Assembly: GCF_905175385.1 (NCBI RefSeq) | Contig: NZ_HG992750.1 | Span: 372,001 to 436,000, forward strand | Origin: Vibrio sp. B1FLJ16 | GTDB lineage: Bacteria; Pseudomonadota; Gammaproteobacteria; Enterobacterales; Vibrionaceae | Direction: 5' to 3' | DNA length: 64,000 nucleotides | In this document: piece after piece, positions 1 to 64,000 of the stretch | Position numbering within the stretch: position 1 is the first letter of the stretch | How the letters are laid out: every line of letters starts with the position of its first letter | The notes under the pieces: generated by a model | Told to the model about the DNA's origin: nothing | What the model saw: the letters and a program-made list of their open reading frames with translations, nothing else | Databases searched by the model: none | Translations under genes and position numbers: made by a program

Positions 1-145
1 TACAACGTAGCAGGGTAGATTTACCACAACCTGACGGACCTACGAAAACAACGAACTCACCTTCGTTAATTTCCAGGTCTACGTTTTTAGAAATCAGTAC
101 GTCGCCATACGCTTTACAAACATTTTTTAACGTGACACTCGCCAT
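1..145 (-). CDS. malK: Maltose/maltodextrin ABC transporter ATP-binding protein MalK (N-terminal part only)
   Basis: ATPase subunit that drives maltodextrin import through MalFG on the cytoplasmic face and, in enteric relatives, sequesters the activator MalT. Only the first 48 codons lie in the window. Read leftwards from the ATG at 145, the translation begins [16 protein letters not shown] and contains the Walker A motif GPSGCGKST around residues 36-44. The gene continues past the left edge. It is divergent from malEFG, and the 674-bp gap holds MalT-box-like sequences, the same arrangement as the enteric malK/malE control region. The family call is secure; length and C-terminus cannot be judged. 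Confidence 0.93.
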
Positions 146-470
146 GTAGCTCGTCCTCGATCAAATTTTTATTATTCACCACTCATCATTATATGAATTA
201 TCTAGCGAGCAGTAACAGTAGGAATCGGTAAGTTAAGGCGGTTGATAAGAAAAGTAGGGTAGCACTTCAACAAACTGTCCTGAGAAGTGCCACCCATCAT
301 AGCCAAGTACGAGCTTCTTTCCCCCACATTAATCGCGCTGTCTCCCCCGTGAAATAATTACCACAAACAACGCTAATCAATGTCATTCCACTCGTATGGC
401 AATGCAAAACCAGCAAATAAATAGTTAATTGAAACTCAAAAGCTGCTGGGAAAGGGTTCTTACCATCCAC

Positions 471-728
471 TCTTGGATGAGTGCAGTTTCTAAGATCGTA
501 CCTGTTCTCACATCCTCCTAATTTAATTAATTACAGGGGGAGTAGATGGGGAGGAGTGAAAAAGGATGAGTAATGAATGAGTTGGGCGGAAATCACATTA
601 TTACTCCCCCTTAAGTTGAAGTTGATCACGACAAAAGCTTGTTTTGTGACTTAAGTCTCCTATACATGGAGATGAAGATCACGAAAATGCGCCATAATTG
701 TTAGGGCGTAGGGATTAGGAGGATGAGG
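471..728. promoter_or_regulatory. MalT-box cluster between malK and malE
   Basis: The malK-malE gap (146-819) carries several G-rich direct and inverted motifs close to the enteric MalT box GGGGA(T/G)GAGG. Examples are GGATGAGTG at 475, an inverted GGAGGATG at 511-518, GGGGGAG at 536, GGGGAGGAG at 548-556, GGATGAG at 564-570, an inverted GGGGGAG at 604-610 and GAGGATGAGG at 719-728. The last lies about 90 bp before the malE start. ATCACA/TGTGA-like half-sites nearby (around 591, 625, 644 and 679) could be CRP half-sites, but no full CRP palindrome is convincing. The motif calls come from reading the sequence; MalT control is inferred from the family and the divergent layout. I see no gene in this gap. 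Confidence 0.6.
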
Positions 729-819
729 CATATAGGATTATTTCAGATGATATATGTCGAAAAACGGCTGAACCTCAATGGACTAGCCCTACATCAAAAA
801 TATAAAAAAGGATACGAAC

Positions 820-1998
820 ATGAAAAAGTTAAGCGCTGTTGCACTTGGTACTCTTGTTGCTTTGGGGTCATTTGGTGCACAAGCTGCCATCGAAGAAGGT
901 CAACTAACTATCTGGATCAACGGTGACAAAGGTTACAACGGTCTGGCTGAAGTTGGTAAGAAGTTTGAAGAAGAGACTGGTATTAAAGTAACAGTCGCTC
1001 ACCCAGACGGCCTTCAAGATCGATTCCCTCAAACTGCAGCGACAGGCGACGGTCCTGATATCGTATTCTGGGCTCACGACCGTTTCGGTGGTTACGCAGA
1101 AGCTGGTCTTCTTGCTGAAATCAAACCTTCTAAAGAAATTCAGGAAGGCATCGTTGATTTCGCATGGGACGCAGTACGTTATGAAGGTAAGCTAATCGGT
1201 TACCCTGTAGCGGTTGAGTCTCTATCTCTAATCTACAACAAAGATCTCGTTCCAAACCCACCTAAGACTTGGGAAGAAGTAGCAGATCTTAACGCGAAGC
1301 TTAAGAAGGAAGGTAAATCTGCAATCATGTGGAACCTGAAAGAACCGTACTTCACATGGCCACTAATGGCGGCTGATGGCGGCTACGCGTTCAAATACAC
1401 ATCTGAAGGCTACGACGTTAAAGACGCTGGTATCGCGAAGAAAGGCGTTAAAGATGCAATGACTTTCGTTAAAGGTCTTGTAGACAAGGGCGTAATCTCT
1501 CCAGATATGGATTACTCAGTATCTGAGTCTGCGTTCAACCAAGGCGAGACTGCGATGACTATCAACGGTCCATGGTCTTGGGGCAACATCGAGAAGTCTG
1601 GTATCAACTACGGTGTAACTACGCTTCCTAAATTCCAGGGGCAATCATCTAAGCCTTTCGTTGGAGTACTAACCGCAGGTATCAGCACAGCGTCACCTAA
1701 CAAAGATCTAGCAGTTGAGTTCCTTGAGAACTACCTACTGACGAACGAAGGTCTGCGTAAAGTGAACGATGACAAGCCACTAGGTGCTGTAGCGCTTAAC
1801 TCATTCCAGCGTGAGCTAGATTCAGATGCACGAATCGCAGCGACTATGGATAACGCTATGAACGGCGAAATCATGCCAAACATCCCACAAATGAACGCAT
1901 TCTGGGGGGCGGCTAAGAACGCAATCATCAACGTTGTTGACGGTCGCCAAACTGTAGACGCAGCGCTTGCGGATGCAGAAAAACAAATGACTAAATAA
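820..1998 (+). CDS. malE: Maltose/maltodextrin-binding periplasmic protein MalE
   Basis: Periplasmic receptor that delivers maltose and maltodextrins to MalFGK2. The 392-residue product matches the usual length of about 395. It opens with a Sec signal peptide ([22 protein letters not shown], cleavage after Ala-22/23), and the mature N-terminus [19 protein letters not shown] is characteristic of MalE. An AAAAAGGA ribosome-binding site sits about 8 bases before the ATG. It is first gene of malEFG, followed by a 78-bp gap to malF. Expression probably depends on MalT through the boxes upstream. A longer frame starting at 723 in another phase overlaps the promoter and is not a gene. Confidence 0.97.
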
Positions 1999-2076
1999 TT
2001 CGGTAATACCTTTTTAAGGAGGGGGTAACTCCTCCTTACTTTTCTATTTTTTTCTTTATTCGCTAGCAGGTTCCCT

Positions 2077-3651
2077 ATGCAGTCAGTTCAAGGTACAAAA
2101 GCTATGACAGCACCAGCAGCCAACCTTCCGAGCAGCAAAAAAGTGTTTATTAAATGGGCGCTTTTAGGCACAGTCGGCATTCTTAATGGTTACGCAACAA
2201 TTCTTATGTATTCGCGCGGTGAGATTGCGTTCGCACTACTTACGCTTATTCTTACTGCTTTAGCGCTGTACATTTTTGGTAGTAAAAAGACTTACGCTCA
2301 CCGTTACATTTACCCTGGTATCGCAGGGATGATTTTGTTCATCCTTTTCCCTTTAGCGTATACCGTAGGTCTGGCATTTACTAACTACAGCGCGAAAAAC
2401 CAACTCTCTTTTGAGCGTGCTCAAACTGTACTTTTGGACAGAACGTATCAGAGCGGTGACAGTTATCCGTTCACGTTGTACAAAACTGAGCAAGGCCATC
2501 AAATTGTGGTCGAGAAAGATGGTGAGTTACTGGCAACGCCAACTTTCCAGCTGCAAGGTTTCTCTGCAACGGATTTAGATCTGACGCCAATCCAGGAAGC
2601 GACTGGTGAAAAAGAACAAATCAAGACTATCGTTGGTAACCGATCTGCTCTAAGTGGTGTCGATCTTCATCTACCAAACGGTGATGACATCCGTATGAGT
2701 GGTCTGCGTAAGTTCGCAGCGGTAGTACCTTTGTACACTCTACAAGATGATGGTGAGACACTATTTAACAACCGTACCCAGGAAACCCTGCGTCCAAATA
2801 TGGAAACGGGTTACTACCAGCCAGTAAGTGAAACTGGTCAGTTTGTTGGTAATACAGTATCACCAGGTTTTGTTGTAGGTATCGGTACGCACAACTTTGA
2901 ACGTGTATGGAAAGATGAGGGTATTAAAGAGCCGTTTATCAGTATCTTTATCTGGACTATCGTCTTCTCTGCACTAACCGTACTGTTCACTTTGGTCATC
3001 GGCCTTGTGCTTGCGAGCGTGGTTCAGTGGGAGGAGCTGAAAGGCCGTTCTGTTTACCGTCTTCTACTGATTCTGCCTTATGCGGTACCAGCGTTTATCT
3101 CAATCCTAATCTTTAAAGGTTTGTTTAACCAAAGTTTTGGTGAGATTAACATGCTGCTTGAAGGTCTGTTCGGTATCAGCCCAGCATGGTTCTCTGACCC
3201 ATTCATGGCGAAAACCATGATTCTGATAGTAAACACCTGGTTAGGTTTCCCTTACATGATGATTTTATGTATGGGCTTGCTTAAAGCGATTCCGGATGAC
3301 CTTTACGAAGCGTCTGCTATCGATGGTGCTAACTTCATCTCTAACTTTACTCGCATCACGCTACCAATGATGCTTAAGCCACTGACTCCGCTGTTGATTG
3401 CAAGCTTCGCATTTAACTTCAACAACTTCGTACTTATTCAGTTGTTGACAGGTGGTGGTCCAAACATGATTGGTACATCAGAACCCGCGGGTTACACAGA
3501 CCTATTGGTAAGCTACACCTACCGTATCGCATTTGAAGGTGCTGGTGGTCAGGACTTCGGTCTGGCAAGTGCTGTAGCAACACTTATCTTCCTATTGGTT
3601 GGCGCGTTGGCTCTATTAAACCTACGTGTAACTAAAGTAGCTCAAGACTAA
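2077..3651 (+). CDS. malF: Maltose ABC transporter permease MalF
   Basis: Inner-membrane permease subunit of the maltodextrin importer. The 524-residue product has several N-terminal membrane spans (about residues 28-100), then the large periplasmic domain typical of MalF (about residues 105-275), then the core permease spans. The EAA loop that docks on MalK is visible as EASAIDGANFISNFTRITLP near residue 410. The first ATG at 2077 is used; an in-frame ATG at 2104 has an AAGG upstream and could be the true start, which would shorten the protein by nine residues. malG follows after 12 bp, so the two are translated from one message. Confidence 0.96.
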   Translation: MQSVQGTKAMTAPAANLPSSKKVFIKWALLGTVGILNGYATILMYSRGEIAFALLTLILTALALYIFGSKKTYAHRYIYPGIAGMILFILFPLAYTVGLAFTNYSAKNQLSFERAQTVLLDRTYQSGDSYPFTLYKTEQGHQIVVEKDGELLATPTFQLQGFSATDLDLTPIQEATGEKEQIKTIVGNRSALSGVDLHLPNGDDIRMSGLRKFAAVVPLYTLQDDGETLFNNRTQETLRPNMETGYYQPVSETGQFVGNTVSPGFVVGIGTHNFERVWKDEGIKEPFISIFIWTIVFSALTVLFTLVIGLVLASVVQWEELKGRSVYRLLLILPYAVPAFISILIFKGLFNQSFGEINMLLEGLFGISPAWFSDPFMAKTMILIVNTWLGFPYMMILCMGLLKAIPDDLYEASAIDGANFISNFTRITLPMMLKPLTPLLIASFAFNFNNFVLIQLLTGGGPNMIGTSEPAGYTDLLVSYTYRIAFEGAGGQDFGLASAVATLIFLLVGALALLNLRVTKVAQD

Positions 3652-3663
3652 GGAGACATTACA

Positions 3664-4554
3664 ATGGCAATGGTACAAGGTCAGTCATTAAAGTATCGTG
3701 TTTGGGCTACTCATATTGCAATGTGGGCATTCTTAGCACTGATTATTTTCCCTTTGCTGATGATCATCGCAATCTCGTTCCGTGAAGGTAACTTCGCAAC
3801 AGGTAGCTTGATCCCAGATAACCCGACACTGGATCACTGGAAGCTAGCTCTGGGATTCTCTGTTACGAATGCAGACGGCACCGTAACCCCACCTCCATTC
3901 CCGGTAATGACTTGGTTGTGGAACTCAGTAAAAGTGGGTGGTATCTCTGCAATCCTAATCGTAGCTCTATCAACAACTTCTGCTTACGCGTTTGCTCGTA
4001 TGAAGTTCAAGGGTAAGAACACCATCCTTCAAGCGATGATGATCTTCCAGATGTTCCCTGCAGTATTGGCACTGGTTGCTTTATACGCTCTGTTTGACAA
4101 ACTTGGTCAGTATATTCCGTTCCTTGGTTTGAACACTCACGGCGGCCTGATCTTCGCTTATCTGGGGGGGATTGCACTGCACGTATGGACGATTAAGGGT
4201 TACTTTGAAAGTATCGATTCATCTCTGGAAGAGGCTGCTGCACTGGACGGTGCTACGCCATGGCAAGCGTTCCGTTTGGTGTTACTGCCACTGTCTGTAC
4301 CAATCCTGGCGGTAGTGTTTATCCTATCGTTCATCATGGTAATCGGTGAAGTTCCTGTAGCATCGCTCCTACTTTCTGATGTAAACTCTTACACACTTGC
4401 AGTAGGTATGCAGCAATATCTATACCCACAAAACTACTTGTGGGGCGACTTCGCAGCTGCTGCAGTACTTTCAGCAGTGCCAATCACTGCAGTATTCTTA
4501 CTTGCTCAACGCTGGTTGGTTGGTGGTCTAACCGCTGGTGGTGTGAAAGGATAA
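3664..4554 (+). CDS. malG: Maltose ABC transporter permease MalG
   Basis: Second inner-membrane permease subunit, pairing with MalF. The 296-residue product is the normal family length, has about six membrane spans, and carries the EAA loop [21 protein letters not shown] around residues 190-210. A clear AAGGAGAC ribosome-binding site ends a few bases before the ATG. It is the last gene of malEFG; a perfect hairpin follows 38 bp after the stop. No maltoporin or malM-like gene follows in this window. Confidence 0.96.
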
Positions 4555-4592
4555 TCTCATTTGGTCTTTGAGATTGACAAGAATAACTAGAA

Positions 4593-4620
4593 AAGGGCGA
4601 CCATATGGTCGCCCTTATAT
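4593..4620 (+). terminator. Hairpin at the end of malEFG
   Basis: A perfect palindrome, AAGGGCGACC/ATAT/GGTCGCCCTT (4593-4616), follows the malG stop. The downstream tract (ATATTT) is only partly T-rich, so termination may be incomplete, or this may be an RNase-stabilised 3' end. Confidence 0.7.
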
Positions 4621-4776
4621 TTGGCATTGATATTACGCTTTTGGTTTGGCCGCCGATCAGTAATATTTTGTGCCCTTATTGGCGTTACGCATAGCTGGCT
4701 GTTAGCTTAGTTCCTTACGACTCAATCACTAACAGTTCCTTGTAACCATAACCTGAGTTTAGACTCAGGTTTTTTT
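4617..4776 (+). ncRNA. Candidate small RNA or long 3' UTR downstream of malG, ending in a strong terminator
   Basis: Between the malG hairpin and 4776 there is no reading frame with a ribosome-binding site, yet the segment ends in a strong intrinsic terminator: ACCTGAGT (4751-4758), loop TTAG, ACTCAGGT (4763-4770), then seven T. No gene upstream on this strand needs that terminator if malEFG ends at 4616. The segment may be the processed 3' end of the malEFG message or an independent RNA. In E. coli a malG 3' UTR-derived RNA (MalH) is known; I claim only the positional parallel, not sequence homology. The terminator is seen, the RNA is inferred. Confidence 0.4.
4751..4776 (+). terminator. Strong rho-independent terminator
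   Basis: An 8-bp stem (4751-4758 with 4763-4770), a TTAG tetraloop and an uninterrupted T run from 4770 to 4776. It is on the plus strand, about 200 bp after malG. From here to 5006 (about 230 bp) I see no gene. Confidence 0.85.
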
Positions 4777-5006
4777 ATATCTGTACTTTAGTGCCCGTTC
4801 CCAGCATGACAATCAGGTAAGAACACTAACCAGAATGGAGCGCTATGATGATTTGGCACGAGGAAAGGTTTGCTAATTGATAATCGGAACAAGAGTAACG
4901 ATTTTGTAATGGATTACATAGGTGCGCAGAATTGTGGTGCGTAGCACTTCACATAAATAGCAGGTGATACCGAAACCTGAAGAGAAATAAGGTTATTAAG
5001 TCGGGT

Positions 5007-5252
5007 TTAAAACTCCCGACTGGAAGGTGCACAACCAACATACTGGAGTAGGGTATATAGGCTTTCCTGTTGCAGCGCAACGCGGCGAAATAAATTAGCG
5101 AACGTAACATCGCCGCCAAAGCAGGTTTGAATGTAGTGGTTAATTTCCGTCTCGTTATAGCCTTCGACGTACATTGTCCTCACCCATTGATATTCAACTG
5201 CCTTTAGATTAGTCAGTGTTTCTTCACTTAAGGTGGTTTTTACTGGTGGCAA
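5007..5252 (-). CDS. Hypothetical protein, 81 residues
   Basis: Not recognised. The 81-residue product is soluble, with no signal peptide or membrane span, and is rich in helix formers. It has two cysteines (in QTCFGGD and VGCAPS) that do not form a metal motif. The frame is closed upstream by a TGA, and no ATG lies in frame between that stop and residue 25, so translation would start at the TTG at 5252, with a GGAT/GGATGAG-type site upstream. A 7-bp hairpin (4999-5005 with 5015-5021) overlaps the stop and may act as its terminator. It stands alone between malEFG and the thioesterase. Reality as a gene is likely but not certain. Confidence 0.55.
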   Translation of the reverse strand: MPPVKTTLSEETLTNLKAVEYQWVRTMYVEGYNETEINHYIQTCFGGDVTFANLFRRVALQQESLYTLLQYVGCAPSSREF

Positions 5253-5411
5253 GATCCAAACTCATCCATTTCTAAATTTGTTCAGGGATTTAAGCAAAGC
5301 AAGGTGAAGAATTTATGACAAAGTGAGTTGAGTGTGAAACAAATGGCGAAATAATGACATTGCTTCACACATCAAAAGGGAGAGTGGTTTTATTAAGTGC
5401 TGCGAACCGGG

Positions 5412-5897
5412 CTATTTAAGGTATTTGACGTGCGCTTCCATCTCTTCGCCGATTTCCTTACGCATGTTCATCAGTGCGATAGCAGAGCGCTCCAATGCTT
5501 TATCTTCCTCCGATTCTGGTATCCACTTAGGAACGTCTGTTGGTTTACCATCTTCATCCACGGCCACCATGATCACAATACAGTGAGTCGTTAAACGGTT
5601 TTTCATCTCTTTAGGGTCGCTCGCTTGTACATCAATGGCGATATGCATAGAAGTTCGGCCTGTATAGATAACTTTAGCGTTGACTTCGACCAGGTTACCT
5701 ACGTGAATAGGGGAAACAAAACGAATACCGCCAGCATAAGCGGTAATACAGTACTTTCCGCTCCAGGCTGCAGAACATGCGTAAGCTGCTAAGTCGATCC
5801 ATTTCATTACTGCGCCACCGTGGACTTTGCCACCAAAATTCACGTCGCCAGGTTCTGCTAGAAAGCGAAGGGTAATATCTCTTTGACCACTACTCAT
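5412..5897 (-). CDS. Acyl-CoA thioesterase, hotdog fold
   Basis: Cytoplasmic thioester hydrolase that cleaves acyl-CoA to free acid and CoA. The 161-residue single hotdog domain shows the family signature around residues 16-40 (NFGGKVHGGAVMKWID, then AAYACSAAW), in which the Asp of WID is the usual catalytic acid. The later GRTSMHIAIDV strand pattern is also typical of the YciA/acyl-CoA hydrolase group. A short charged C-terminal helix follows (EEDKALERSAIALMN onward). It is monocistronic, with its promoter in the 480-bp gap before the EamA gene. Substrate chain length cannot be told from sequence. Confidence 0.88.
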   Translation of the reverse strand: MSSGQRDITLRFLAEPGDVNFGGKVHGGAVMKWIDLAAYACSAAWSGKYCITAYAGGIRFVSPIHVGNLVEVNAKVIYTGRTSMHIAIDVQASDPKEMKNRLTTHCIVIMVAVDEDGKPTDVPKWIPESEEDKALERSAIALMNMRKEIGEEMEAHVKYLK

Positions 5898-6380
5898 ATG
5901 TCATTCCTTTGATTGGTTTGTTAATACAATTCATAAAATGGTTGTATCAACAAAGTGTTACTTCAACTAGGCTATTTACAATGTTTCAAAGCATACCATG
6001 CTTTTGAATGTTTACTGCATGATAAGTACTTGTTATGGATGTGTGTTTTAAATAACTTGAAAGAGGCACGGTCGGTGAGGACAAACGTTGTTCACAGTCC
6101 GCGCCGACTGTTTGGGGTTAGCCGACCTTGTTCAGTACATAATTTATAGAAAGTCAGTGATAAAATGCGGTAAAATCCTCTTCCGATCAATCCGATGTGA
6201 CACTTTCCGGTACAAGAGCAAATTATGAAACATCAGCCGAGAACGGCCATAATTCGCTGGCAGATGCTGTTGCTACCGCTTAACAATAAATGGCTAAATA
6301 AATCCACATCACTCCTTACTAAAAGACGACATTTGACGCTCTTTATTGTCTTGAGTATTTAAATCAAAAAGCACTCCACT
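5898..6380. other. Intergenic region with no supported gene
   Basis: This 483-bp divergent gap separates the thioesterase (leftward) from the EamA permease (rightward). A 64-codon open frame at 5955-6149 has no ribosome-binding site and no protein-like composition. The gap presumably holds both promoters; I could not pick out a specific operator. Confidence 0.5.
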
Positions 6381-7265
6381 ATGAAAAATTCTGACGTTTC
6401 CACCGCGATATTTCTTTTAGTCGCGGCGAATCTTATTGCGTCGTTATCAGACGTCTCTTTGAAAATGTTGAATGGAGAAGTTCCCACTTTTCAGTACGTT
6501 TTCATTCGACAATTGATCAGCTTATTAATTTTGCTGCCAATTTGGCTGCGATTAGAGAAGCCTCAACGCCATATGGGCTGTGATTGGATCACGTTCTGGA
6601 GGGCACAGCTTATTCTGCTTGGCAGTGCATGTGCAATGGTAGCGATCACTCACTTACCCTTGGCGACAGCGAATGCTATTTTTTACGTTGGACCATTATT
6701 AGTGTTACCTCTATCGGTCATTTTTTTAGGTGAAAAACCTTCAAAAGGTAAAGTGCTGGGTACCATACTTGGTTTTGTCGGCGTTCTTATCGTATTGCGT
6801 CCAGAACACTTTCATTGGGCGGCAATCATTGCTCTGGGCTGTGCCTTAGCACTGGGAGTCGGAAATATTCTGATTCGCCGCATGCCGAAAGAGCAACCAT
6901 TAGTCGGAACATTGTTCTGGACAACATTAATGACCTTACCCGTTGCGTTATTACTGGCCTACCCGCAATGGATAGCAATCACCTGGCAACATTTAATGTG
7001 GATTATTGCTATTAACTTATTTGTTCTGAGTTACCATGCGTTAGTGGTCAAAGCCTTCAAGCGCGCACCAGCCAGCCAGATTGCCCTGGCTGAATATTCT
7101 GGACTTGCATTTGTAACGCTATTTGGCGTGATGTGGTTTGACGAGATCCCAGATCTTTTTACTGCCGTGGGAATCGTATTGATTGTTCTTCCCATGATGC
7201 CGATAAACTGGAAAAAGCTTTTGAGAAGAAAAATAGGCAAGCGTGAGTACGTTACAGAAAGCTAG
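6381..7265 (+). CDS. EamA/DMT-family membrane transporter
   Basis: Ten-span drug/metabolite transporter family permease of the inner membrane; members export amino acids, metabolites or drugs. The 294-residue product has the two five-helix EamA repeats (about residues 8-135 and 150-283). The repeat ends LSVIFLGEKPSKGKVLGTIL and VMWFDEIPDLFTAVGIVLIV carry the usual helix 4-5 hairpin with an acidic residue. The C-terminus is basic (KKLLRRKIGKRE), consistent with a cytoplasmic tail. The gene stands alone and ends about 120 bp before a bidirectional terminator. The substrate is unknown. Confidence 0.87.
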   Translation: MKNSDVSTAIFLLVAANLIASLSDVSLKMLNGEVPTFQYVFIRQLISLLILLPIWLRLEKPQRHMGCDWITFWRAQLILLGSACAMVAITHLPLATANAIFYVGPLLVLPLSVIFLGEKPSKGKVLGTILGFVGVLIVLRPEHFHWAAIIALGCALALGVGNILIRRMPKEQPLVGTLFWTTLMTLPVALLLAYPQWIAITWQHLMWIIAINLFVLSYHALVVKAFKRAPASQIALAEYSGLAFVTLFGVMWFDEIPDLFTAVGIVLIVLPMMPINWKKLLRRKIGKREYVTES

Positions 7266-7383
7266 TGTAATTTGTGCAGATAGCCAGTTTGTAACGCTGG
7301 CAATCCTGTCATCGTGACGAACAGTGTCAGAAGTTAGACGCTCAGCTAAGGCTGTTCAGGGTTTGATTAAAGTAGCCAGAAAT

Positions 7384-7411
7384 AAAAAGCGAGCTAATCA
7401 GCTCGCTTTTT
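7384..7411. terminator. Bidirectional rho-independent terminator
   Basis: AAAAAGCGAGCT (7384-7395), loop AATC, AGCTCGCTTTTT (7400-7411). Poly-A on one side and poly-T on the other allow it to serve both the EamA gene (+) and the convergent yeeX (-). Confidence 0.88.
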
Positions 7412-7430
7412 AATTGTTGTACTAACAGGC

Positions 7431-7745
7431 TTATTTTTTGCCAGTAGATTGCTTGTCTTCTTCTGTCAGCTCGCGGATACGACGGCTGATTTCGCGACGA
7501 GATTTAGAGATTTCTGCCGTTTTGATGATGTAGTCATCTACGCGATCTTCATAGTCGGCTTTCATGTTTTTGATGATTGCTAACATTTCATCGTGAGTCA
7601 TTTCTGGCTTGATATAATCAAGAAGGTTATCCAGCAGGTCTACGCGTTTACGGTTATCACGAACTTTTCTCTCGATATCAAGAAGCTCACGTTTTAGTTT
7701 GTTTTTACGACGAGCTTGGCTAACGATCTCAAATACGCTATTCAT
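7431..7745 (-). CDS. yeeX: YeeX family protein (DUF496 / UPF0265)
   Basis: A conserved cytoplasmic protein of unknown biochemical role, called from the family. The frame extends upstream to 7841, but the start is placed at the ATG at 7745, preceded by AAAGGGAA, giving 104 residues. The upstream extension is cysteine-rich and unlike the family. The product is almost entirely charged helix, rich in Lys/Arg/Glu, with a likely coiled coil over residues 10-50 and 75-98. It is monocistronic and convergent with the EamA gene. The family call is confident; no function is proposed. Confidence 0.88.
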
Positions 7746-7959
7746 AGTTCCCTTTCCTAATTTGTGAATACTTCTTCGATTAAAGCACAACACTCGGTAG
7801 CATAACAGTCTTAAGATCAATAGCGGGGTTGAGTTGAACACTTCTCAACCGACGACTCTGTGCTGCGGCTACAAAAGTGTGGTCACTTTAGGATTACAGC
7901 TAATGGATACGTTGTCATGACTTAACCTTCGCTATATTATCTCGGACATTAAATACAAA

Positions 7960-8178
7960 ATGATGACACTTGATATGGACTCTCGTAGTACTGCTGAAAA
8001 AGTCGACAGTCAAGATAGTGAACAAATCACGATTTCTTTGGCTGAGAAGTTAAAAACGGCATACATTGAAGCGCGTAATCAACTTGAAATTACTGAGGTT
8101 GAACTTAACCGTTCGAAAATCATGATGATTGATGAGGACGGAAATATGAGAAAAGTGCCGATCCTCTCTGAACATTGA
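7960..8178 (+). CDS. Hypothetical protein, 72 residues
   Basis: Not recognised. The 72-residue acidic, helical product (MMTLDMDSRSTAEKV at the start, ending RKVPILSEH) has a probable coiled-coil stretch around residues 27-50. Two adjacent ATG codons (7960 and 7963) could start it; neither has a strong ribosome-binding site. It sits 91 bp before yceH on the same strand and may be co-transcribed with it. Composition looks protein-like, but the weak start signal keeps confidence moderate. Confidence 0.5.
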   Translation: MMTLDMDSRSTAEKVDSQDSEQITISLAEKLKTAYIEARNQLEITEVELNRSKIMMIDEDGNMRKVPILSEH

Positions 8179-8269
8179 GACCGAACCCGATTCAAAAAAG
8201 GTGTCAAGTCTTACGCTATGCTTTAGCCTGACAACCTTTTTCAAATGCGAAAATAATAAGGAATGCATT

Positions 8270-8917
8270 ATGAAAGTTGAGCTAACGGCAATTGAAGCAC
8301 GAGTAATTGGTTGCTTGATTGAAAAAGAAGTGACGACTCCAGATCTGTACCCTCTCAGTCTGAATGCACTAACTAACGCCTGTAATCAAAAAAGCAATCG
8401 CGAGCCAGTGATGGCATTGTCTGAATCCGAAGTGCTTGATGCTGTCGATGCCCTGATTGAGCGCCGTTTGGTCAGCGATGAAAGCGCATTTAATAGTCGA
8501 GTCAGCAAGTATCAGCACCGTTTTTGTAATACCGAGTTTGGCGATCTGAAACTTACCGAGCAAGAGAAAGGCATCGTGTGTTGTATGTTGTTGCGCGGAG
8601 CACAAACGCCGGGAGAGGTACGTACCCGAACTAACCGTCTTACCACTTTCCACGATGTTAAAGAGGTTGAAACTGTTCTCGAGCATCTGGCAAGTGAAGA
8701 TAAAGGACCTTTAGTCGTAAAACTTCCGCGTGAAGCTGGTAAACGTGAGTCTCGTTACATGCATTTATTCTGCGGTGAAGTTGACATAACAGCACCAGTT
8801 CCAGCTGCAACTTCTTCTCATGATTCAGACCGCGTGAGTCAGCTTGAACAGGAAGTTGCACAGTTGCGTGAGGAACTTGATGCGCTTAAAGAGCAGGTTG
8901 AATCTTTACTTTCATGA
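8270..8917 (+). CDS. yceH: YceH family protein (DUF480 / UPF0502)
   Basis: A conserved gammaproteobacterial protein with two winged-helix domains; its cellular role is not established. The 215-residue product matches the family length. The signature LTAIEARVIGCLIEKEVTTPDLYPLSLNAL is at residues 4-33 in segments, and LRGAQTPGEVRTRTNRL lies in the second domain. A C-terminal coiled coil (SQLEQEVAQLREELDALKEQ) closes it. The start is set at the ATG at 8270 with AAGGAA upstream rather than the longer frame from 8201. The stop overlaps the next start by four bases (ATGA), so the two are translationally coupled. Confidence 0.9.
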   Translation: MKVELTAIEARVIGCLIEKEVTTPDLYPLSLNALTNACNQKSNREPVMALSESEVLDAVDALIERRLVSDESAFNSRVSKYQHRFCNTEFGDLKLTEQEKGIVCCMLLRGAQTPGEVRTRTNRLTTFHDVKEVETVLEHLASEDKGPLVVKLPREAGKRESRYMHLFCGEVDITAPVPAATSSHDSDRVSQLEQEVAQLREELDALKEQVESLLS

Positions 8918-9225
8918 GTGAAAGTGACTTGCAGGCCTGGAGTGTCTATCTGATACGAAATAATCGCAATGCCCTGTATTGCGGTGTAACCAATGATGTC
9001 GAGCGCAGGCTTAAGCAGCATCAGGAAGGTAAAGGTGCGAAAGCGCTGAAAGGTAAAGGGCCGCTGACTCTGGAATGGACGATGAGTTTTGACTCTAAAG
9101 TTATTGCGATGAGAGCAGAGTATTTCATTAAGCGTTTAACGAAGTACAAAAAAGAGTTGTTAGTAGAGTCAAAAGCGTTCATCGGTATTGAAGAAAACCA
9201 GAGTTTGATTTTTATACCAAAGTAG
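8914..9225 (+). CDS. GIY-YIG nuclease superfamily protein (YhbQ/UPF0213 type)
   Basis: A small single-domain GIY-YIG protein of 103 residues. The degenerate GIY-YIG pair is visible as WSVYLIRN (residues 8-15) and ALYCGVTND (20-28). The conserved Arg follows in VERRLKQH, and the Glu at the end of the domain is in MRAEYFIKRLTK. These fit the UPF0213 branch, for which DNA-end processing has been suggested. It overlaps yceH by four bases. An intrinsic terminator follows at 9268. Confidence 0.87.
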   Translation: MSESDLQAWSVYLIRNNRNALYCGVTNDVERRLKQHQEGKGAKALKGKGPLTLEWTMSFDSKVIAMRAEYFIKRLTKYKKELLVESKAFIGIEENQSLIFIPK

Positions 9226-9267
9226 TTTGCAGGTACTTAAATTATTTGCTCGGCGTGAAAGAACAAT

Positions 9268-9292
9268 AAACCGCCGCTTGAGGCGGTTTTTT
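9268..9292 (+). terminator. Rho-independent terminator after yceH and the GIY-YIG gene
   Basis: AAACCGCC (9268-9275), six-base loop, GGCGGTTT (9282-9289), continuing into a T run to 9292. Confidence 0.9.
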
Positions 9293-9451
9293 AAAACTCA
9301 GCGTTGAAATACAAGCTAATATTAGTTTGTTGTGTAGGATTAATCTTGCGCATAATGATAAAAAGAAAAAGAGATTGTAACTAGGACTCAGTGGAAGGTA
9401 GATTACGTCAGGATGACTCGGTTAGATAATAAGCTAAAGTAAGCTCAATAA

Positions 9452-10566
<1,115 letters not shown>

Positions 10567-10567
<1 letters not shown>

Positions 10568-13134
10568 TGACAAATACATCAAGTAGTAAACGTCGCTCAT
10601 TGTCGACGCTCATAACTAAAATTATTATTCTCGTTCTTGCTCCGATTATTTTAGGCATATTCGTTCAGAGTTATTACTTCTCCAAACAGATCATCTGGCA
10701 AGAAGTTGACAGGACTAAACAACAGACGTCAGCTCTGATCCTGAATATTTTTGACAGTCATTTCGCTGCTATTCAGATCCATCACGACAGCAACTCGAAA
10801 AGTGATGTGGTACTTAACTTTTATAGTGAGCGAGATGAAGAAGCCTTAAATTTCTTTTTTCTTAGCATTGACCAGAGTGATCCTGCCCACACGCCTGAAA
10901 TTCGCTTCCTCGCGGATCACCAAGGTATCCTTTGGGAGGATGGAAACGCACATTTTTACGGTATCAATGACTCGCTACTCGATAACATCGCTCGCAGTGT
11001 TACTTTTACCAATAATTGGTATTACATGACTTCGCATACCCCAATGGGCGCTCGTCATCTGCTGGTCAGAAGAGTACCTGTTATGGAACCAGAGAGTGGT
11101 GAAGTCATGGGCTACTCCTACAATATCATTGTTCTGGATAATAACTTTGCTTTAATGGAGAGACTCAAGAAAGAGGGTAATGTCAACAATGTTGTACTGG
11201 TATCGGGTGAGTTACCACTCGCGAACTCATTGACGGGCGATGAATCGTATAAGGTATCAGACGTTCTGCAAAGGAAAGAATCTCAGCATAAGCTTGATCA
11301 GCTTTTGATCATCAAAACACCAATCGAATTAAATTCAGCTGATACGGACTTGTCTCTGCTCACTGTGCAAGATAATCAGAGTGTTGTTACTCTACAGGTT
11401 CAGCACCTTTTAGCTATGTTGGCTTCGGTGATTGGTATGATTTTGATAGCCTTTCTCACCAAAGAGTGGATTGCCGAAAAAGTAGCACAACAACTGAGCT
11501 CTTTGATGTCTTACACACGTTCTGCCCGTGAAGAAAAAGGGTTTGAGCGTTTTGAGGGTTCTGATATTGAAGAGTTCGATGATATCGGCAAGACATTAGA
11601 AAATACATTCGAAGAGCTAGAGGCGCAGAAACGCTCTTTCCGGGACCTGTTTAACTTTGCGTTATCACCGATGATGGTGTGGTCAGAGTCGGGCATTCTT
11701 GTACAAATCAATCCGGCAGCAAGAAAGGAACTGGTTCTTGAAAATTCAACCGAAACCATGCATCCGATTTTCAGTAACTTTAAAGAAAAGCTGCTTCCAC
11801 ATCTCCACATGGCATCTCAGGGGGCGACGTTAACGGGAGTCAATGTGCCTATCGGTGATAAAGTGTACCGCTGGAACCTGTCGCCTATTCTTGTGGATGG
11901 TGATCTCAGTGGCATCATTGTCCAAGGGCAAGATATTACGACGCTCATTGAGGCAGAAGAACAGAGTAATTTAGCCAGAAAAGAAGCAGAAAAATCGGCT
12001 CAGGTTCGAGCGGACTTTTTAGCTAAGATGAGCCATGAGATCCGCACTCCGATAAATGGAATTTTAGGCGTCGCGCAACTGCTTAAAGGGTCTGTCAAAT
12101 CGGTAGAGCAGAGCAATCAAATCGATGTACTTCGTCACAGCGGTGAGCACTTACTTGCTGTCCTGAATGATATTTTAGATTTCTCCAAAATCGAGCAAGG
12201 GAAGTTTAACATTCAGAAACATTCCTTCTCGTTTACGGATACCATCCGAACCTTAGAGAATATTTATCGGCCAATTTGCGATAGCAAAGGTGTAAAGTTG
12301 GTTATTGAAAACCAGCTAGATCCGCGTGTCGAGCTCTTTACTGATCAGGTTCGCTTGAATCAAATTATGTTTAACCTCCTTAGTAATGCTGTCAAGTTTA
12401 CACCTTCAGGCAGTGTGCGAATGAGTGCTACTCTGGAGCAATTTGATGGCGCAGAGAATAGTGTGCTGGTGGTTGAAATTGCCGATACAGGTATTGGTAT
12501 TGAACCTGACAAACTCGATCAAATGTTTGAGCCATTTGTGCAAGAAGAGGAAACCACAACACGTGAGTACGGTGGTAGTGGTCTTGGACTGACGATTGTC
12601 AAAAGTTTAGTCGATATGCTGGAAGGGGATGTACAAGTCCGCAGCCAGAAAGGTTGTGGTACGACTTTTATTGTAACCTTGCCAGTGAAAGATCGTGAAC
12701 GCTTGGCAACGGATTCAGAGTTTACTCAACGCATAAAACCTAATGAGTTGTTTAATGAGACGCTAAACGTTCTGCTTGTCGAAGACAATCACACCAACGC
12801 CTTTATTTTAAAAGCGTTTTGCAACAAGTATAAAATGCAGGTTGAGTGGGCAAAGGATGGGCTTGAGGCAATGGAGTATCTAAAGAACCATACTTACGAT
12901 TTAATCCTGATGGATAATCAACTTCCTCATTTAGGCGGAATCGAGACCACCAAAGAAATTCGTCGCAAGCTTAAACTCGGCACGCCAATTTATGCTTGTA
13001 CGGCGGATACAGCAAAAGAAACGGGCGTGGCATTTATGGAGGCAGGAGCAAATTACATTTTGCTTAAACCAATCAAGGAACATGCATTTCATAAAGCGCT
13101 ACTCGACTACAAACAACGATTTGTTATCGGTTAA
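10567..13134 (+). CDS. luxQ: Autoinducer-2 sensor hybrid kinase/phosphatase LuxQ
   Basis: Inner-membrane hybrid sensor that, with LuxP, feeds phosphate to LuxU/LuxO when AI-2 is scarce and drains it when AI-2 is abundant. The 855-residue product (V. harveyi about 859) has a first membrane span (about residues 16-37), a periplasmic sensor domain to about 280, a second span (282-300), a PAS-like region, a HisKA domain with phospho-acceptor His490 in MSHEIRTP, an HATPase domain (GGSGLGLTIV), and a receiver with Asp783 in LILMDNQLP. The ATG at 10567 overlaps the luxP stop (TGATG); a TTG three bases earlier is possible. An imperfect terminator follows at 13157. Confidence 0.97.
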
Positions 13135-13156
13135 AGCAAGTTGTGCAGTTTGCATT

Positions 13157-13197
13157 GACACAATTTAGGGAGACTTAAGTTGTGTCTTTTTGTTTTT
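13157..13197 (+). terminator. Terminator of luxPQ
   Basis: GACACAA (13157-13163) pairs with TTGTGTC (13180-13186), extended by a nearly complementary TTA/TAA step, and is followed by TTTTTGTTTTT. Confidence 0.8.
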
Positions 13198-13263
13198 ATA
13201 CAGACCAAGTAACGGTTAAGTACTTCACCGCAGCAACACTTCTCCTTTCAATGGACTATTTAA

Positions 13264-13279
13264 TGTGACAATTATCACA
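13264..13279. promoter_or_regulatory. Perfect CRP-type site upstream of slyA
   Basis: TGTGACAATTATCACA matches the CRP core consensus TGTGA-N6-TCACA at every fixed position. It lies 81 bp before the slyA start and 10 bp upstream of the first SlyA-type operator. Binding by CRP is inferred from the motif. Confidence 0.75.
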
Positions 13280-13288
13280 AAGCATTTA

Positions 13289-13328
13289 CTTAGCACGCTA
13301 ACTAATTTATATTGCTTAGCATGCTAAG
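13289..13328. promoter_or_regulatory. Two tandem SlyA-type operators
   Basis: CTTAGCACGCTAAC (13289-13302) and CTTAGCATGCTAAG (13315-13328) are near-identical palindromes with centres 26 bp apart. Both match the SlyA consensus TTAGCAAGCTAA in 11 of 12 positions. The second ends 16 bp before the slyA ATG. This is the expected arrangement for autoregulation of slyA and its operon. Confidence 0.82.
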
Positions 13329-13344
13329 TAACTGAGTGATTCTA

Positions 13345-13800
13345 ATGATTCAAAGTACTGATATTCTGAGAGAGCTTTCCGTTGCGGAAAAACTATCTCG
13401 CGTCGCTCGTCTATGGAAAATGGTTGCAGACCGAGAGCTGGAGCCACTTAATCTGACCTATCCGCGCTGGACTGCTTTATGGAAGCTACATCGTATGGGA
13501 GACCACGTAAGTCAGAAGCAGTTGGCGGAAGCATTAGAGATTGAATTAGCGTCCTTAATGCGTACCTTAAAGCTACTTGAGGAGCAGTCTCTGGTAACAA
13601 GACATTGCTGCGAGAGTGACAAACGAGCTCGGATCGTCAGCTTGACGCAAGAGGGGCAAGCTCTCATTACTCAGTTGGAGAGCCGAATCCTTGAGGTTCG
13701 TAAAAAACTACTCTCTGAGATCAACGACGAAGATTTAAAGACCATGGGCCTAGTCCTAGAACAAATGGCAAGTAATGCACTCGGTACACTTAGCAAATAA
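13345..13800 (+). CDS. slyA: MarR-family transcriptional regulator SlyA
   Basis: Dimeric winged-helix DNA-binding regulator; SlyA proteins control envelope and efflux genes and often counter H-NS. The 151-residue product aligns in pattern with E. coli SlyA: LSRVARLWKMVADRELEPLNLT at the start, the recognition helix in ELASLMRTLKLLEEQ, and the wing in RHCCESDKRARIVSLT. Two SlyA-type palindromes lie directly upstream, which supports both identity and autoregulation. The start is set at the ATG at 13345; a GTG nine bases earlier is possible. A 33-bp gap leads to the HlyD gene. E. coli slyA also neighbours an HlyD/FUSC-type set (ydhIJK), though divergently. Confidence 0.9.
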   Translation: MIQSTDILRELSVAEKLSRVARLWKMVADRELEPLNLTYPRWTALWKLHRMGDHVSQKQLAEALEIELASLMRTLKLLEEQSLVTRHCCESDKRARIVSLTQEGQALITQLESRILEVRKKLLSEINDEDLKTMGLVLEQMASNALGTLSK

Positions 13801-13833
13801 GTCAGAAAACCTAATCAAGAGAAGTTGAAATCT

Positions 13834-14892
13834 ATGACTCCAGACCAAAAATTCGCGCGCTGGATTAAATATTCATGCGTAGTGTTTGTCCTTGTCTTTG
13901 CTTATTTTTTAATTGCAGATCTGGCAATGCCCCTCACTCCTCAGGCAATGGCAACTCGTTCTGTAACTAAAGTAGCGCCGCGAGTAAGTGGCCAAATCAC
14001 AGAAATTTACGTGAACAACAATCAGAAAATTAATAAGGGTGACGTGTTGTTCCAGATTGACCCGTTGCCCTATCAGCTGGCGGTTGAGCGGGCTCAGCTC
14101 AACTTAGATCAGGTGATTCAAAATAATGATCAGCTAGACGCTTCGATCATTGCAGCGAAAGCAGATGTAGAAGCAAGCAAGATTGTGGCAGAGCAAAAGG
14201 TTCGTGAAGCCGCACGTTTAAATAAGCTGTTTCATCGTAACGGCACATCTCAGCAGCAACTTGATGATGCGCAGAGTAGTGCCACTGCAGCGAAAGCAAA
14301 CCTTTTGGCTGCACGCGCCCGCCTTAAAGAGCTCGAAGTCAGCCGTGGTGATATTAGTGAAGCAAACGTAAGCGTACGTGTGGCTCAAAACCAGCTTAAG
14401 CAAGCAGAGCTTAATTTGTCATATACACGAGTGACGGCTGAACATGATGGTGTGGTTGCAAACCTTCAGCTTGAAGTCGGTGCATACGCCTCTACCGCAA
14501 GTCCTCTAGTTGCGCTGGTATCAGACGACGTCGATATCATTGCTGATTTTCGTGAAAAGAGCCTCCGTCATTTCAGCCGGGACAGCCGTGCATTGGTGGC
14601 ATTTGATAGCTTGCCTGGTGAAGTTTTCGAAGCTCGAATCACAAGTATTGACGCAGGGGTAAGCTCTGGTCAGTTTGATGCAGATGGCCGACTTGCCACG
14701 CCAACGGTAACTAACCGCTGGGTGAGGGATGCACAGCGAATGCGTTTGCATCTGGCAATCGACGATCAAGAACAACATTCGTTCCCTGCGGGAGCGCGTG
14801 CGACAGTTCAGCTGTTACCTGACAATTTGGTCTCTGGGTGGTTTAGCAACCTGCAGATCCATTTCCTGAGTGCTCTACATTATATCTATTAA
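13834..14892 (+). CDS. HlyD-family membrane fusion protein (YdhJ/EmrA-like)
   Basis: Periplasmic adaptor anchored by one N-terminal membrane span (about residues 12-34), linking an inner-membrane pump to an outer-membrane channel. In the 352-residue product the biotinyl-lipoyl half-motifs flank a helical hairpin: KVAPRVSGQITEIYVNNNQ near residue 47, an alanine-rich coiled coil at about 90-190, and LSYTRVTAEHDGVVANLQLE after it. The start is the ATG at 13834, spaced correctly from AAGAGAAG; a TTG at 13825 is too close to that site. It is followed after 12 bp by the FUSC-type gene, so the two form an efflux pair under the SlyA promoter. Confidence 0.87.
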   Translation: MTPDQKFARWIKYSCVVFVLVFAYFLIADLAMPLTPQAMATRSVTKVAPRVSGQITEIYVNNNQKINKGDVLFQIDPLPYQLAVERAQLNLDQVIQNNDQLDASIIAAKADVEASKIVAEQKVREAARLNKLFHRNGTSQQQLDDAQSSATAAKANLLAARARLKELEVSRGDISEANVSVRVAQNQLKQAELNLSYTRVTAEHDGVVANLQLEVGAYASTASPLVALVSDDVDIIADFREKSLRHFSRDSRALVAFDSLPGEVFEARITSIDAGVSSGQFDADGRLATPTVTNRWVRDAQRMRLHLAIDDQEQHSFPAGARATVQLLPDNLVSGWFSNLQIHFLSALHYIY

Positions 14893-14904
14893 GAGGGAGG
14901 TGGT

Positions 14905-15942
14905 ATGAAGTTATGGAACCACCCCATGTCGGAGAACGATCTGCGGCAGTGTTTGCGAATAGCGACCGGAGCTACAATTGGTTTCACCTTGTGTAAGCTT
15001 TTCGGCTGGAATTACGGCGTATTTTACACTGTGACGCCGATGCTTTTACTCGGTATGGTACCAGTAATGAGCTTGCATGCCGCTCGTCAGATGATAGCCG
15101 TAGCAGTTGTCTGTGGCCTTGAGGTCGCTATTCTTGGCGGGCTCTTTGGCGGTCATCCGTTCATGATGACCATGATTACGTTTGGTTTGTTTCTCTACAA
15201 ATTTGCCTGCATGTCCAAAGGAAGCTTGTTCTTGTTTGGCGCAAGTAGTGTCCTGAACTTAAGTATTATGCTGCACTTTTCCAGTTATGACAGTACTGAT
15301 CTGAATAATCTGATTTTCAGTAACCTGGAAGCTACGGTCATTTCAGTCGTTGTTGCTTACCTGGTCACGTTTCTGATTCCAGATGCAGAACCGCGTCAAC
15401 CACCAGCAAGGCCATCGGAGCCAAAGAAAAACCATCGTATGCGTCATGAAGCGCTGATGGGAGCAAGCATTGCCACGATGTCATTTCTGGTTTTTCAAAT
15501 CTTTGACTTGAATGACTCTCTGTCGGCCCAGGCGACTACGATATTGTTGTTATTTCCTATGCATTGGAATGGTGCCCTAGGGTATGCACGAAAAAGAGCT
15601 ATGGGTACGTTACTGGGAGTAACGTTTGGAATTATCAGTCAGCTGGTACTTTATGACTGGTCTGATACTTTATTGTTCGTTGTTCCTTTGCTTTGGATTG
15701 GCGCAATGATGTTTAGTTATATGCACGTTAAAGAGTCCAGCGGTTCGGGGGCCGGTTTCGGTGGGTTAACTACGTTAGGGATTTTGTTCGGTCAGTATTT
15801 AAGCCCTGGCGGCGATTTGATCTTCAGCGCGCTTTATCGGGTGAGTAGTATACTGTTTGCAATCGTTGCTACGCTTTTAATAACGTATGTAATACATCGA
15901 ATACTCAATAACATTGAGGCTACTCGTTTTGCCGAACAATAG
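14905..15942 (+). CDS. FUSC/DUF2955-type inner-membrane efflux protein
   Basis: Multi-span inner-membrane protein of the aromatic-acid-exporter-like (FUSC) group, expected to work with the HlyD-type adaptor encoded just upstream. The 345-residue product has two sets of hydrophobic spans (about residues 17-165 and 187-335) separated by a polar, proline-rich linker (EPRQPPARPSEPKKN). The second set contains RKRAMGTLLGVTFGI, the basic motif typical of FUSC repeats. An AAGAGGGAGG ribosome-binding site precedes the ATG. The substrate is unknown; toxic aromatic acids or antimicrobials are the usual guesses for the family. Confidence 0.82.
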   Translation: MKLWNHPMSENDLRQCLRIATGATIGFTLCKLFGWNYGVFYTVTPMLLLGMVPVMSLHAARQMIAVAVVCGLEVAILGGLFGGHPFMMTMITFGLFLYKFACMSKGSLFLFGASSVLNLSIMLHFSSYDSTDLNNLIFSNLEATVISVVVAYLVTFLIPDAEPRQPPARPSEPKKNHRMRHEALMGASIATMSFLVFQIFDLNDSLSAQATTILLLFPMHWNGALGYARKRAMGTLLGVTFGIISQLVLYDWSDTLLFVVPLLWIGAMMFSYMHVKESSGSGAGFGGLTTLGILFGQYLSPGGDLIFSALYRVSSILFAIVATLLITYVIHRILNNIEATRFAEQ

Positions 15943-15965
15943 CCGTTACTTTCAGTTCTAGTGTT

Positions 15966-16005
15966 CTACGTTGCCGGATCAGTAAAGATGGTTCTGGCAA
16001 CGTAG
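15966..16005. terminator. 10-bp inverted repeat between convergent genes
   Basis: CTACGTTGCC (15966-15975) and GGCAACGTAG (15996-16005) are perfect inverses with a 20-base loop. It sits in the 81-bp gap between the FUSC gene (+) and the EamA gene (-), where a shared terminator is expected. There is no flanking T run, so a factor-dependent or processing role is equally possible. Confidence 0.45.
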
Positions 16006-16023
16006 AGCTCAGTTGCTGATTGA

Positions 16024-16950
16024 TTAGCGATGTACTGGAGGACGATAGCTTTGGCTGGCACTACTTTTACTCAATACCTGGCTGGCGAGAACACTGCCGA
16101 ATGTCACTAGAAACAGGGCCAGACAGGTAGCTGTATCAGGTTGCTCTTTAAAGATAGGGATTGCAAACAGTGTCGCGACTACCGGTGTTAAAGAGCCAAA
16201 CGCCGCACTGGTTTCTGCGCCTATGATTTTGATGGCGTACATAAAAGTGTATGAAGCAATTAATCCCGCACCCACACCCTGAATCATTGCATGGCCAAAT
16301 AACTCTTCCCATGGCCAGTATTTTATTGGCGTAACGACCAAATAGCTTTCTATCCAGCCAAAACCGACAGCCATAATAAGCAGTGCAAGCGACATCAGTG
16401 ACACGAAGCCTGCACATAGATGTGGATTTAGGTCAGCGACACGCGCACTTATAGTAAATACTGCCCACATTATACTGCCAGTAAGGAATAACAGGTGTCC
16501 GTGCAGTTGCTCCCGGTTGTACTCAGTTCCGGAGTTTGAAAGCAGGAAGACAACTACACCCAATAGCACAGTAGCAAGGCCGAAAAGCCGGTGCTGGCTC
16601 AATTGCTGTCGGTAGAAAATAACGGCAATCGCTGAGACAAAGAGAGGTAGTGTTCCCGGTACTAATGCGCTGCCGTGAGCAACCGGAGCCCACTGCATTG
16701 CGTTCCCGACCACCAGTAAGTAAGGAAGTCCGCTGCCCACGACGATACCGGCTAAATACTTGTTAGGAACCGCGCGGAGCGCTTTTTTATGCTTCAAAAC
16801 AAACGGGAGTAAAACTAAGCCAGGGATGAGAAATCGCACTAAGGCTATATCTGCAGGTTGCAGTTCGGATATTGCTCCTCCTTTCAGAGAAAGAAAAAAA
16901 CCAGACCAGAGAAGTAAAGTCACAAATATAGCCGCATACCCTAAAATCAT
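16024..16950 (-). CDS. EamA/DMT-family membrane transporter
   Basis: Inner-membrane permease of the drug/metabolite transporter family with about ten spans. The 308-residue product contains two EamA repeats (about residues 5-137 and 150-290); the start GYAAIFVTLLLWSGFFLSLK and PADIALVRFLIPGLVLLP are typical. The C-terminal tail is polar (SSASQSYRPPVHR). It is divergent from an Lrp-type regulator across about 150 bp, an arrangement usual for amino-acid exporters controlled by their neighbour. That regulation is inferred, and the substrate is not known. Confidence 0.87.
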   Translation of the reverse strand: MILGYAAIFVTLLLWSGFFLSLKGGAISELQPADIALVRFLIPGLVLLPFVLKHKKALRAVPNKYLAGIVVGSGLPYLLVVGNAMQWAPVAHGSALVPGTLPLFVSAIAVIFYRQQLSQHRLFGLATVLLGVVVFLLSNSGTEYNREQLHGHLLFLTGSIMWAVFTISARVADLNPHLCAGFVSLMSLALLIMAVGFGWIESYLVVTPIKYWPWEELFGHAMIQGVGAGLIASYTFMYAIKIIGAETSAAFGSLTPVVATLFAIPIFKEQPDTATCLALFLVTFGSVLASQVLSKSSASQSYRPPVHR

Positions 16951-17098
16951 GCCCGACGTTTCCGTTAGTTAGCGAAGTATTAATTGTCGAATAAAACCCG
17001 CGCTTAAAGGTGGCAAAATGTGGCTTAGTTTGCATTGATGTTAGTGATATTATGTTTGTAATTACTATATTTTGATGAATATTTGCAGAGTAATGAAA

Positions 17099-17554
17099 AT
17101 GGATAGGATAGACAGGCAATTGGTTAATCTGGTTCAGAAAGACGCTACACTAACGACTGCCGAGCTTGCTGATCAAGTCGGACTTTCACCTTCTCCCTGC
17201 GCAAGACGCATAAAGCGTTTGGAGCAAGAAGGTGTGATTAGTGGCTATCGTGCAATAGTATCTCGCAGTACTGTCGGGATAGCGATGACAGTATTTGTTG
17301 AAGTGAGTCTGAATAATCACCAAGCGTCTTCAGTTGATGAATTTGAGTGCGCCGTCTCAGAAATGGATGAAGTGATCTCTTGTCACGTTGTGTCAGGTGC
17401 CTACGACTACTTACTTGAAGTTGTGAGTAAAGATCTTGCTGGCTATGAGAGCTTCACAAGAAAATTACAGATTTTGGAGAACGTAAAAGACATGCATACT
17501 CATTTAGCGATCAGGCAAGTAAAAGGAAATGGAAGTTTGCCTATTTATGCATGA
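17099..17554 (+). CDS. Lrp/AsnC-family transcriptional regulator
   Basis: Feast/famine-type regulator with an N-terminal helix-turn-helix (TTAELADQVGLSPSPCARRI at about residues 20-40) and a C-terminal RAM ligand-binding domain (about 65-145, including VVSGAYDYLLEVVSKD). The 151-residue length is typical. The start is placed at the ATG of MDRIDRQLVNL (17099), the usual family N-terminus; in-frame starts at 17075 and 17093 exist. Divergent from the EamA permease, which it probably controls in response to an amino acid. A terminator follows at 17603. Confidence 0.88.
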   Translation: MDRIDRQLVNLVQKDATLTTAELADQVGLSPSPCARRIKRLEQEGVISGYRAIVSRSTVGIAMTVFVEVSLNNHQASSVDEFECAVSEMDEVISCHVVSGAYDYLLEVVSKDLAGYESFTRKLQILENVKDMHTHLAIRQVKGNGSLPIYA

Positions 17555-17602
17555 TTAAGAGATAGGGGTAGATCAAAATGATCTTCTTGCCATGATCAAA
17601 AA

Positions 17603-17628
17603 AGCAAAGTCAGGAAACTGACTTTGCT
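17603..17628. terminator. Terminator after the Lrp-type gene
   Basis: AGCAAAGTCAG (17603-17613), GAAA tetraloop, CTGACTTTGCT (17618-17628). The stem is long and perfect with a GNRA loop, but the following bases (CTATAAATTCTT) are only weakly T-rich. Confidence 0.72.
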
Positions 17629-17660
17629 CTATAAATTCTTACTTATAAAACCGTTATGAG

Positions 17661-17918
17661 TTAATGGCGGTTCTTGTACTGCGAAATTTCACAATTCCCT
17701 GTGTTTCTATCAACTTTAAACGAGAAAGCAGCTGAATGGTATTCCCTCCCATCACACCAGATTGTTTCTCCGAAGATTTTACATAGATCCAATTCACTGA
17801 TTGAACCAAACCGTTTTACATGCCTAACTACTGATAAAAATTTAGCTTTAGTCGTATTAGGCTGTGTCCTGTGACTTAATCGATTGATAACCATTTGTGT
17901 AGCATCATCTCCAGTCAA
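17661..17918 (-). CDS. Hypothetical protein, 85 residues
   Basis: Not recognised. The C-terminal half (SELDLCKIFGETIWCDGREYHSAAFSFKVD in segments, then NTGNCEISQYKNRH) reads like a small alpha/beta domain with three cysteines. No signal peptide or membrane span. The frame starts at TTG (17918); an internal ATG at 17894 has no clear ribosome-binding site. It is isolated, convergent with the Lrp-type gene and near the shared terminator at 17603. The surroundings are AT-rich. It may be a genuine lineage-specific gene, but start evidence is weak. Confidence 0.42.
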   Translation of the reverse strand: MTGDDATQMVINRLSHRTQPNTTKAKFLSVVRHVKRFGSISELDLCKIFGETIWCDGREYHSAAFSFKVDRNTGNCEISQYKNRH

Positions 17919-18049
17919 TTGTGACTATTTGTTAAACGTTATTAATGGTTAAAGTAACTAATAACGGGTCACAAGTAAAGCATTATTGTGACCAATGTCT
18001 CTATATAGGGGACTTTTGTGTGAAACTGGTTTTCTATTCTACTGATTGC

Positions 18050-18607
18050 TCAGTTGGCAGATGCTTCTTCTTTCTGAGACAGTATTAATATGTTCGCTTC
18101 CTTGTCATAAAGGCTCGCTAAGCCAAGGAACTGCGAGGAGAGATTGTTGTAGTCGTCAGCAAGTTGATTTGCGGTAATGTGGTACCACTCTGCAGTAATC
18201 TGATTTGCCATTTCGTCCGCATTTTTACAACTTTGGGCTAATTTTTCCCACTCATTGGCCGACAAGATAGATTGTGTACCGAGTTTGCTTAGCTCTTCTG
18301 CATTCTTGCTTAACTGTTCGCGATGTTTTATGGACGTCTCTAATTGGGTCTGTAGTAGATCTCTTCTCGATCTTATATGCCAAAGTATCGCGAGTTCGTC
18401 GCGATCAAACTCCTTCGACAACAGAGGTCGTTGTTTGTGGTCAGCAAGGAGTGCGTTGAAAACTTTAACGTACTTATTGTAACTTAACTCCAATTGTTTG
18501 AATTGGTTAAGATTTACATTCCATGAAGCCGGATTGCAAGGTTCAGCGGAGTGGGCAGTAAAAGGGAACAGAAAAAGTATCAGTATCCATTTAGTCTTAT
18601 TGATCAT
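18050..18607 (-). CDS. Hypothetical exported helical protein, 185 residues
   Basis: Not recognised as a named family. A Sec signal peptide is clear (MINKTKWILILFLFPFTAHSA, cleavage after Ala-21). The mature part is nearly all helix, rich in Leu, Gln, Lys and Glu, with long amphipathic stretches at about residues 35-60 and 75-115 that could form a helical bundle. Two cysteines (EPCNPASW and AQSCKNADEM) could form a periplasmic disulfide. It is divergent from the SH3-domain gene across about 100 bp. Confidence 0.7.
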   Translation of the reverse strand: MINKTKWILILFLFPFTAHSAEPCNPASWNVNLNQFKQLELSYNKYVKVFNALLADHKQRPLLSKEFDRDELAILWHIRSRRDLLQTQLETSIKHREQLSKNAEELSKLGTQSILSANEWEKLAQSCKNADEMANQITAEWYHITANQLADDYNNLSSQFLGLASLYDKEANILILSQKEEASAN

Positions 18608-18711
18608 TGTTTTTCACGTTATTTAAGCGACTCTTTTATCAATAGTTTATTGTTGTCGGATTATAATCAAGCATCTTTTGGGATATTTTCCCAAAGTAAA
18701 AGGAAACACAT

Positions 18712-19380
18712 ATGAAGAAAGCACTTATCGCAATAGTCGTTATGTTGTTGCTTGGAGGCGTTGGTGCTGGTATCTACTTCTTTTTCATCCCAAATGACCA
18801 GCAAGAACGAGTACTGGAAGAGGCTTCACCAGAACCTCAAGTGCAGGAAGAAACGCCAAAACCGATTATGGATTTGGAAGCTTTACCACCTGAAGTTACA
18901 GAATACTACGTCATCGACCGCCAGCTCAGTGTGTACAATAAGCCTAATCACAATGCGTTAGTCGTCGACACACTTTATAAAGGCGAAAAAGTCGCTGTGC
19001 TGGAAAAAACGAGCGGCTGGTATCGTATATCCAATTATTTGGTATATAAAGAAGGCGGCGAGGAAACGGCTGAATGGTTAAACGCAAATGGGCTGTCTGA
19101 TGCAGAGCCGGTGATACAAGAGCAGGAGCGTCTGGAAATTCTCGACGGTTATCTACAGAAGTCAGACGATTTAGTGGTGCATCTCGATATGTTCCGAAAC
19201 AAGACACAGAAGTTATTAGACGATAAGACATGCGATCCCAATGACTTCGAAGAGCTTGGCGGGTGGATTCGTTCAGTGACTTATAAAGGGCGTAATGTCT
19301 ACTTCGTATACTGTGGCGGATTAGAGCAAGAGAATAAAATTTATCTGGACGTTGATAGCGGAGAGATATTTTATCGTTGA
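18712..19380 (+). CDS. Membrane-anchored SH3b-domain protein, 222 residues
   Basis: One N-terminal membrane span (about residues 4-26, uncleaved in appearance) is followed by an acidic linker (about 30-60) and a bacterial SH3-like domain (about 65-130: LSVYNKPNHNALVVDTLYKG, then EKVAVLEKTSGWYRIS). SH3b domains in envelope proteins usually bind peptidoglycan or other wall peptides. The C-terminal 90 residues (QKSDDLVVHLDMF, then TCDPNDFEELGGWIRSVTYKGRN) are unassigned and contain two cysteines. An AAAGGAAACAC ribosome-binding site precedes the ATG. It lies directly upstream of vemP on the same strand with a 134-bp gap; a functional link is not shown. Confidence 0.75.
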   Translation: MKKALIAIVVMLLLGGVGAGIYFFFIPNDQQERVLEEASPEPQVQEETPKPIMDLEALPPEVTEYYVIDRQLSVYNKPNHNALVVDTLYKGEKVAVLEKTSGWYRISNYLVYKEGGEETAEWLNANGLSDAEPVIQEQERLEILDGYLQKSDDLVVHLDMFRNKTQKLLDDKTCDPNDFEELGGWIRSVTYKGRNVYFVYCGGLEQENKIYLDVDSGEIFYR

Positions 19381-19514
19381 ATCACAACAATAGTTGTGGC
19401 GCAAAGTTGGGATGTGAGATTTAGATCTTTTTAGTTGTTAAGCCCGACTAATAGGCATAGTATCGACCATGTCGAGTTTGCAGGCTCGGCTTTGTCTTCT
19501 TTTAGTGAGTTCTC

Positions 19515-19994
19515 ATGCCTCTGATCTATATGCGAAAATTGCTTTTATTGTTGCTTGCAATGGTATTATTACCAATGCAGGTTTCGGCTGAGCAAGTAGA
19601 TCAAACTCTTTATTTACCACACTTCTCTAAACTGCAACCATTTGTTGCTGGTAGTACGACCGCGAACGCTGATGTTGATTTTTCTGTAGTATCAGAGCAA
19701 TCAACGCAAGTCCCCGTATCTGAAGGTCATAACACCTCAGATACATTGGCGATTATTGATCCTCAACGTAGGGCTTCTTATTTACGTGAAGGGCTGGATG
19801 AAGGAGATGTCGACTCTATTGGCGATCTCAACTCGTCCTTCTGCGCGACCGTGGAGTACACATATCGTTTAGTCGCAATAAATTGGCGTCAAAATCAGTC
19901 TGTATTCTGTCATCTCAATAGTGAGCATCGTATTTCTGGCTGGAAAGAAACCAATGCGATGTATGTTGCACTCAATAGCCAGTTTTCTGCTTAA
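19515..19994 (+). CDS. vemP: VemP, translation-arrest export monitor controlling secD2F2
   Basis: VemP is a secreted peptide that stalls its own ribosome when its Sec-dependent export is slow, as happens at low Na+. The stall raises production of the Na+-independent SecDF2 encoded downstream (known from V. alginolyticus). The product here is exactly 159 residues with a signal peptide (about 1-25). The C-terminal arrest segment reads HRISGWKETNAMYVALNSQ at residues 138-156, placing the known P-site residue Gln156 at codon 19980-19982, three codons before the stop. The match of length and position supports the ATG at 19515 over the in-frame ATG at 19530. Next on the strand are a 333-bp structured leader and secD2. 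Confidence 0.93.
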   Translation: MPLIYMRKLLLLLLAMVLLPMQVSAEQVDQTLYLPHFSKLQPFVAGSTTANADVDFSVVSEQSTQVPVSEGHNTSDTLAIIDPQRRASYLREGLDEGDVDSIGDLNSSFCATVEYTYRLVAINWRQNQSVFCHLNSEHRISGWKETNAMYVALNSQFSA

Positions 19995-20007
19995 CCCCTC
20001 CTGACTA

Positions 20008-20076
20008 TGCACATTATGTGCAAACTTGATCCGATGCCTGTATTCATCAGAGTGGCTTAACATTCAGATCACTCTG
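20008..20076 (+). promoter_or_regulatory. Hairpins in the vemP-secD2 leader
   Basis: Just after vemP, TGCACA (20008-20013) pairs with TGTGCA (20017-20022), and CAGAGTG (20048-20054) pairs with CACTCTG (20070-20076). An anti-ribosome-binding-site-like CCCCTCCT lies at 19995-20002. Together with the element at 20115-20276 and the hairpin at 20297-20314, almost the whole leader can fold. Which of these the stalled ribosome affects is not known from sequence. Confidence 0.45.
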
Positions 20077-20114
20077 TACCCGAAATGTATTCCGGGCAGA
20101 AGTCATCGTGTCTC

Positions 20115-20276
20115 ATACCAATCACAGTAAATAAGTAATCAGAAATCGCGTAGTAAAAATGCTTGAGAACAAGGCGGAAATTTTCGATAAGTAGTTACTC
20201 TACAATCAAAATTGACAACGCAGTTATCGAGTATTTTGGCCAGCTAGAATGACCAGTTATTTACTACGATTGGTAT
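20115..20276. repeat. 162-bp element with 20-bp terminal inverted repeats (MITE-like)
   Basis: The left end ATACCAATCACAGTAAATAA (20115-20134) is the inverse of the right end (20257-20276) at 18 of 20 positions. No reading frame is inside. The sequence resembles a dispersed intergenic repeat I recall from Harveyi-clade Vibrio genomes; that recollection was not checked. It occupies half the leader between vemP and secD2, so its transcript would form a long hairpin bringing the vemP end closer to the secD2 start. Confidence 0.75.
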
Positions 20277-20296
20277 TGCTCCTCCCAAATTAAGAA

Positions 20297-20314
20297 CTTC
20301 ACTAACTGGTGAAG
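20297..20314 (+). promoter_or_regulatory. Hairpin covering the secD2 ribosome-binding site
   Basis: CTTCAC (20297-20302), loop TAACTG, GTGAAG (20309-20314). The right arm overlaps the GAAGAG ribosome-binding site (20311-20316) before the secD2 ATG at 20328, so folding would lower translation. The bases AACTGG (20304-20309) could instead pair with CCAGTT at 19979-19984, which includes the VemP Gln156 codon. Confidence 0.5.
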
Positions 20315-20327
20315 AGATGACGTTTAT

Positions 20328-22166
20328 ATGAAAAACACACTAAGACCTCCGAAAAGCAGGAAACTGCTTAACCACTATTCGGCATGGAAGTACGTCGTGC
20401 TGATCGCGACAGTCATGATACTGACCCTGAGTGCTATTCCAACCTGGTTTGGTGAACAACCAGCAATACAGGTGACATTTTCCGAACAAAGTGATGGCAA
20501 GTTGTCTGTTGTACAGCTCAGTCAACTGCTGAAAACCAATCATATCCCAACTGATAAAATCATTGAAAAAGATGGAAAAACAACCATTGTTTTTGCCAGT
20601 GAATCTGACCAAAGCAAAGCCAGAACGTTACTTAACAATGTGCTGGACAAAGAGGACAACATTACATTTTCATATGTATCCGTTGCACCAGATTGGCTGA
20701 ATGAAATCGGTTTTAACCCAATCAAGCTTGGTCTTGATCTTCGCGGCGGCGTTCAATTTTTGTTGAACGTTGATGTGAACAAAGCGTTCGAAGAGCAGCG
20801 AGTTGCATTAATCGATGAGATCAAATCTGACTTACGTGAGCAACGTGTACGTGGCGTTCAGGTTCGGGCAGAAAGCGGTAATCGTATTTCTGTTGTCAGT
20901 GAAAGTGATCAGGCACTTGCCGGAGTGAACCAATTTCTGCAGCAAAACTATCCAAGCTGGGTTGCAAAGAGTTCTTCACGTGGGCTTGTTCTTGAACCAA
21001 GTGAACAGAACATCCAGGAATTTCAGTCAACCACATTAGAGCAAAACCTGAAGATCATGCGCGGTCGTATCGAAGAATTGGGTATCACAGAAGCTTTGGT
21101 TCAGCGTCAGGGTAAAGAGGGTATCCGCATTGAATTACCTGGCGTACAAGATCCAGCACAAGCCAAAAATGTGATTGGTGCAACGGCCAGCCTGGCTTTC
21201 TACGAAGTCAAAGACGCAAGCAAAGCGCACAGCAGTCAGGATTTGGTACTAAAGGATAACGAAGGCCGTACCGTGACGCTGAGCAAACGTCCGGTATTAA
21301 CAGGAGAACATATTGTTAATGCTCGTGCCGGTGCCGACAAAATGGGTATGTCGGAGGTTAACATCTCGCTTGACCATGCTGGCGGCAAGAAAATGAGTGA
21401 TTTCTCTGCAACTCATATCGGTAAGCCAATGGCGACGGTATACCGCGAGTACAAGACAAATGAACGGGGCGTTACTGAACGTAGTGAGCGAGTCATTAGT
21501 GTTGCGACTATCCAGTCTCAGCTTGGCAGTCAGTTCCGTATAACTGGGGCTGGCAGCATGGATGAAGCACAGCAACTGGCACTTTTACTCCGTGCAGGCT
21601 CTCTGACAGCGCCTGTCACAATTGTTGAAGAACGTACAATCGGAGCTTCTCTTGGTGCTGAGAATATTCAAAACGGCTTTGCCGCACTCTCCCTGGGTAT
21701 GGGACTAACCCTGGTATTTATGGCGCTTTGGTATCGCCGTTTAGGCTGGGTCGCAAACGTAGCTTTGTGTGCCAACATGCTGTGTTTACTGGGGCTTATT
21801 GCATTGCTGCCGGGCGCAGTACTTACTTTACCCGGCATCGCGGGTTTGGTGCTCACCGTTGGTATGGCTGTCGACACCAACGTGATTATCTTTGAACGTA
21901 TTAAAGACAAAATGCGCGAAGGCCGAAGTTTCGCACAGGCTATCGACCTTGGCTTTGACAGCGCATTTGCCACCATCCTTGATGCCAACATTACCACCAT
22001 GATTACCGCTGTGATCTTGTACGCCATCGGTAACGGCCCGATCCAGGGCTTTGCATTAACGTTAGGTTTAGGTTTGTTAACCAGTATGTTTACCGGCGTA
22101 TTTGCCTCGCGAGCAATGATCAACTTAATTTGGGGTCGCGACACCCGTCGTGATGTGAGGGTTTAA
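20328..22166 (+). CDS. secD2: Protein translocase subunit SecD, second paralogue (SecD2)
   Basis: Inner-membrane component that uses the ion gradient to pull exported proteins out of SecYEG. The 612-residue product has one N-terminal span (about 22-42), a large periplasmic P1 domain (about 45-440, with the GLDLRGGVQFLL motif) and five C-terminal spans. The conserved Asp of the channel is in GMAVDTNVIIFERIKD. The position behind vemP identifies it as the inducible paralogue, reported as Na+-independent in V. alginolyticus. The other secDF copy would be elsewhere in the genome. secF2 starts 2 bp after its stop. Confidence 0.93.
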   Translation: MKNTLRPPKSRKLLNHYSAWKYVVLIATVMILTLSAIPTWFGEQPAIQVTFSEQSDGKLSVVQLSQLLKTNHIPTDKIIEKDGKTTIVFASESDQSKARTLLNNVLDKEDNITFSYVSVAPDWLNEIGFNPIKLGLDLRGGVQFLLNVDVNKAFEEQRVALIDEIKSDLREQRVRGVQVRAESGNRISVVSESDQALAGVNQFLQQNYPSWVAKSSSRGLVLEPSEQNIQEFQSTTLEQNLKIMRGRIEELGITEALVQRQGKEGIRIELPGVQDPAQAKNVIGATASLAFYEVKDASKAHSSQDLVLKDNEGRTVTLSKRPVLTGEHIVNARAGADKMGMSEVNISLDHAGGKKMSDFSATHIGKPMATVYREYKTNERGVTERSERVISVATIQSQLGSQFRITGAGSMDEAQQLALLLRAGSLTAPVTIVEERTIGASLGAENIQNGFAALSLGMGLTLVFMALWYRRLGWVANVALCANMLCLLGLIALLPGAVLTLPGIAGLVLTVGMAVDTNVIIFERIKDKMREGRSFAQAIDLGFDSAFATILDANITTMITAVILYAIGNGPIQGFALTLGLGLLTSMFTGVFASRAMINLIWGRDTRRDVRV

Positions 22167-22168
22167 TC

Positions 22169-23071
22169 ATGGTTAAAACAATACAAAAACATATTCGTAA
22201 AGTGCGTTATTTCACTACGCTGGTTTCTGTCATTTTGACCGTAATCGCGATTGCAGCGCTAGGGATGAGAGGTTTAAATCTGGGTCTCGATTTTACCGGA
22301 GGCATGGTAACCGAGGTCAAAATAGATGAGCAGTTAACCAGCCAGGATTTGCTAAGCGCACTACAGCCAAAACGCGGAGAGTCAACATCTGTGACGCGTT
22401 CAGGAGAGGATGGGCGCTGGGTTATTCGTTATGCTGCGTCGGAACAAAGCCAGGCTCTGCCAAGTGTCGCGGATGTTCTGAAGTCGATCTCACACCGAGT
22501 TGATGTCGTGAGTAACAGCATCGTTGGCGCACAGGTAGGCCAGGATTTGTTTGAGCAAGGTGGCTTAGCTCTGCTTATTTCAGTACTAACTATCCTGGCG
22601 TACTTATGTTTCCGCTTTGAATGGCGTTTAGCCAGTGGCTCGTTGTTCGCTCTCGCACATGATGTCGTGCTTGTATTAGGTTTCTTTGCCATTACCCAGA
22701 TGGAGTTTAACCTCACAGTCTTTGCAGCAATTTTGGCAATTCTTGGCTACTCCCTGAATGACTCAATTATTATCTCTGACCGGATTAGAGAATTACTGAT
22801 TGCCAAGCAGAGTTGGAAAACAGAAGAGATCAATGATCAGGCAGTGATTGCAACATTTTCCCGCACCATGGTGACTTCAGGTACCACTCTGATCACTGTA
22901 GGCGCATTGTGGATGATGGGTGGAGCTGCATTGGCTGGTTTCTCTACTGCAATGTTTATAGGGGTGCTTTCTGGTACCTGGTCTTCTATTTCAATCGGTA
23001 CGGTATTGCCAGAGCGTTTGAAACTCGAACCGAAACATTACCTTGCGGTTGAAGTTGATACTGCACCATAG
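22169..23071 (+). CDS. secF2: Protein translocase subunit SecF, second paralogue (SecF2)
   Basis: Partner of SecD2 in the inner membrane. The 300-residue product has a first span (about 15-35), a short periplasmic domain beginning with the LDFTGGMVTEV motif, and five further spans including LGYSLNDSIIISDRIRE, which carries the conserved Asn-Asp pair. Two bases separate it from secD2, so translation is coupled. A strong terminator follows at 23097, closing the vemP-secD2-secF2 unit. Confidence 0.93.
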   Translation: MVKTIQKHIRKVRYFTTLVSVILTVIAIAALGMRGLNLGLDFTGGMVTEVKIDEQLTSQDLLSALQPKRGESTSVTRSGEDGRWVIRYAASEQSQALPSVADVLKSISHRVDVVSNSIVGAQVGQDLFEQGGLALLISVLTILAYLCFRFEWRLASGSLFALAHDVVLVLGFFAITQMEFNLTVFAAILAILGYSLNDSIIISDRIRELLIAKQSWKTEEINDQAVIATFSRTMVTSGTTLITVGALWMMGGAALAGFSTAMFIGVLSGTWSSISIGTVLPERLKLEPKHYLAVEVDTAP

Positions 23072-23096
23072 CAGAATGAACATTAATCGATGATAT

Positions 23097-23134
23097 AAAA
23101 CTGCCACTCTAAATGAGTGGCAGTTTTGTTTTTT
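23097..23134 (+). terminator. Rho-independent terminator after secF2
   Basis: AAAACTGCCACTC (23097-23109), loop TAAAT, GAGTGGCAGTTTT (23115-23127), then GTTTTTTG. Confidence 0.92.
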
Positions 23135-23219
23135 GCTCTGGGAATAATGGTTATTACTCAAGGAAAAATTAATCATTGAGATGGGTAATGGAGTGCTGAA
23201 GAAACCCTATTTTTCACCA

Positions 23220-23840
23220 TTAACTCATTAATAACCAGACACCCACGCCCATCATTAACGTACCGGCGATGCGATTCATTAAACGTACGTTTTCAGTATG
23301 TCCCAGGATTCGTTTTAACCCTTTTCCCCCGGTTGCGTAAAGTGACATACAAAGGAATTCAAACATCAGGATGATAGAAATTAAAACAACCAATTGAGGG
23401 CCAAGGGCGGCATTTTGGTCAATGAATGGTGGAAGAAGCGATATCATAAAAGCCCAACCTTTCGGGTTGGCAATCGCAGTAACAAAACCTTGTACAACTA
23501 GGTTCCAATTGCCTTTAGGCAGTGCTTCTTGAGTCTCGATGCTGATAGCGAGTTTGCCACGTGAACGCCACATTTCTATGCCTAAATACAGCAGATAGGC
23601 ACCACCAATAAACTTTAGCGCAACAAACAACCAAGGGTAGTTTAGCATAACTGCAGCTATACCTATTACCGCCGATATTGATACCAGTGCAACTCCGGCT
23701 AGCTCTCCGATCATCATCCATAATGTACGGCGATAACCGACACTCATTCCTAATGTGAGCGCGAGAGTCATACACATCCCCGGAGTGATTGAAACAAAAA
23801 AGAAGGTCGGGATGAACATACTGAGCAGTGTCATATTCAT
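23220..23840 (-). CDS. LysE/RhtB-family amino-acid exporter
   Basis: Six-span inner-membrane exporter of the LysE/RhtB superfamily. The 206-residue product carries the N-terminal family motif SITPGMCMTLALTLGMSVGYRR (about residues 16-37) and the mid-protein GFVTAIANPKGWAFMISLLPPF, both typical of RhtB/LeuE-like proteins. The start is taken at the ATG at 23840; a TTG at 23855 and an ATG at 23834 are alternatives and none has a strong ribosome-binding site. It is convergent with secF2 and divergent from the pha operon. The exported amino acid is not predictable. Confidence 0.87.
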   Translation of the reverse strand: MNMTLLSMFIPTFFFVSITPGMCMTLALTLGMSVGYRRTLWMMIGELAGVALVSISAVIGIAAVMLNYPWLFVALKFIGGAYLLYLGIEMWRSRGKLAISIETQEALPKGNWNLVVQGFVTAIANPKGWAFMISLLPPFIDQNAALGPQLVVLISIILMFEFLCMSLYATGGKGLKRILGHTENVRLMNRIAGTLMMGVGVWLLMS

Positions 23841-23855
23841 GGGTGTAATTATCAA

Positions 23856-24564
23856 GTAGTAGAAGATGACTCACAAAGATAGTGCAATCTGGTGGATGAT
23901 GCTACTGCAAACTTGTTGTTATTTTTACTTTTATTAATTGAATTCTATTAAATATATTAAAAAACAATTCATCATAATTTAATTTCTGCGTCATGTTAGT
24001 GCGTCCGCACCAGATGAGCGCAATATTAATATCATAAAATTAAATAAACAAAACGTTAATTAAGAAGATAATAATAATTCTCTTTTACAATTCTATCAGG
24101 AGCTAATTAATAATGGCTCGTATTGTTTTAAACAAAATTTATTAAACAGAATAACAGACGCTAATTTGGAATTTTTGCTCTAATTTTTAGTGTTTGAAAT
24201 ATATTGATAATACGAAATATGACTTTAAATCACGAGTGTGTGCAATATTGGTGCAATTCTTCAAATTATTGATTTTAAAGTTAATTTGTTGAGGTTTAGT
24301 TAGTGGTCAGACAAGGTAAAGCCTTTCAAAAACAAGTGTTTAATTAAGTTTAACAAAAAATTAACATTACATTTTAAATGAGATCTATATCAACCTTATA
24401 AGAAGAGCATATCTTTTTATTTGAAATGTAATATTTTTGAGTTAACTTAAATAAAGGCACTAAAGGAATTGTGCGGAATGAATAAATAAACAGGTCAGTT
24501 TGTTTAATAGGTATTTTTATAGTCAAATGGTTTTTATCCCCATTAAGTAAGAATGGAGTCTTCA
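23856..24564. other. AT-rich intergenic region upstream of phaB
   Basis: About 700 bp, clearly more AT-rich than the flanking genes, with long A/T tracts (for example 23936-23980, 24060-24080 and 24345-24375). No supported gene: a 63-codon frame on the minus strand at 24374-24565 lacks a ribosome-binding site. The region should carry the promoters of the LysE-type gene and the pha operon and looks like a good H-NS target, which is inference from composition only. Confidence 0.5.
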
Positions 24565-25305
24565 ATGAATAAAGTCGCGTTGATTACTGGATCAAAAGGC
24601 GGAATTGGTTCTGCTATTTCCTCTCAATTAGTAAATGATGGCTATCGCGTTATTGCCACTTACAGCACAGGGAAGCATGAAAGTGCGTTGGAATGGTTTA
24701 ACAGCAAAGGGTTTACCAAAGATCAGGTTCGCCTTTTGGAGCTGGATGTAACTGACACTGCACAATGTGCTGAAAAGTTAGCTCTCTTACTTGAGGAAGA
24801 AGGTACTATCGATGTGGTTGTCAACAATGCGGGTATCACACGTGATGGTCAGTTTAAGAAGATGACCGCACAGGCCTGGAATGACGTTATTAATACTAAC
24901 CTAAATAGTTTGTTTAATGTGACTCAACCACTTTTTGCTGTGATGTGTGAAAAAGGTGGCGGTCGCATAATTAATATCTCTTCTGTTAACGGTATAAAAG
25001 GCCAGTTTGGACAGGCTAACTACTCTGCTGCTAAAGCGGGCATGATCGGTTTTTCGAAAGCACTTGCTTACGAGGGTGCGCGTTCTGGTGTAACGGTTAA
25101 CGTTATTGCTCCGGGTTATACGAGCACTCCGATGGTCGAGCAAATGAAGCCTGAAATCCTGAGCTCTATTACCGATCAAGTACCTATGAAACGTTTGGCA
25201 ACACCAGAGGAAATTGCTGCTTCTGTCAGCTTCTTAGTGAGTGATGCCGGTGCGTATATTACCGGAGAAACGCTGTCGGTGAACGGCGGCCTTTACATGC
25301 ACTAA
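24565..25305 (+). CDS. phaB: Acetoacetyl-CoA reductase PhaB
   Basis: NADPH-dependent short-chain dehydrogenase that makes (R)-3-hydroxybutyryl-CoA from acetoacetyl-CoA for polyhydroxybutyrate. The 246-residue product shows the cofactor motif TGSKGGIGSA (residues 8-17), NNAG (about 86-89), and the catalytic Ser/Tyr/Lys in ISSVNG and YSAAKAG. The start is the ATG at 24565, six bases after GGAG; the longer frame from 24553 is not needed. It is first in phaB-phaA-phaP-phaC, with phaA 11 bp on. Confidence 0.94.
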   Translation: MNKVALITGSKGGIGSAISSQLVNDGYRVIATYSTGKHESALEWFNSKGFTKDQVRLLELDVTDTAQCAEKLALLLEEEGTIDVVVNNAGITRDGQFKKMTAQAWNDVINTNLNSLFNVTQPLFAVMCEKGGGRIINISSVNGIKGQFGQANYSAAKAGMIGFSKALAYEGARSGVTVNVIAPGYTSTPMVEQMKPEILSSITDQVPMKRLATPEEIAASVSFLVSDAGAYITGETLSVNGGLYMH

Positions 25306-25316
25306 GGATTGTGATG

Positions 25317-26525
25317 ATGGAAAAAGTTTATATCGTTGCTGCAAAGCGCACGCCAATTGGCGCATTTGGTGGCAGCCTGAAAGACACGCCTGCCGGTGAA
25401 CTTGCGGCAGTTGCTATTAAAGGCGCACTTCAATCTGCAAATCTGGACGGCGAAAAAATTGATGAAGTAATTGTCGGTAATGTCGTTAGTGCAGGTCAGG
25501 GCATGGGCGTGGGCCGTCAGGCAGCATTATATGCCGGAATTCCAGAGTCGGTTCCTGCCTATGGCGTTAACATGGTTTGTGGCAGCGGGATGAAAACCGT
25601 AATGGACGCGGTTACTCATATCCGAAGTGGTGACGCACAAGTTGTCGTTGCTGCGGGCGTTGAAGTCATGTCTCAAATTCCATTTACGGTGCCGAGTAGC
25701 GTTCGTGATGGCAATAAAATGGGTAACATGGAGCTTAAAGATCTGCTCATTGCCGATGGCTTAACGGATGTATTTAACCAGTACCACATGGGCGTAACTG
25801 CCGAAAATGTTGCGAAGCAAGTTGGCATCACGCGAGAGCAACAAGACGAGTATGCGTTATACAGCCAGCAGAAAGCTGTTGCGGCGATTGAAGCAGGTAA
25901 ATTCAAAGACGAAATCGTGCCAGTGGAAGTGAAACTGCGCCGTGAAACGATAGTCTTTGATACTGATGAATATCCAAAGGCAAACGCAACGCTGGAAGGT
26001 TTAAGCAAGCTTCGCCCAGCATTTGACCGCGAAGGTACAGTTACAGCGGGTAATGCTTCCGGTATTAACGACGGTGCAAGTGCTATCGTTGTAGCCTCAG
26101 AAAGTGCAGTCCAAGCATACGGCCTGACGCCTCTGGCAGAGGTTGTCAGCTATGCTCAGTCAGGTATTGATCCGAAAGTCATGGGCTTGGGCCCGGTAGA
26201 GTCGGTCAATAAAGCCCTGCAAAAAGCGGATTTAACCATCGAGGATATCGATGTATACGAATTGAATGAGGCTTTTGCTGCGCAAGCATTAGGCGTTATT
26301 CATCAGCTGGCTGAAACGAACAAGGTTTCAGTAAGTTCAATTCAAGAAAAAGCGAACTTTAATGGCGGTGCCATCGCGTTAGGCCATCCGCTTGGCGCAT
26401 CAGGTAACCGTATTTTGGTTACTCTAGTTCACGAACTTCATAAACAAAACGGTCAATACGGCGTTGCTTCGCTTTGTGTGGGCGGTGGTATGGGTACGGC
26501 TGTTATTTTAAAAACAGTTAACTAG
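25317..26525 (+). CDS. phaA: Acetyl-CoA acetyltransferase (beta-ketothiolase) PhaA
   Basis: Condenses two acetyl-CoA to acetoacetyl-CoA, the first step of polyhydroxybutyrate synthesis. The 402-residue thiolase has the acyl-enzyme Cys in [11 protein letters not shown] (about residue 88), the His motif in [19 protein letters not shown] (about 345-363), and the second Cys in [12 protein letters not shown] near the C-terminus. Three consecutive in-phase starts (25311, 25314, 25317) exist; the last is best spaced from AAGGAT. It could also act in reverse in acetoacetate or fatty-acid degradation, but the operon points to PHB. Confidence 0.93.
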
Positions 26526-26570
26526 TTTATTAAAACGGACATTTTAAATTTTTTATCTAGGAGATAAGAC

Positions 26571-26918
26571 ATGTACACTGATTTCTTTAAAACATTCAGC
26601 AACCAAACTGAAAAAACTCTAGAACCTTACTTGAAGTTCAACAAACTGGTAACTAAGAACGTAGAAGTTCTGACTGAGCTACAACTTAATGCTATGCGTA
26701 CATACAGTGAAATGGGCATTAATCAAATGAAAGCGGCGTCAGAGATCAAAGATGTAACTACTCTTACTGCATTCAGCAGCCAGCAATTGAGCGTACTTAC
26801 CAAGCTTTCTCAGCAGATGACAGATGACAGCAACAAGCTGCAAGCCATCGCTCAAGAGTTTAAAGACGACGTTGAGAAACTCACTTCGGAAAATCTAAAG
26901 ACAGTTACTCCTGCGTAA
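26571..26918 (+). CDS. phaP: Phasin (PHB granule-associated protein) PhaP
   Basis: A 115-residue amphipathic helical protein that coats polyhydroxybutyrate granules. It begins MYTDFFKTFSNQTEKTLEPY and contains the phasin pattern FNKLVTKNVEVLTELQLNAMRTYSEMG in segments at about residues 22-48. It has no cysteine and no membrane span. A TAGGAGATAAG ribosome-binding site precedes the ATG. Its place between phaA and phaC supports the call. Confidence 0.9.
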   Translation: MYTDFFKTFSNQTEKTLEPYLKFNKLVTKNVEVLTELQLNAMRTYSEMGINQMKAASEIKDVTTLTAFSSQQLSVLTKLSQQMTDDSNKLQAIAQEFKDDVEKLTSENLKTVTPA

Positions 26919-26995
26919 TTTGTCTTAATATCGCCGCCCAAGTTAGATATCTATACATGGGCGGCGTTGTTTTATCCGAATATAGGAGTATGTCT

Positions 26996-28765
26996 ATGTT
27001 TCAACACTTCTTTTCGGACTATCTTGTTAAGCTTCAGGAAACCAATCAGCAATGGTGGCATAATTTTGAAGCAAACAAGGCAGCCGTGAATTCTCCTTTG
27101 AACAAGGCTATGCAAGAAGTGAACTTTGAGGATGCTGCCAAACTGTTTGAACAAGCTGCCAACCAACCTGCTGCTATTCTTAAGCTGCAAGCAGAGTGGT
27201 GGGAGCAACAGCTACAGATATGGCAGAACGTCGTTTTAGCAGGCAACCAGAAGCAAATCATAGAAGCCGAACAGGGTGACAAGCGCTTTTCTCATGAGGA
27301 TTGGCAAAATGAAGCGATGTACAGCTTCATAAAGCAATCCTATCTTTTGTTTAGTAAAACCTATTTGGAAACCATCGAGTCTTTAGAAGGGCTGGATGAG
27401 AAGGCAAAAGAGAGAATTATTTTCTTTTCGCGCCAAGCCATAAACGCCCTTTCTCCTTCTAATTTTATCGCGACGAACCCAGAGCTATTAAAGCTGACAC
27501 TGGAGCAAAACGGTCAAAATTTGTTAGCGGGTTTGGAGCAGTTGAAAGAAGACGTTGAGTCGAGTGCGGACATTCTGAAAATCCGTATGACGAATAACAA
27601 TGCTTTCCGTGTTGGTGAAGATGTTGCAACCACCGCGGGCGATGTGGTTTTCAAAAATGAGCTGTTCGAACTGATCCAATACCGTCCGTTGACTGAGAAG
27701 GTAAACGCAACACCATTGTTGCTTGTTCCTCCTTTTATCAACAAGTATTACATCATGGATATGACGGCTAAGAATTCAATGGTGCACTGGTTGCTAGAGC
27801 AGGGACACAGTGTATTCATGATCTCTTGGCGCAATCCGGGTAAAGAGCAAGCTAATGTCGAGTACGGTGACTACGTAACGGAAGGGGTGGTCAAAGCGGT
27901 CTCAGCAATAGAAGACATTACTGGTCAAGATCAAATTAATGCCGCAGGTTACTGTATTGGCGGTACTTTGCTCGCGACTACTATTGCATATTACGCCGCG
28001 AAGCGTATGAAAAAGCGTATTAAGTCCGCCACTTTCTTTACTACGCTGCTCGATTTTTCTCAGCCGGGAGAAGTGGGTGCTTACATCAACGAAGCCATCA
28101 TCAGTGCAATCGAAGCTCAGAACAACGCAAAAGGGTATATGGACGGTCGCTCATTAAGTGTGACTTTCAGCTTGTTGCGTGAAAACAGCCTGTACTGGAA
28201 TTACTACGTGGACAACTACCTGAAAGGGAATAGTCCGGTAGATTTTGATTTGTTGTATTGGAATAGTGACAGCACCAACATCAGTGCGGCGTGCCACAAT
28301 TTCATGCTTCGAGAGTTTTACCTAGAGAACAAGTTAGTTCAGGATAAGGGCGTAAAAATCGGTGGTGTGTGGATAGACCTCAATAAGATCAAAATCCCGA
28401 GCTATTTCGTGTCTGCGAAAGAAGACCATATTGCTCTGTGGCAAGGGACTTACCGAGGTGCTCTCAATACTGGCGGTAACAAGACGTTTGTACTGGGTGA
28501 ATCGGGCCATATAGCCGGTATCATTAATCCACCAGCTAAAAACAAATATGGCTTTTGGGTGAACGATACATTAGAAGACTCGGCGGATGAATGGCTAAGT
28601 AATGCAGAGCATAAAGAGGGTTCTTGGTGGAGCCACTGGAATGACTGGTTACTACAGTTCAACCAGAAAGAGCAGGTTGCACCATTCCCTGTTGGCTCTG
28701 ACAACAATCCAGTGATTGATCAAGCGCCGGGCGTCTACGTCAAACAGGTGTTGCCTGTGGAATAA
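26996..28765 (+). CDS. phaC: Class I poly(3-hydroxyalkanoate) synthase PhaC
   Basis: Polymerises (R)-3-hydroxyacyl-CoA at the granule surface. The 589-residue length is right for a class I enzyme. The lipase-like box AAGYCIGGTLL holds the nucleophile Cys320; the catalytic Asp477 is in SAKEDHIALW and His505 in GESGHIAGI, close to C319/D480/H508 of the C. necator enzyme. The start is the ATG at 26996, seven bases after AGGAG; the in-frame ATG at 26990 is too close and the frame from 26957 has no site. A terminator follows at 28799. Confidence 0.95.
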   Translation: MFQHFFSDYLVKLQETNQQWWHNFEANKAAVNSPLNKAMQEVNFEDAAKLFEQAANQPAAILKLQAEWWEQQLQIWQNVVLAGNQKQIIEAEQGDKRFSHEDWQNEAMYSFIKQSYLLFSKTYLETIESLEGLDEKAKERIIFFSRQAINALSPSNFIATNPELLKLTLEQNGQNLLAGLEQLKEDVESSADILKIRMTNNNAFRVGEDVATTAGDVVFKNELFELIQYRPLTEKVNATPLLLVPPFINKYYIMDMTAKNSMVHWLLEQGHSVFMISWRNPGKEQANVEYGDYVTEGVVKAVSAIEDITGQDQINAAGYCIGGTLLATTIAYYAAKRMKKRIKSATFFTTLLDFSQPGEVGAYINEAIISAIEAQNNAKGYMDGRSLSVTFSLLRENSLYWNYYVDNYLKGNSPVDFDLLYWNSDSTNISAACHNFMLREFYLENKLVQDKGVKIGGVWIDLNKIKIPSYFVSAKEDHIALWQGTYRGALNTGGNKTFVLGESGHIAGIINPPAKNKYGFWVNDTLEDSADEWLSNAEHKEGSWWSHWNDWLLQFNQKEQVAPFPVGSDNNPVIDQAPGVYVKQVLPVE

Positions 28766-28798
28766 CACCCTTCGGTTAGGGCTTTTAGTATTAAAAAT

Positions 28799-28826
28799 AG
28801 CGACCTATATGGTCGCTTTTCTTTTT
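28799..28826 (+). terminator. Terminator of phaBAPC
   Basis: AGCGACC (28799-28805), loop TATAT, GGTCGCT (28811-28817), followed by TTTCTTTTT; an A-rich tract precedes it. Confidence 0.88.
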
Positions 28827-29158
28827 AGCAATCGCAGTTCTCGCTGCTTTTAAAAATTGCAGATTCCTGGAGCTAAACCGTATAAAAGTTGCACTACGCA
28901 CTTGCCTTGTTAACGATTCTTGAACTTACTATCCCTGATAGGATTTGAAGCTTGCCTGTGGAAACAATTTCCGGATCGTATGATGTCATTTAGAGATTTA
29001 TCTTACATAAATTCTTTTGATGAAAATGTAACATAAATACTTTTATAACAATGATTTACCATTGCCTTTATGTGAGGCTAGGTATAACTCACGTTACTAA
29101 TCTATCTATTAATAACAACCATCACTTCGCTCTTTATTTTACATGTGGAGATAACTAG
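28827..29158. other. Intergenic region upstream of the broken diguanylate cyclase
   Basis: About 330 bp, AT-rich in its right half. I see no gene. A GTGGAG ribosome-binding-site-like sequence at 29145-29150 belongs to the 15-codon frame that follows. Confidence 0.45.
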
Positions 29159-29206
29159 ATGAATGTAAAAACCCTACACAAAAGCTACTTAGGCGTTATG
29201 CTTTAA
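29159..29206 (+). other. 15-codon open frame with its own ribosome-binding site
   Basis: ATG at 29159, preceded by TGGAG, encodes MNVKTLHKSYLGVML and stops at TAA 29204-29206. One base later an ATG (29208) opens what looks like the true N-terminus of the diguanylate cyclase gene. The short frame is either a coupled leader peptide or the first codons of the same gene before a nonsense change. Both readings are compatible with the sequence. Confidence 0.4.
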
Positions 29207-29207
29207 T

Positions 29208-31378
29208 ATGAAAAAATATCGACCTCGATCCGGAACTATTTGTTTGCAATCTGTTTGATTCCAGTGATTTTCAATCTGGCTCTCAGCGGGTTGTTTCTGT
29301 ATAAGAAACATTTTGAATATACTTTTGAATGGTTAGAAAATCAGAATAAAATCTTTGAAACATTCGTAAGAGGTTATTTTAAAGAAAGAGAAGCAGATAT
29401 TAATACGCTGACATCGAATATCTCTCTGATATCTAACCTGGTCTCTGATGACAGAGACAAACAAGATGCATTCTTACACACGTTTTTAACTAACTACGGT
29501 TACCAGTCCTTACTTGTTCTCGATGAAGATAAAGAGAAACTCTATTACGAGTTTGATTATGGTAATCATGACCAAGGAGATTTTTTACGTCACGCAAAAT
29601 TCATCTCCAATAGAATGGATAATAAAGAAACTGGTAATGTTACGTTCGACTATTTTACCGTTGATAGTACGCTATTTGGTATTGTGGCGAAAAAGTCTAC
29701 CCTGCGGAACGGCAAGTCACTGTACTTCTTCTTAACGGTTAATAATGAGCACCTAAACAATGTCCTTTTTTCCTCTTCATTTTATGTTGATGGTGCAATT
29801 TCTTACTTGGTTAATAAAAACGCGAATGGCGCTTACTTTTTCTTAACTGACGTCGTTCAGGACGGACAAACATTTAAGTATGGTGATAAAGCCTCACGTG
29901 TCCCTCTTTATTGGACCTATGCCGATCAGAATGTCACAAGAGACTCGTTTGTTTACGATGATTTGTCTGGTGAAAGTTCGTTGGTTTCCTATTCGTTGTT
30001 AACCGAGCTTGATGAAAATTTTATTTTAATTTCTAAAATTCAATCTAAATTCATAGTCGATCCATTACTTGAATCATCTTATTACATCTCCGTTGGCGTC
30101 ATCATTGTCTTCCTGGTTGTTCTTTTCTTTTCAAATAAATTAAAGATTATGATGTAAACAGATCTGAATAGCATCATTACCTTTTGTTCAGACTTGATAG
30201 CTGGTGAAAAGAAACGAAAGCTAAACGTTAGTGATTATTATGAGACTAATGCGATTAAAGAAAGCTTGATGGAAGTCTCTGAACACTTGGATGAAGATAA
30301 AATCAGAAAAGGCTATGAGATAAAAATTGAGAAAGATCTCAGGCTATCTAAAGACCTCAAAGAATTCTCGAGAAAGTCGATTCTTATCATCAGAGAAATG
30401 TTTGATGTCAACTTTGCCGCTTTTTACTACAAGACAGAAGATGAATTTAAACTATTAAGCCAGTATTTTTCTTCTATGGATAAATCAATACCGTTAGAAG
30501 ACGGCGTTGTTGGTCAGTGCTATGAACTAAACAAAGTTCTTCAGGTAAAAGGTTCGGTTTTTGATAAAAATGAGTTCCTTAAAGGGGCTTTCTTAGATGT
30601 GGGGTCTCAAGCGTTGTACCCGCAGTACTATATTTTTATACCCGTGATTGCATCTAAAGAATCTCTCGCTTCAGGTATTCTTGTTGGCGCACTAAACCAT
30701 AAGTTAAATAGCTCTCAATTGGAGTTTCTGGAGAAGACAAGGGTTAACCTTGCCCTGATTATGTCTTTTGTGGCACAGAGAGAAAACTTGAATACGTTGT
30801 TTGAGCAAACAAAGCGCAGAGAGGAAGAACTGGACCAGCTCAATGAAGAACTGACGTTTTTGTCCCGAAATGACTCTCTGACAGGAATTTCCAACCGTTT
30901 CTACGGGGAGTATTTGCTTGAGAAAACGCTGAAAAATAAAGAAGTTTCAACACGACCACTATCGGTACTCATGTTCGATGTTGATCATTTCAAATCCTAC
31001 AATGACACTTACGGGCATGTGGCTGGTGATAAATGCTTACAGCAGATTGCGCAGTGCCTTGGTGACATGGGATTCAGAAATGACGATTTCTTCTTTCGAT
31101 TTGGTGGTGAAGAGTTTGTGGTCGTCTTACCTAATACTTCAACAAAGAATGCGGTGCAGGTTGCTGAGAAGTTGAGAAAATCTATTCAAGATCTGGCGAT
31201 ACTTCATGAAAGCAGCCCCACGTCCGATGTCGTCACTATCAGCGCCGGGGTATTTACTTTAACTCAAGAGGCGACACATATTGATAGCGTTACGCAGCTA
31301 ATCCAGAAAGTCGATGAGAATCTATATTTGGCCAAGAATAAGCGTAATTCAGTTTGCTGCGGAGAGGTTGAATCATAA
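29208..31378 (+). pseudogene. Sensor diguanylate cyclase (Cache-like, GAF-like, GGDEF), interrupted
   Basis: An intact enzyme would sense a signal outside the cell and make c-di-GMP. The reading frame 29240-31378 encodes a first membrane span (from about 29240), a periplasmic sensor region, a second span ending near 30150, a GAF-like domain (about 30340-30780) and a GGDEF domain with FRFGGEEF near 31090. An in-frame TAA at 30155-30157 splits it right after the second span. At the 5' end the ATG at 29208 is out of frame by one base: one more A in the A run at 29211-29216 would give MKKISTSIRNYLFAICL joined to the rest. Alternatively the frame starts at 29159 and is cut by TAA at 29204. The two intact pieces are 29240-30157 (305 codons) and 30194-31378 (394 codons). 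The downstream piece has no good ribosome-binding site at its TTG. Confidence 0.75.
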
Positions 31379-31441
31379 CGGGACAAACCAGTAAGCGGTA
31401 ATATTGTTTTCGGAACGTTCCTCCAAGAACGAATAGCACCG

Positions 31442-31476
31442 AAAGGCTGACGATGCTCCTCTTGTCAGCCTTTTTT
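31442..31476 (+). terminator. Terminator after the diguanylate cyclase gene
   Basis: AAAGGCTGAC (31442-31451), 12-base loop, GTCAGCC (31464-31470) and six T. Confidence 0.88.
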
Positions 31477-31741
31477 GTATTCTGAGGCTTCAAAATCATA
31501 GCAATTGAACGCTTGTGAATGGTCGTAGATGTTGCCGTATCAGTTTTACTAAGCTGCAAGTTGCTCTACTGACAAATTGCCTTGCTATTAGGCTTGGCCT
31601 GTCTTGGTTGTCACTAATGGCTCAGCGACAGTTACAGGCCACTTCACCTTTTTATATTCCTTTAATGTGAATTAGTGACATTCTCTGAATCCTGCATTTT
31701 GCTGGTATTTGATTAACAATTTAATTGAGCACAAAACAAAA

Positions 31742-31769
31742 AAGCGCTGAGTAAACACTCAGCGCTTTT
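31742..31769. terminator. Bidirectional terminator downstream of the nap operon
   Basis: AAGCGCTGAGT (31742-31752), loop AAAC, ACTCAGCGCTT (31757-31767), with A-rich and T-rich flanks. It would end the leftward nap transcript 62 bp after the small membrane protein. Between 31477 and 31741 I see no gene. Confidence 0.87.
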
Positions 31770-31830
31770 CATTATTAAAGCATGAACAAAACAGGGTTTG
31801 TCGATGTTTTAATCCGAGTAATGGTTCTGG

Positions 31831-31965
31831 CTACATCTTTTTATCTTTGCCTAACGATAATATCCATAGCGAGATTGCTGCTACGCCAATAAAGCCGGAC
31901 AGAATGATAACCGGCATTGCACTGTAGCCGAGGATATGCCAAATCACAGATTCTAATGTACTCAC
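31831..31965 (-). CDS. Small single-span membrane protein of the nap locus (TIGR02808-like)
   Basis: A 44-residue protein starting at GTG (31965), with a strong AAGGAGAAC ribosome-binding site that overlaps the napC stop region. The sequence MSTLESVIWHILGYSAMPVI begins it; a single span covers about residues 16-36, and the C-terminus GKDKKM is basic, so the N-terminus probably faces out. It matches what I know of the TIGR02808 family, very short one-span proteins found beside periplasmic nitrate reductase genes in Vibrio and Photobacterium. The role is unknown; its position and coupling to napC suggest a membrane partner of the Nap complex. Confidence 0.8.
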   Translation of the reverse strand: MSTLESVIWHILGYSAMPVIILSGFIGVAAISLWILSLGKDKKM

Positions 31966-31977
31966 AATCGGTTCTCC

Positions 31978-32556
31978 TTATTGCCAACCTTCAACGCCGT
32001 GCATGTCAGGCAGTTTGTGTGCGATACCTTTATGGCAGTCTACACAGGTTTTGTCGCCCGAAGCCAAGGCTGTTGAGTGTTGATTTGCTGCACGTGAGCC
32101 CTGTTGGGAGTAGTCCATGAAATCGAACTCATGACAGTTACGACATTCCAGAGAATCATTTTTCTTCATACGAGCCCATTCGCGCTCCGCCAGGTGTCCA
32201 CGGCGTTCCTGAAACTTCTCTGGGGTGTCAATGGTGCGCAGAACGTAGTGAGCAAATAACTCTTTTGATGCCTGAACTTTACGTACAATCTTGTCTGTCC
32301 ATTCGTGAGGAACGTGACAGTCAGAACAGATAGCACGCACGCCAGAGCGGTTAGAGTAGTGGATTGTCTCTTTAATCTCAGCAACGATTGGAGCATGACA
32401 GCCAGAACAGAACTCTTCTGTATTGGTTGCTTCCATCCCCGTGTTAAATGCGCCCCAAAACAGCAGACCACCAGCAAAACCGAGGAATAAAACCAAACCT
32501 GCTGCTGCTTTACTCGGGCTCTTCAGTCTGTTCCAAAACGCTTTAAGTATTTTCAT
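31978..32556 (-). CDS. napC: Tetrahaem cytochrome c quinol dehydrogenase NapC
   Basis: Membrane-anchored NapC/NirT-type cytochrome that passes electrons from quinol to NapAB. The 192-residue product has one N-terminal span (about residues 17-38) and four CXXCH haem sites: CSGCH, CSDCH, CRNCH and CVDCH. It is the last cytochrome gene of napFDABC, 28 bp after napB. With no napGH here, NapC is the only visible route from the quinone pool. Confidence 0.95.
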   Translation of the reverse strand: MKILKAFWNRLKSPSKAAAGLVLFLGFAGGLLFWGAFNTGMEATNTEEFCSGCHAPIVAEIKETIHYSNRSGVRAICSDCHVPHEWTDKIVRKVQASKELFAHYVLRTIDTPEKFQERRGHLAEREWARMKKNDSLECRNCHEFDFMDYSQQGSRAANQHSTALASGDKTCVDCHKGIAHKLPDMHGVEGWQ

Positions 32557-32584
32557 AAGTAACCTCTTAGCACTCGCGTTTCAA

Positions 32585-33040
32585 TTACTGAAGTGAATCT
32601 ACAGATTTGAATTCATTTTCCACTAATGGCTTGGCATTGGTTTGTGGAACATGGCATTGCAAACAGAAGAAGCGACGAGGTGATACGTCGGCAAGCACCG
32701 CATCCTGACGGTTAACGTAATGCGTTACGCTGATTTTTGTTGCGCCTGAAGCTTTTGCATTTTTCCAGCTATGGCAGGCGAGACATTTGTTAGCATTCAG
32801 CGATACTTCATAGTTACGGATGCTATGAGGGATCAATGGTGGCTGATAGACAAAGCTGTCCTCAACGATCTGATCTTTAGGGAAGTCTTTAAACTCGTCA
32901 GCAGGTCGAGTGTCTTCCAGTTGAGACATACCGCGCAGAGATTCTAATCCACCTATGCCACCGGGGTTGTCTAGTTCAGCTTGTGCAATGCCTGTCATTA
33001 AAGCACCTATTGATAAAAGTGCGACAAGTAATTTTTTCAT
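32585..33040 (-). CDS. napB: Periplasmic nitrate reductase dihaem subunit NapB
   Basis: Small dihaem cytochrome c that relays electrons from NapC to NapA in the periplasm. The 151-residue product has a signal peptide (about 1-21) and two haem motifs, CLACH and CLQCH, with SIRNYEVSLNANKCLACH typical of the family. An AAAAAACG/GGAGAAAA-type site precedes the ATG. It lies 78 bp downstream of napA. Confidence 0.95.
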   Translation of the reverse strand: MKKLLVALLSIGALMTGIAQAELDNPGGIGGLESLRGMSQLEDTRPADEFKDFPKDQIVEDSFVYQPPLIPHSIRNYEVSLNANKCLACHSWKNAKASGATKISVTHYVNRQDAVLADVSPRRFFCLQCHVPQTNAKPLVENEFKSVDSLQ

Positions 33041-33118
33041 CGTTTTTTCTCCGCCTCTAAGGCTTTAATTCTTTTCAGGCCGCCGCGCGGGCGGCCGTTT
33101 TATTCGATATCTGAAGAT

Positions 33119-35608
33119 TTAAGCGATCTTAGTGATTTTGACAGGACACTTTTTGAAGTCTGTCTGTTTAGACAGTGGGTCAGTCGCGTCAAGGATTAAC
33201 TTATTAATCAAAATACGAGCATCAAAGAACGGTACGAATACCAGGCCTTTTGGCGGGCGGTTACGGCCACGTGTTTCGACACGTACACGCACTTCACCTC
33301 GTTTATTGGCAATGAGCACTTCTTCACCGCGACGAACATTGCGCGCTTTGGCGTCTTCCGGGTGCATGTAACACACTGCATCAGGAACGGCTTTATACAG
33401 TTCAGGCACGCGGCGAGTCATCGTACCGGTATGCCAGTGTTCAAGTACACGACCTGTACATAACCATAAGTCGTATTCTGCATCAGGCACTTCCGGTGGC
33501 GCTTCATATGGCGCTGAAATGATCTTCGCTTTGCCATCTGCATTACCGTAGAAGTCCCAGCCAGACCCGGCTTTTGCGTAAGGATCCGAACCTTCTTTAA
33601 AGCGCCATTGTGTTTCTTTACCGTCAACCACCGGCCAGCGTAGGCCGCGAACAGTATGGTATACATCGTAAGGTGCTAAGTCGTGACCGTGACCACGTCC
33701 AAATTCAGCGTATTCTTCAAACAGGCCTTTCTGAACGTAGTAGCCGAAGTGATGCGAATCGTCGTTCAGTTCACGAGACTCTTCTACAGGGAACTTGTCG
33801 ACCTGGCCGTTCGCGAACAGAACGTCGTACATGGTTTTACCACGGTATTCCGGCGCTTTAGCCAGCAGTTCTTCTGGCCACACTTCTTCGATTTTGAAGC
33901 GTTTTGAGAATTCCATTACCTGCCAAAGGTCTGACTTCGCTTCACCGACTGTACCTACTTGTTGATACCAAACCTGAGTACGGCGTTCAGCGTTACCGTA
34001 AGCACCTTCTTTTTCAATCCACATTGCGGTTGGAAGAACCAGGTCCGCGGCTTGTGCAGTAGCTGTTGGATATGGGTCAGAGACAATAATGAAGTTGTCA
34101 GGATTACGGTAGCCAGGCAGACGTTCATTGTTGATGTTCGGACCGGCTTGCATGTTGTTGTTACATTGAACCCAGTAACAGTTTAATACACCATCATTAA
34201 GCATACGGTCTTGTAAAACAGCGTGGAAGCCCGGTTTTGGTGGGATGGTGCCTTCAGGTAATTTCCAGATTTCCTCTGCGATTGCACGGTGTTTAGGGTT
34301 TGCTACTACCATGTCGGCAGGCAGACGGTGCGCAAATGTACCCACTTCACGAGCCGTACCACAAGCGGAAGGCTGGCCAGTCAGTGAGAATGGGCTGTTG
34401 CCCGGAGTTGCGATCTTACCCGTTAGCAGGTGGATGTTGTAAACCAGGTTGTTCATCCATACACCACGGGTATGTTGGTTCATACCCATGGTCCAAAGTG
34501 ACATAACTTTGGTGTTTGGATCGGCGTATTGCTTAGCCAGCTCGATCAGTTTTTCTTTCTCAACACCAGAGATCTCTGAAGCTTTCTCTACGGTGTAAGG
34601 AGCGACAGACTCTTTGTACTGTTCGAAAGTGATAGAAGTCAGCTTGCCTGAGTTTGGATTCTTCGCGGATTTTTGCAGTGGGTCATCATCACGCAGTCCG
34701 TAACCGATATCCGTATCTGCTTGAGTAAAGTTGGTGTGTTTATTAACGAAGTCCCAGTTTACTGCATCGTTTTCGATGATGTAGTTAGCGATGAAGTTTG
34801 CAATCGCAAGGTCAGACTGAGGCTTAAAAATGTAACCATGATCTGCAAGCTCAAAAGAGCGGTGATAGTAGGTAGAAAGTACATTGACTTTAACGTGAGG
34901 TTGACTTAAGCGACGGTCAGTAATTCGAGTCCATAGAACTGGGTGCATCTCAGCCATGTTAGAACCCCAGAGAACAAATGCGTCAGCATTTTCGAAGTCG
35001 TCATAACAGCCCATTGGTTCATCAATACCAAAAGCACGCATGAAGCCAACTACCGCAGATGCCATGCAGTGACGAGCGTTAGGGTCGATATTGTTAGAAC
35101 GAAAACCTGCTTTCATCATCTTGGCCGCAGCGTAACCTTCCATTACGGTCCATTGGCCTGAGCCAAACATACCAACACTAGTAGGGCCTTTTTTCTCCAG
35201 AGATGCTTTCCATTTTTCTGCCATGGTATCAAACGCGACGTCCCACGAAACCGGCGTAAAGTCACCGTCTTTATGGTATTTGCCATCTTTCATACGCAAC
35301 ATAGGCTGAGTTAAGCGGTCCTGGCCGTACATGATCTTCGACAGGAAGTAACCTTTAATACAGTTCAGGCCCTTATTTACAGGGGCTTCTGGGTCACCCT
35401 GTGTAGCAACGACTTTACCGTTTTGGGTACCAACAAGAACAGAACAGCCTGTACCACAAAAACGACAAGGCGCTTTGTCCCATGTAATAGTGCTTTGATC
35501 AGAGCTTGCTATCAGATTAGCAGCGGTTGCTGGTAGTGTAATACCTGCGACAGCAGCAGCTGATGCAGCTGCGTTTGCTTTCACAAACGCACGTCTTGTC
35601 ATTTTCAT
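33119..35608 (-). CDS. napA: Periplasmic nitrate reductase catalytic subunit NapA
   Basis: Molybdopterin enzyme that reduces nitrate to nitrite in the periplasm. The 829-residue length is standard. The N-terminus has a twin-arginine signal ([10 protein letters not shown], residues 4-13). The [4Fe-4S] ligands are Cys48, Cys51, Cys55 and Cys83 (CRFCGTGC, then LNCIKG). The molybdenum ligand is Cys181 in [10 protein letters not shown]. Its start overlaps napD by four bases (ATGA), so the Tat-proofreading chaperone and its client are translationally coupled. Confidence 0.97.
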
Positions 35609-35913
35609 ACTTCACCCTCGATTTGGGAATCCTGTGTTCCAGTGTCTTGTTCGTCCGCTTGCCCAAGCTCAGTCTCAATTTGGTGGTAAACCAAGGCTGC
35701 GTTTAAGACATGTGGTAAATTGTTAATTGCATCTATCGTGTCGGTGATGAAGCCTTGATTCTTGGTCTCAAGCACCACTACGATCTTACCTTCCGGACTG
35801 TCACCGTAGATCTCCGCGTTTTTAAACGTTTCAATCTGGGTCTTAACTTCATCCAGATGCTCTGGCAGCACGTGTACTACCAAACTTGAAATATGCACTT
35901 CGTTTAGTGACAT
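35605..35913 (-). CDS. napD: NapA signal-peptide chaperone NapD
   Basis: A 102-residue cytoplasmic ferredoxin-fold chaperone that binds the NapA twin-arginine signal until cofactor insertion is complete. It begins [22 protein letters not shown], the usual NapD N-terminal strand and helix. The C-terminal tail is acidic and glutamine-rich ([20 protein letters not shown]). It lies 32 bp after napF and overlaps napA by four bases. Confidence 0.93.
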
Positions 35914-35945
35914 ATCGCTCTCTCAGTTATTGCCTTATATACGGT

Positions 35946-36431
35946 TCAGGCTGTTATATTGCTCACATTGATGGATGAAGTCGGGCACACAGAAACACAC
36001 GCGCCACAGCCATTACATTCATCAAGGTTTATATTAGGTTGTGCTACTTTTCCCAGCTCCAATTTGAACTGAATTGCCATCGGGTCGCACACATCCCCAC
36101 AAGTTCGGCATTCGATATTCTGTTTTGCCAAGCAGGTGTGATTAATTTGCGCTTTGGCTTTCCAAGGTTGTTCTGTCATTGGCAAAAATAGAGATTCAGG
36201 GCAAGCGTTGGCACACTGATAACAGAACGTGCATTCATCAATAGCAAAATCGACAGAAGGGAAGCCCCCATCATTTTTGGTTATGATTTTAGTTTCGCAG
36301 GCATCAATACACTTTCCACAGCGAGTACAGTCATCTGTGAAATCTTCGGGTTGGGATAACCAGGGTAGCCGAATTGTATCGTTACCCTGTGCTTTTCTGG
36401 CGAAGAGTCTTCTTTTGGATAGATCGACCAC
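35946..36431 (-). CDS. napF: Ferredoxin-type protein NapF
   Basis: Cytoplasmic iron-sulfur protein linked to maturation of NapA. The 161-residue product has four cysteine groups in three clusters of ferredoxin type: CTRCGKCIDACE, CTFCYQCANACP, CRTCGDVC and CNGCGACVSVCP. The start is GTG at 36431. It is first gene of napFDABC and divergent from narQP, with NarP and FNR-type sites between. Confidence 0.92.
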   Translation of the reverse strand: MVDLSKRRLFARKAQGNDTIRLPWLSQPEDFTDDCTRCGKCIDACETKIITKNDGGFPSVDFAIDECTFCYQCANACPESLFLPMTEQPWKAKAQINHTCLAKQNIECRTCGDVCDPMAIQFKLELGKVAQPNINLDECNGCGACVSVCPTSSINVSNITA

Positions 36432-36558
36432 GTAGCAACCTCGACTCGTTCTTCATCTCAATCAAACTTGGCGTCTAAACTAAGCTTAGCCCACAATTTT
36501 CATTAATAAACTGTCATTAACACTCATGAAATTGTAGTTTTTGACATATTCGTATAAA

Positions 36559-36574
36559 TACCCCCAAGGGGTTA
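36559..36574. promoter_or_regulatory. NarP-type 7-2-7 site between napF and narQ
   Basis: TACCCCC-AA-GGGGTTA is an inverted pair of NarL/NarP heptamers (consensus TACYYMT) with the two-base spacing that NarP requires. It is 128 bp upstream of napF and about 140 bp upstream of narQ. Confidence 0.78.
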
Positions 36575-36588
36575 AACACGGTGGGTTG

Positions 36589-36602
36589 TTGTTTTAGATC
36601 AA
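36589..36602. promoter_or_regulatory. FNR-type site between napF and narQ
   Basis: TTGTT-TTAG-ATCAA matches the FNR consensus TTGAT-N4-ATCAA at nine of ten positions. It lies next to the NarP-type site, the usual pairing for anaerobic nitrate-responsive promoters. Confidence 0.62.
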
Positions 36603-36696
36603 TAAATTCCGGCGCGAGTGATCACATATTGAGGACTTTGAAAAAGCTTTGGGTTCACTGCAAGAACAAATTACGAACAAAAGCGAGGAGCTCAAG

Positions 36697-38433
36697 TTGC
36701 TTAACAATGTGAAAAAGTCGGTTACAGGCACAATTGCTTCAGCGTTATTGGTTATTTTGCTGCTATCAATTGCAACCACTGGCTTCGCTATTTTTACGCT
36801 CGCATCTAGTCTGAATGATGCGGAGGCCGTCAATGTTGCGGGCTCTATGAGGATGCAAAGTTATCGCTTAGCGAACGACATCCAGATCAACTCTGAAGAC
36901 TTTTCAGAGCATATTGACTCCTTCGAGCGCTCTATATACTCGCCTTCGATGAAAGCGCTTCAGAACTGGGCGGTGCCTGAGGATATTATCCAAGACTATT
37001 ACGGTTTAATTTCTCGTTGGCATGAGCTTAAGTCGGTTCTTGAGGGAGATGATCCTAATCAATACCAAGAGTTAGTCGCTGGATTTGTTCATCAGATTCA
37101 TGCGTTTGTATTTAAGTTACAAAGTTACTCCGAACAAAAGTTGATTAACCTAGCGTGGATTGGTGGATTAGGACTCGGTGGGATATTGTGCGCCAGCGTA
37201 TTTGTCGTGATTTTCGTTCGTCGTGAAGTTGTTAAGCCACTACGATCTCTAGTGCTGGCGAGTGAGCAGATTCAAAACCGTTCTTTTGATATATCGCTAG
37301 AGACGCCAAGCGATAATGAAATGGGTATACTTACGCGTACTTTTAATCGTATGGCCACAGACCTCGGAAAACTGTATCGAGGCTTAGAAGAGGCTGTAGA
37401 TGAAAAGACTCGCAAATTGCAGCAAGCCAATCAAACGCTTGAAGTTCTCTATGATTCTTCGAAAGAGCTGACTGCTTCAAGGATTAGCCAAGACAACTTC
37501 CAGGCGATTTTACAGCACATTGCCAGCCTAGAAGGCATTAGGGCGGTAAAGTTAGAAATCGAACAAATGGGTGAACCAAACTGGGTTCTCACTGATGGGG
37601 AAGAGTGTTGCCATGAATGTGACGACGAATGCCATGCCTTACCGCTAGCACTAGATGGCGAGCATCTTGGTTACCTGTACTGGAAAGCGGGATTACCTTG
37701 CCCGAATGACTCTTTGATCGACAACTTTGTACAAATTCTTTCAAGGGCGGTGTATTACAATCGTGCGCAGCGTCAGGCCGAGCAGATATTGCTAATGGAA
37801 GAGCGTGGAACCATCGCCCGGGAGTTGCATGATTCTTTGGCACAGTCGCTTTCATACTTGAAAATTCAGGTAACCTTGCTGAAAAGAAGTGTGAAAAATT
37901 TACCGGATGAACGGGCAATAGCACAGGCAAATCAGGTTATTGCTGAGCTTGATACAGGTTTGTCCGCCGCCTACACCCAGTTGCGAGAGTTGCTCACCAC
38001 ATTTCGTTTAACGATAAAAGAGGGCAGCTTTGGACAAGCGCTGCAAGAAATGGTCGCAACCTTGGATGAGCAAACCAATGCTAAGATAACTCTAGACAAT
38101 AGTCTTTCTTCTACAGAGCTAGATGCGCATCAGCAGGTGCATTTACTACAGTTAATCAGAGAAGCGACACTCAATGCAATGAAACATGCACAAGCTGACA
38201 ATATCGTTATAAAGTGCCTTGAGAGTGACGGAAATATCAGAGTAACCATAGAAGATAACGGAGTAGGCTTTGAGCATCAGGATGAAAAAATTAATCATTA
38301 CGGTATGAGTATCATGCAAGAGCGAGCAAAAAGGCTGCATTCTGATCTTCATGTGGAAGCATCGAAAGATAATGGCTGTACCGTAACACTTGAATTCCAA
38401 CATAGTAAGGAAGTAAACATTGACAGTCTGTAA
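36697..38433 (+). CDS. narQ: Nitrate/nitrite sensor histidine kinase NarQ
   Basis: Inner-membrane sensor that phosphorylates NarP in response to nitrate or nitrite. Starting at TTG 36697, correctly spaced from GAGGAG, the product is 578 residues. It shows a first span (about 7-30), the nitrate-binding P-box AEAVNVAGSMRMQSYRLA (about 40-57), a second span (about 145-165), HAMP, a cysteine cluster (CCHECDDECH), and the HisKA_3 H-box with His378 in RELHDSLAQSLSYLK, then an ATPase domain. The frame is open back to 36649 without a good start. It overlaps narP by 14 bp. Confidence 0.93.
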   Translation: MLNNVKKSVTGTIASALLVILLLSIATTGFAIFTLASSLNDAEAVNVAGSMRMQSYRLANDIQINSEDFSEHIDSFERSIYSPSMKALQNWAVPEDIIQDYYGLISRWHELKSVLEGDDPNQYQELVAGFVHQIHAFVFKLQSYSEQKLINLAWIGGLGLGGILCASVFVVIFVRREVVKPLRSLVLASEQIQNRSFDISLETPSDNEMGILTRTFNRMATDLGKLYRGLEEAVDEKTRKLQQANQTLEVLYDSSKELTASRISQDNFQAILQHIASLEGIRAVKLEIEQMGEPNWVLTDGEECCHECDDECHALPLALDGEHLGYLYWKAGLPCPNDSLIDNFVQILSRAVYYNRAQRQAEQILLMEERGTIARELHDSLAQSLSYLKIQVTLLKRSVKNLPDERAIAQANQVIAELDTGLSAAYTQLRELLTTFRLTIKEGSFGQALQEMVATLDEQTNAKITLDNSLSSTELDAHQQVHLLQLIREATLNAMKHAQADNIVIKCLESDGNIRVTIEDNGVGFEHQDEKINHYGMSIMQERAKRLHSDLHVEASKDNGCTVTLEFQHSKEVNIDSL

Positions 38434-39052
38434 AGTAATGCTGGTGGATGATCATCCACTCATGCGACGAGGCATCCAACAACTTTTAAGTTTCGAACCT
38501 GAGTTTGACGTTGTTGCTGACGTGAGCAACGGGGCTGATGCGGTTGCTAAAGCACATGAACTGGAACTGGATTTGGTGCTTCTCGATCTCAATATGAAAG
38601 GGATGTCTGGTTTGGATACGTTAAAAGCGTTACGCGCTGACGGATGTGAGGCTCGTATTGTGATTCTGACGGTATCCGACAGCCCTGCGGATATCGATGC
38701 GATTGTGCGCAGTGGAGCAGATGGATACTTACTAAAAGATACCGAGCCAGATGAGTTGGTAGAGCTCCTGAAGCAGGCTGATCACGGCGATAAAGCCTAC
38801 AGCCGAGAGGTACTGAAATATCTGCGTGAACGAGGCGATCAGGAAGATGTTTTTGAATCACTGACTGATCGCGAAAGTCAAATATTGAAAGAAGTGGCAA
38901 GAGGTTTTCGCAACAAGCAAATCGCTGATCGACTTTTCATCTCAGAGTCGACAGTAAAAGTACACATGAAGAGCTTGCTGAAAAAACTCAGAGTCCCGTC
39001 TCGTACCGCCGCGACCATTCTTTACCTGGAACGCTTTGGCGATATCAAGTAG
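38420..39052 (+). CDS. narP: Nitrate/nitrite response regulator NarP
   Basis: Receiver plus LuxR-type helix-turn-helix regulator that activates nap. The 210-residue product has VDDHPLMRRG at the receiver start, phospho-acceptor Asp56 in LVLLDLNMKGMSGLDTL, Lys in YLLKDTEPDE, and the DNA-binding domain LTDRESQILKEVARGFRNKQIA (about 145-166). The TTG start at 38420 has AGGAAG six bases upstream and lies inside narQ, so translation is coupled. NarP rather than NarL fits the 7-2-7 site. Confidence 0.94.
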   Translation: MTVCKVMLVDDHPLMRRGIQQLLSFEPEFDVVADVSNGADAVAKAHELELDLVLLDLNMKGMSGLDTLKALRADGCEARIVILTVSDSPADIDAIVRSGADGYLLKDTEPDELVELLKQADHGDKAYSREVLKYLRERGDQEDVFESLTDRESQILKEVARGFRNKQIADRLFISESTVKVHMKSLLKKLRVPSRTAATILYLERFGDIK

Positions 39053-39068
39053 CGATATTAATTTCCAC

Positions 39069-39090
39069 ACCACCTCTGCAAAGAGGTGGT
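39069..39090. terminator. Hairpin after narP
   Basis: ACCACCTCT (39069-39077), loop GCAA, AGAGGTGGT (39082-39090). It lies in the short gap between narP (+) and a convergent small gene (-), with a weak T tract, so it may serve both. Confidence 0.68.
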
Positions 39091-39094
39091 TCTA

Positions 39095-39268
39095 TCAACG
39101 GTCCGGGCGGATAGAGTACAGGTCACAAATGCGTTTTCCACACCCGATATAAAACTGATAAGCCGAGTCTTTGTTCTCTGCATCTACCATCATTCGAAAC
39201 ATTTTTCCCTGTTCAAAATATAGAATCTCATACTCTACATCTGTATCAAGTTGCTCAACGGCAGCCAT
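39095..39268 (-). CDS. Small hypothetical protein, 57 residues
   Basis: A short gene read leftward from the ATG at 39268, with GGAGG eight bases upstream. The product begins MAAVEQLDTDVEYEILYFEQ and ends CDLYSIRPDR. It is soluble with two cysteines (IGCGKRICDL). The pattern (acidic start, alternating hydrophobic strand EYEILYFEQGKMFRMMV, then a helix) looks like a folded small protein. It is convergent with narP and shares the hairpin at 39069. Not recognised; the strong start signal and protein-like composition support it. Confidence 0.68.
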   Translation of the reverse strand: MAAVEQLDTDVEYEILYFEQGKMFRMMVDAENKDSAYQFYIGCGKRICDLYSIRPDR

Positions 39269-39462
39269 ACCTAGCCTCCATAGACTATCCTAGAATTACT
39301 TAAGCAGGACCTGTGCCCTCTAACGGAGCACTCCTAGTATAAAACTTAGCGTATAAATACACTTGTTTGCGGATTATTTTGATTAAAAAGTTATCTACTT
39401 ACTCTAATGGTTAGCAAAAAGTATTTGTCACTTAAAAGTAAGTTTGCCGCAATATTAAGTTA

Positions 39463-39742
39463 TATACCCAAGTAACCTCAAGATGCTCGGTTCAGCGAGA
39501 ATGGCTTGGTTCGCAGTCGCGGCAACGATTAGAAGATCTGGTCATTCTAAATCAAAAATCGTTAACAAAGGCTGTGAGCCAAGCCAACTCGCCCTTCGGG
39601 AGCGTGTCACAGGCACTATTTCAGCGTCAAATAACTTGGAAAGAGCTTGCTATTCCACTGCGTTACTTACTTTGTGAATAAGCCTTGAACTAGCACCAGT
39701 GACAACGCTCTGAACCCTGCATCTTGAAGTCACTTGGGTATA
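39463..39742. repeat. 280-bp element with 24-bp terminal inverted repeats (MITE-like)
   Basis: The left end (39463-39486, beginning TATACCCAAGTAACCTCAAG) is the inverse of the right end (39719-39742) at 22 of 24 positions. The interior is not coding; a 64-codon frame inside has no ribosome-binding site. It resembles dispersed intergenic elements I recall from Vibrio genomes, which was not checked here. It is unrelated in sequence to the element at 20115-20276. Confidence 0.75.
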
Positions 39743-39786
39743 CAGCAGATTTTAGAGTGTGATTTGGAAGAAGGGGAAACTGATAA

Positions 39787-40650
39787 GTGAATCGATTCGA
39801 TAATGTATCCAGTAATGTGCTTCGCTACAGTCTGATATTTTTTTCTGTCTTGATTTTGGCGGGTTGTACGAAGACGTTTTTATACAACAATCTCGACTGG
39901 TTTGTTCGCGAATATTTGGACGATTATGTCACGCTTAATGAAGAGCAGGAAAACTTGCTGCAGGAACGGTTGGTATCGTTATCTGAGTGGCATAAGAAAA
40001 AAGAATTACCACGATATATCGTTCACCTGAAAGAGTGGGAAGCCATAAAAAAGAGCGATGTTACATTGAGTTACCTGCAACTGAACCGGGACAGGATTCG
40101 TGAGCATTATGAGCGCATTGTTACAAAAGTTGCCCCCGATATGTTCTCGCTTAGTTTACAGTTATCTGAGCAACAGCAACGTGAGTTTTTACTCAATCTG
40201 CAAAAGGATTATAAAAAGAGAAACGCTAAGTATGCCGATAAAACAGAAGAGGAAGTGAGGGAAATTGTTTTTGATAATACAGAAGAGTGGGCGAATGAGT
40301 GGATAGGAGATTTAAGCAAGCAACAACAAGCTTATGTGAAGCAGTTTTCCAATCAGGTTGTTCTTAATAGTCCATTGTGGCGTGATTATCGTTCTTCAAT
40401 ATATCAGGAGATCGAATACTTATTTGAGAATAAGTCTAATAGTGTTATTTATCAGCAGCTGTTCATGCAGCTATTATTTGAGCCTGAAAGCTTTTACAGT
40501 GAACAGTTAGCTGAAAACATTGACCATAATATTGCGCTGGCAGATAAGCTTACCTTATCAATGGCTGAATCAATGACAGAAAAGCAATGGGACCACTTTC
40601 GCGGCGTCGCTAAAGATTGGCGTGTCTTAGCACAAGAGCTTTTAGATTAA
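39787..40650 (+). CDS. DUF6279-type lipoprotein
   Basis: An envelope lipoprotein of unknown function. The 287-residue product starts at GTG with a hydrophobic signal and lipobox LILAGC (Cys about residue 27), followed by the pattern KTFLYNNLDWFVREYLDDYVTL, which I associate with the DUF6279 family. The rest is highly charged and helical (about residues 45-285). The residue after the lipid-bearing Cys is Thr, which by the usual rule favours the outer membrane. It is monocistronic, beginning 44 bp after the repeat element. Confidence 0.75.
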   Translation: MNRFDNVSSNVLRYSLIFFSVLILAGCTKTFLYNNLDWFVREYLDDYVTLNEEQENLLQERLVSLSEWHKKKELPRYIVHLKEWEAIKKSDVTLSYLQLNRDRIREHYERIVTKVAPDMFSLSLQLSEQQQREFLLNLQKDYKKRNAKYADKTEEEVREIVFDNTEEWANEWIGDLSKQQQAYVKQFSNQVVLNSPLWRDYRSSIYQEIEYLFENKSNSVIYQQLFMQLLFEPESFYSEQLAENIDHNIALADKLTLSMAESMTEKQWDHFRGVAKDWRVLAQELLD

Positions 40651-40773
40651 TTAAATGGCTAAGTTCAGCAACCCCGATATCCTGGGGATTTTTGATTAGA
40701 AAATGATTCAAAGCAAGTTCTTATTCTACTGTAGGCGTAACATGCAAAAATCCCTAGAGCAATGAGAATAATT

Positions 40774-42003
40774 ATGAAGCATTTAGTTGAACGATTTCTT
40801 CGCTACGTCACGTTTGATACCCAGTCTAATCCCAAGGTTGCCAGCTGTCCAAGCAGTCCTGGTCAACTTATTTTCGCCGAGCTGTTAAAACGGGAAATGT
40901 TAGACCTCGGATTAAGTAATGTGACGTTAACTGATAACGGCTATCTGATGGCTAAGTTGCCATCTAATGTGAATTACGAAGTGCCGCCGATTGGTTTTAT
41001 TGCTCATATGGATACCGCACCAGATGCGTCAGGCAAGAATGTTTCTCCTCAGTTTGTTGAAAACTACCAGGGTGGTGATATTGCTCTTGGTGTGGGTGAC
41101 GAGGTGCTTTCTCCTGTTCAGTATCCGGATCTACATCATCTTCATGGCCATAACCTGATCACTACAGATGGCACAACACTTCTTGGTGCTGACAACAAAG
41201 CAGGCATTGCGGAAATTCTCTCAGCTGTCGCGATGCTGATTGAAAATCCAGACATTCCGCACGGTGATATTTGTATTGGATTTACTCCCGATGAAGAGAT
41301 CGGACGCGGTGCAGATCTGTTTGATGTTGATAAATTTGGTGCGAAGTGGGCATACACTGTCGATGGCGGACCTCAAGGAGAGTTGGAGTACGAGAACTTT
41401 AACGCTGCAAGTGCAGACGTGATTTTCCACGGTGTCAGCGTTCACCCCGGGACAGCAAAAGGTAAAATGGTTAATGCAATGAACCTAGCTGCCAAGTTTC
41501 AGGTTCAGATGCCAGAAGATCAGACACCAGAGACTAGCGAAGGTTATGAAGGTTTTTATCATCTGGGGGCAGGAAGTCTTGGTATTGCCCGAAGTGAACT
41601 GAGCTATATCATTCGCGACTTTGATCGAGAAGGCTTGGAAAACAGAAAAGCATTCATACGTGAGTTAGTGGATAAGATGAACGCAGATCTAAAGCATGGC
41701 TCCGTAGAACTCAACATCAAAGACAGCTACTACAATATGCGCGAGATGGTTGAACCGTTTCCGCATGTTATTGAGCTTGCGAAACAAGCTATGCAAGAGT
41801 GTGATGTCGAGCCGCTGATTAAACCTATCCGCGGTGGTACGGATGGGGCTCGTTTGTCATTTATGGGATTGCCGTGCCCTAATATCTTCACAGGAGGATA
41901 CAATTTCCACGGTATCCATGAATTCATTTCTGTAGAGATGATGGAGAAGGCGGTGTTAGTTATTGCCAAAGTAGCAGAGCTTACCGCGAAGAAATATCAA
42001 TAA
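40774..42003 (+). CDS. pepT: Peptidase T (aminotripeptidase) PepT
   Basis: Cytoplasmic dizinc M20 aminopeptidase that removes the N-terminal residue of tripeptides. Starting at the ATG at 40774 ([18 protein letters not shown]), the 409 residues match E. coli PepT in length and pattern. Metal and catalytic motifs are HMD (His78, Asp80), GAD (Asp140), the general base and ligand in TPDEE (Glu174-Glu175), YTVDGG, and the final His in GIHEF. An in-frame ATG at 40762 is too close to any ribosome-binding site. A strong terminator follows. The E. coli gene is FNR-controlled; no clear FNR site is visible here. Confidence 0.95.
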
Positions 42004-42029
42004 TTTCTCTGACCATTATTACCAGAAAT

Positions 42030-42070
42030 AGTACAGCCCGGACATTGTCCGGGCTGTACTATTTTTATTT
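42030..42070. terminator. Terminator after pepT
   Basis: AGTACAGCCCGGAC (42030-42043), loop ATT, GTCCGGGCTGTACT (42047-42060), then ATTTTTATTT. The 14-bp stem is perfect. It may also serve the convergent deaminase gene. Confidence 0.92.
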
Positions 42071-42093
42071 AAGAGTAATTGCCAAAAGAAAGA

Positions 42094-42564
42094 TTAACGA
42101 ACGTCTTTGTCGTCAATATCTATCTCTTCCAAGGGCAACCAGTTTACCTCTACGCCCGCTTGATCGAACATATCCTGGCTGACTTGGGTTTTCTCACCCC
42201 AGCGAGATAAAAAGTCTTCTGACTGCTCCGGGCAATGTACGCGGGAAATACCTGTCTGGATGATTTTGGCCGCGCAGTTCGGGCACGGGAAATGTGTTAC
42301 CCAGATATCACAACCGTCCAGATCTCGCTTGGAAAACAGAATTGCGTTTTCTTCAGCATGCAGAGTTTTTAAGTATTTAAGCTCTCGCTCATCGGTATCT
42401 ACGCTATCGGAAACACCATGTGGGTAGCCGTTAAAGCCAACAGAAACGATACGGTTTTGCTTTGTGATCACCGCACCTACCTGCGTCGATGGATCTTTAC
42501 TCCAAGATGCCACCAGCTCTGCCATTTGGTAAAAACGTTTCGCCCATTTAGAAACCATGCTCAT
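42094..42564 (-). CDS. dCMP deaminase family protein
   Basis: Zinc-dependent cytidine/deoxycytidylate deaminase fold. The 156-residue product carries the catalytic pair HAEENAIL (zinc ligand His, proton-shuttling Glu) and PCPNCAAKI (two zinc Cys). The N-terminal SKDPSTQVGAVI and GFNGYPHGVSD are typical of dCMP deaminases of the ComEB type, which supply dUMP for thymidylate synthesis. It is monocistronic and convergent with pepT. A nucleoside-salvage role is the plain reading. Confidence 0.88.
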   Translation of the reverse strand: MSMVSKWAKRFYQMAELVASWSKDPSTQVGAVITKQNRIVSVGFNGYPHGVSDSVDTDERELKYLKTLHAEENAILFSKRDLDGCDIWVTHFPCPNCAAKIIQTGISRVHCPEQSEDFLSRWGEKTQVSQDMFDQAGVEVNWLPLEEIDIDDKDVR

Positions 42565-42947
42565 CCTCTTGATTGAAGGCTTTGAATTATCGGAATGATA
42601 ACCGATTTTGTTTAAAAAAATAGCTAAAATACGTAGTTTGACGATGAAATGCTCAATTTTGTCAGTGAAACTAATAGAGGAGATTGAAAGGGGAAATTAC
42701 AGGGCTCTGAACTAGTCGCTCGGACTTTAGTTGAACCATATACCAAGGTGATGAATTGTTGCTTGTTATGTCACTAAGTGAATAGCGATGTTAAAAAAGT
42801 TTCATTTGTGTCACGTTAACTCGAGTTGGTTTCATTTGATTACAATTCTAAAGGTTTTACCTGTTTTTTGTAGGGGAGTTCTTACGCAGTAAGCGGTAAG
42901 GTTGATCAGTTTTCAACAATATCCTGTTCCATAAAAACGGTAAATAC
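42565..42947. other. Intergenic region upstream of the RND efflux operon
   Basis: This 383-bp divergent gap lies between the dCMP deaminase (-) and the RND adaptor (+). No regulator gene (TetR or two-component) is adjacent. I see no gene and no confident operator. Confidence 0.45.
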
Positions 42948-44075
42948 ATGCAAAAGAAACCACTCGTCGCATTAATAGCGGCATCAACGATTCTTGCAGG
43001 ATGCGGAGAAGTAAATAATACCCAGAGCGGAGCTCAGGCACCTCTCGTTGTGACTCAGGATGTCACTGTCATCGACTACCAACCGAGTAAGTCTTACATC
43101 GGTCGCATTGAAGCGGTAGAAGATACCAACATAACCGCTCAAATTTCTGGCTATCTGAAAACCAGACACTTTGAGGAGGGGCAGATGGTAGAAAAAGATC
43201 AGCTCCTTTACTCCATAGAGCCCTCTTCGTTCGAAGCGCAGGTAGCGAGTGCGAAAGCAACATTGGCTCAGGCGAAAGCCGCACTTAAAAAAGCGGAACT
43301 GGATCATCAACGCGGTAAAAATCTGCTTCCGCGAGGCAGCATTTCTCAATCAGAATTTGATGCGCTGACGGCCGCTCTTCTTGGTGCAAAAGCTGAACTT
43401 GAAGCAGCAAATGCACAGCTTAAGCTTGCGGACGTTAATCTGTCATACACGCAGATACGTGCGCCTTTCAGCGGTCGTATTGGTAGTACTAAAGTGAGCA
43501 CAGGTGATCTTGTTTCTCCATCATCTGGCGTTTTGACCACGCTGGTAAGCTTAGATCCGGTTCACACTTCATTTAGTGTCAGCGAGCGCGAGCGTCTGGC
43601 GATGGGTATGGACCAAATGAAAGGAGATGGCTCGGCGGATTCGAGCAGAGTAGAAGTGCAACTGGAGCTGGAAAACGGTGAGTTCTTCGAGCATCTGGGA
43701 CAGCTTGACTTTTTAGGCAACCGAATTGATACCAAGACAGGCACAATCGCTATGAGAGCGATCGTTGACAACCCAGAGCATAAGCTGTTGCCGGGTCAGC
43801 ACATCAGAGTAAATTTGCGCGATAAGAATACAAGCGATGTGATCGTCGTACCTCGCCGCGCAGTGCAAACGGATCTGGAAGGTAACTTTGTGATGGTAAC
43901 CACTGAAGGCAATATCGCTGAGCGCCGCAATGTCGAGCTGGGATCTCAAGTGGAGCAAGGAATCATTATTCGTGAAGGTCTTGAACAAAACGACTCTGTT
44001 ATCACGCAGGGCTTACAGCGTATTCGTAATGGTGTTGAAGTAAACATTCAAACTCCGACTGAAGATAAACAGTAG
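42948..44075 (+). CDS. RND efflux periplasmic adaptor (AcrA-like lipoprotein)
   Basis: Membrane fusion protein of a hydrophobe/amphiphile efflux system. The 375-residue product has a lipoprotein signal with lipobox ILAGC (Cys about residue 19). It shows lipoyl half-motifs (ITAQISGYLKTRHFEEGQMV and IRAPFSGRIGSTKVSTGDLV), a helical hairpin with alanine repeats (about 75-150), and a C-terminal beta-barrel region (GQHIRVNL, then VIVVPRRAVQTD). The RND pump gene starts 8 bp after its stop. No outer-membrane channel gene is adjacent, so a TolC encoded elsewhere is likely. Confidence 0.93.
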   Translation: MQKKPLVALIAASTILAGCGEVNNTQSGAQAPLVVTQDVTVIDYQPSKSYIGRIEAVEDTNITAQISGYLKTRHFEEGQMVEKDQLLYSIEPSSFEAQVASAKATLAQAKAALKKAELDHQRGKNLLPRGSISQSEFDALTAALLGAKAELEAANAQLKLADVNLSYTQIRAPFSGRIGSTKVSTGDLVSPSSGVLTTLVSLDPVHTSFSVSERERLAMGMDQMKGDGSADSSRVEVQLELENGEFFEHLGQLDFLGNRIDTKTGTIAMRAIVDNPEHKLLPGQHIRVNLRDKNTSDVIVVPRRAVQTDLEGNFVMVTTEGNIAERRNVELGSQVEQGIIIREGLEQNDSVITQGLQRIRNGVEVNIQTPTEDKQ

Positions 44076-44083
44076 GGGGTGGT

Positions 44084-47000
44084 ATGCTAAGTCGTTTCTT
44101 TATACAAAGACCTAAATTCGCCCTGGTGATATCGATCATTCTGACGTTGGCCGGTGCCATCTCATTGGCGATCCTGCCAGTGGCGGAATACCCACAAATA
44201 AGTCCTCCTTCAGTTAGTGTTACGGCGTATTACACAGGTGCGAGTGCAGAAGTTGTTGAACAGGCCATTGCCGACCCGATAGAAACCTCGGTTAACGGTG
44301 TAGAAGACATGATCTACATGTCTTCGAAAAGCGCGAATGATGGCTCATACAGCCTGAATGTTACCTTTGATGTCGGAACTGATCCTGATATGGCTCAGGT
44401 CAACGTACAGAACCGTGTGTCACAGATTGAGTCAAAGCTTCCTCAGGAAGTGCGTATGGTTGGCGTTACGGTTAAAAAAACGCTCGCCAGATATCCTGAT
44501 GGTTCTGAACTTCTACTCGCCTGATGGTAAGTATGACGACCAGTTTCTGATCAACTACATTAACCTGAATGTGAAAGACCAGCTGGCTCGTACAAAAGGT
44601 ATCAGTGAAGTTAATGTTATCGGTGGCGGTGAGTACGCGATGCGTGTCTGGTTGGATCCTGAAAAAATGGCCAACCTTAAACTTACAACATCAGATGTGT
44701 ATGCGGCACTGGCTGAGCAAAACGTTCAGGTAGCTGCGGGTAAAATAGGTTCTGCACCCTACAATAATCCACAAGAAGTACAGTTTAACCTGGTGACGAA
44801 AGGGCGCCTGGAGAGTGCGAGCGAGTTTGAAAATGTGGTGCTGCGCGCCAATCCAGACGGTTCTACGGTTTACTTAAAAGATGTCGCTCGCGTGGAACTG
44901 GGTAAAAAGTTCTACGATGGTAACGGTAAGTTCCGTGGTCAAGATGCCTCGATTGTTGCCTTGTCGCTTCAGTCTGACGCAAACGCGCTGGAAAGTGGTA
45001 AAGCGGTCATGGATCTGCTTGAGCGCTTGAGTGAGAACTTCCCTGAAGGTATGGCTTATGAGACCAGTTATGATACCACTTTATTTGTTTCTGAATCGAT
45101 CAAAGGGGTTGTCAAAACGCTGATTGAAGCGATCTTATTGGTTATTGCTGTTACCTATCTGTTCTTGGGAAGTGCGCGTGCAACCCTGATTCCGGTGGTC
45201 GCAATTCCAGTATCATTGATTGGTACGTTCGCAATCATGCAGGTCACTGGCTTTACCATTAATACAGTCACCTTGTTCGGTTTGATTCTTGCTATCGGTA
45301 TCGTAGTGGATGATGCAATTCTGGTTATCGAAAACGTCGATACTACGATGGCAAAGGATCCGACCATTTCACCGCGTAAAGCGACTCTGCTAGCGATGAA
45401 AGAGGTAACCGGGCCGATCATCACATCAACCCTGGTACTTCTTGCTGTGTTCCTTCCGGTGGCCATGCTCCCGGGTATTACTGGCATCATGTACCGGCAG
45501 TTTGCCCTGACTATCTGTATCTCAGTGGTAATTTCATCAATTAACGCACTGACGCTGTCTCCGGCGTTGTGTTCATTGGTGCTGAAGCAGGGAGGTGGCA
45601 ACACTTCTAATTGGTTCAAGGTGTTTAACCGTGGTTTAGACAGTGTGACTAAGGGCTATGGCAAGGTTGCTGGTTTTCTGGTTAAGAAATCACTGTTGCT
45701 CGTAACTTTCTTTATTGTTGCGGTTGCTGCGGTATCTTTCTTTGCCAAGACGACATCATCAGCTTTTGTTCCTCAGGAAGATAAAGGTATCTTGCTGGTG
45801 AATGTTCAGTTGCCTGACTCCGCTTCTTTATCTCGTACTGAGGAAGTCACGAGTGAGCTGATTGACGTTATTCAGCAAGAGCCAGGTGTTGATGGTGTGA
45901 CTGTCGCGAACGGTTTTTCATTCATGACTGGTGCTGCGGCTTCGAATGGCGCGTCTTTGTTCATTAAACTGCATGACTGGGAAATGCGAAATGGGCTAGA
46001 CGGTGACCACTCAGCGAATGCGATTGCTAACCGTATAAACGGCCGCGCTGCGATGAAACTGCCTCAGGCTGTGGTGTTTGCGATGGGGCCACCTGCGGTT
46101 CCGGGGATGGGGGCTGCTTCGGGTTTTGAGTTTGTACTGGAAGATACTCTGGGACGAAGTCGTACTGATTTATCGATGGTTATGGGCGAGATGATTCAGG
46201 CCGCAAACCAGGCGCCGGAAATCGCGTATACCTTCAGTACTTTCCGTGCAAACGTACCGCATTACTACGTCGATATCGATCGAGAAAAAGCTCAGCAACT
46301 GGGTATTTCTCTGTCTTCGATCTTCCAAACGCTGCAAGGTAACTTAGGCTCCTTGTATGTAAATGACTTTACGATGTTTGGTAAGAACTTCCGTGTGACC
46401 ATGCAGGCAGACAGTCAATATCGTAGCAGTATGGAGGATTTAGCGCGCTTCCATGTACGTTCGGCTGGTGGAGAAATGGTGCCACTGAGCACATTAGTCA
46501 GCTATGAACAGGTATTTGAGCCCGATGTTGCATGGAGATACAACATGTACCGCAGTGCAATCATTCAGGGCCAACCAGCTCCGGGTTACTCAAGTGGTGA
46601 TGCGATTGCTGCGATGGAACGGGTGGCGGCAGAGGTTTTACCTCAGGGTTATACCTATGAGTGGACTGGCATGGCATATCAGGAAGTACTTGCCGGTAAT
46701 CAGGCTATTTATGCGTTCGCACTGGCGCTGATTTTCATCTACTTGTTCATGGTGGCGCAGTATGAAAGCTGGAGTATCCCACTAGCGATTATTCTTGTGG
46801 TGCCTGTGGCGACGCTAGGTTCTTTCCTTGCACTGAATCTGACAGGAACGCCTCTGAACTTGTATGCACAGATTGGTCTTGTACTCCTTATCGCGTTAGC
46901 AGCCAAAAACGCTATCTTGATTGTAGAGTTTGCTAAGCAAGAGCGTGAAGAGAAAGACGTGGATATCGACAGTGCGGCAGTTAAGGGCGGTACGTTGCGT

Positions 47001-47237
47001 TTCCGTGCGGTGAACATGACGTCCTGGTCATTCATTCTGGGTATCTTCCCATTGATATTCGCTTCGGGTGCAGGGCATGTCAGCCAGAACTCATTAGGTA
47101 TTTCCCTGATCGGCGGTCTGTTATGTGTGCTCCTAGCAGGTACTTTCTTGATCCCGGGCTTCTACGCTTTGGTACAAAGGCAGCGTGAGAAGATTCATGG
47201 TGGGAACACAAAGCTTGTCCCTCTAGATGACGAGTAA
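44084..47237 (+). pseudogene. RND (AcrB/HAE1-type) efflux pump, frameshifted in an A7 tract
   Basis: Proton-driven inner-membrane pump partnered with the upstream adaptor. The reading starts at 44084 (MLSRFFIQRPKFALVISIIL) with a GGGGG ribosome-binding site. It runs well to GVTVKK, then goes out of frame at seven A (44474-44480) and stops at 44524. The +1 frame continues from [20 protein letters not shown] to the end at 47237 with all later landmarks ([15 protein letters not shown], the [17 protein letters not shown] helix). Reading six A would restore a protein of about 1,050 residues. The gene is therefore disrupted by one extra base, phase-variable, or affected by a homopolymer sequencing error. 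Confidence 0.85.
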
Positions 47238-47275
47238 CAATATCTTCTTTGAATTAAACGTTACTCATTAGATAG

Positions 47276-47310
47276 AAAAAGCCCGAAGCTATTATTGCTT
47301 CGGGCTTTTT
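47276..47310. terminator. Bidirectional terminator after the RND operon
   Basis: AAAAAGCCCGAAGC (47276-47289), seven-base loop, GCTTCGGGCTTTTT (47297-47310); serves the RND operon (+) and the convergent chemoreceptor gene (-). Confidence 0.92.
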
Positions 47311-47343
47311 AATTCTTGGTTCGCGAAATAAAAGCGTACCGGT

Positions 47344-49113
47344 TTACTTAGCCCGGGTTTTAAACTCCGCAACAGCTGCATCCATGTCGTGTGCTTGAGC
47401 AGAAACGGAATCCACTTCCTGTAAACACTCTTGTGCTGATTGCATGTTGTTTTCCGAAATCACATTGAGCTCATTGATAGAGTCACTTACCTGATTCATC
47501 ACGATCCCTTGCTCTTCGATTGCAGAGGCAATGCGTTCAGAGTTACCCTGAATAGTGTGCATGTCAGCGATGATTTGTTGTAGACTCGCATCCAATTGTT
47601 CAGATGCGCCAAGGGTTTGCTGGCCTTGTGCATTACATTGCTCAATGTCGGATACGACGGTCGACATTTGGGATTGAATATCCGTCACCACGCGGGTGAT
47701 CTCTTCTGTAGATTGGTGAGTCCGACTTGCCAGTGCTCGAACTTCATCGGCTACTACCGCAAAACCTCGACCTTGCTCACCCGCACGAGCAGCTTCGATA
47801 GCAGCGTTCAGGGCAAGTAAGTTTGTCTGTTCAGCGATTTCCTGAATAATATTTACTGCACCACCAATTTTATCAACATGCTGATTCAAAGAGCCGATAG
47901 ATCGCTGACTGCTTGATAAGATATTGCTTAACTGACCAATACTTGTAACGGTTGTTTCGACAACAGTACGGCCTTGTTCTGCATTATTTGCCGCTTGATG
48001 AACGCCTTCAACCGCGACCGATGTGCTTTCTGAGATCTCTCCGATTGTTGCAACCATCTGCTGAACTGCCGTAGCCATTGATGATGTATGATCAGTTTGA
48101 GCGTGGAACTGTTCCATCACGCCCTCAAGCTCTCGGTGCATATTTTGGGTGCTACCGGTAAGCTGCATCGATTTCTCTTGAGTGCTCTGGATTAAGCGTT
48201 CGAGTTTCTCCAACAGGTCATTCAGGTGGTGGCTGATATCGAAAAGCTCATCTTTGCCCTCTAGATCGGAACGCAGCGCCATATTATTGCTTTCGCTGAT
48301 GCTCTTTATTGTCGTTAGCAGGCTACCTACGCGGACATTAATTGAACGAGAAATTTGCCAGATAAGCGCAAAAATCAAAACCAATACCAAAGCAGTGATC
48401 ACTTGCTTAATCGTTGCCATGCTTTCTTCACGCTCAATCGTGGCTTTAGTCAGCATTGAAGAAAAAGTATCGAATTGCTCCTCGACGGTATGAGATAGTG
48501 ATCGAGTTTCCCCTAGTAATCCTTTGTTGTAAGCCACACCGATTAACTGTTTTTGACTGGCCACCTGTTGGGCGCTTTTTAATAACTCAGGTGCGTTGAT
48601 ACCTCGTAACAGATCTGAATCGATCAGTCCGGCTTTTACCGCGTTATCAAAGTGGATAAGGGACAATATCTGCTGGTGGTCTGCAACTTTTTTAGCGTCA
48701 AGTAACAGGGGGTCGTACCGGGCCAGAAGGCCGCTTTCACTATTAAGACCATATTTCTGATAAGCGGCGACGAGTGACTGAAAGCCTTTCTGATAATCCA
48801 GTAAGTCTTTCTTCAACTGTTGACTGGAAGGAAGATCAAAATCGGTAAGTATTTCTGCCAACTCCTCTTCGAGTTGAAGGAAAAGTTCCGCGTTGTCATT
48901 GAATTTGTCCAAGTATTTGACATCACTGCGAAGCAAAAAGTCCTTTTCATTACGGCGTAAGTTTAGCAAACGAATTTCTAAATCACCCACATGTTTAATG
49001 GCGTGATTAAGTTCGTTACTCTGATTGGCAAAATGAGATGAGCTGCCCAAAAGGGTCACAATACCTAAAATGGCGACAGCTCCGAGGAAGTAGAGTTTTT
49101 GCCGAATAGTCAT
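47344..49113 (-). CDS. Methyl-accepting chemotaxis protein with a helical bimodular-type sensor
   Basis: Transmembrane chemoreceptor. The 589-residue product has a first span (about residues 8-24), a periplasmic region of about 200 residues that is entirely helical ([17 protein letters not shown], then LLARYDPLL), a second span (about 237-255), HAMP, and a signalling domain with the hairpin tip [20 protein letters not shown]. The helical periplasmic part with its [10 protein letters not shown] motif fits the HBM sensor class, which binds small organic acids in known cases. The ligand is not predictable here. There is no C-terminal CheR-binding pentapeptide (it ends TRAK). Confidence 0.9.
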
Positions 49114-49158
49114 ATCGTTGTTTCCTAAAAGAGTGGGGGGAGAATTTAGTGCCTGTTT

Positions 49159-49572
49159 CTAATACAGCACTTTTTTTCGCTGTTGTTTTTTAGTGCCCTG
49201 CTTGTTTTTATTGTCAAGCCGACGACGTTGCGAAGCGCGAGTTGGTTTTGTTTTTATCCGCTTCTTTCTTTGTAAGGTGACAGATGCAATCAACTCTTGA
49301 AGCCTGTTAAGAGCATCTTCTTTATTTTGTTCCTGCGTCCGAAATTGTTGTGCTTTGATAATAACCACACCATCCTTAGATATACGGCTGTCCGAAAGAG
49401 CAAGTAATCGCTCTTTAAAGATTACGGGTATACTTGAATGATGTATGTCAAAGCGCAGATGAATTGCAGTCGCTACTTTATTAACGTTCTGCCCGCCATT
49501 TCCTTGAGCTCTTATAGGGGATAACTGAACTTCCCATTCCTGAATTGTGATCGTATTTCCAATTTTTAGCAT
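49159..49572 (-). CDS. arfB: Alternative ribosome-rescue factor ArfB (YaeJ)
   Basis: Peptidyl-tRNA hydrolase that rescues ribosomes stalled without a stop codon. The 137-residue product has the catalytic GGQ motif at residues 26-28 (RAQGNGGQNVNK) and a basic C-terminal tail (from about residue 100, KKRIKTKPTRASQRRR) that enters the empty mRNA channel. No domain 2 or codon-recognition region of a full release factor is present. It is monocistronic, about 45 bp upstream of the chemoreceptor gene on the same strand, and divergent from the phosphatase gene. Confidence 0.93.
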   Translation of the reverse strand: MLKIGNTITIQEWEVQLSPIRAQGNGGQNVNKVATAIHLRFDIHHSSIPVIFKERLLALSDSRISKDGVVIIKAQQFRTQEQNKEDALNRLQELIASVTLQRKKRIKTKPTRASQRRRLDNKNKQGTKKQQRKKVLY

Positions 49573-49648
49573 GATAAATGAATGAGAGTCAGGGTAATTG
49601 AGAGAGCTGATAAATTAACATTACAGATGTAGAAATAGAAGAAAAGAG

Positions 49649-50251
49649 ATGAGTGCAATAGATTTTAGGCCGTATGAGGGATTCATATTCGATATGGATG
49701 GCACCTTGTTAGATACCATGCCAGCCCACCTTGCTGCCTGGCAAGCGACTGCCGAGCGATTCGAGTTCCCTTTTAGCCAGGAATGGCTACACAGTTTAGG
49801 TGGAATGCCGAGTTTCAAAATAGTCGTTGAAATAAACAATTTACACGGACTCTCCCTCGATCCGAAAACGGTAGCAAAGTTTAAGATGGAAACGTTCGCA
49901 GCGATGGAGTTACATGGTGACATCATTCCTTGCACGAACAATGTCTTGGAAGAGTATTTAGGTCAAAAGAAAATAGCGGTAGGGACGGGAAGCCAGCGTG
50001 AAAGCGCAATGCGTCTATTGAGTCACTCGGGCTTGTTGGATAAGTTAGACGCTGTGGTTACTGCCAGTGATGTGGTTAATCATAAGCCGATGCCCGATAC
50101 ATTTTTAGTGGCAGCTGAACAGTTGGGCTTAGATGCTGCGGAATGTCTGGTATTTGAAGATACTGAGTTAGGTAAGCGTGCTGCGCATGCAGCAGGAATG
50201 GACTGCGTTATGGTCGATGGTGAAGCGTTGGTCTTTTTCCCTAAGCCATAA
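49649..50251 (+). CDS. yqaB: HAD-family phosphatase, YqaB (fructose-1-phosphatase) type
   Basis: Haloacid-dehalogenase-like sugar phosphatase. The 200-residue product has motif I FDMDGTLLDTMPAH (nucleophile Asp15), motif II in AVGTGSQRESA, Lys in NHKPMPDTF and motif IV in VFEDTELGKRAAHAAGMD. The pattern follows E. coli YqaB closely (SQEWLHSLGGMPSFKIV). Beta-phosphoglucomutases are near relatives, but the spacing fits YqaB better. It is monocistronic, with a bidirectional terminator 21 bp after the stop. Confidence 0.87.
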   Translation: MSAIDFRPYEGFIFDMDGTLLDTMPAHLAAWQATAERFEFPFSQEWLHSLGGMPSFKIVVEINNLHGLSLDPKTVAKFKMETFAAMELHGDIIPCTNNVLEEYLGQKKIAVGTGSQRESAMRLLSHSGLLDKLDAVVTASDVVNHKPMPDTFLVAAEQLGLDAAECLVFEDTELGKRAAHAAGMDCVMVDGEALVFFPKP

Positions 50252-50271
50252 TGCTAGGAAAGTTTGTGTTT

Positions 50272-50302
50272 AAAAAGGTTTATCGGTGGGATAAACCTTT
50301 TT
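50272..50302. terminator. Bidirectional terminator
   Basis: AAAAAGGTTTATC (50272-50284), loop GGTGG, GATAAACCTTTTT (50290-50302), between the phosphatase (+) and the GGDEF regulator (-). Confidence 0.9.
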
Positions 50303-50372
50303 GTGCTGAACTGATGTGGCTTTTGGAGATGATGTACATCGCCTGGTTAGTTTTAATTGTTGAGAGGACAGG

Positions 50373-51596
50373 TTAAAAGTTGATCAGTTGGTTGCGGCCA
50401 GCCTTTTTAGCATTGTACAGTCTGGTGTCGGCAATTTTTATCTGTTCGTCTAACGTACCGTCGTTACATGCAGCGCCAATACTAATCGTGTACTTAATGG
50501 TTTGTCCCTGATGTTCAACACGGTCGGCTTCGATAGCCGAGCGCATCGTATCCAGTTTTGTGCAGAACTCTTCAAATGGACCGTTATAGTGGATGCAGAA
50601 CTCCTCACCACCAAACCTGGCCACGACCTGATCACCAAAGTTTTCTTTTAGCATTGCTGAAATATGAGTAAGAGCGGCATCACCACCGTCATGACCGTAC
50701 TGGTCATTCACTTTCTTAAAAAAGTCTATATCCATCATGGCGATACAGCGTGTTGCTTTAGATGTTCCCGCGGTATCAAACAGGTAACGGCGGTTCCAAA
50801 GCCCGGTTAAAGCATCTTGGTTTGCTAATTTGAACAACTCTTTGTTTGCTTCTTGCATGTTCAGCAACTGGTTCACACGACAGAACAGTTCTTCTTGGTT
50901 AAATGGCTTGTGCAGGAAGTCATTGGCACCTGCTTTCAAGTACTGCGCCGTCATCGTTTTGTCTTCAGAACTTGATAGGCCGAGGATAGAAATATCGCCG
51001 TATGTCGCCTGACGCCTGATCTCATGGATCATTTCTAGGCCAGTTTTTTCTGGCATATAGTTATCACTGATGATGAGTGTGATATCAGGATTTTGGGCTA
51101 AGAGCTGTAAGGCTTCTTCACCGTTCGTTGCCTGAGTCGTGCGAATGTATTGTGATTCCAATAAGCTGCAAATGTTACGACGGATCATCGAGCTGTCATC
51201 AACCACCAGGGCATGGTGATATTGGTTGTTCTTTATTCGTTTAGCAAATGGAATTACGTATTGGACTGAGCTAAGACTATCTTTAAGGATATAATCCATG
51301 ACGCCTTTTCTCATAAGCTCTTGTCGTGTTTGCTGCTCAAACTTTGCAGTAAGAACAACGACTTTCAGCTTTTCCTCAAGCAGTAGGTCAATAACTTCGC
51401 CATCTTCCGCATCCTGCAAACGGTAGCAAGATACAACAAAAGCGAAGTCACAGCGCTGATTTAGAATACTCTTAGTTTCAGACAGATCTTTAGCAAGCGA
51501 TACTTCAAAGCCCAGGTCTGAAAGTTGTGTGTTCAGATAGTTCCGGAAAATACGGCTTCCATCTATAACTAATACAGAATTGCTTGAACGATTCAC
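50373..51596 (-). CDS. REC-REC-GGDEF response regulator (diguanylate cyclase)
   Basis: Cytoplasmic regulator expected to make c-di-GMP when phosphorylated. The 407-residue product has two receiver domains and one GGDEF domain. The first receiver (residues 6-122) lacks the phospho-acceptor: Ser56 stands where Asp is expected (FAFVVSCYRLQ). The second (127-248) keeps Asp133-Asp134 and phospho-acceptor Asp178 in ISDNYMPEKTG. The cyclase domain has an active-site GGEEF at 329-333 and DIDFFKKVNDQYGH. No RxxD inhibitory site is seen five residues before it. The cognate kinase is not in the window. Confidence 0.92.
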   Translation of the reverse strand: MNRSSNSVLVIDGSRIFRNYLNTQLSDLGFEVSLAKDLSETKSILNQRCDFAFVVSCYRLQDAEDGEVIDLLLEEKLKVVVLTAKFEQQTRQELMRKGVMDYILKDSLSSVQYVIPFAKRIKNNQYHHALVVDDSSMIRRNICSLLESQYIRTTQATNGEEALQLLAQNPDITLIISDNYMPEKTGLEMIHEIRRQATYGDISILGLSSSEDKTMTAQYLKAGANDFLHKPFNQEELFCRVNQLLNMQEANKELFKLANQDALTGLWNRRYLFDTAGTSKATRCIAMMDIDFFKKVNDQYGHDGGDAALTHISAMLKENFGDQVVARFGGEEFCIHYNGPFEEFCTKLDTMRSAIEADRVEHQGQTIKYTISIGAACNDGTLDEQIKIADTRLYNAKKAGRNQLINF

Positions 51597-51833
51597 TATT
51601 GCTTTACCTTAAACAAAATCGACGTTGACTAACGTTTTTACAGGGAGCTTTTTATACACTAGTTCAGAGAGATTGTTTGTAGGAATAAGATGAATTGTTG
51701 TCGGATGGTGGTGGTTTTTTGTCGGCGCTTGTATTTTGACTGATAAGAATCGTTAACTACTGATTTAGATTAGTATTGTTCAATCGGATACACAGGAATA
51801 AATAGAACAGAAGTGGGTTATTGCTAAACAAAA

Positions 51834-51851
51834 GGGGTGCTTTTGCACCCC
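51834..51851 (-). terminator. Terminator of the OmpA-family gene
   Basis: GGGGTGC (51834-51840), loop TTTT, GCACCCC (51845-51851). Read leftward the stem is followed by CTTTTGTTTAG, so it ends the minus-strand porin gene. Confidence 0.85.
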
Positions 51852-51880
51852 AGTCATTTTATTTAGTGAGATAATTTAGC

Positions 51881-52855
51881 TTATGGCTGAACTAGCTCTT
51901 CATATTGGAACTCAGGAACACGAACTTCAACTCGACGGTTTAGAGCACGGCCTTCGTGAGTACCGTTGTCTGCAACTGGGTTTTCTTCACCCATGCCCGA
52001 TACAGTTAGACGACCAGCATCAATACCACCAGCTACTAGGTAATCCGCAACAGACTGTGCACGGCGCTCAGACAGTTTTTGGTTGTAAGCTGCAGGACCA
52101 GAGCTATCTGTGTAACCTGTGATCTCGACAACAGATTGTGGGTATTCATTTAGGAAGTTAATGAAATTATCCAGACGTTCTTTCGCACTGTTAGTCAGGT
52201 CATAGCTGTCGAACTCAAACGTACCAGCACCGTACTCTTCTTTGTGAGTCTTGGTCATTAGTACTGGTTCTGGCTCCGGCTCAACCACAGCCGCTACGAT
52301 AGGAGCTGCAGCGAATTTGTAGTTAACACCGACGCTGAAGAAGTTTGCGTCCATACTATCCAAAACGTCATCATCGATGTCTTGGTAGCGTTGATACTCG
52401 GCACGTAGGCTCCAGTTTCTGTCGAGGGTGTATTCTGCACCTAAAGAACCGGTTCCGACGAAGTCTTCTTCGTCACCAGACATCATGTAGGCACCACCTA
52501 GCTTACCAAACAAGCTGAAAGAGTCAGATAGAGGTAGGTTAAGTTTTGGTGCAAGAGTCACTGCCCATAGGTCGCCATCGATAGTATTAACTAGACCATC
52601 ACCTGCGTAAAAGTTCGCTTTGTAATCACCTAGGTAGTCAACTCCGTACTCAAGGTCAAAGTAATCGTTAAAGCCATAACCTACATGCATCCCGGCCGCG
52701 AATGCATCATCATCACAAGGGCTATTTAGATAGCAAGCATCGTCCAGAGTACTCATGCCCACTTTGCCCCCGATATACCATTCAGCTTGAGCAGAGTTTA
52801 GAAGAGCGCTACTACCAACTACCACTGCTGCTACTGCAATTGCTACTTTGTTCAT
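51881..52855 (-). CDS. OmpA-family outer-membrane protein
   Basis: Outer-membrane beta-barrel with a peptidoglycan-binding tail. From the ATG at 52855 (AAGGAAA upstream) the product is 324 residues. It has a signal peptide (about 1-23), an eight-strand OmpA-like barrel (about 24-190), a Pro/Glu linker (AAVVEPEPEPVLMTK), and an OmpA C-terminal domain with the peptidoglycan motif KLSERRAQSVADYL (about 265-280). A Cys pair in ACYLNSPCDDD could form a loop disulfide. The frame upstream to 52879 is not needed. It is monocistronic with a strong terminator. Confidence 0.92.
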   Translation of the reverse strand: MNKVAIAVAAVVVGSSALLNSAQAEWYIGGKVGMSTLDDACYLNSPCDDDAFAAGMHVGYGFNDYFDLEYGVDYLGDYKANFYAGDGLVNTIDGDLWAVTLAPKLNLPLSDSFSLFGKLGGAYMMSGDEEDFVGTGSLGAEYTLDRNWSLRAEYQRYQDIDDDVLDSMDANFFSVGVNYKFAAAPIVAAVVEPEPEPVLMTKTHKEEYGAGTFEFDSYDLTNSAKERLDNFINFLNEYPQSVVEITGYTDSSGPAAYNQKLSERRAQSVADYLVAGGIDAGRLTVSGMGEENPVADNGTHEGRALNRRVEVRVPEFQYEELVQP

Positions 52856-53091
52856 AATGTTTCCTTGTATTGATTGCATATAAATTTATACGTCGTGTTA
52901 TCAAATTGAAGAAAAAACCTGCTTTTATAAGATATTAGTTTAATAGGCAACTATGTTCACATCAAGCAACAAAAACTTAGAACTAGATAAACTTTTTTGG
53001 ATTCAAGACCTCACAAACTTCTGATATTTCTTACATTGTAGTAAAGATTTTTAGAGGCATAGCAAAATATGAGATAAATTAGAAGTTTTTG

Positions 53092-53109
53092 TGTACATCT
53101 AAATTTACA
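53092..53109. promoter_or_regulatory. TyrR-type box upstream of aroG
   Basis: TGTACATCTAAATTTACA matches the TyrR box TGTAAA-N6-TTTACA with one mismatch. It lies 197 bp before the aroG start, in the 450-bp gap between the OmpA gene and aroG. Control of DAHP synthase genes by TyrR is established in enterics; here it is inferred. Confidence 0.68.
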
Positions 53110-53305
53110 CTGTGTTTTGTAATTAACAGCGCTGGATTGTTTGCATTTATTTGCAAAAAGTGATTGAAAGTCTACGTCTAAGCCGATAAGTTATTTGCAT
53201 CGATAGAAAGAAATGAACCACAGCCCCTGTTGCATAAAGCTTTATGATTGCAAGACAGACAGTTGGCAGCAGTGGGTGAGTAATAACAACCAGGATGTAG
53301 AAGCC

Positions 53306-54358
53306 ATGTTTCAAACTGATGATGTAAGAATAAACAGAGTAAAAGAGCTGTTACCACCAGTAGCAGTTTTAGAGAAGTACCCAGCCACTGAAACTGCTTC
53401 TTCAACTACTTTCGATTGTCGTAATGCGATACACAACATTTTAGAAGGGAAGGATGATCGATTATTAGTAATCGTTGGCCCTTGCTCTATTCATGATGCA
53501 GAAGCGGCTGTTGAGTATGGCAAAAAACTAAAAGTATTGCGTGATGAGCTAGGTGAACAACTAGAAGTAGTAATGCGAGTCTACTTTGAAAAACCGCGTA
53601 CTACTGTGGGCTGGAAAGGTCTTATCAATGACCCGTACCTCGATGATACATTTAAGCTGAATGACGGCTTGCGAATGGGACGCAAACTTCTTCTGGACCT
53701 CACTGACATGGGGCTACCTACGGCAAGTGAATTTTTGGATATGATTACGCCACAGTACCTTGCCGATCTTATCAGCTGGGGCGCTATTGGTGCTCGTACT
53801 ACAGAATCTCAGGTACACCGTGAGCTGGCATCAGGTTTATCTTGTCCGGTAGGTTTCAAGAACGGAACCGACGGTAACATAAAGATTGCAAGTGATGCGA
53901 TACGTTCGGCAAGCTCGTCTCACCATTTCTTATCGGTAACCAAATATGGTCATTCAGCGATTGTTGAAACCGCAGGTAACCCAGACTGCCATATTATTCT
54001 GCGTGGTGGTAAGGAGCCAAACTACAGTGCGGCTCACGTAGCTCAAATTAAAGATGAGCTCGAAGCTGCTGGTCTTCCTCAAAAAGTCATGATCGATTTC
54101 AGTCACGCGAACAGCTCAAAACAGTTTAAGCGTCAGATGTTAGTGTCTGATGATGTTTCAGAGCAGCTTGCTGGTGGAGAACAAGCGATTTTTGGTGTGA
54201 TGATTGAGTCTCACCTTGTTGAAGGCCGACAAGATCTTGTTGACGGTAAGGCTGCTGTTTATGGTCAGTCAATTACAGATGCGTGTATCAGCTGGGAAGA
54301 CACTGAAACAGTATTGCGCCAGCTTTCAGATGCTGTGAAAGCGCGCCGAAATAAGTAA
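53306..54358 (+). CDS. aroG: 3-deoxy-D-arabino-heptulosonate 7-phosphate synthase AroG
   Basis: Condenses phosphoenolpyruvate and erythrose 4-phosphate, the first step of aromatic amino-acid synthesis. From the ATG at 53306 the 350-residue product matches E. coli AroG in length and pattern: DDVRINRVKELLPPVAVLEK, VGPCSIHD (metal Cys about residue 61), RVYFEKPRTTVGWKGL, and IDFSHANSSKQ. The AroG type is usually phenylalanine-sensitive. The frame is open upstream to 53213, but that extension is not family-like. A TyrR-type box lies in the promoter region and a strong terminator follows. Confidence 0.94.
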   Translation: MFQTDDVRINRVKELLPPVAVLEKYPATETASSTTFDCRNAIHNILEGKDDRLLVIVGPCSIHDAEAAVEYGKKLKVLRDELGEQLEVVMRVYFEKPRTTVGWKGLINDPYLDDTFKLNDGLRMGRKLLLDLTDMGLPTASEFLDMITPQYLADLISWGAIGARTTESQVHRELASGLSCPVGFKNGTDGNIKIASDAIRSASSSHHFLSVTKYGHSAIVETAGNPDCHIILRGGKEPNYSAAHVAQIKDELEAAGLPQKVMIDFSHANSSKQFKRQMLVSDDVSEQLAGGEQAIFGVMIESHLVEGRQDLVDGKAAVYGQSITDACISWEDTETVLRQLSDAVKARRNK

Positions 54359-54375
54359 AGCAATCTTAGCTAAAT

Positions 54376-54411
54376 AAAAAGAGCCAGAGGTGTTTGCCTC
54401 TGGCTCTTTTT
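54376..54411 (+). terminator. Terminator after aroG
   Basis: AAAAAGAGCCAGAGG (54376-54390), six-base loop, CCTCTGGCTCTTTTT (54397-54411). Confidence 0.93.
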
Positions 54412-54487
54412 ATTTATCTCGTCTCTTTCTATCAATCTGCCTTTCATTTATGTTATCCGCAGGGAATTTTAAGAAAGGAATAACAAA

Positions 54488-55660
54488 TTGAATCGTAATG
54501 TATGGTTGTTGTCACTTTGCCAAGCGCTTTTAATGACCGGAAATATACTCCTGATTTCCGTGGTGGGGCTTATTGGGAAAACACTCGCGCCTTCTGCAAG
54601 CCTTATTACTCTCCCAGTAGCGATTCAGTTTCTTGGCTTAATGTCTGCGACCATTCCCGCTTCATTAATTATGGGGAAATTGGGTAGACGTTTGGGTTTC
54701 AGTCTGGGAAATATCATAGGTATTATCGGGGCGACGCTGGCAACCTATGCTTTGACTCAACAACACTTTTATCTTTTCTGTCTTTCTACTTTCTTGTTGG
54801 GTGTAGGAATTGGCTTTGGAACACTGTATCGCTTTGCCGCAATAGAGGTGTGTGAAGAGTCGGCCAGACACAGAGCGATTTCAATATCCATGGCGGGAGG
54901 CGTGTTAGCAGCAATGCTTGGACCTAATTTAGCGGTTTATTCGCAACAGTGGTCTAGTGATGGCCTATACATCAGTGCTTTTTCCGTGTTGATCGTTCTT
55001 TATATAACCGCATTGGTTTTGCTACAAACGATTCGTTTTCCTTCTGCTCACGCCCAACTGTCTCATTCAAAAGCAGATAAGTTAGCTGATGTTATTCGCA
55101 AACCCAATTTCATGGTAGCAGTCATAGCGGCAATGGTTGCTTATGCGGTAATGAACATTCTGATGACAGCAACGCCTTTAGCTATGATCGGCTGCGGTTT
55201 TCATTTTGAAAAGGCGGCGGGTGTCATAGAGTGGCATGTGCTTGGAATGTTTGCACCTGCGTTTTTTACCGGACGTTTGATTGAACGCTTTGGCTCAAAA
55301 AATATGATACTTGCGGGTGGTTTGTTATTTATTGCGTGTATTGCAATTAACATTCACGGCGTATCTATCTGGCACTTTAGTTTAGCGTTGGTGCTGTTGG
55401 GTGTGGGCTGGAACTTTATGTTTATCGCAGCAACAGGTTTGTTTAGCCAGTGTTATGAGGCTAAGAACCGAAGTAAAGCGCAGGCGTTCAATGAGTTTTT
55501 GGTGTTTGGTTGCGTTACGGTTACCGCATTGCTTTCTGGCTGGCTTGAATCGACGGTTGGATGGCAGAATCTAAACCTATTTGTACTTCCTGTTGTTTTA
55601 TTGGTTGTCGTGATCTTCTTTACTAAAGGGCTTAATAAAAAGTCATCTCAGGTCGCCTGA
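54488..55660 (+). CDS. Major facilitator superfamily transporter
   Basis: Inner-membrane permease of twelve predicted spans, 390 residues. The loop 2-3 signature of the superfamily is visible as GKLGRRLGFSLG (about residues 62-73), and the second half has a degenerate copy GRLIERFGSKNMIL. The TTG start at 54488 has AAAGGAA seven bases upstream. It is monocistronic, beginning after the aroG terminator. Composition resembles drug or metabolite exporters; the substrate is unknown. A 212-bp gap with no gene follows. Confidence 0.87.
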   Translation: MNRNVWLLSLCQALLMTGNILLISVVGLIGKTLAPSASLITLPVAIQFLGLMSATIPASLIMGKLGRRLGFSLGNIIGIIGATLATYALTQQHFYLFCLSTFLLGVGIGFGTLYRFAAIEVCEESARHRAISISMAGGVLAAMLGPNLAVYSQQWSSDGLYISAFSVLIVLYITALVLLQTIRFPSAHAQLSHSKADKLADVIRKPNFMVAVIAAMVAYAVMNILMTATPLAMIGCGFHFEKAAGVIEWHVLGMFAPAFFTGRLIERFGSKNMILAGGLLFIACIAINIHGVSIWHFSLALVLLGVGWNFMFIAATGLFSQCYEAKNRSKAQAFNEFLVFGCVTVTALLSGWLESTVGWQNLNLFVLPVVLLVVVIFFTKGLNKKSSQVA

Positions 55661-55872
55661 TTTCCATATAAACGAAAGTAAAGATTTAAGGTAGTGGTCA
55701 GATCTCTTTATGCGTAACGTATCGAAATTTATAGTTATTTACAGTTTAAAGGATGTGGGTTAGGGGGATTAACCGCTACCCTCTGCCAGTTGTTGACTAA
55801 TTCTTTTGTATTAGTTTTAACAATCCTGTATATAACAAACTGAATGTAACAAAATATAACAGAAGCTCAACT

Positions 55873-57441
55873 ATGTCAGCTAATAATAATTACAAAGCTA
55901 AAGAGACTCTCGTTGGAGAGTTCGAAGAACTGGTTTCTACGACAAATTTGCAAGGTGTTATTACTTACTGTAACGAGGCGTTTTGTCGCGTTGCAGAATA
56001 TACACATGAAGAGTTGGTAGGTAAAAACCATAATGTTGTTCGTCACAACGATATGCCGAAAGGGGCATTCGGTGACATGTGGGCGCGCCTCAAGAAAGGT
56101 AACGCGTGGCGCGGTATGGTGAAAAACAGCACTAAGTCTGGCGGGTATTATTGGGTCGATGCTTATGTGACACCAATATACGAACACAACCAGATCGTTG
56201 GTTATCAGTCTGTCCGCGTTAAGCCAAAACACGAATGGGTCGATATCGCAGATAAAGCTTATAAGACAATGAAAGCGGCAGAACAGTCTGGTCGCACCTG
56301 GTCTCTTAAAATAAACGAAACGCTGCGTTACGCTATATTACTCGGTGCATTAACCGCTCCAGCAGCCGCTTATGCGTTATCTGCTCAAGGGCCATTGGCA
56401 TGGTTAGCCAGCGCGTTACCAGCTGGTATATTAGCGCTGCTATTCCGTCAGGAACTGATAGATACCCCGAAACAACTTAAAAAGCTACAAAAGCAATATG
56501 ACAGCGTAAGTCGTTTGATTTATTCCGGAGACAGCGCATTTTCTATTGCAGACTTCCATATCAAAATGCTTTCGGCTCGTATCCGCACCGTACTGGGGCG
56601 TATGACAGATTCAGCTTTACCGTTGCAAGACTGTGCCGCTGCTCTTAGCCAGACAACGGCGGAAGTGCATGACGCGCTGAATCAGCAAAATATAGACATT
56701 CGAAGAGTACGAGATGCAATGCAGGAAGTCGAAACATCGGCTACTTCCGCATCTTCGGCTACTAACGATGCGCACCTGCTTATTGATGACACGCTTAAGT
56801 CGTGTCTGATGGCAAAAGAAACCATTATTCAGACTCATGACAATTTGGCTCAATTGAGCCTTCAGGCAGAGAAAGCAACCGAAACAACATACCAGCTCAG
56901 TGATCAGGCTCAGAAAGTAAATAGCTTGATGGACGAGATCGGCGGTATTGCTGAGCAAACTAATTTACTCGCTTTAAACGCTGCAATTGAAGCGGCAAGG
57001 GCAGGTGAGCAAGGTCGAGGTTTCGCCGTGGTTGCGGACGAAGTAAGGGCGTTATCTGGCCGTACATCCAATGCAACTGAGCAGATTCAGGCGTCGCTTT
57101 CTACTATGTTGTCTACGATTCAGAGCTGGCAGAAAGACATCCTAGCGAATAAAGATCAAACGGATGCTTGTTCTGAAGTTGCTGAACAAAGTACACGCCG
57201 TTTGTCGGAAGTCGAGCAAATGATGCAAACCATGAGTGGTTTAATGGTTGATGTTGCGCAGACAGCAGATAATCAGCTTAAACTAGCCAGTGATGTCAAT
57301 CTGCATGTTCAGTCTATTGCCTCAACGGCAGAGCAAAACTTAGCAGCGACACATTCTGTTGAACAAAATAGTCTTCAGTTGAAAGAACAAGTCAAAGATT
57401 TCTATCAGTTAGCGCTTCGATTCGAAGATAAACAGTCTTAG
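55873..57441 (+). CDS. aer: Aer-like PAS-domain energy-taxis receptor
   Basis: Chemoreceptor that reads redox state through a cytoplasmic PAS domain, with FAD as cofactor in E. coli Aer. The 522-residue product opens with a PAS domain (about 15-115) bearing [41 protein letters not shown] and a Trp-rich loop, very like Aer. A hydrophobic segment (about 157-190) anchors it with no periplasmic domain. The signalling domain contains the tip [20 protein letters not shown]. Monocistronic; it ends before a bidirectional terminator. Confidence 0.9.
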
Positions 57442-57500
57442 ATAACCTTCATTTGCCGTCAGTGGGAAGTACATTGTTCGGCTAGACAAGTTGGAAAAGA

Positions 57501-57530
57501 AAAGCCCCGCTGTGTAAGCGGGGCTTTGTT
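57501..57530. terminator. Bidirectional terminator between aer and tkt
   Basis: AAAGCCCCGCT (57501-57511), loop GTGTA, AGCGGGGCTTT (57517-57527), then GTT. Confidence 0.88.
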
Positions 57531-57562
57531 TATTAAACAAGTGCTTGAAAGCTAATCGTTGA

Positions 57563-59554
57563 TTAAGCTAGAAGCTCTTTTGCTGTGTTCACTACATTTT
57601 CAGTCGTAAAACCAAACATCTTGAACAGTTCGCCTGCTGGTGCAGATTCACCGAAAGTAGTCATACCGATGATCTTGCCGCCAAAGCCCACGTACTTGTA
57701 CCAGAAGTCTGCGATGCCCGCTTCAATAGCGATACGTGCAGTGACATCTGATGGTAGTACTGCTTCACGGTAAGCTGCGTCTTGCTTGTCGAATGCATCC
57801 GTTGATGGCATTGAAACAACGCGTACTTTCTTACCTTCTGCTGTTAGTTGTGCTGCTGCTTCTACCGCTAGCTCAACTTCAGAACCTGTTGCGATTAGGA
57901 TAAGCTCTGGCTTGCCTTCGCAATCTTTCAGGATGTAAGCACCTTTAGCGATGTCTGCAACTTGCTCAGCTGTACGCTCTTGTTGTGCTAGGTTCTGACG
58001 AGAGAAGATAAGCGCAGTTGGCGCGTCTTTACGCTCAATTGCCAGTTTCCAAGCTACAGCAGATTCAACCTGGTCACATGGACGCCATGTGCTCATGTTC
58101 GGAGTCAGACGTAGAGAAGCCATTTGCTCAACTGGTTGGTGAGTTGGGCCATCTTCGCCAAGACCGATAGAGTCGTGCGTGTAAACCTGGATGTTCTGGA
58201 TCTTCATCAGAGCAGCCATGCGCATTGCGTTACGAGCGTATTCCATGAACATTAGGAAAGTTGCACCGTAAGGAACGAAACCGCCGTGTAGTGCGATACC
58301 GTTCATGATCGCTGTCATACCGAATTCACGCACACCGTAGTGGATGTAGTTACCTGAGAAGTCAGTTGCTTCTAGAGACTTAGAACCAGACCACATAGTT
58401 AGGTTAGAAGGCGCTAGGTCAGCAGAGCCGCCCATGAATTCTGGTAGAAGCGCACCAAACGCTTCTAGTGCGTTTTGCGATGCTTTACGCGATGCAATGT
58501 TAGCTGGATTCGCTTGAAGATCAGCAATGATTTGGCTTGCTTTCTCTTCCCACTGAGCAGGTAGCTCGCCGTTTACGCGGCGTTTAAATTCAGCTGCCAG
58601 CTCAGGGTATGCTGCTTCATAAGCTGCAAATTTCTCGTTCCACGCTGCTTCCTTAGCTGCGCCTGCTTCTTTCGCTGACCATTCTGCGTAGACTTCCTGC
58701 GGAATTTCAAAAGGACCGTGCTCCCAACCTAGTTCTTTACGAGTTGCTGCAATTTCTTCTGCGCCAAGTGGTGCACCGTGACAGTCGTGAGAACCAGACT
58801 TGTTAGGAGAACCGAAACCGATGATAGTCTTAGTACAGATTAGAGTAGGACGAGGGTCTGCTTTAGCTGCTTCAATTGCTGCGTTGATTGCTGCAGAGTC
58901 GTGACCATCTACTGCTGGGATTACGTGCCAGCCGTACGCTTCAAAACGCTTAGGTGTATCGTCAGAGAACCAGCCTTCAACATGACCATCGATAGAGATG
59001 CCGTTGTCATCCCAGAATGCAATCAGTTTACCTAGGCCAAGAGTACCCGCCAGAGAACATGCCTCGTGTGAGATACCTTCCATCAGACAGCCATCACCCA
59101 TGAATGCGTAAGTGAAGTGGTCAACGATGTCGTGGCCTTCTTTGTTGAACTGAGCCGCTAGCGCTTTTTCAGCCATCGCCATACCAACAGCGTTAGTAAT
59201 ACCTTGACCTAGAGGGCCTGTAGTTGTTTCGATACCTGGTGCGTAGCCGTACTCAGGGTGACCTGGAGTCTTAGAGTGAAGCTGACGGAAGTTTTTCAGA
59301 TCATCAATTGATAGCTCGTAGCCTGCTAGGTGCAGCAGAGAGTAGATCAGCATTGAGCCGTGGCCGTTTGACAGTACAAAACGGTCGCGGTCAGCCCATT
59401 CTGGGTTAGTTGGGTTGTGGTTTAGGTGAGAGCGCCAAAGAACTTCAGCGATATCAGCCATACCCATAGGTGCACCTGGGTGGCCTGAGTTAGCTTGTTG
59501 AACACCGTCCATGCTTAGCGCACGGATTGCATTTGCTAGATATTTGCGATCCAT
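57563..59554 (-). CDS. tkt: Transketolase
   Basis: Thiamine-diphosphate enzyme of the pentose phosphate pathway. The 663-residue product matches the family length. Landmarks: [12 protein letters not shown] at about 24-35, the cofactor motif [21 protein letters not shown] in pieces at about 154-174 ending in DDN, and the Pyr-domain [14 protein letters not shown] at about 465-478. It lies 82 bp downstream of tal on the same strand, with a hairpin between them. With tal and the divergent SorC-type gene it forms a separate, probably inducible non-oxidative pentose phosphate unit. Confidence 0.95.
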
Positions 59555-59597
59555 AATAATTACCGAATATGTTTAATTCTAGGAAAGGAAAATTAGC

Positions 59598-59619
59598 AGG
59601 GGAACGCAATCGTTCCCCT
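59598..59619 (-). terminator. Hairpin between tal and tkt
   Basis: AGGGGAACG (59598-59606), loop CAAT, CGTTCCCCT (59611-59619). Read leftward it is followed by GCTAATTTTCC, a weak T tract. It could be a leaky terminator or a processing point that sets the tal:tkt ratio within the operon. Confidence 0.5.
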
Positions 59620-59636
59620 GTTGTGATTCTGTGTGA

Positions 59637-60587
59637 TTACAGCTTAGCTGCGATCATGTCTTCTAGTTTACCCTGGTCAATCGCGAAGTTGCGGATACCT
59701 TCAGCAAGCTTCTCTACAGCCATTGGGTCTTGGTTGTGATCCCATAGGAACTCTGAGTGAGTCATTGGAGCCGGACGCTCTTTCGCGCCTTTAGAGTCGA
59801 TAAGCTTCTCAACTACTTCGCCTTCAGCTGCTTCTAGTTCTGCAAGAAGAGCAGGAGCGATAGTCAGACGGTCACAACCAGCAAGCTCTAGGATCTCGCC
59901 GATGTTACGGAAGCTCGCGCCCATAACAACCGTGTTGTAGCCGTACTCTTTGTAGTAGTTGTAGATAGAAGTTACAGATAGTACACCTGGATCTTCTTGA
60001 GCTTCGAAGTCACGACCTTCTTTTGCCTTGTACCAGTCCATGATACGACCAACGAATGGTGAAATCAGGAATACGCCAGCTTCAGCACAAGCACGCGCCT
60101 GAGCGAATGAGAATAGAAGAGTCAGGTTACAGTTGATGCCTTCTTTTTCTAGGATTTCTGCAGCGCGGATACCTTCCCAAGTAGAAGCCAGTTTGATAAG
60201 GATGCGATCGTTAGTGATACCTGCATCGTTGTACATCTTAACTAGCTGACGTGCTTTCGCTACGCTGCCTTCCATATCGTAAGAAAGACGAGCATCAACT
60301 TCTGTTGAGATACGGCCTGGGATAGTTTTAAGGATTTCTTTACCAATGTTTACAGCAAGCATGTCACAAGTGTCTTGAACTTGTTGAGCTTTGTCGTCGC
60401 TTTGCTCTTTTGCGTAAGCAATTGAAGCGTCGATCAGAGGTGCATACTCAGCAATTTGAGCGGCTTTCAGAATCAGAGAAGGGTTAGTTGTTGCGTCTTC
60501 TGGTTGGTATTTTTTGATTGCGTCAATTTCACCAGTGTCAGCTACTACAGTCGTTAGTTTACGAAGTTGCTCTAATTTGTTGCTCAT
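59637..60587 (-). CDS. tal: Transaldolase
   Basis: Pentose phosphate pathway enzyme that transfers dihydroxyacetone units. From the ATG at 60587 (AGGAT upstream) the product is 316 residues, as in E. coli TalB. The Schiff-base Lys132 is in [12 protein letters not shown], and DATTNPSL (31-38) and the phosphate-site SFRNIGEI are in place. First gene of tal-tkt. The three extra codons upstream of the chosen ATG (from 60596) are unlikely to be used. Confidence 0.95.
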
Positions 60588-61051
60588 TACGATCATCCTA
60601 TTTCATGGGGTCTCATACTTTGCTGTAAGCATGAAGAGTGCAGTTACAAGCGCATTAGCAGATAGAAGTTGATATTTGTTCCACCAGCTAACTTTTAACT
60701 TTTCAGCGTTTGAACAACTGTTATGAGCATTTGATCAAACGTTGAGTAAATGATGCCTCCATAATTATCTTATCTGCACCGAAAGTCAATTGTTGATCTG
60801 AAGGTAAGGTGACTTTAATCAATTATTTTTTTAGTTGTTAACCTGCTGTTGCATGAATAAACGTTTGCCTAGGCTATACATAGCTTATCGCATTACTTAT
60901 TGGTAGAAATTTTAGGGTGAGAAATTGTTTTTGTGATGAGCAAATGTTGAAGTGATGTGCGTGTGTGACATATGCTACGCATGTGAGCGCTTGTAAAGGT
61001 GCTGAGTATTTGCCCGTGTAAACGGAACAGCTATATATAAATCAGGTGATT
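60588..61051. promoter_or_regulatory. Divergent tal / SorC-regulator control region
   Basis: A 464-bp gap with no gene. It contains the 10-bp palindrome TTTGATCAAA (60730-60739), and related sequences GTTTGAACAAC (about 60710) and TTGATC (about 60793). Such repeated TTTGA-type half-sites are plausible operators for the SorC-family protein encoded to the right. This is inference from motif clustering only. Confidence 0.4.
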
Positions 61052-62053
61052 ATGAGTAAATCCATTAACGATGTATCTGATGAAGGCACTGATCTTCTGA
61101 CTGAAATTTCTGTTGCTTACTATCAAGATGGAGCGACACAGGAAGAGATCTCGAAAAAGTTTGCCGTATCCCGCGCTAAGGTGGGACGTATGCTGAAGCA
61201 GGCAAGAGACGAAGGTATTGTTGAGATTACAGTTAAATACCATCCGGTGTTCAGCGCTAAGATTGAGCAGCGTCTTATTGAACGTTTTGGTGTAAAGCGG
61301 GCTTTGGTTGCATTGGATCAGCCGAGTGAAGAACAGCAGAGACTTCAGGTTGCGGGGCTGGTGTCGAAGTACATGGCCAGCACATTGCAAAATGGCACAG
61401 TCGTAACGGTCGGCCAGGGCCGTAATGTGTCAGCAGTCGCGCACCACGTCGGTGTAATTCCCCAGAAAGACGTGAAATTTGTTTGCGGAATCGGTGGTAT
61501 ACACCCTCGTGGCGGCATGTTTAACGCAGACCATATTTGCCGTCAGTTTGCGAAAAGCTACGGCGGAACTTCAGAGACCTTATACGCTCCTGCATATGCG
61601 GAAAACCGGGAGCAGAAACTGGCTTTCATGCAAAACGCGACGGTGAAACAGACCTTGGACCTTGCACGTAAAGCAGATGTCGCACTGGTCGGAATTGGCG
61701 ATATGAGTGAAAACAGCTATATGGTGGATCTAGGCTGGTTCACCGCAGAAGAGGTCGTTCAGTCTCGTATGTTGCAGGGTGTGGTTGGAGATTTCGCGGG
61801 GTACGACTTCTTTGATATTAATGGCGAATCAGCGAAGACCGTGATGAGTGACCGGATCATTGGCTTAGGTATTGATGAATTTCGTTCGGTTTCAGAAGTG
61901 ATCGCAATTGCAGCAGAAAACAGTAAGCCACTAGCCTTATTAGGTGCACTGAGAACGGGGGCAATTGATGTCATCGCGACGAGCGTAAGTAACGCATTAA
62001 CTGTACTCAACCTCGATGAACAGATGAATGGTAAAGCTACATCGGAGATTTAG
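61052..62053 (+). CDS. SorC/DeoR-family sugar-binding transcriptional regulator
   Basis: Regulator with an N-terminal helix-turn-helix (GATQEEISKKFAVSRAKVGRML at about residues 28-49) and a C-terminal sugar-phosphate-binding domain (about 85-320). The latter carries TVGQGRNVSAVAHHV and the GIGDMSENS and GLGIDEFR loops typical of the SorC group. From the ATG at 61052 it is 333 residues; a GTG six bases earlier is possible. Its divergence from tal-tkt suggests it responds to a pentose or hexose phosphate and controls that operon. The inducer is unknown. Confidence 0.88.
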   Translation: MSKSINDVSDEGTDLLTEISVAYYQDGATQEEISKKFAVSRAKVGRMLKQARDEGIVEITVKYHPVFSAKIEQRLIERFGVKRALVALDQPSEEQQRLQVAGLVSKYMASTLQNGTVVTVGQGRNVSAVAHHVGVIPQKDVKFVCGIGGIHPRGGMFNADHICRQFAKSYGGTSETLYAPAYAENREQKLAFMQNATVKQTLDLARKADVALVGIGDMSENSYMVDLGWFTAEEVVQSRMLQGVVGDFAGYDFFDINGESAKTVMSDRIIGLGIDEFRSVSEVIAIAAENSKPLALLGALRTGAIDVIATSVSNALTVLNLDEQMNGKATSEI

Positions 62054-62179
62054 CACAAATTATGTGCAATCAATGTAATATGGTTGTGAGTATTTATAAA
62101 TCACTCGCAGCCTGATTTCGTTTCCGAGTTAAAACTAATCCTCCAGAGTACTTTGTAATTTCTTACTCCGGAGGAAATT

Positions 62180-63475
62180 ATGAAAAAAACACTTCTCACC
62201 ACCGCACTATTAGCAAGTTTTTCAACATTCGCTAACGCAGAGCCAAAAGTCGTCGCTGGTTATTTTGCGGACTGGCAATATGCCAATGCGGACAACCCTT
62301 ATACAGTAAAAGATATTCCTGCCGACAAACTCACACACGTTATTTACGCGTTTTTGAGTATGTGTGGTCCACACACCGGGGCATCCGAAACGGTGCAAAA
62401 ATTGGTGGAAGAGCAATGTAAAGGGAAAGAACCGTATACGGCCATTGTTGTCGATACGGAAGCTGCGCTTGAAAAAGAGTTCGGTCCCGTCTCGGTCGCT
62501 GTTCCTTACAATGGCCATTTCGCTCAACTGGCGGAGTTAAAGAAGCTGAATCCAGAACTGAAAATACTTCCTTCTTTCGGAGGGTGGACCATGTCTGAGC
62601 CCTTTCACACCATGGTAAAAGATAAAACTGCCATGGATCAGTTCTCTAAAACTGCAGTTGAGTTGATTGCTCAATATGACTTCTTCGACGGCATCGACCT
62701 CGATTGGGAATACCCAGGAGGTGGAGGCTTAACGACATCTCCATGGAATCCGGAGACTAAATTATCTGATGAGCAGAAATCTTCAGAACGCGATGCCTTT
62801 ACCTATCTGGTCAAAACTCTGCGTTCTGAACTTGATGGATTGGAGAAAAAGACCAAGCGCGAATATGAACTTTCAACAGCGGTTGGAGTAGGTCCTAAAG
62901 CGGCAAGCATCGACTGGAAATCGGCGCAACCTTATCTAACCAACATGTTTGCGATGACTTACGACTTTTTAGGCGGCTGGGGACAGCAAACCGGACACAC
63001 GACGAATCTGCATGCGACTGAACGAAGCTGGTGGGGGATGGGCGCAGATGTGTTTATTAACCAGATGATCGAGCTGGGAATACCGAGTGAAAAACTGGTG
63101 ATTGGCGCTGCCTTTTATGGACGAGGATGGCAAGGCACTAAAGATTTTTCTGGTGGCTTACCAACGCAGGATTTGTTGTCAGAGCAAGGTGCACAGTTTG
63201 GTACGGGTGAAAACGGGTACTTCATGTTTTGGGACTTAATGAAGAACTACAGTGCTAAACAAGGCTACGAATACAAATATGATGAGCAGTCACAGGCACC
63301 ATACTTGTGGCACCCTGAAAAGAAAGTGTTTATCTCGTTTGAAGACGAGCGCTCTATTAAAGCAAAAGCGAACTGGGCGAAACAATCTAACCTGGGTGGC
63401 ATATTTACCTGGGAATTGTCGGGTGATCCGAAAGGCGAGTTGGTCGACGTAATGTATAAAGAGATGCAGAACTAA
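62180..63475 (+). CDS. Secreted chitinase, glycoside hydrolase family 18
   Basis: Hydrolyses beta-1,4-N-acetylglucosamine polymers. The 431-residue product has a signal peptide (MKKTLLTTALLASFSTFANA, cleavage after Ala-20) and a single GH18 barrel. The catalytic DxxDxDxE motif is DGIDLDWE, residues 170-177, with Glu177 as proton donor. SFGGWTMSEPF (strand 3) and the FAMTYDF / FTWELSGD strands are also typical. No separate chitin-binding or fibronectin domain is attached, so it is a compact enzyme. A CCGGAGGAAATT site precedes the ATG. Confidence 0.93.
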   Translation: MKKTLLTTALLASFSTFANAEPKVVAGYFADWQYANADNPYTVKDIPADKLTHVIYAFLSMCGPHTGASETVQKLVEEQCKGKEPYTAIVVDTEAALEKEFGPVSVAVPYNGHFAQLAELKKLNPELKILPSFGGWTMSEPFHTMVKDKTAMDQFSKTAVELIAQYDFFDGIDLDWEYPGGGGLTTSPWNPETKLSDEQKSSERDAFTYLVKTLRSELDGLEKKTKREYELSTAVGVGPKAASIDWKSAQPYLTNMFAMTYDFLGGWGQQTGHTTNLHATERSWWGMGADVFINQMIELGIPSEKLVIGAAFYGRGWQGTKDFSGGLPTQDLLSEQGAQFGTGENGYFMFWDLMKNYSAKQGYEYKYDEQSQAPYLWHPEKKVFISFEDERSIKAKANWAKQSNLGGIFTWELSGDPKGELVDVMYKEMQN

Positions 63476-63496
63476 AGTTATTGCGCTTACACCTGC

Positions 63497-63539
63497 CTCA
63501 CTCTGCATTTTTTATTCATTTATCAATATGCAGAGTGAG
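63497..63539. repeat. 12-bp perfect inverted repeat
   Basis: CTCACTCTGCAT (63497-63508) and ATGCAGAGTGAG (63528-63539), 19-base AT-rich loop. It starts 21 bp after the chitinase stop. No T tract follows, so it is either a weak terminator or a regulatory palindrome for the next gene. Confidence 0.6.
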
Positions 63540-63645
63540 ATAGCGCACAAAGCGTTCATTTCCTCTCACTCTCGTTTGCTATTTCCGCTTCTGCAAACCA
63601 TAACTATATGGAATAACAATCAATTTAAAAGAACAAGGAGCGTTT

Positions 63646-64000
63646 ATGTACCAGGCACTAAGGAATGGGCTAGTGGCACTTGCTGTCGTATTTTCAGCAT
63701 CAACGATGGCTGAAAATTACACTATCGGTACCGGTAGTCAGAGTGGTACTTATTATCCGCTGGGCGGTATGCTGGCCAAAATTTGGAGTGAGAATTTACC
63801 AGACTTCAACATGCGTGCGGAAGTGACCGCAGCCTCTGTTGAAAATACCATTAAAGTGTCGACTAACAAGCAACTCGTCGGAATTGCGCAGGGTAATGTG
63901 GTATTGCAGGCTTACGAAGGGACTGACCCGTTCCCGCGTAAGATGGACGTAGCGGTGTTGTTTGCTCTTTATCCAAATGCAGTGCAGTTCATTGTGCCAG
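63646..64000 (+). CDS. TAXI-family TRAP transporter solute receptor (5' part)
   Basis: Periplasmic binding protein for a tripartite ATP-independent transporter. The first 118 codons lie in the window. A signal peptide (MYQALRNGLVALAVVFSAST, then MA) is followed by the diagnostic TAXI start NYTIGTGSQSGTYYPLGGML and later ENTIKVSTNKQLVGIAQGNVV. An AAGGAG site precedes the ATG at 63646. The gene runs off the right edge; the membrane components would be expected beyond. The ligand is unknown. Confidence 0.88.
   Translation, partial: MYQALRNGLVALAVVFSASTMAENYTIGTGSQSGTYYPLGGMLAKIWSENLPDFNMRAEVTAASVENTIKVSTNKQLVGIAQGNVVLQAYEGTDPFPRKMDVAVLFALYPNAVQFIVP

Follow-up and report, generated by a model that had tools for sequence, protein, structure and literature searches.

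Intact VemP arrest sequence and altered secD2 leader RNA in the vemP-secD2-secF2 operon of Vibrio sp. B1FLJ16

The vemP-secD2-secF2 locus of Vibrio sp. B1FLJ16 is a Vibrio VemP-SecD2F2 export-monitoring operon, a known system, in which the peptide half of the device appears to be intact and the RNA half appears to be altered: both arms of a predicted leader helix (H1) are changed, and a self-folding 162-bp repeat lies between the remaining hairpins. The locus is part of a 64,000-nucleotide stretch of contig NZ_HG992750.1 (hereafter the window; coordinates are counted from its first letter). We tentatively favor the view that this operon is partly uncoupled, with a raised basal level of SecD2F2 and a weaker dependence on VemP arrest; the local Shine-Dalgarno hairpin would be the chief determinant of that basal level. 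The V. alginolyticus VemP-SecD2/SecF2 system is reportedly the subject of work by Ishii from 2015. Literature on this system includes PMC5449182, PMC7793623, and PMC11470409, which, like all papers identified here by PMC number, are cited from excerpts. When the system is supplied on a plasmid to laboratory E. coli K-12, SecD2/F2 abundance tracks VemP arrest (PMC11470409).

The nascent VemP chain of 5nwy (5nwy_s), one sequence that occurs in five entries, was the sole PDB match of the vemP open reading frame up to an E-value of 1 (E 7.7e-52, query residues 25-159), and a profile search of the same frame found no Pfam or NCBIfam family for VemP itself. The encoded protein is identical to VemP of locus L010 at 102 of 159 positions; L010 VemP and 5nwy have a single difference across positions 26-159, and this near identity suggests that L010 is V. 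alginolyticus or a near relative. These matches bear out the initial annotation, which read the 159-codon gene at 19515 as VemP, and the similarity to characterized VemP reaches well beyond both the signal peptide and the arrest motif, over residues 25-159. Visual inspection, together with an alignment of relatives, points to a candidate N-terminal Sec signal sequence. Alignment with L010 showed that Arg85, the short hydrophobic segment, and the (hydrophobic)xP element are all present: Arg85 is retained and is crucial for stable, regulated arrest (PMC7793623); the segment DSVALFN has become DTLAIID, which is similar with a charged last residue; and QSP has become QVP, with Gln65 and Pro67 retained. 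Trp124, which stacks on uL22 (PMC5449182), is also retained. Position 132 is changed from Tyr to Cys, and Y132A is among the changes reported as unimportant for stalling (PMC5449182).

All 19 residues of the arrest window, codons 138-156, are identical to those of L010, and VemP in the window contains HRISGWKETNAMYVALNSQ, with Gln at position 156. The protein also matches the published arrest motif, HRIxGWKETNAMYVxLNxx, the last two positions of which are printed as X (PMC7897499). According to PMC5449182, only S141A and S155A were without influence within 138-156, and the two sources, as excerpted, disagree about the weight of the last motif positions. At the level of sequence, both the identification of VemP and the intact arrest site claimed earlier are confirmed. 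The use of Gln156 as the marker of VemP fared less well, for the residue is present here and yet is only a fair marker, being X in PMC7897499 and His in 4 of the 64 parsed vemP loci. VemP is a Sec substrate, and a chain that is not pulled across the membrane would stall its ribosome at the point where codon 156 occupies the P site; we infer from the sequence that stalling in this strain probably occurs at this codon.

Intact secD2 and secF2 genes lie directly downstream of vemP, and both pass curated cut-offs, in agreement with the gene order proposed earlier. A second secD, 45% identical, is found on the other chromosome (C1:624896), flanked by a 109-aa and a 315-aa open reading frame; these surroundings would fit the size pattern of yajC-secD-secF. 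Of 196 same-genus genomes, this one included, 92 gave a vemP match (a lower bound from a single-sequence query), and 339 VemP-like sequences are listed in published work (PMC10987492), consistent with the earlier statement that the system was already known from V. alginolyticus.

Table 1. Features of the vemP-secD2-secF2 locus and its leader (positions in the window)
Feature	Position	Strand	Remarks
vemP	19515..19994	+	159-aa arrest peptide, ATG start; PDB match 5nwy
Arrest window, codons 138-156	19926..19982	+	positions from PMC5449182 (excerpt)
CAG, expected P-site codon 156	19980-19982	+	position from PMC5449182 (excerpt)
Place of H1 5' arm: vemP tail, stop, next 8 nt	19980..20002	+	CCCCTCCT in place of ACACCATC-like sequence
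H2, local hairpin TGCACA/TGTGCA, retained	20008..20022	+	ensemble p 0.91
Place of stem H3 (20032-20036 with 20104-20108)	20032..20108	+	pairable by eye; p not above 0.3 in ensemble
Palindromic dispersed repeat, MITE-like, 162 bp	20115..20276	+	ends ATACCAATC...GATTGGTAT
H5, hairpin closing on secD2 Shine-Dalgarno region, retained	20297..20314	+	p 0.97
secD2 start region, place of H1 3' arm	20315..20341	+	20316-20321 alternatively pairs with 20102-20107
secD2	20328..22166	+	NCBIfam NF009545, 1073 bits vs cut-off 728
Possible H1' partner, secD2 codons 9-13	20354..20366	+	13-bp complement of vemP tail 19980-19992; found post hoc
secF2	22169..23071	+	TIGR00966, 265 bits vs cut-off 160

VemP arrest destabilizes a stem-loop in the spacer and thereby exposes the secD2 ribosome-binding site (PMC7793623; PMC5449182). 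RNAalifold analysis of 18 relatives predicted a common leader fold, in which the vemP tail, its stop codon, and the 8 nt beyond form a helix with the secD2 start region (H1, a name that comes from our predicted fold and is not equated with the published stem-loop), followed by a hairpin after the stop codon (H2), a stem in the middle of the spacer (H3), and a second hairpin, on the Shine-Dalgarno region (H5). When this structure was written from L008, 96.1% of 641 cells paired and five pairs were changed on both sides; none of 500 shuffles reached either value, with the qualification that the shuffles ignore relatedness and that the tested structure derives from one of the aligned sequences. 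All five two-sided changes lie in H2 and H5; H1 and H3 have none. A ribosome arrested with its P site on codon 156 would sit over the vemP tail and the stop codon, which make up much of the 5' arm of H1. Judged from folding and geometry, arrest in most close relatives would occlude the 5' arm of a helix that sequesters the secD2 start when no ribosome is stalled there.

In the window, both arms of H1 have diverged. Of 19 close relatives, 11 have ACACCATC as the 8 nt that follow the vemP stop codon, and the other eight have variants with up to three changes, compared with six changes in the window. The predicted H1 duplex is worth -3.9 kcal/mol in the window and -3.1 kcal/mol in L022; the other 17 of 18 relatives range from -9.9 to -19.3 kcal/mol. 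Likewise, 71% of shuffled tails matched the H1 of the window, whereas at most 5% did so in 16 of 18 relatives, the other two being L010 (0.06) and L022 (0.95). Swapping one arm with L008 gave H1 duplexes of -9.8 or -11.0 kcal/mol, compared with -16.7 kcal/mol for L008 itself, and both arms therefore appear to have changed without compensation. By these folding criteria, H1 in the window is no better than shuffled sequence. The contrast with relatives is weaker when wider arms are used, as H1 of the window is then worth -9.7 kcal/mol, with a fraction of 0.51 of shuffles doing as well, and the share of matching shuffles stays within 5% in 11 of the same 18 relatives and in 34 of the 63 other loci; L022 is also without H1. 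Where a locus has several start codons, the wide-arm test used the best-pairing one, and the opening model described below mostly used the first.

The vemP-secD2 spacer is 333 nt in the window and 142-170 nt in 19 close relatives (L007-L024 and L155, of which L023 and L018 would be shorter with other start codons). The excess is a 162-bp palindrome with 27-nt arms that are 81% complementary. We found at least 32 matches to this repeat in the same genome, 27 of them near full length including the copy in the spacer, from 40 of 59 candidates scored; the other copies are 75-90% identical. Matches were also present in at least 51 of 118 genus genomes, where scoring covered no more than about seven candidates in each. 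The repeat is short, has inverted ends, and occurs in many copies, and by sequence it is MITE-like, resembling bacterial MITEs (PMC10969869, excerpt) as a short, palindromic, dispersed element. No obvious target-site duplication was seen in the listed flanks of its copies. It is absent from the other 63 parsed vemP-secD2 spacers, including the long spacers of L111 and L120, and among 227 same-genus genomes, the nearest of which is 78% identical over 1001 bases of secD2, none is close enough to show the locus before insertion. Among the titles listed for Vibrio and ATACCAAT, none concerns such a repeat, and the titles and abstract openings listed for Vibrio intergenic miniature inverted repeats likewise revealed none, which does not prove absence. 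A known RNA family in the leader was rejected, as 19380-20480 has no Rfam match, and a promoter within the repeat was rejected after a consensus scan of 19380-20340, which found no sigma-70-like promoter (2.3 expected in shuffles). The initial annotation was silent on the repeat in the 333-nt spacer and on the altered RNA half. It had also proposed that the strain, if the system works, would adapt its Sec machinery to salinity; because H1 is missing and a repeat occupies the spacer, that proposal is less secure than was assumed.

We modeled switching as the cost of opening positions -16 to +3 of secD2 in free and stalled leaders. In the window, this cost was 7.5 for the free and 7.6 for the stalled leader, compared with medians of 12.3 free and 9.4 stalled in 19 relatives, and the free cost in the window was the lowest of these 20. 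The predicted stall effect in the window was -0.1, -0.1, and -0.6 across three parameter sets that differ in context length. Without the repeat, the free opening cost was 7.2-7.7, and the predicted lack of switching is thus not due to the repeat. Small stall changes are not peculiar to the window: stalling lowered the cost from 8.8 to 7.8 in L010, a gain of ~1 kcal/mol; the change was about 0 in L022, below 0.5 in one set for L009, and below 0.5 in another for L017; and 12, 11, and 10 of 64 loci, window included, fell below 0.5 in the three sets. The window ranked 8th from lowest among these 64 loci, which were parsed from 98 after a tail/start rule removed 34. Some little-change loci may use the wrong start, since the model mostly took the first start codon. 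The opening model separates loci poorly and cannot call the switch dead.

In weighing the partly uncoupled operon, we counted in its favor the identity of VemP, the intact SecD2 and SecF2, the long spacer, the common fold of the relatives with its H1, the loss of H1 pairing in the window, and the lowest free opening cost of the 20. Against it, we counted the weaker wide-arm contrast, the lack of two-sided changes in H1, the small change in L010, which is near identical to a species with proven regulation, the lack of H1 in L022, and the exact retention of the arrest sequence. Some of the same observations suit an ordinary working VemP switch, in which the repeat would form a neutral, self-folded element within a junction, leaving arrest-dependent control to the Shine-Dalgarno hairpin and weaker contacts. 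Taken alone with 5-nt flanks, the repeat is predicted to fold at -46.7 kcal/mol, it sits between the place of H3 and H5, both H2 and H5 are retained along with the exact arrest motif, and L010 itself shows little predicted change. With H1 no better than shuffles and no predicted stall effect in any of the three parameter sets, we regard this alternative as possible but doubtful.

A rewired switch seems unlikely. Here, the vemP tail would pair with secD2 codons 9-13 (H1', 13 bp), and arrest would still alter the leader fold. Among the 30 loci tabulated, the predicted H1' is strongest here, at -19.3 kcal/mol (L025, -17.4; L010 and L019, -16.5); its ensemble p is 0.57 (0.42 without the repeat), and a fraction of 0.010 of 200 shuffled tails does as well. 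However, H1' is a post hoc finding, other partners bring several relatives to 0.010 or below in the same test, and a local 6-bp hairpin competes with it. Moreover, H1' begins at nt 27 of secD2, probably beyond the initiation footprint. Less probable still is an effect of the repeat alone on secD2 expression, through a start or cut site or through a stabilized helix between 20102-20107 and 20316-20321 regardless of VemP stalling: this helix, which lies between the Shine-Dalgarno sequence and the start codon, reaches p 0.77 (free) or 0.90 (stalled) when the repeat is present and does not exceed 0.3 when it is absent, but opening costs are alike with and without the repeat, and neither the promoter scan nor the Rfam search gave a candidate.

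The operon resembles that of V. alginolyticus in gene order, the 159-aa length of VemP, the identical arrest window, Arg85 and Trp124, and the presence of a second secD. It differs from that of V. alginolyticus-like L010 in spacer length (333 versus 164 nt), in the inserted repeat and missing H1, and in VemP itself, in which the non-identical positions include new cysteines, Cys110 and Cys132. V. harveyi, V. owensii, V. jasicida, and V. diabolicus (L015, L011, L018, and L014) have the same operon and type of arrest motif, but their spacers are 164-166 nt and have the common leader fold and no repeat. As in SecM-SecA and MifM-YidC2, export-sensitive arrest unmasks a downstream gene, although the SecM and MifM arrest motifs differ from that of VemP and have no similarity to it (PMC7897499, excerpt). 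VemP is well studied, and another example would be ordinary; the value of this locus is that nature has altered the RNA half here and left the peptide half as it was, a variant suited to asking where in the leader the signal resides and whether arrest peptides outlast a changed read-out. It also cautions that an intact arrest motif alone does not equal intact regulation. As for its history, a mobile palindromic repeat might conceivably, if doubtfully, have entered the leader, with the switch helix decaying or re-pairing and the exact arrest peptide kept by selection for a rewired read-out or another role; the locus would then exemplify a force-sensing nascent chain that selection retained after its main RNA read-out had changed.

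Related palindromes may occur elsewhere. In L025, the loop of the Shine-Dalgarno hairpin contains a 40-bp palindrome that shares the 9-bp ends of the repeat; with 7-bp ends, there are three such places in genome G191 and one in a backward control, and G191 also has three weak relatives of the 162-bp repeat, which together give a thin hint of relatedness.

The 40-bp palindrome of L025, a vemP-secD2 locus in another genome of the genus (G191), and the window's 162-bp MITE-like repeat, which lies between vemP and secD2, have the same 9-bp ends. When the G191 genome was searched, the L025 palindrome was the sole exact match to the 9-bp-end pattern and one of three matches to the 7-bp ends. Unusually long vemP-secD2 spacers, of 372-384 nt and 297-321 nt depending on the start codon, were seen at two further loci, L111 and L120, respectively; the window's repeat was sought in both spacers and was not found.

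Features and their locations
Feature	Location	Setting
Small protein with bacterial SH3 domain (PF08239)	window 18712-19380	vemP's strand, upstream of vemP
vemP	window 19515-19994 (+)	
40-bp palindrome	L025, G191:C2:366678-366717	inside the Shine-Dalgarno hairpin loop of secD2

In the VemP-like proteins of four of the 64 parsed loci (L111, L120, L121, and L158), the residue expected to occupy the P site is His rather than Gln. The VemP end is altered in L022, with Asn155 and Leu157-like changes, and this locus, like the window, lacks the helix that pairs the vemP tail, stop codon, and next 8 nt with the secD2 start region. Residues 110 and 132 of the window's VemP are cysteines, which are found at these positions in none of 19 close relatives, and a disulphide could form between Cys110 and Cys132. 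The more distant VemP of L029 likewise has two cysteines, at different positions.
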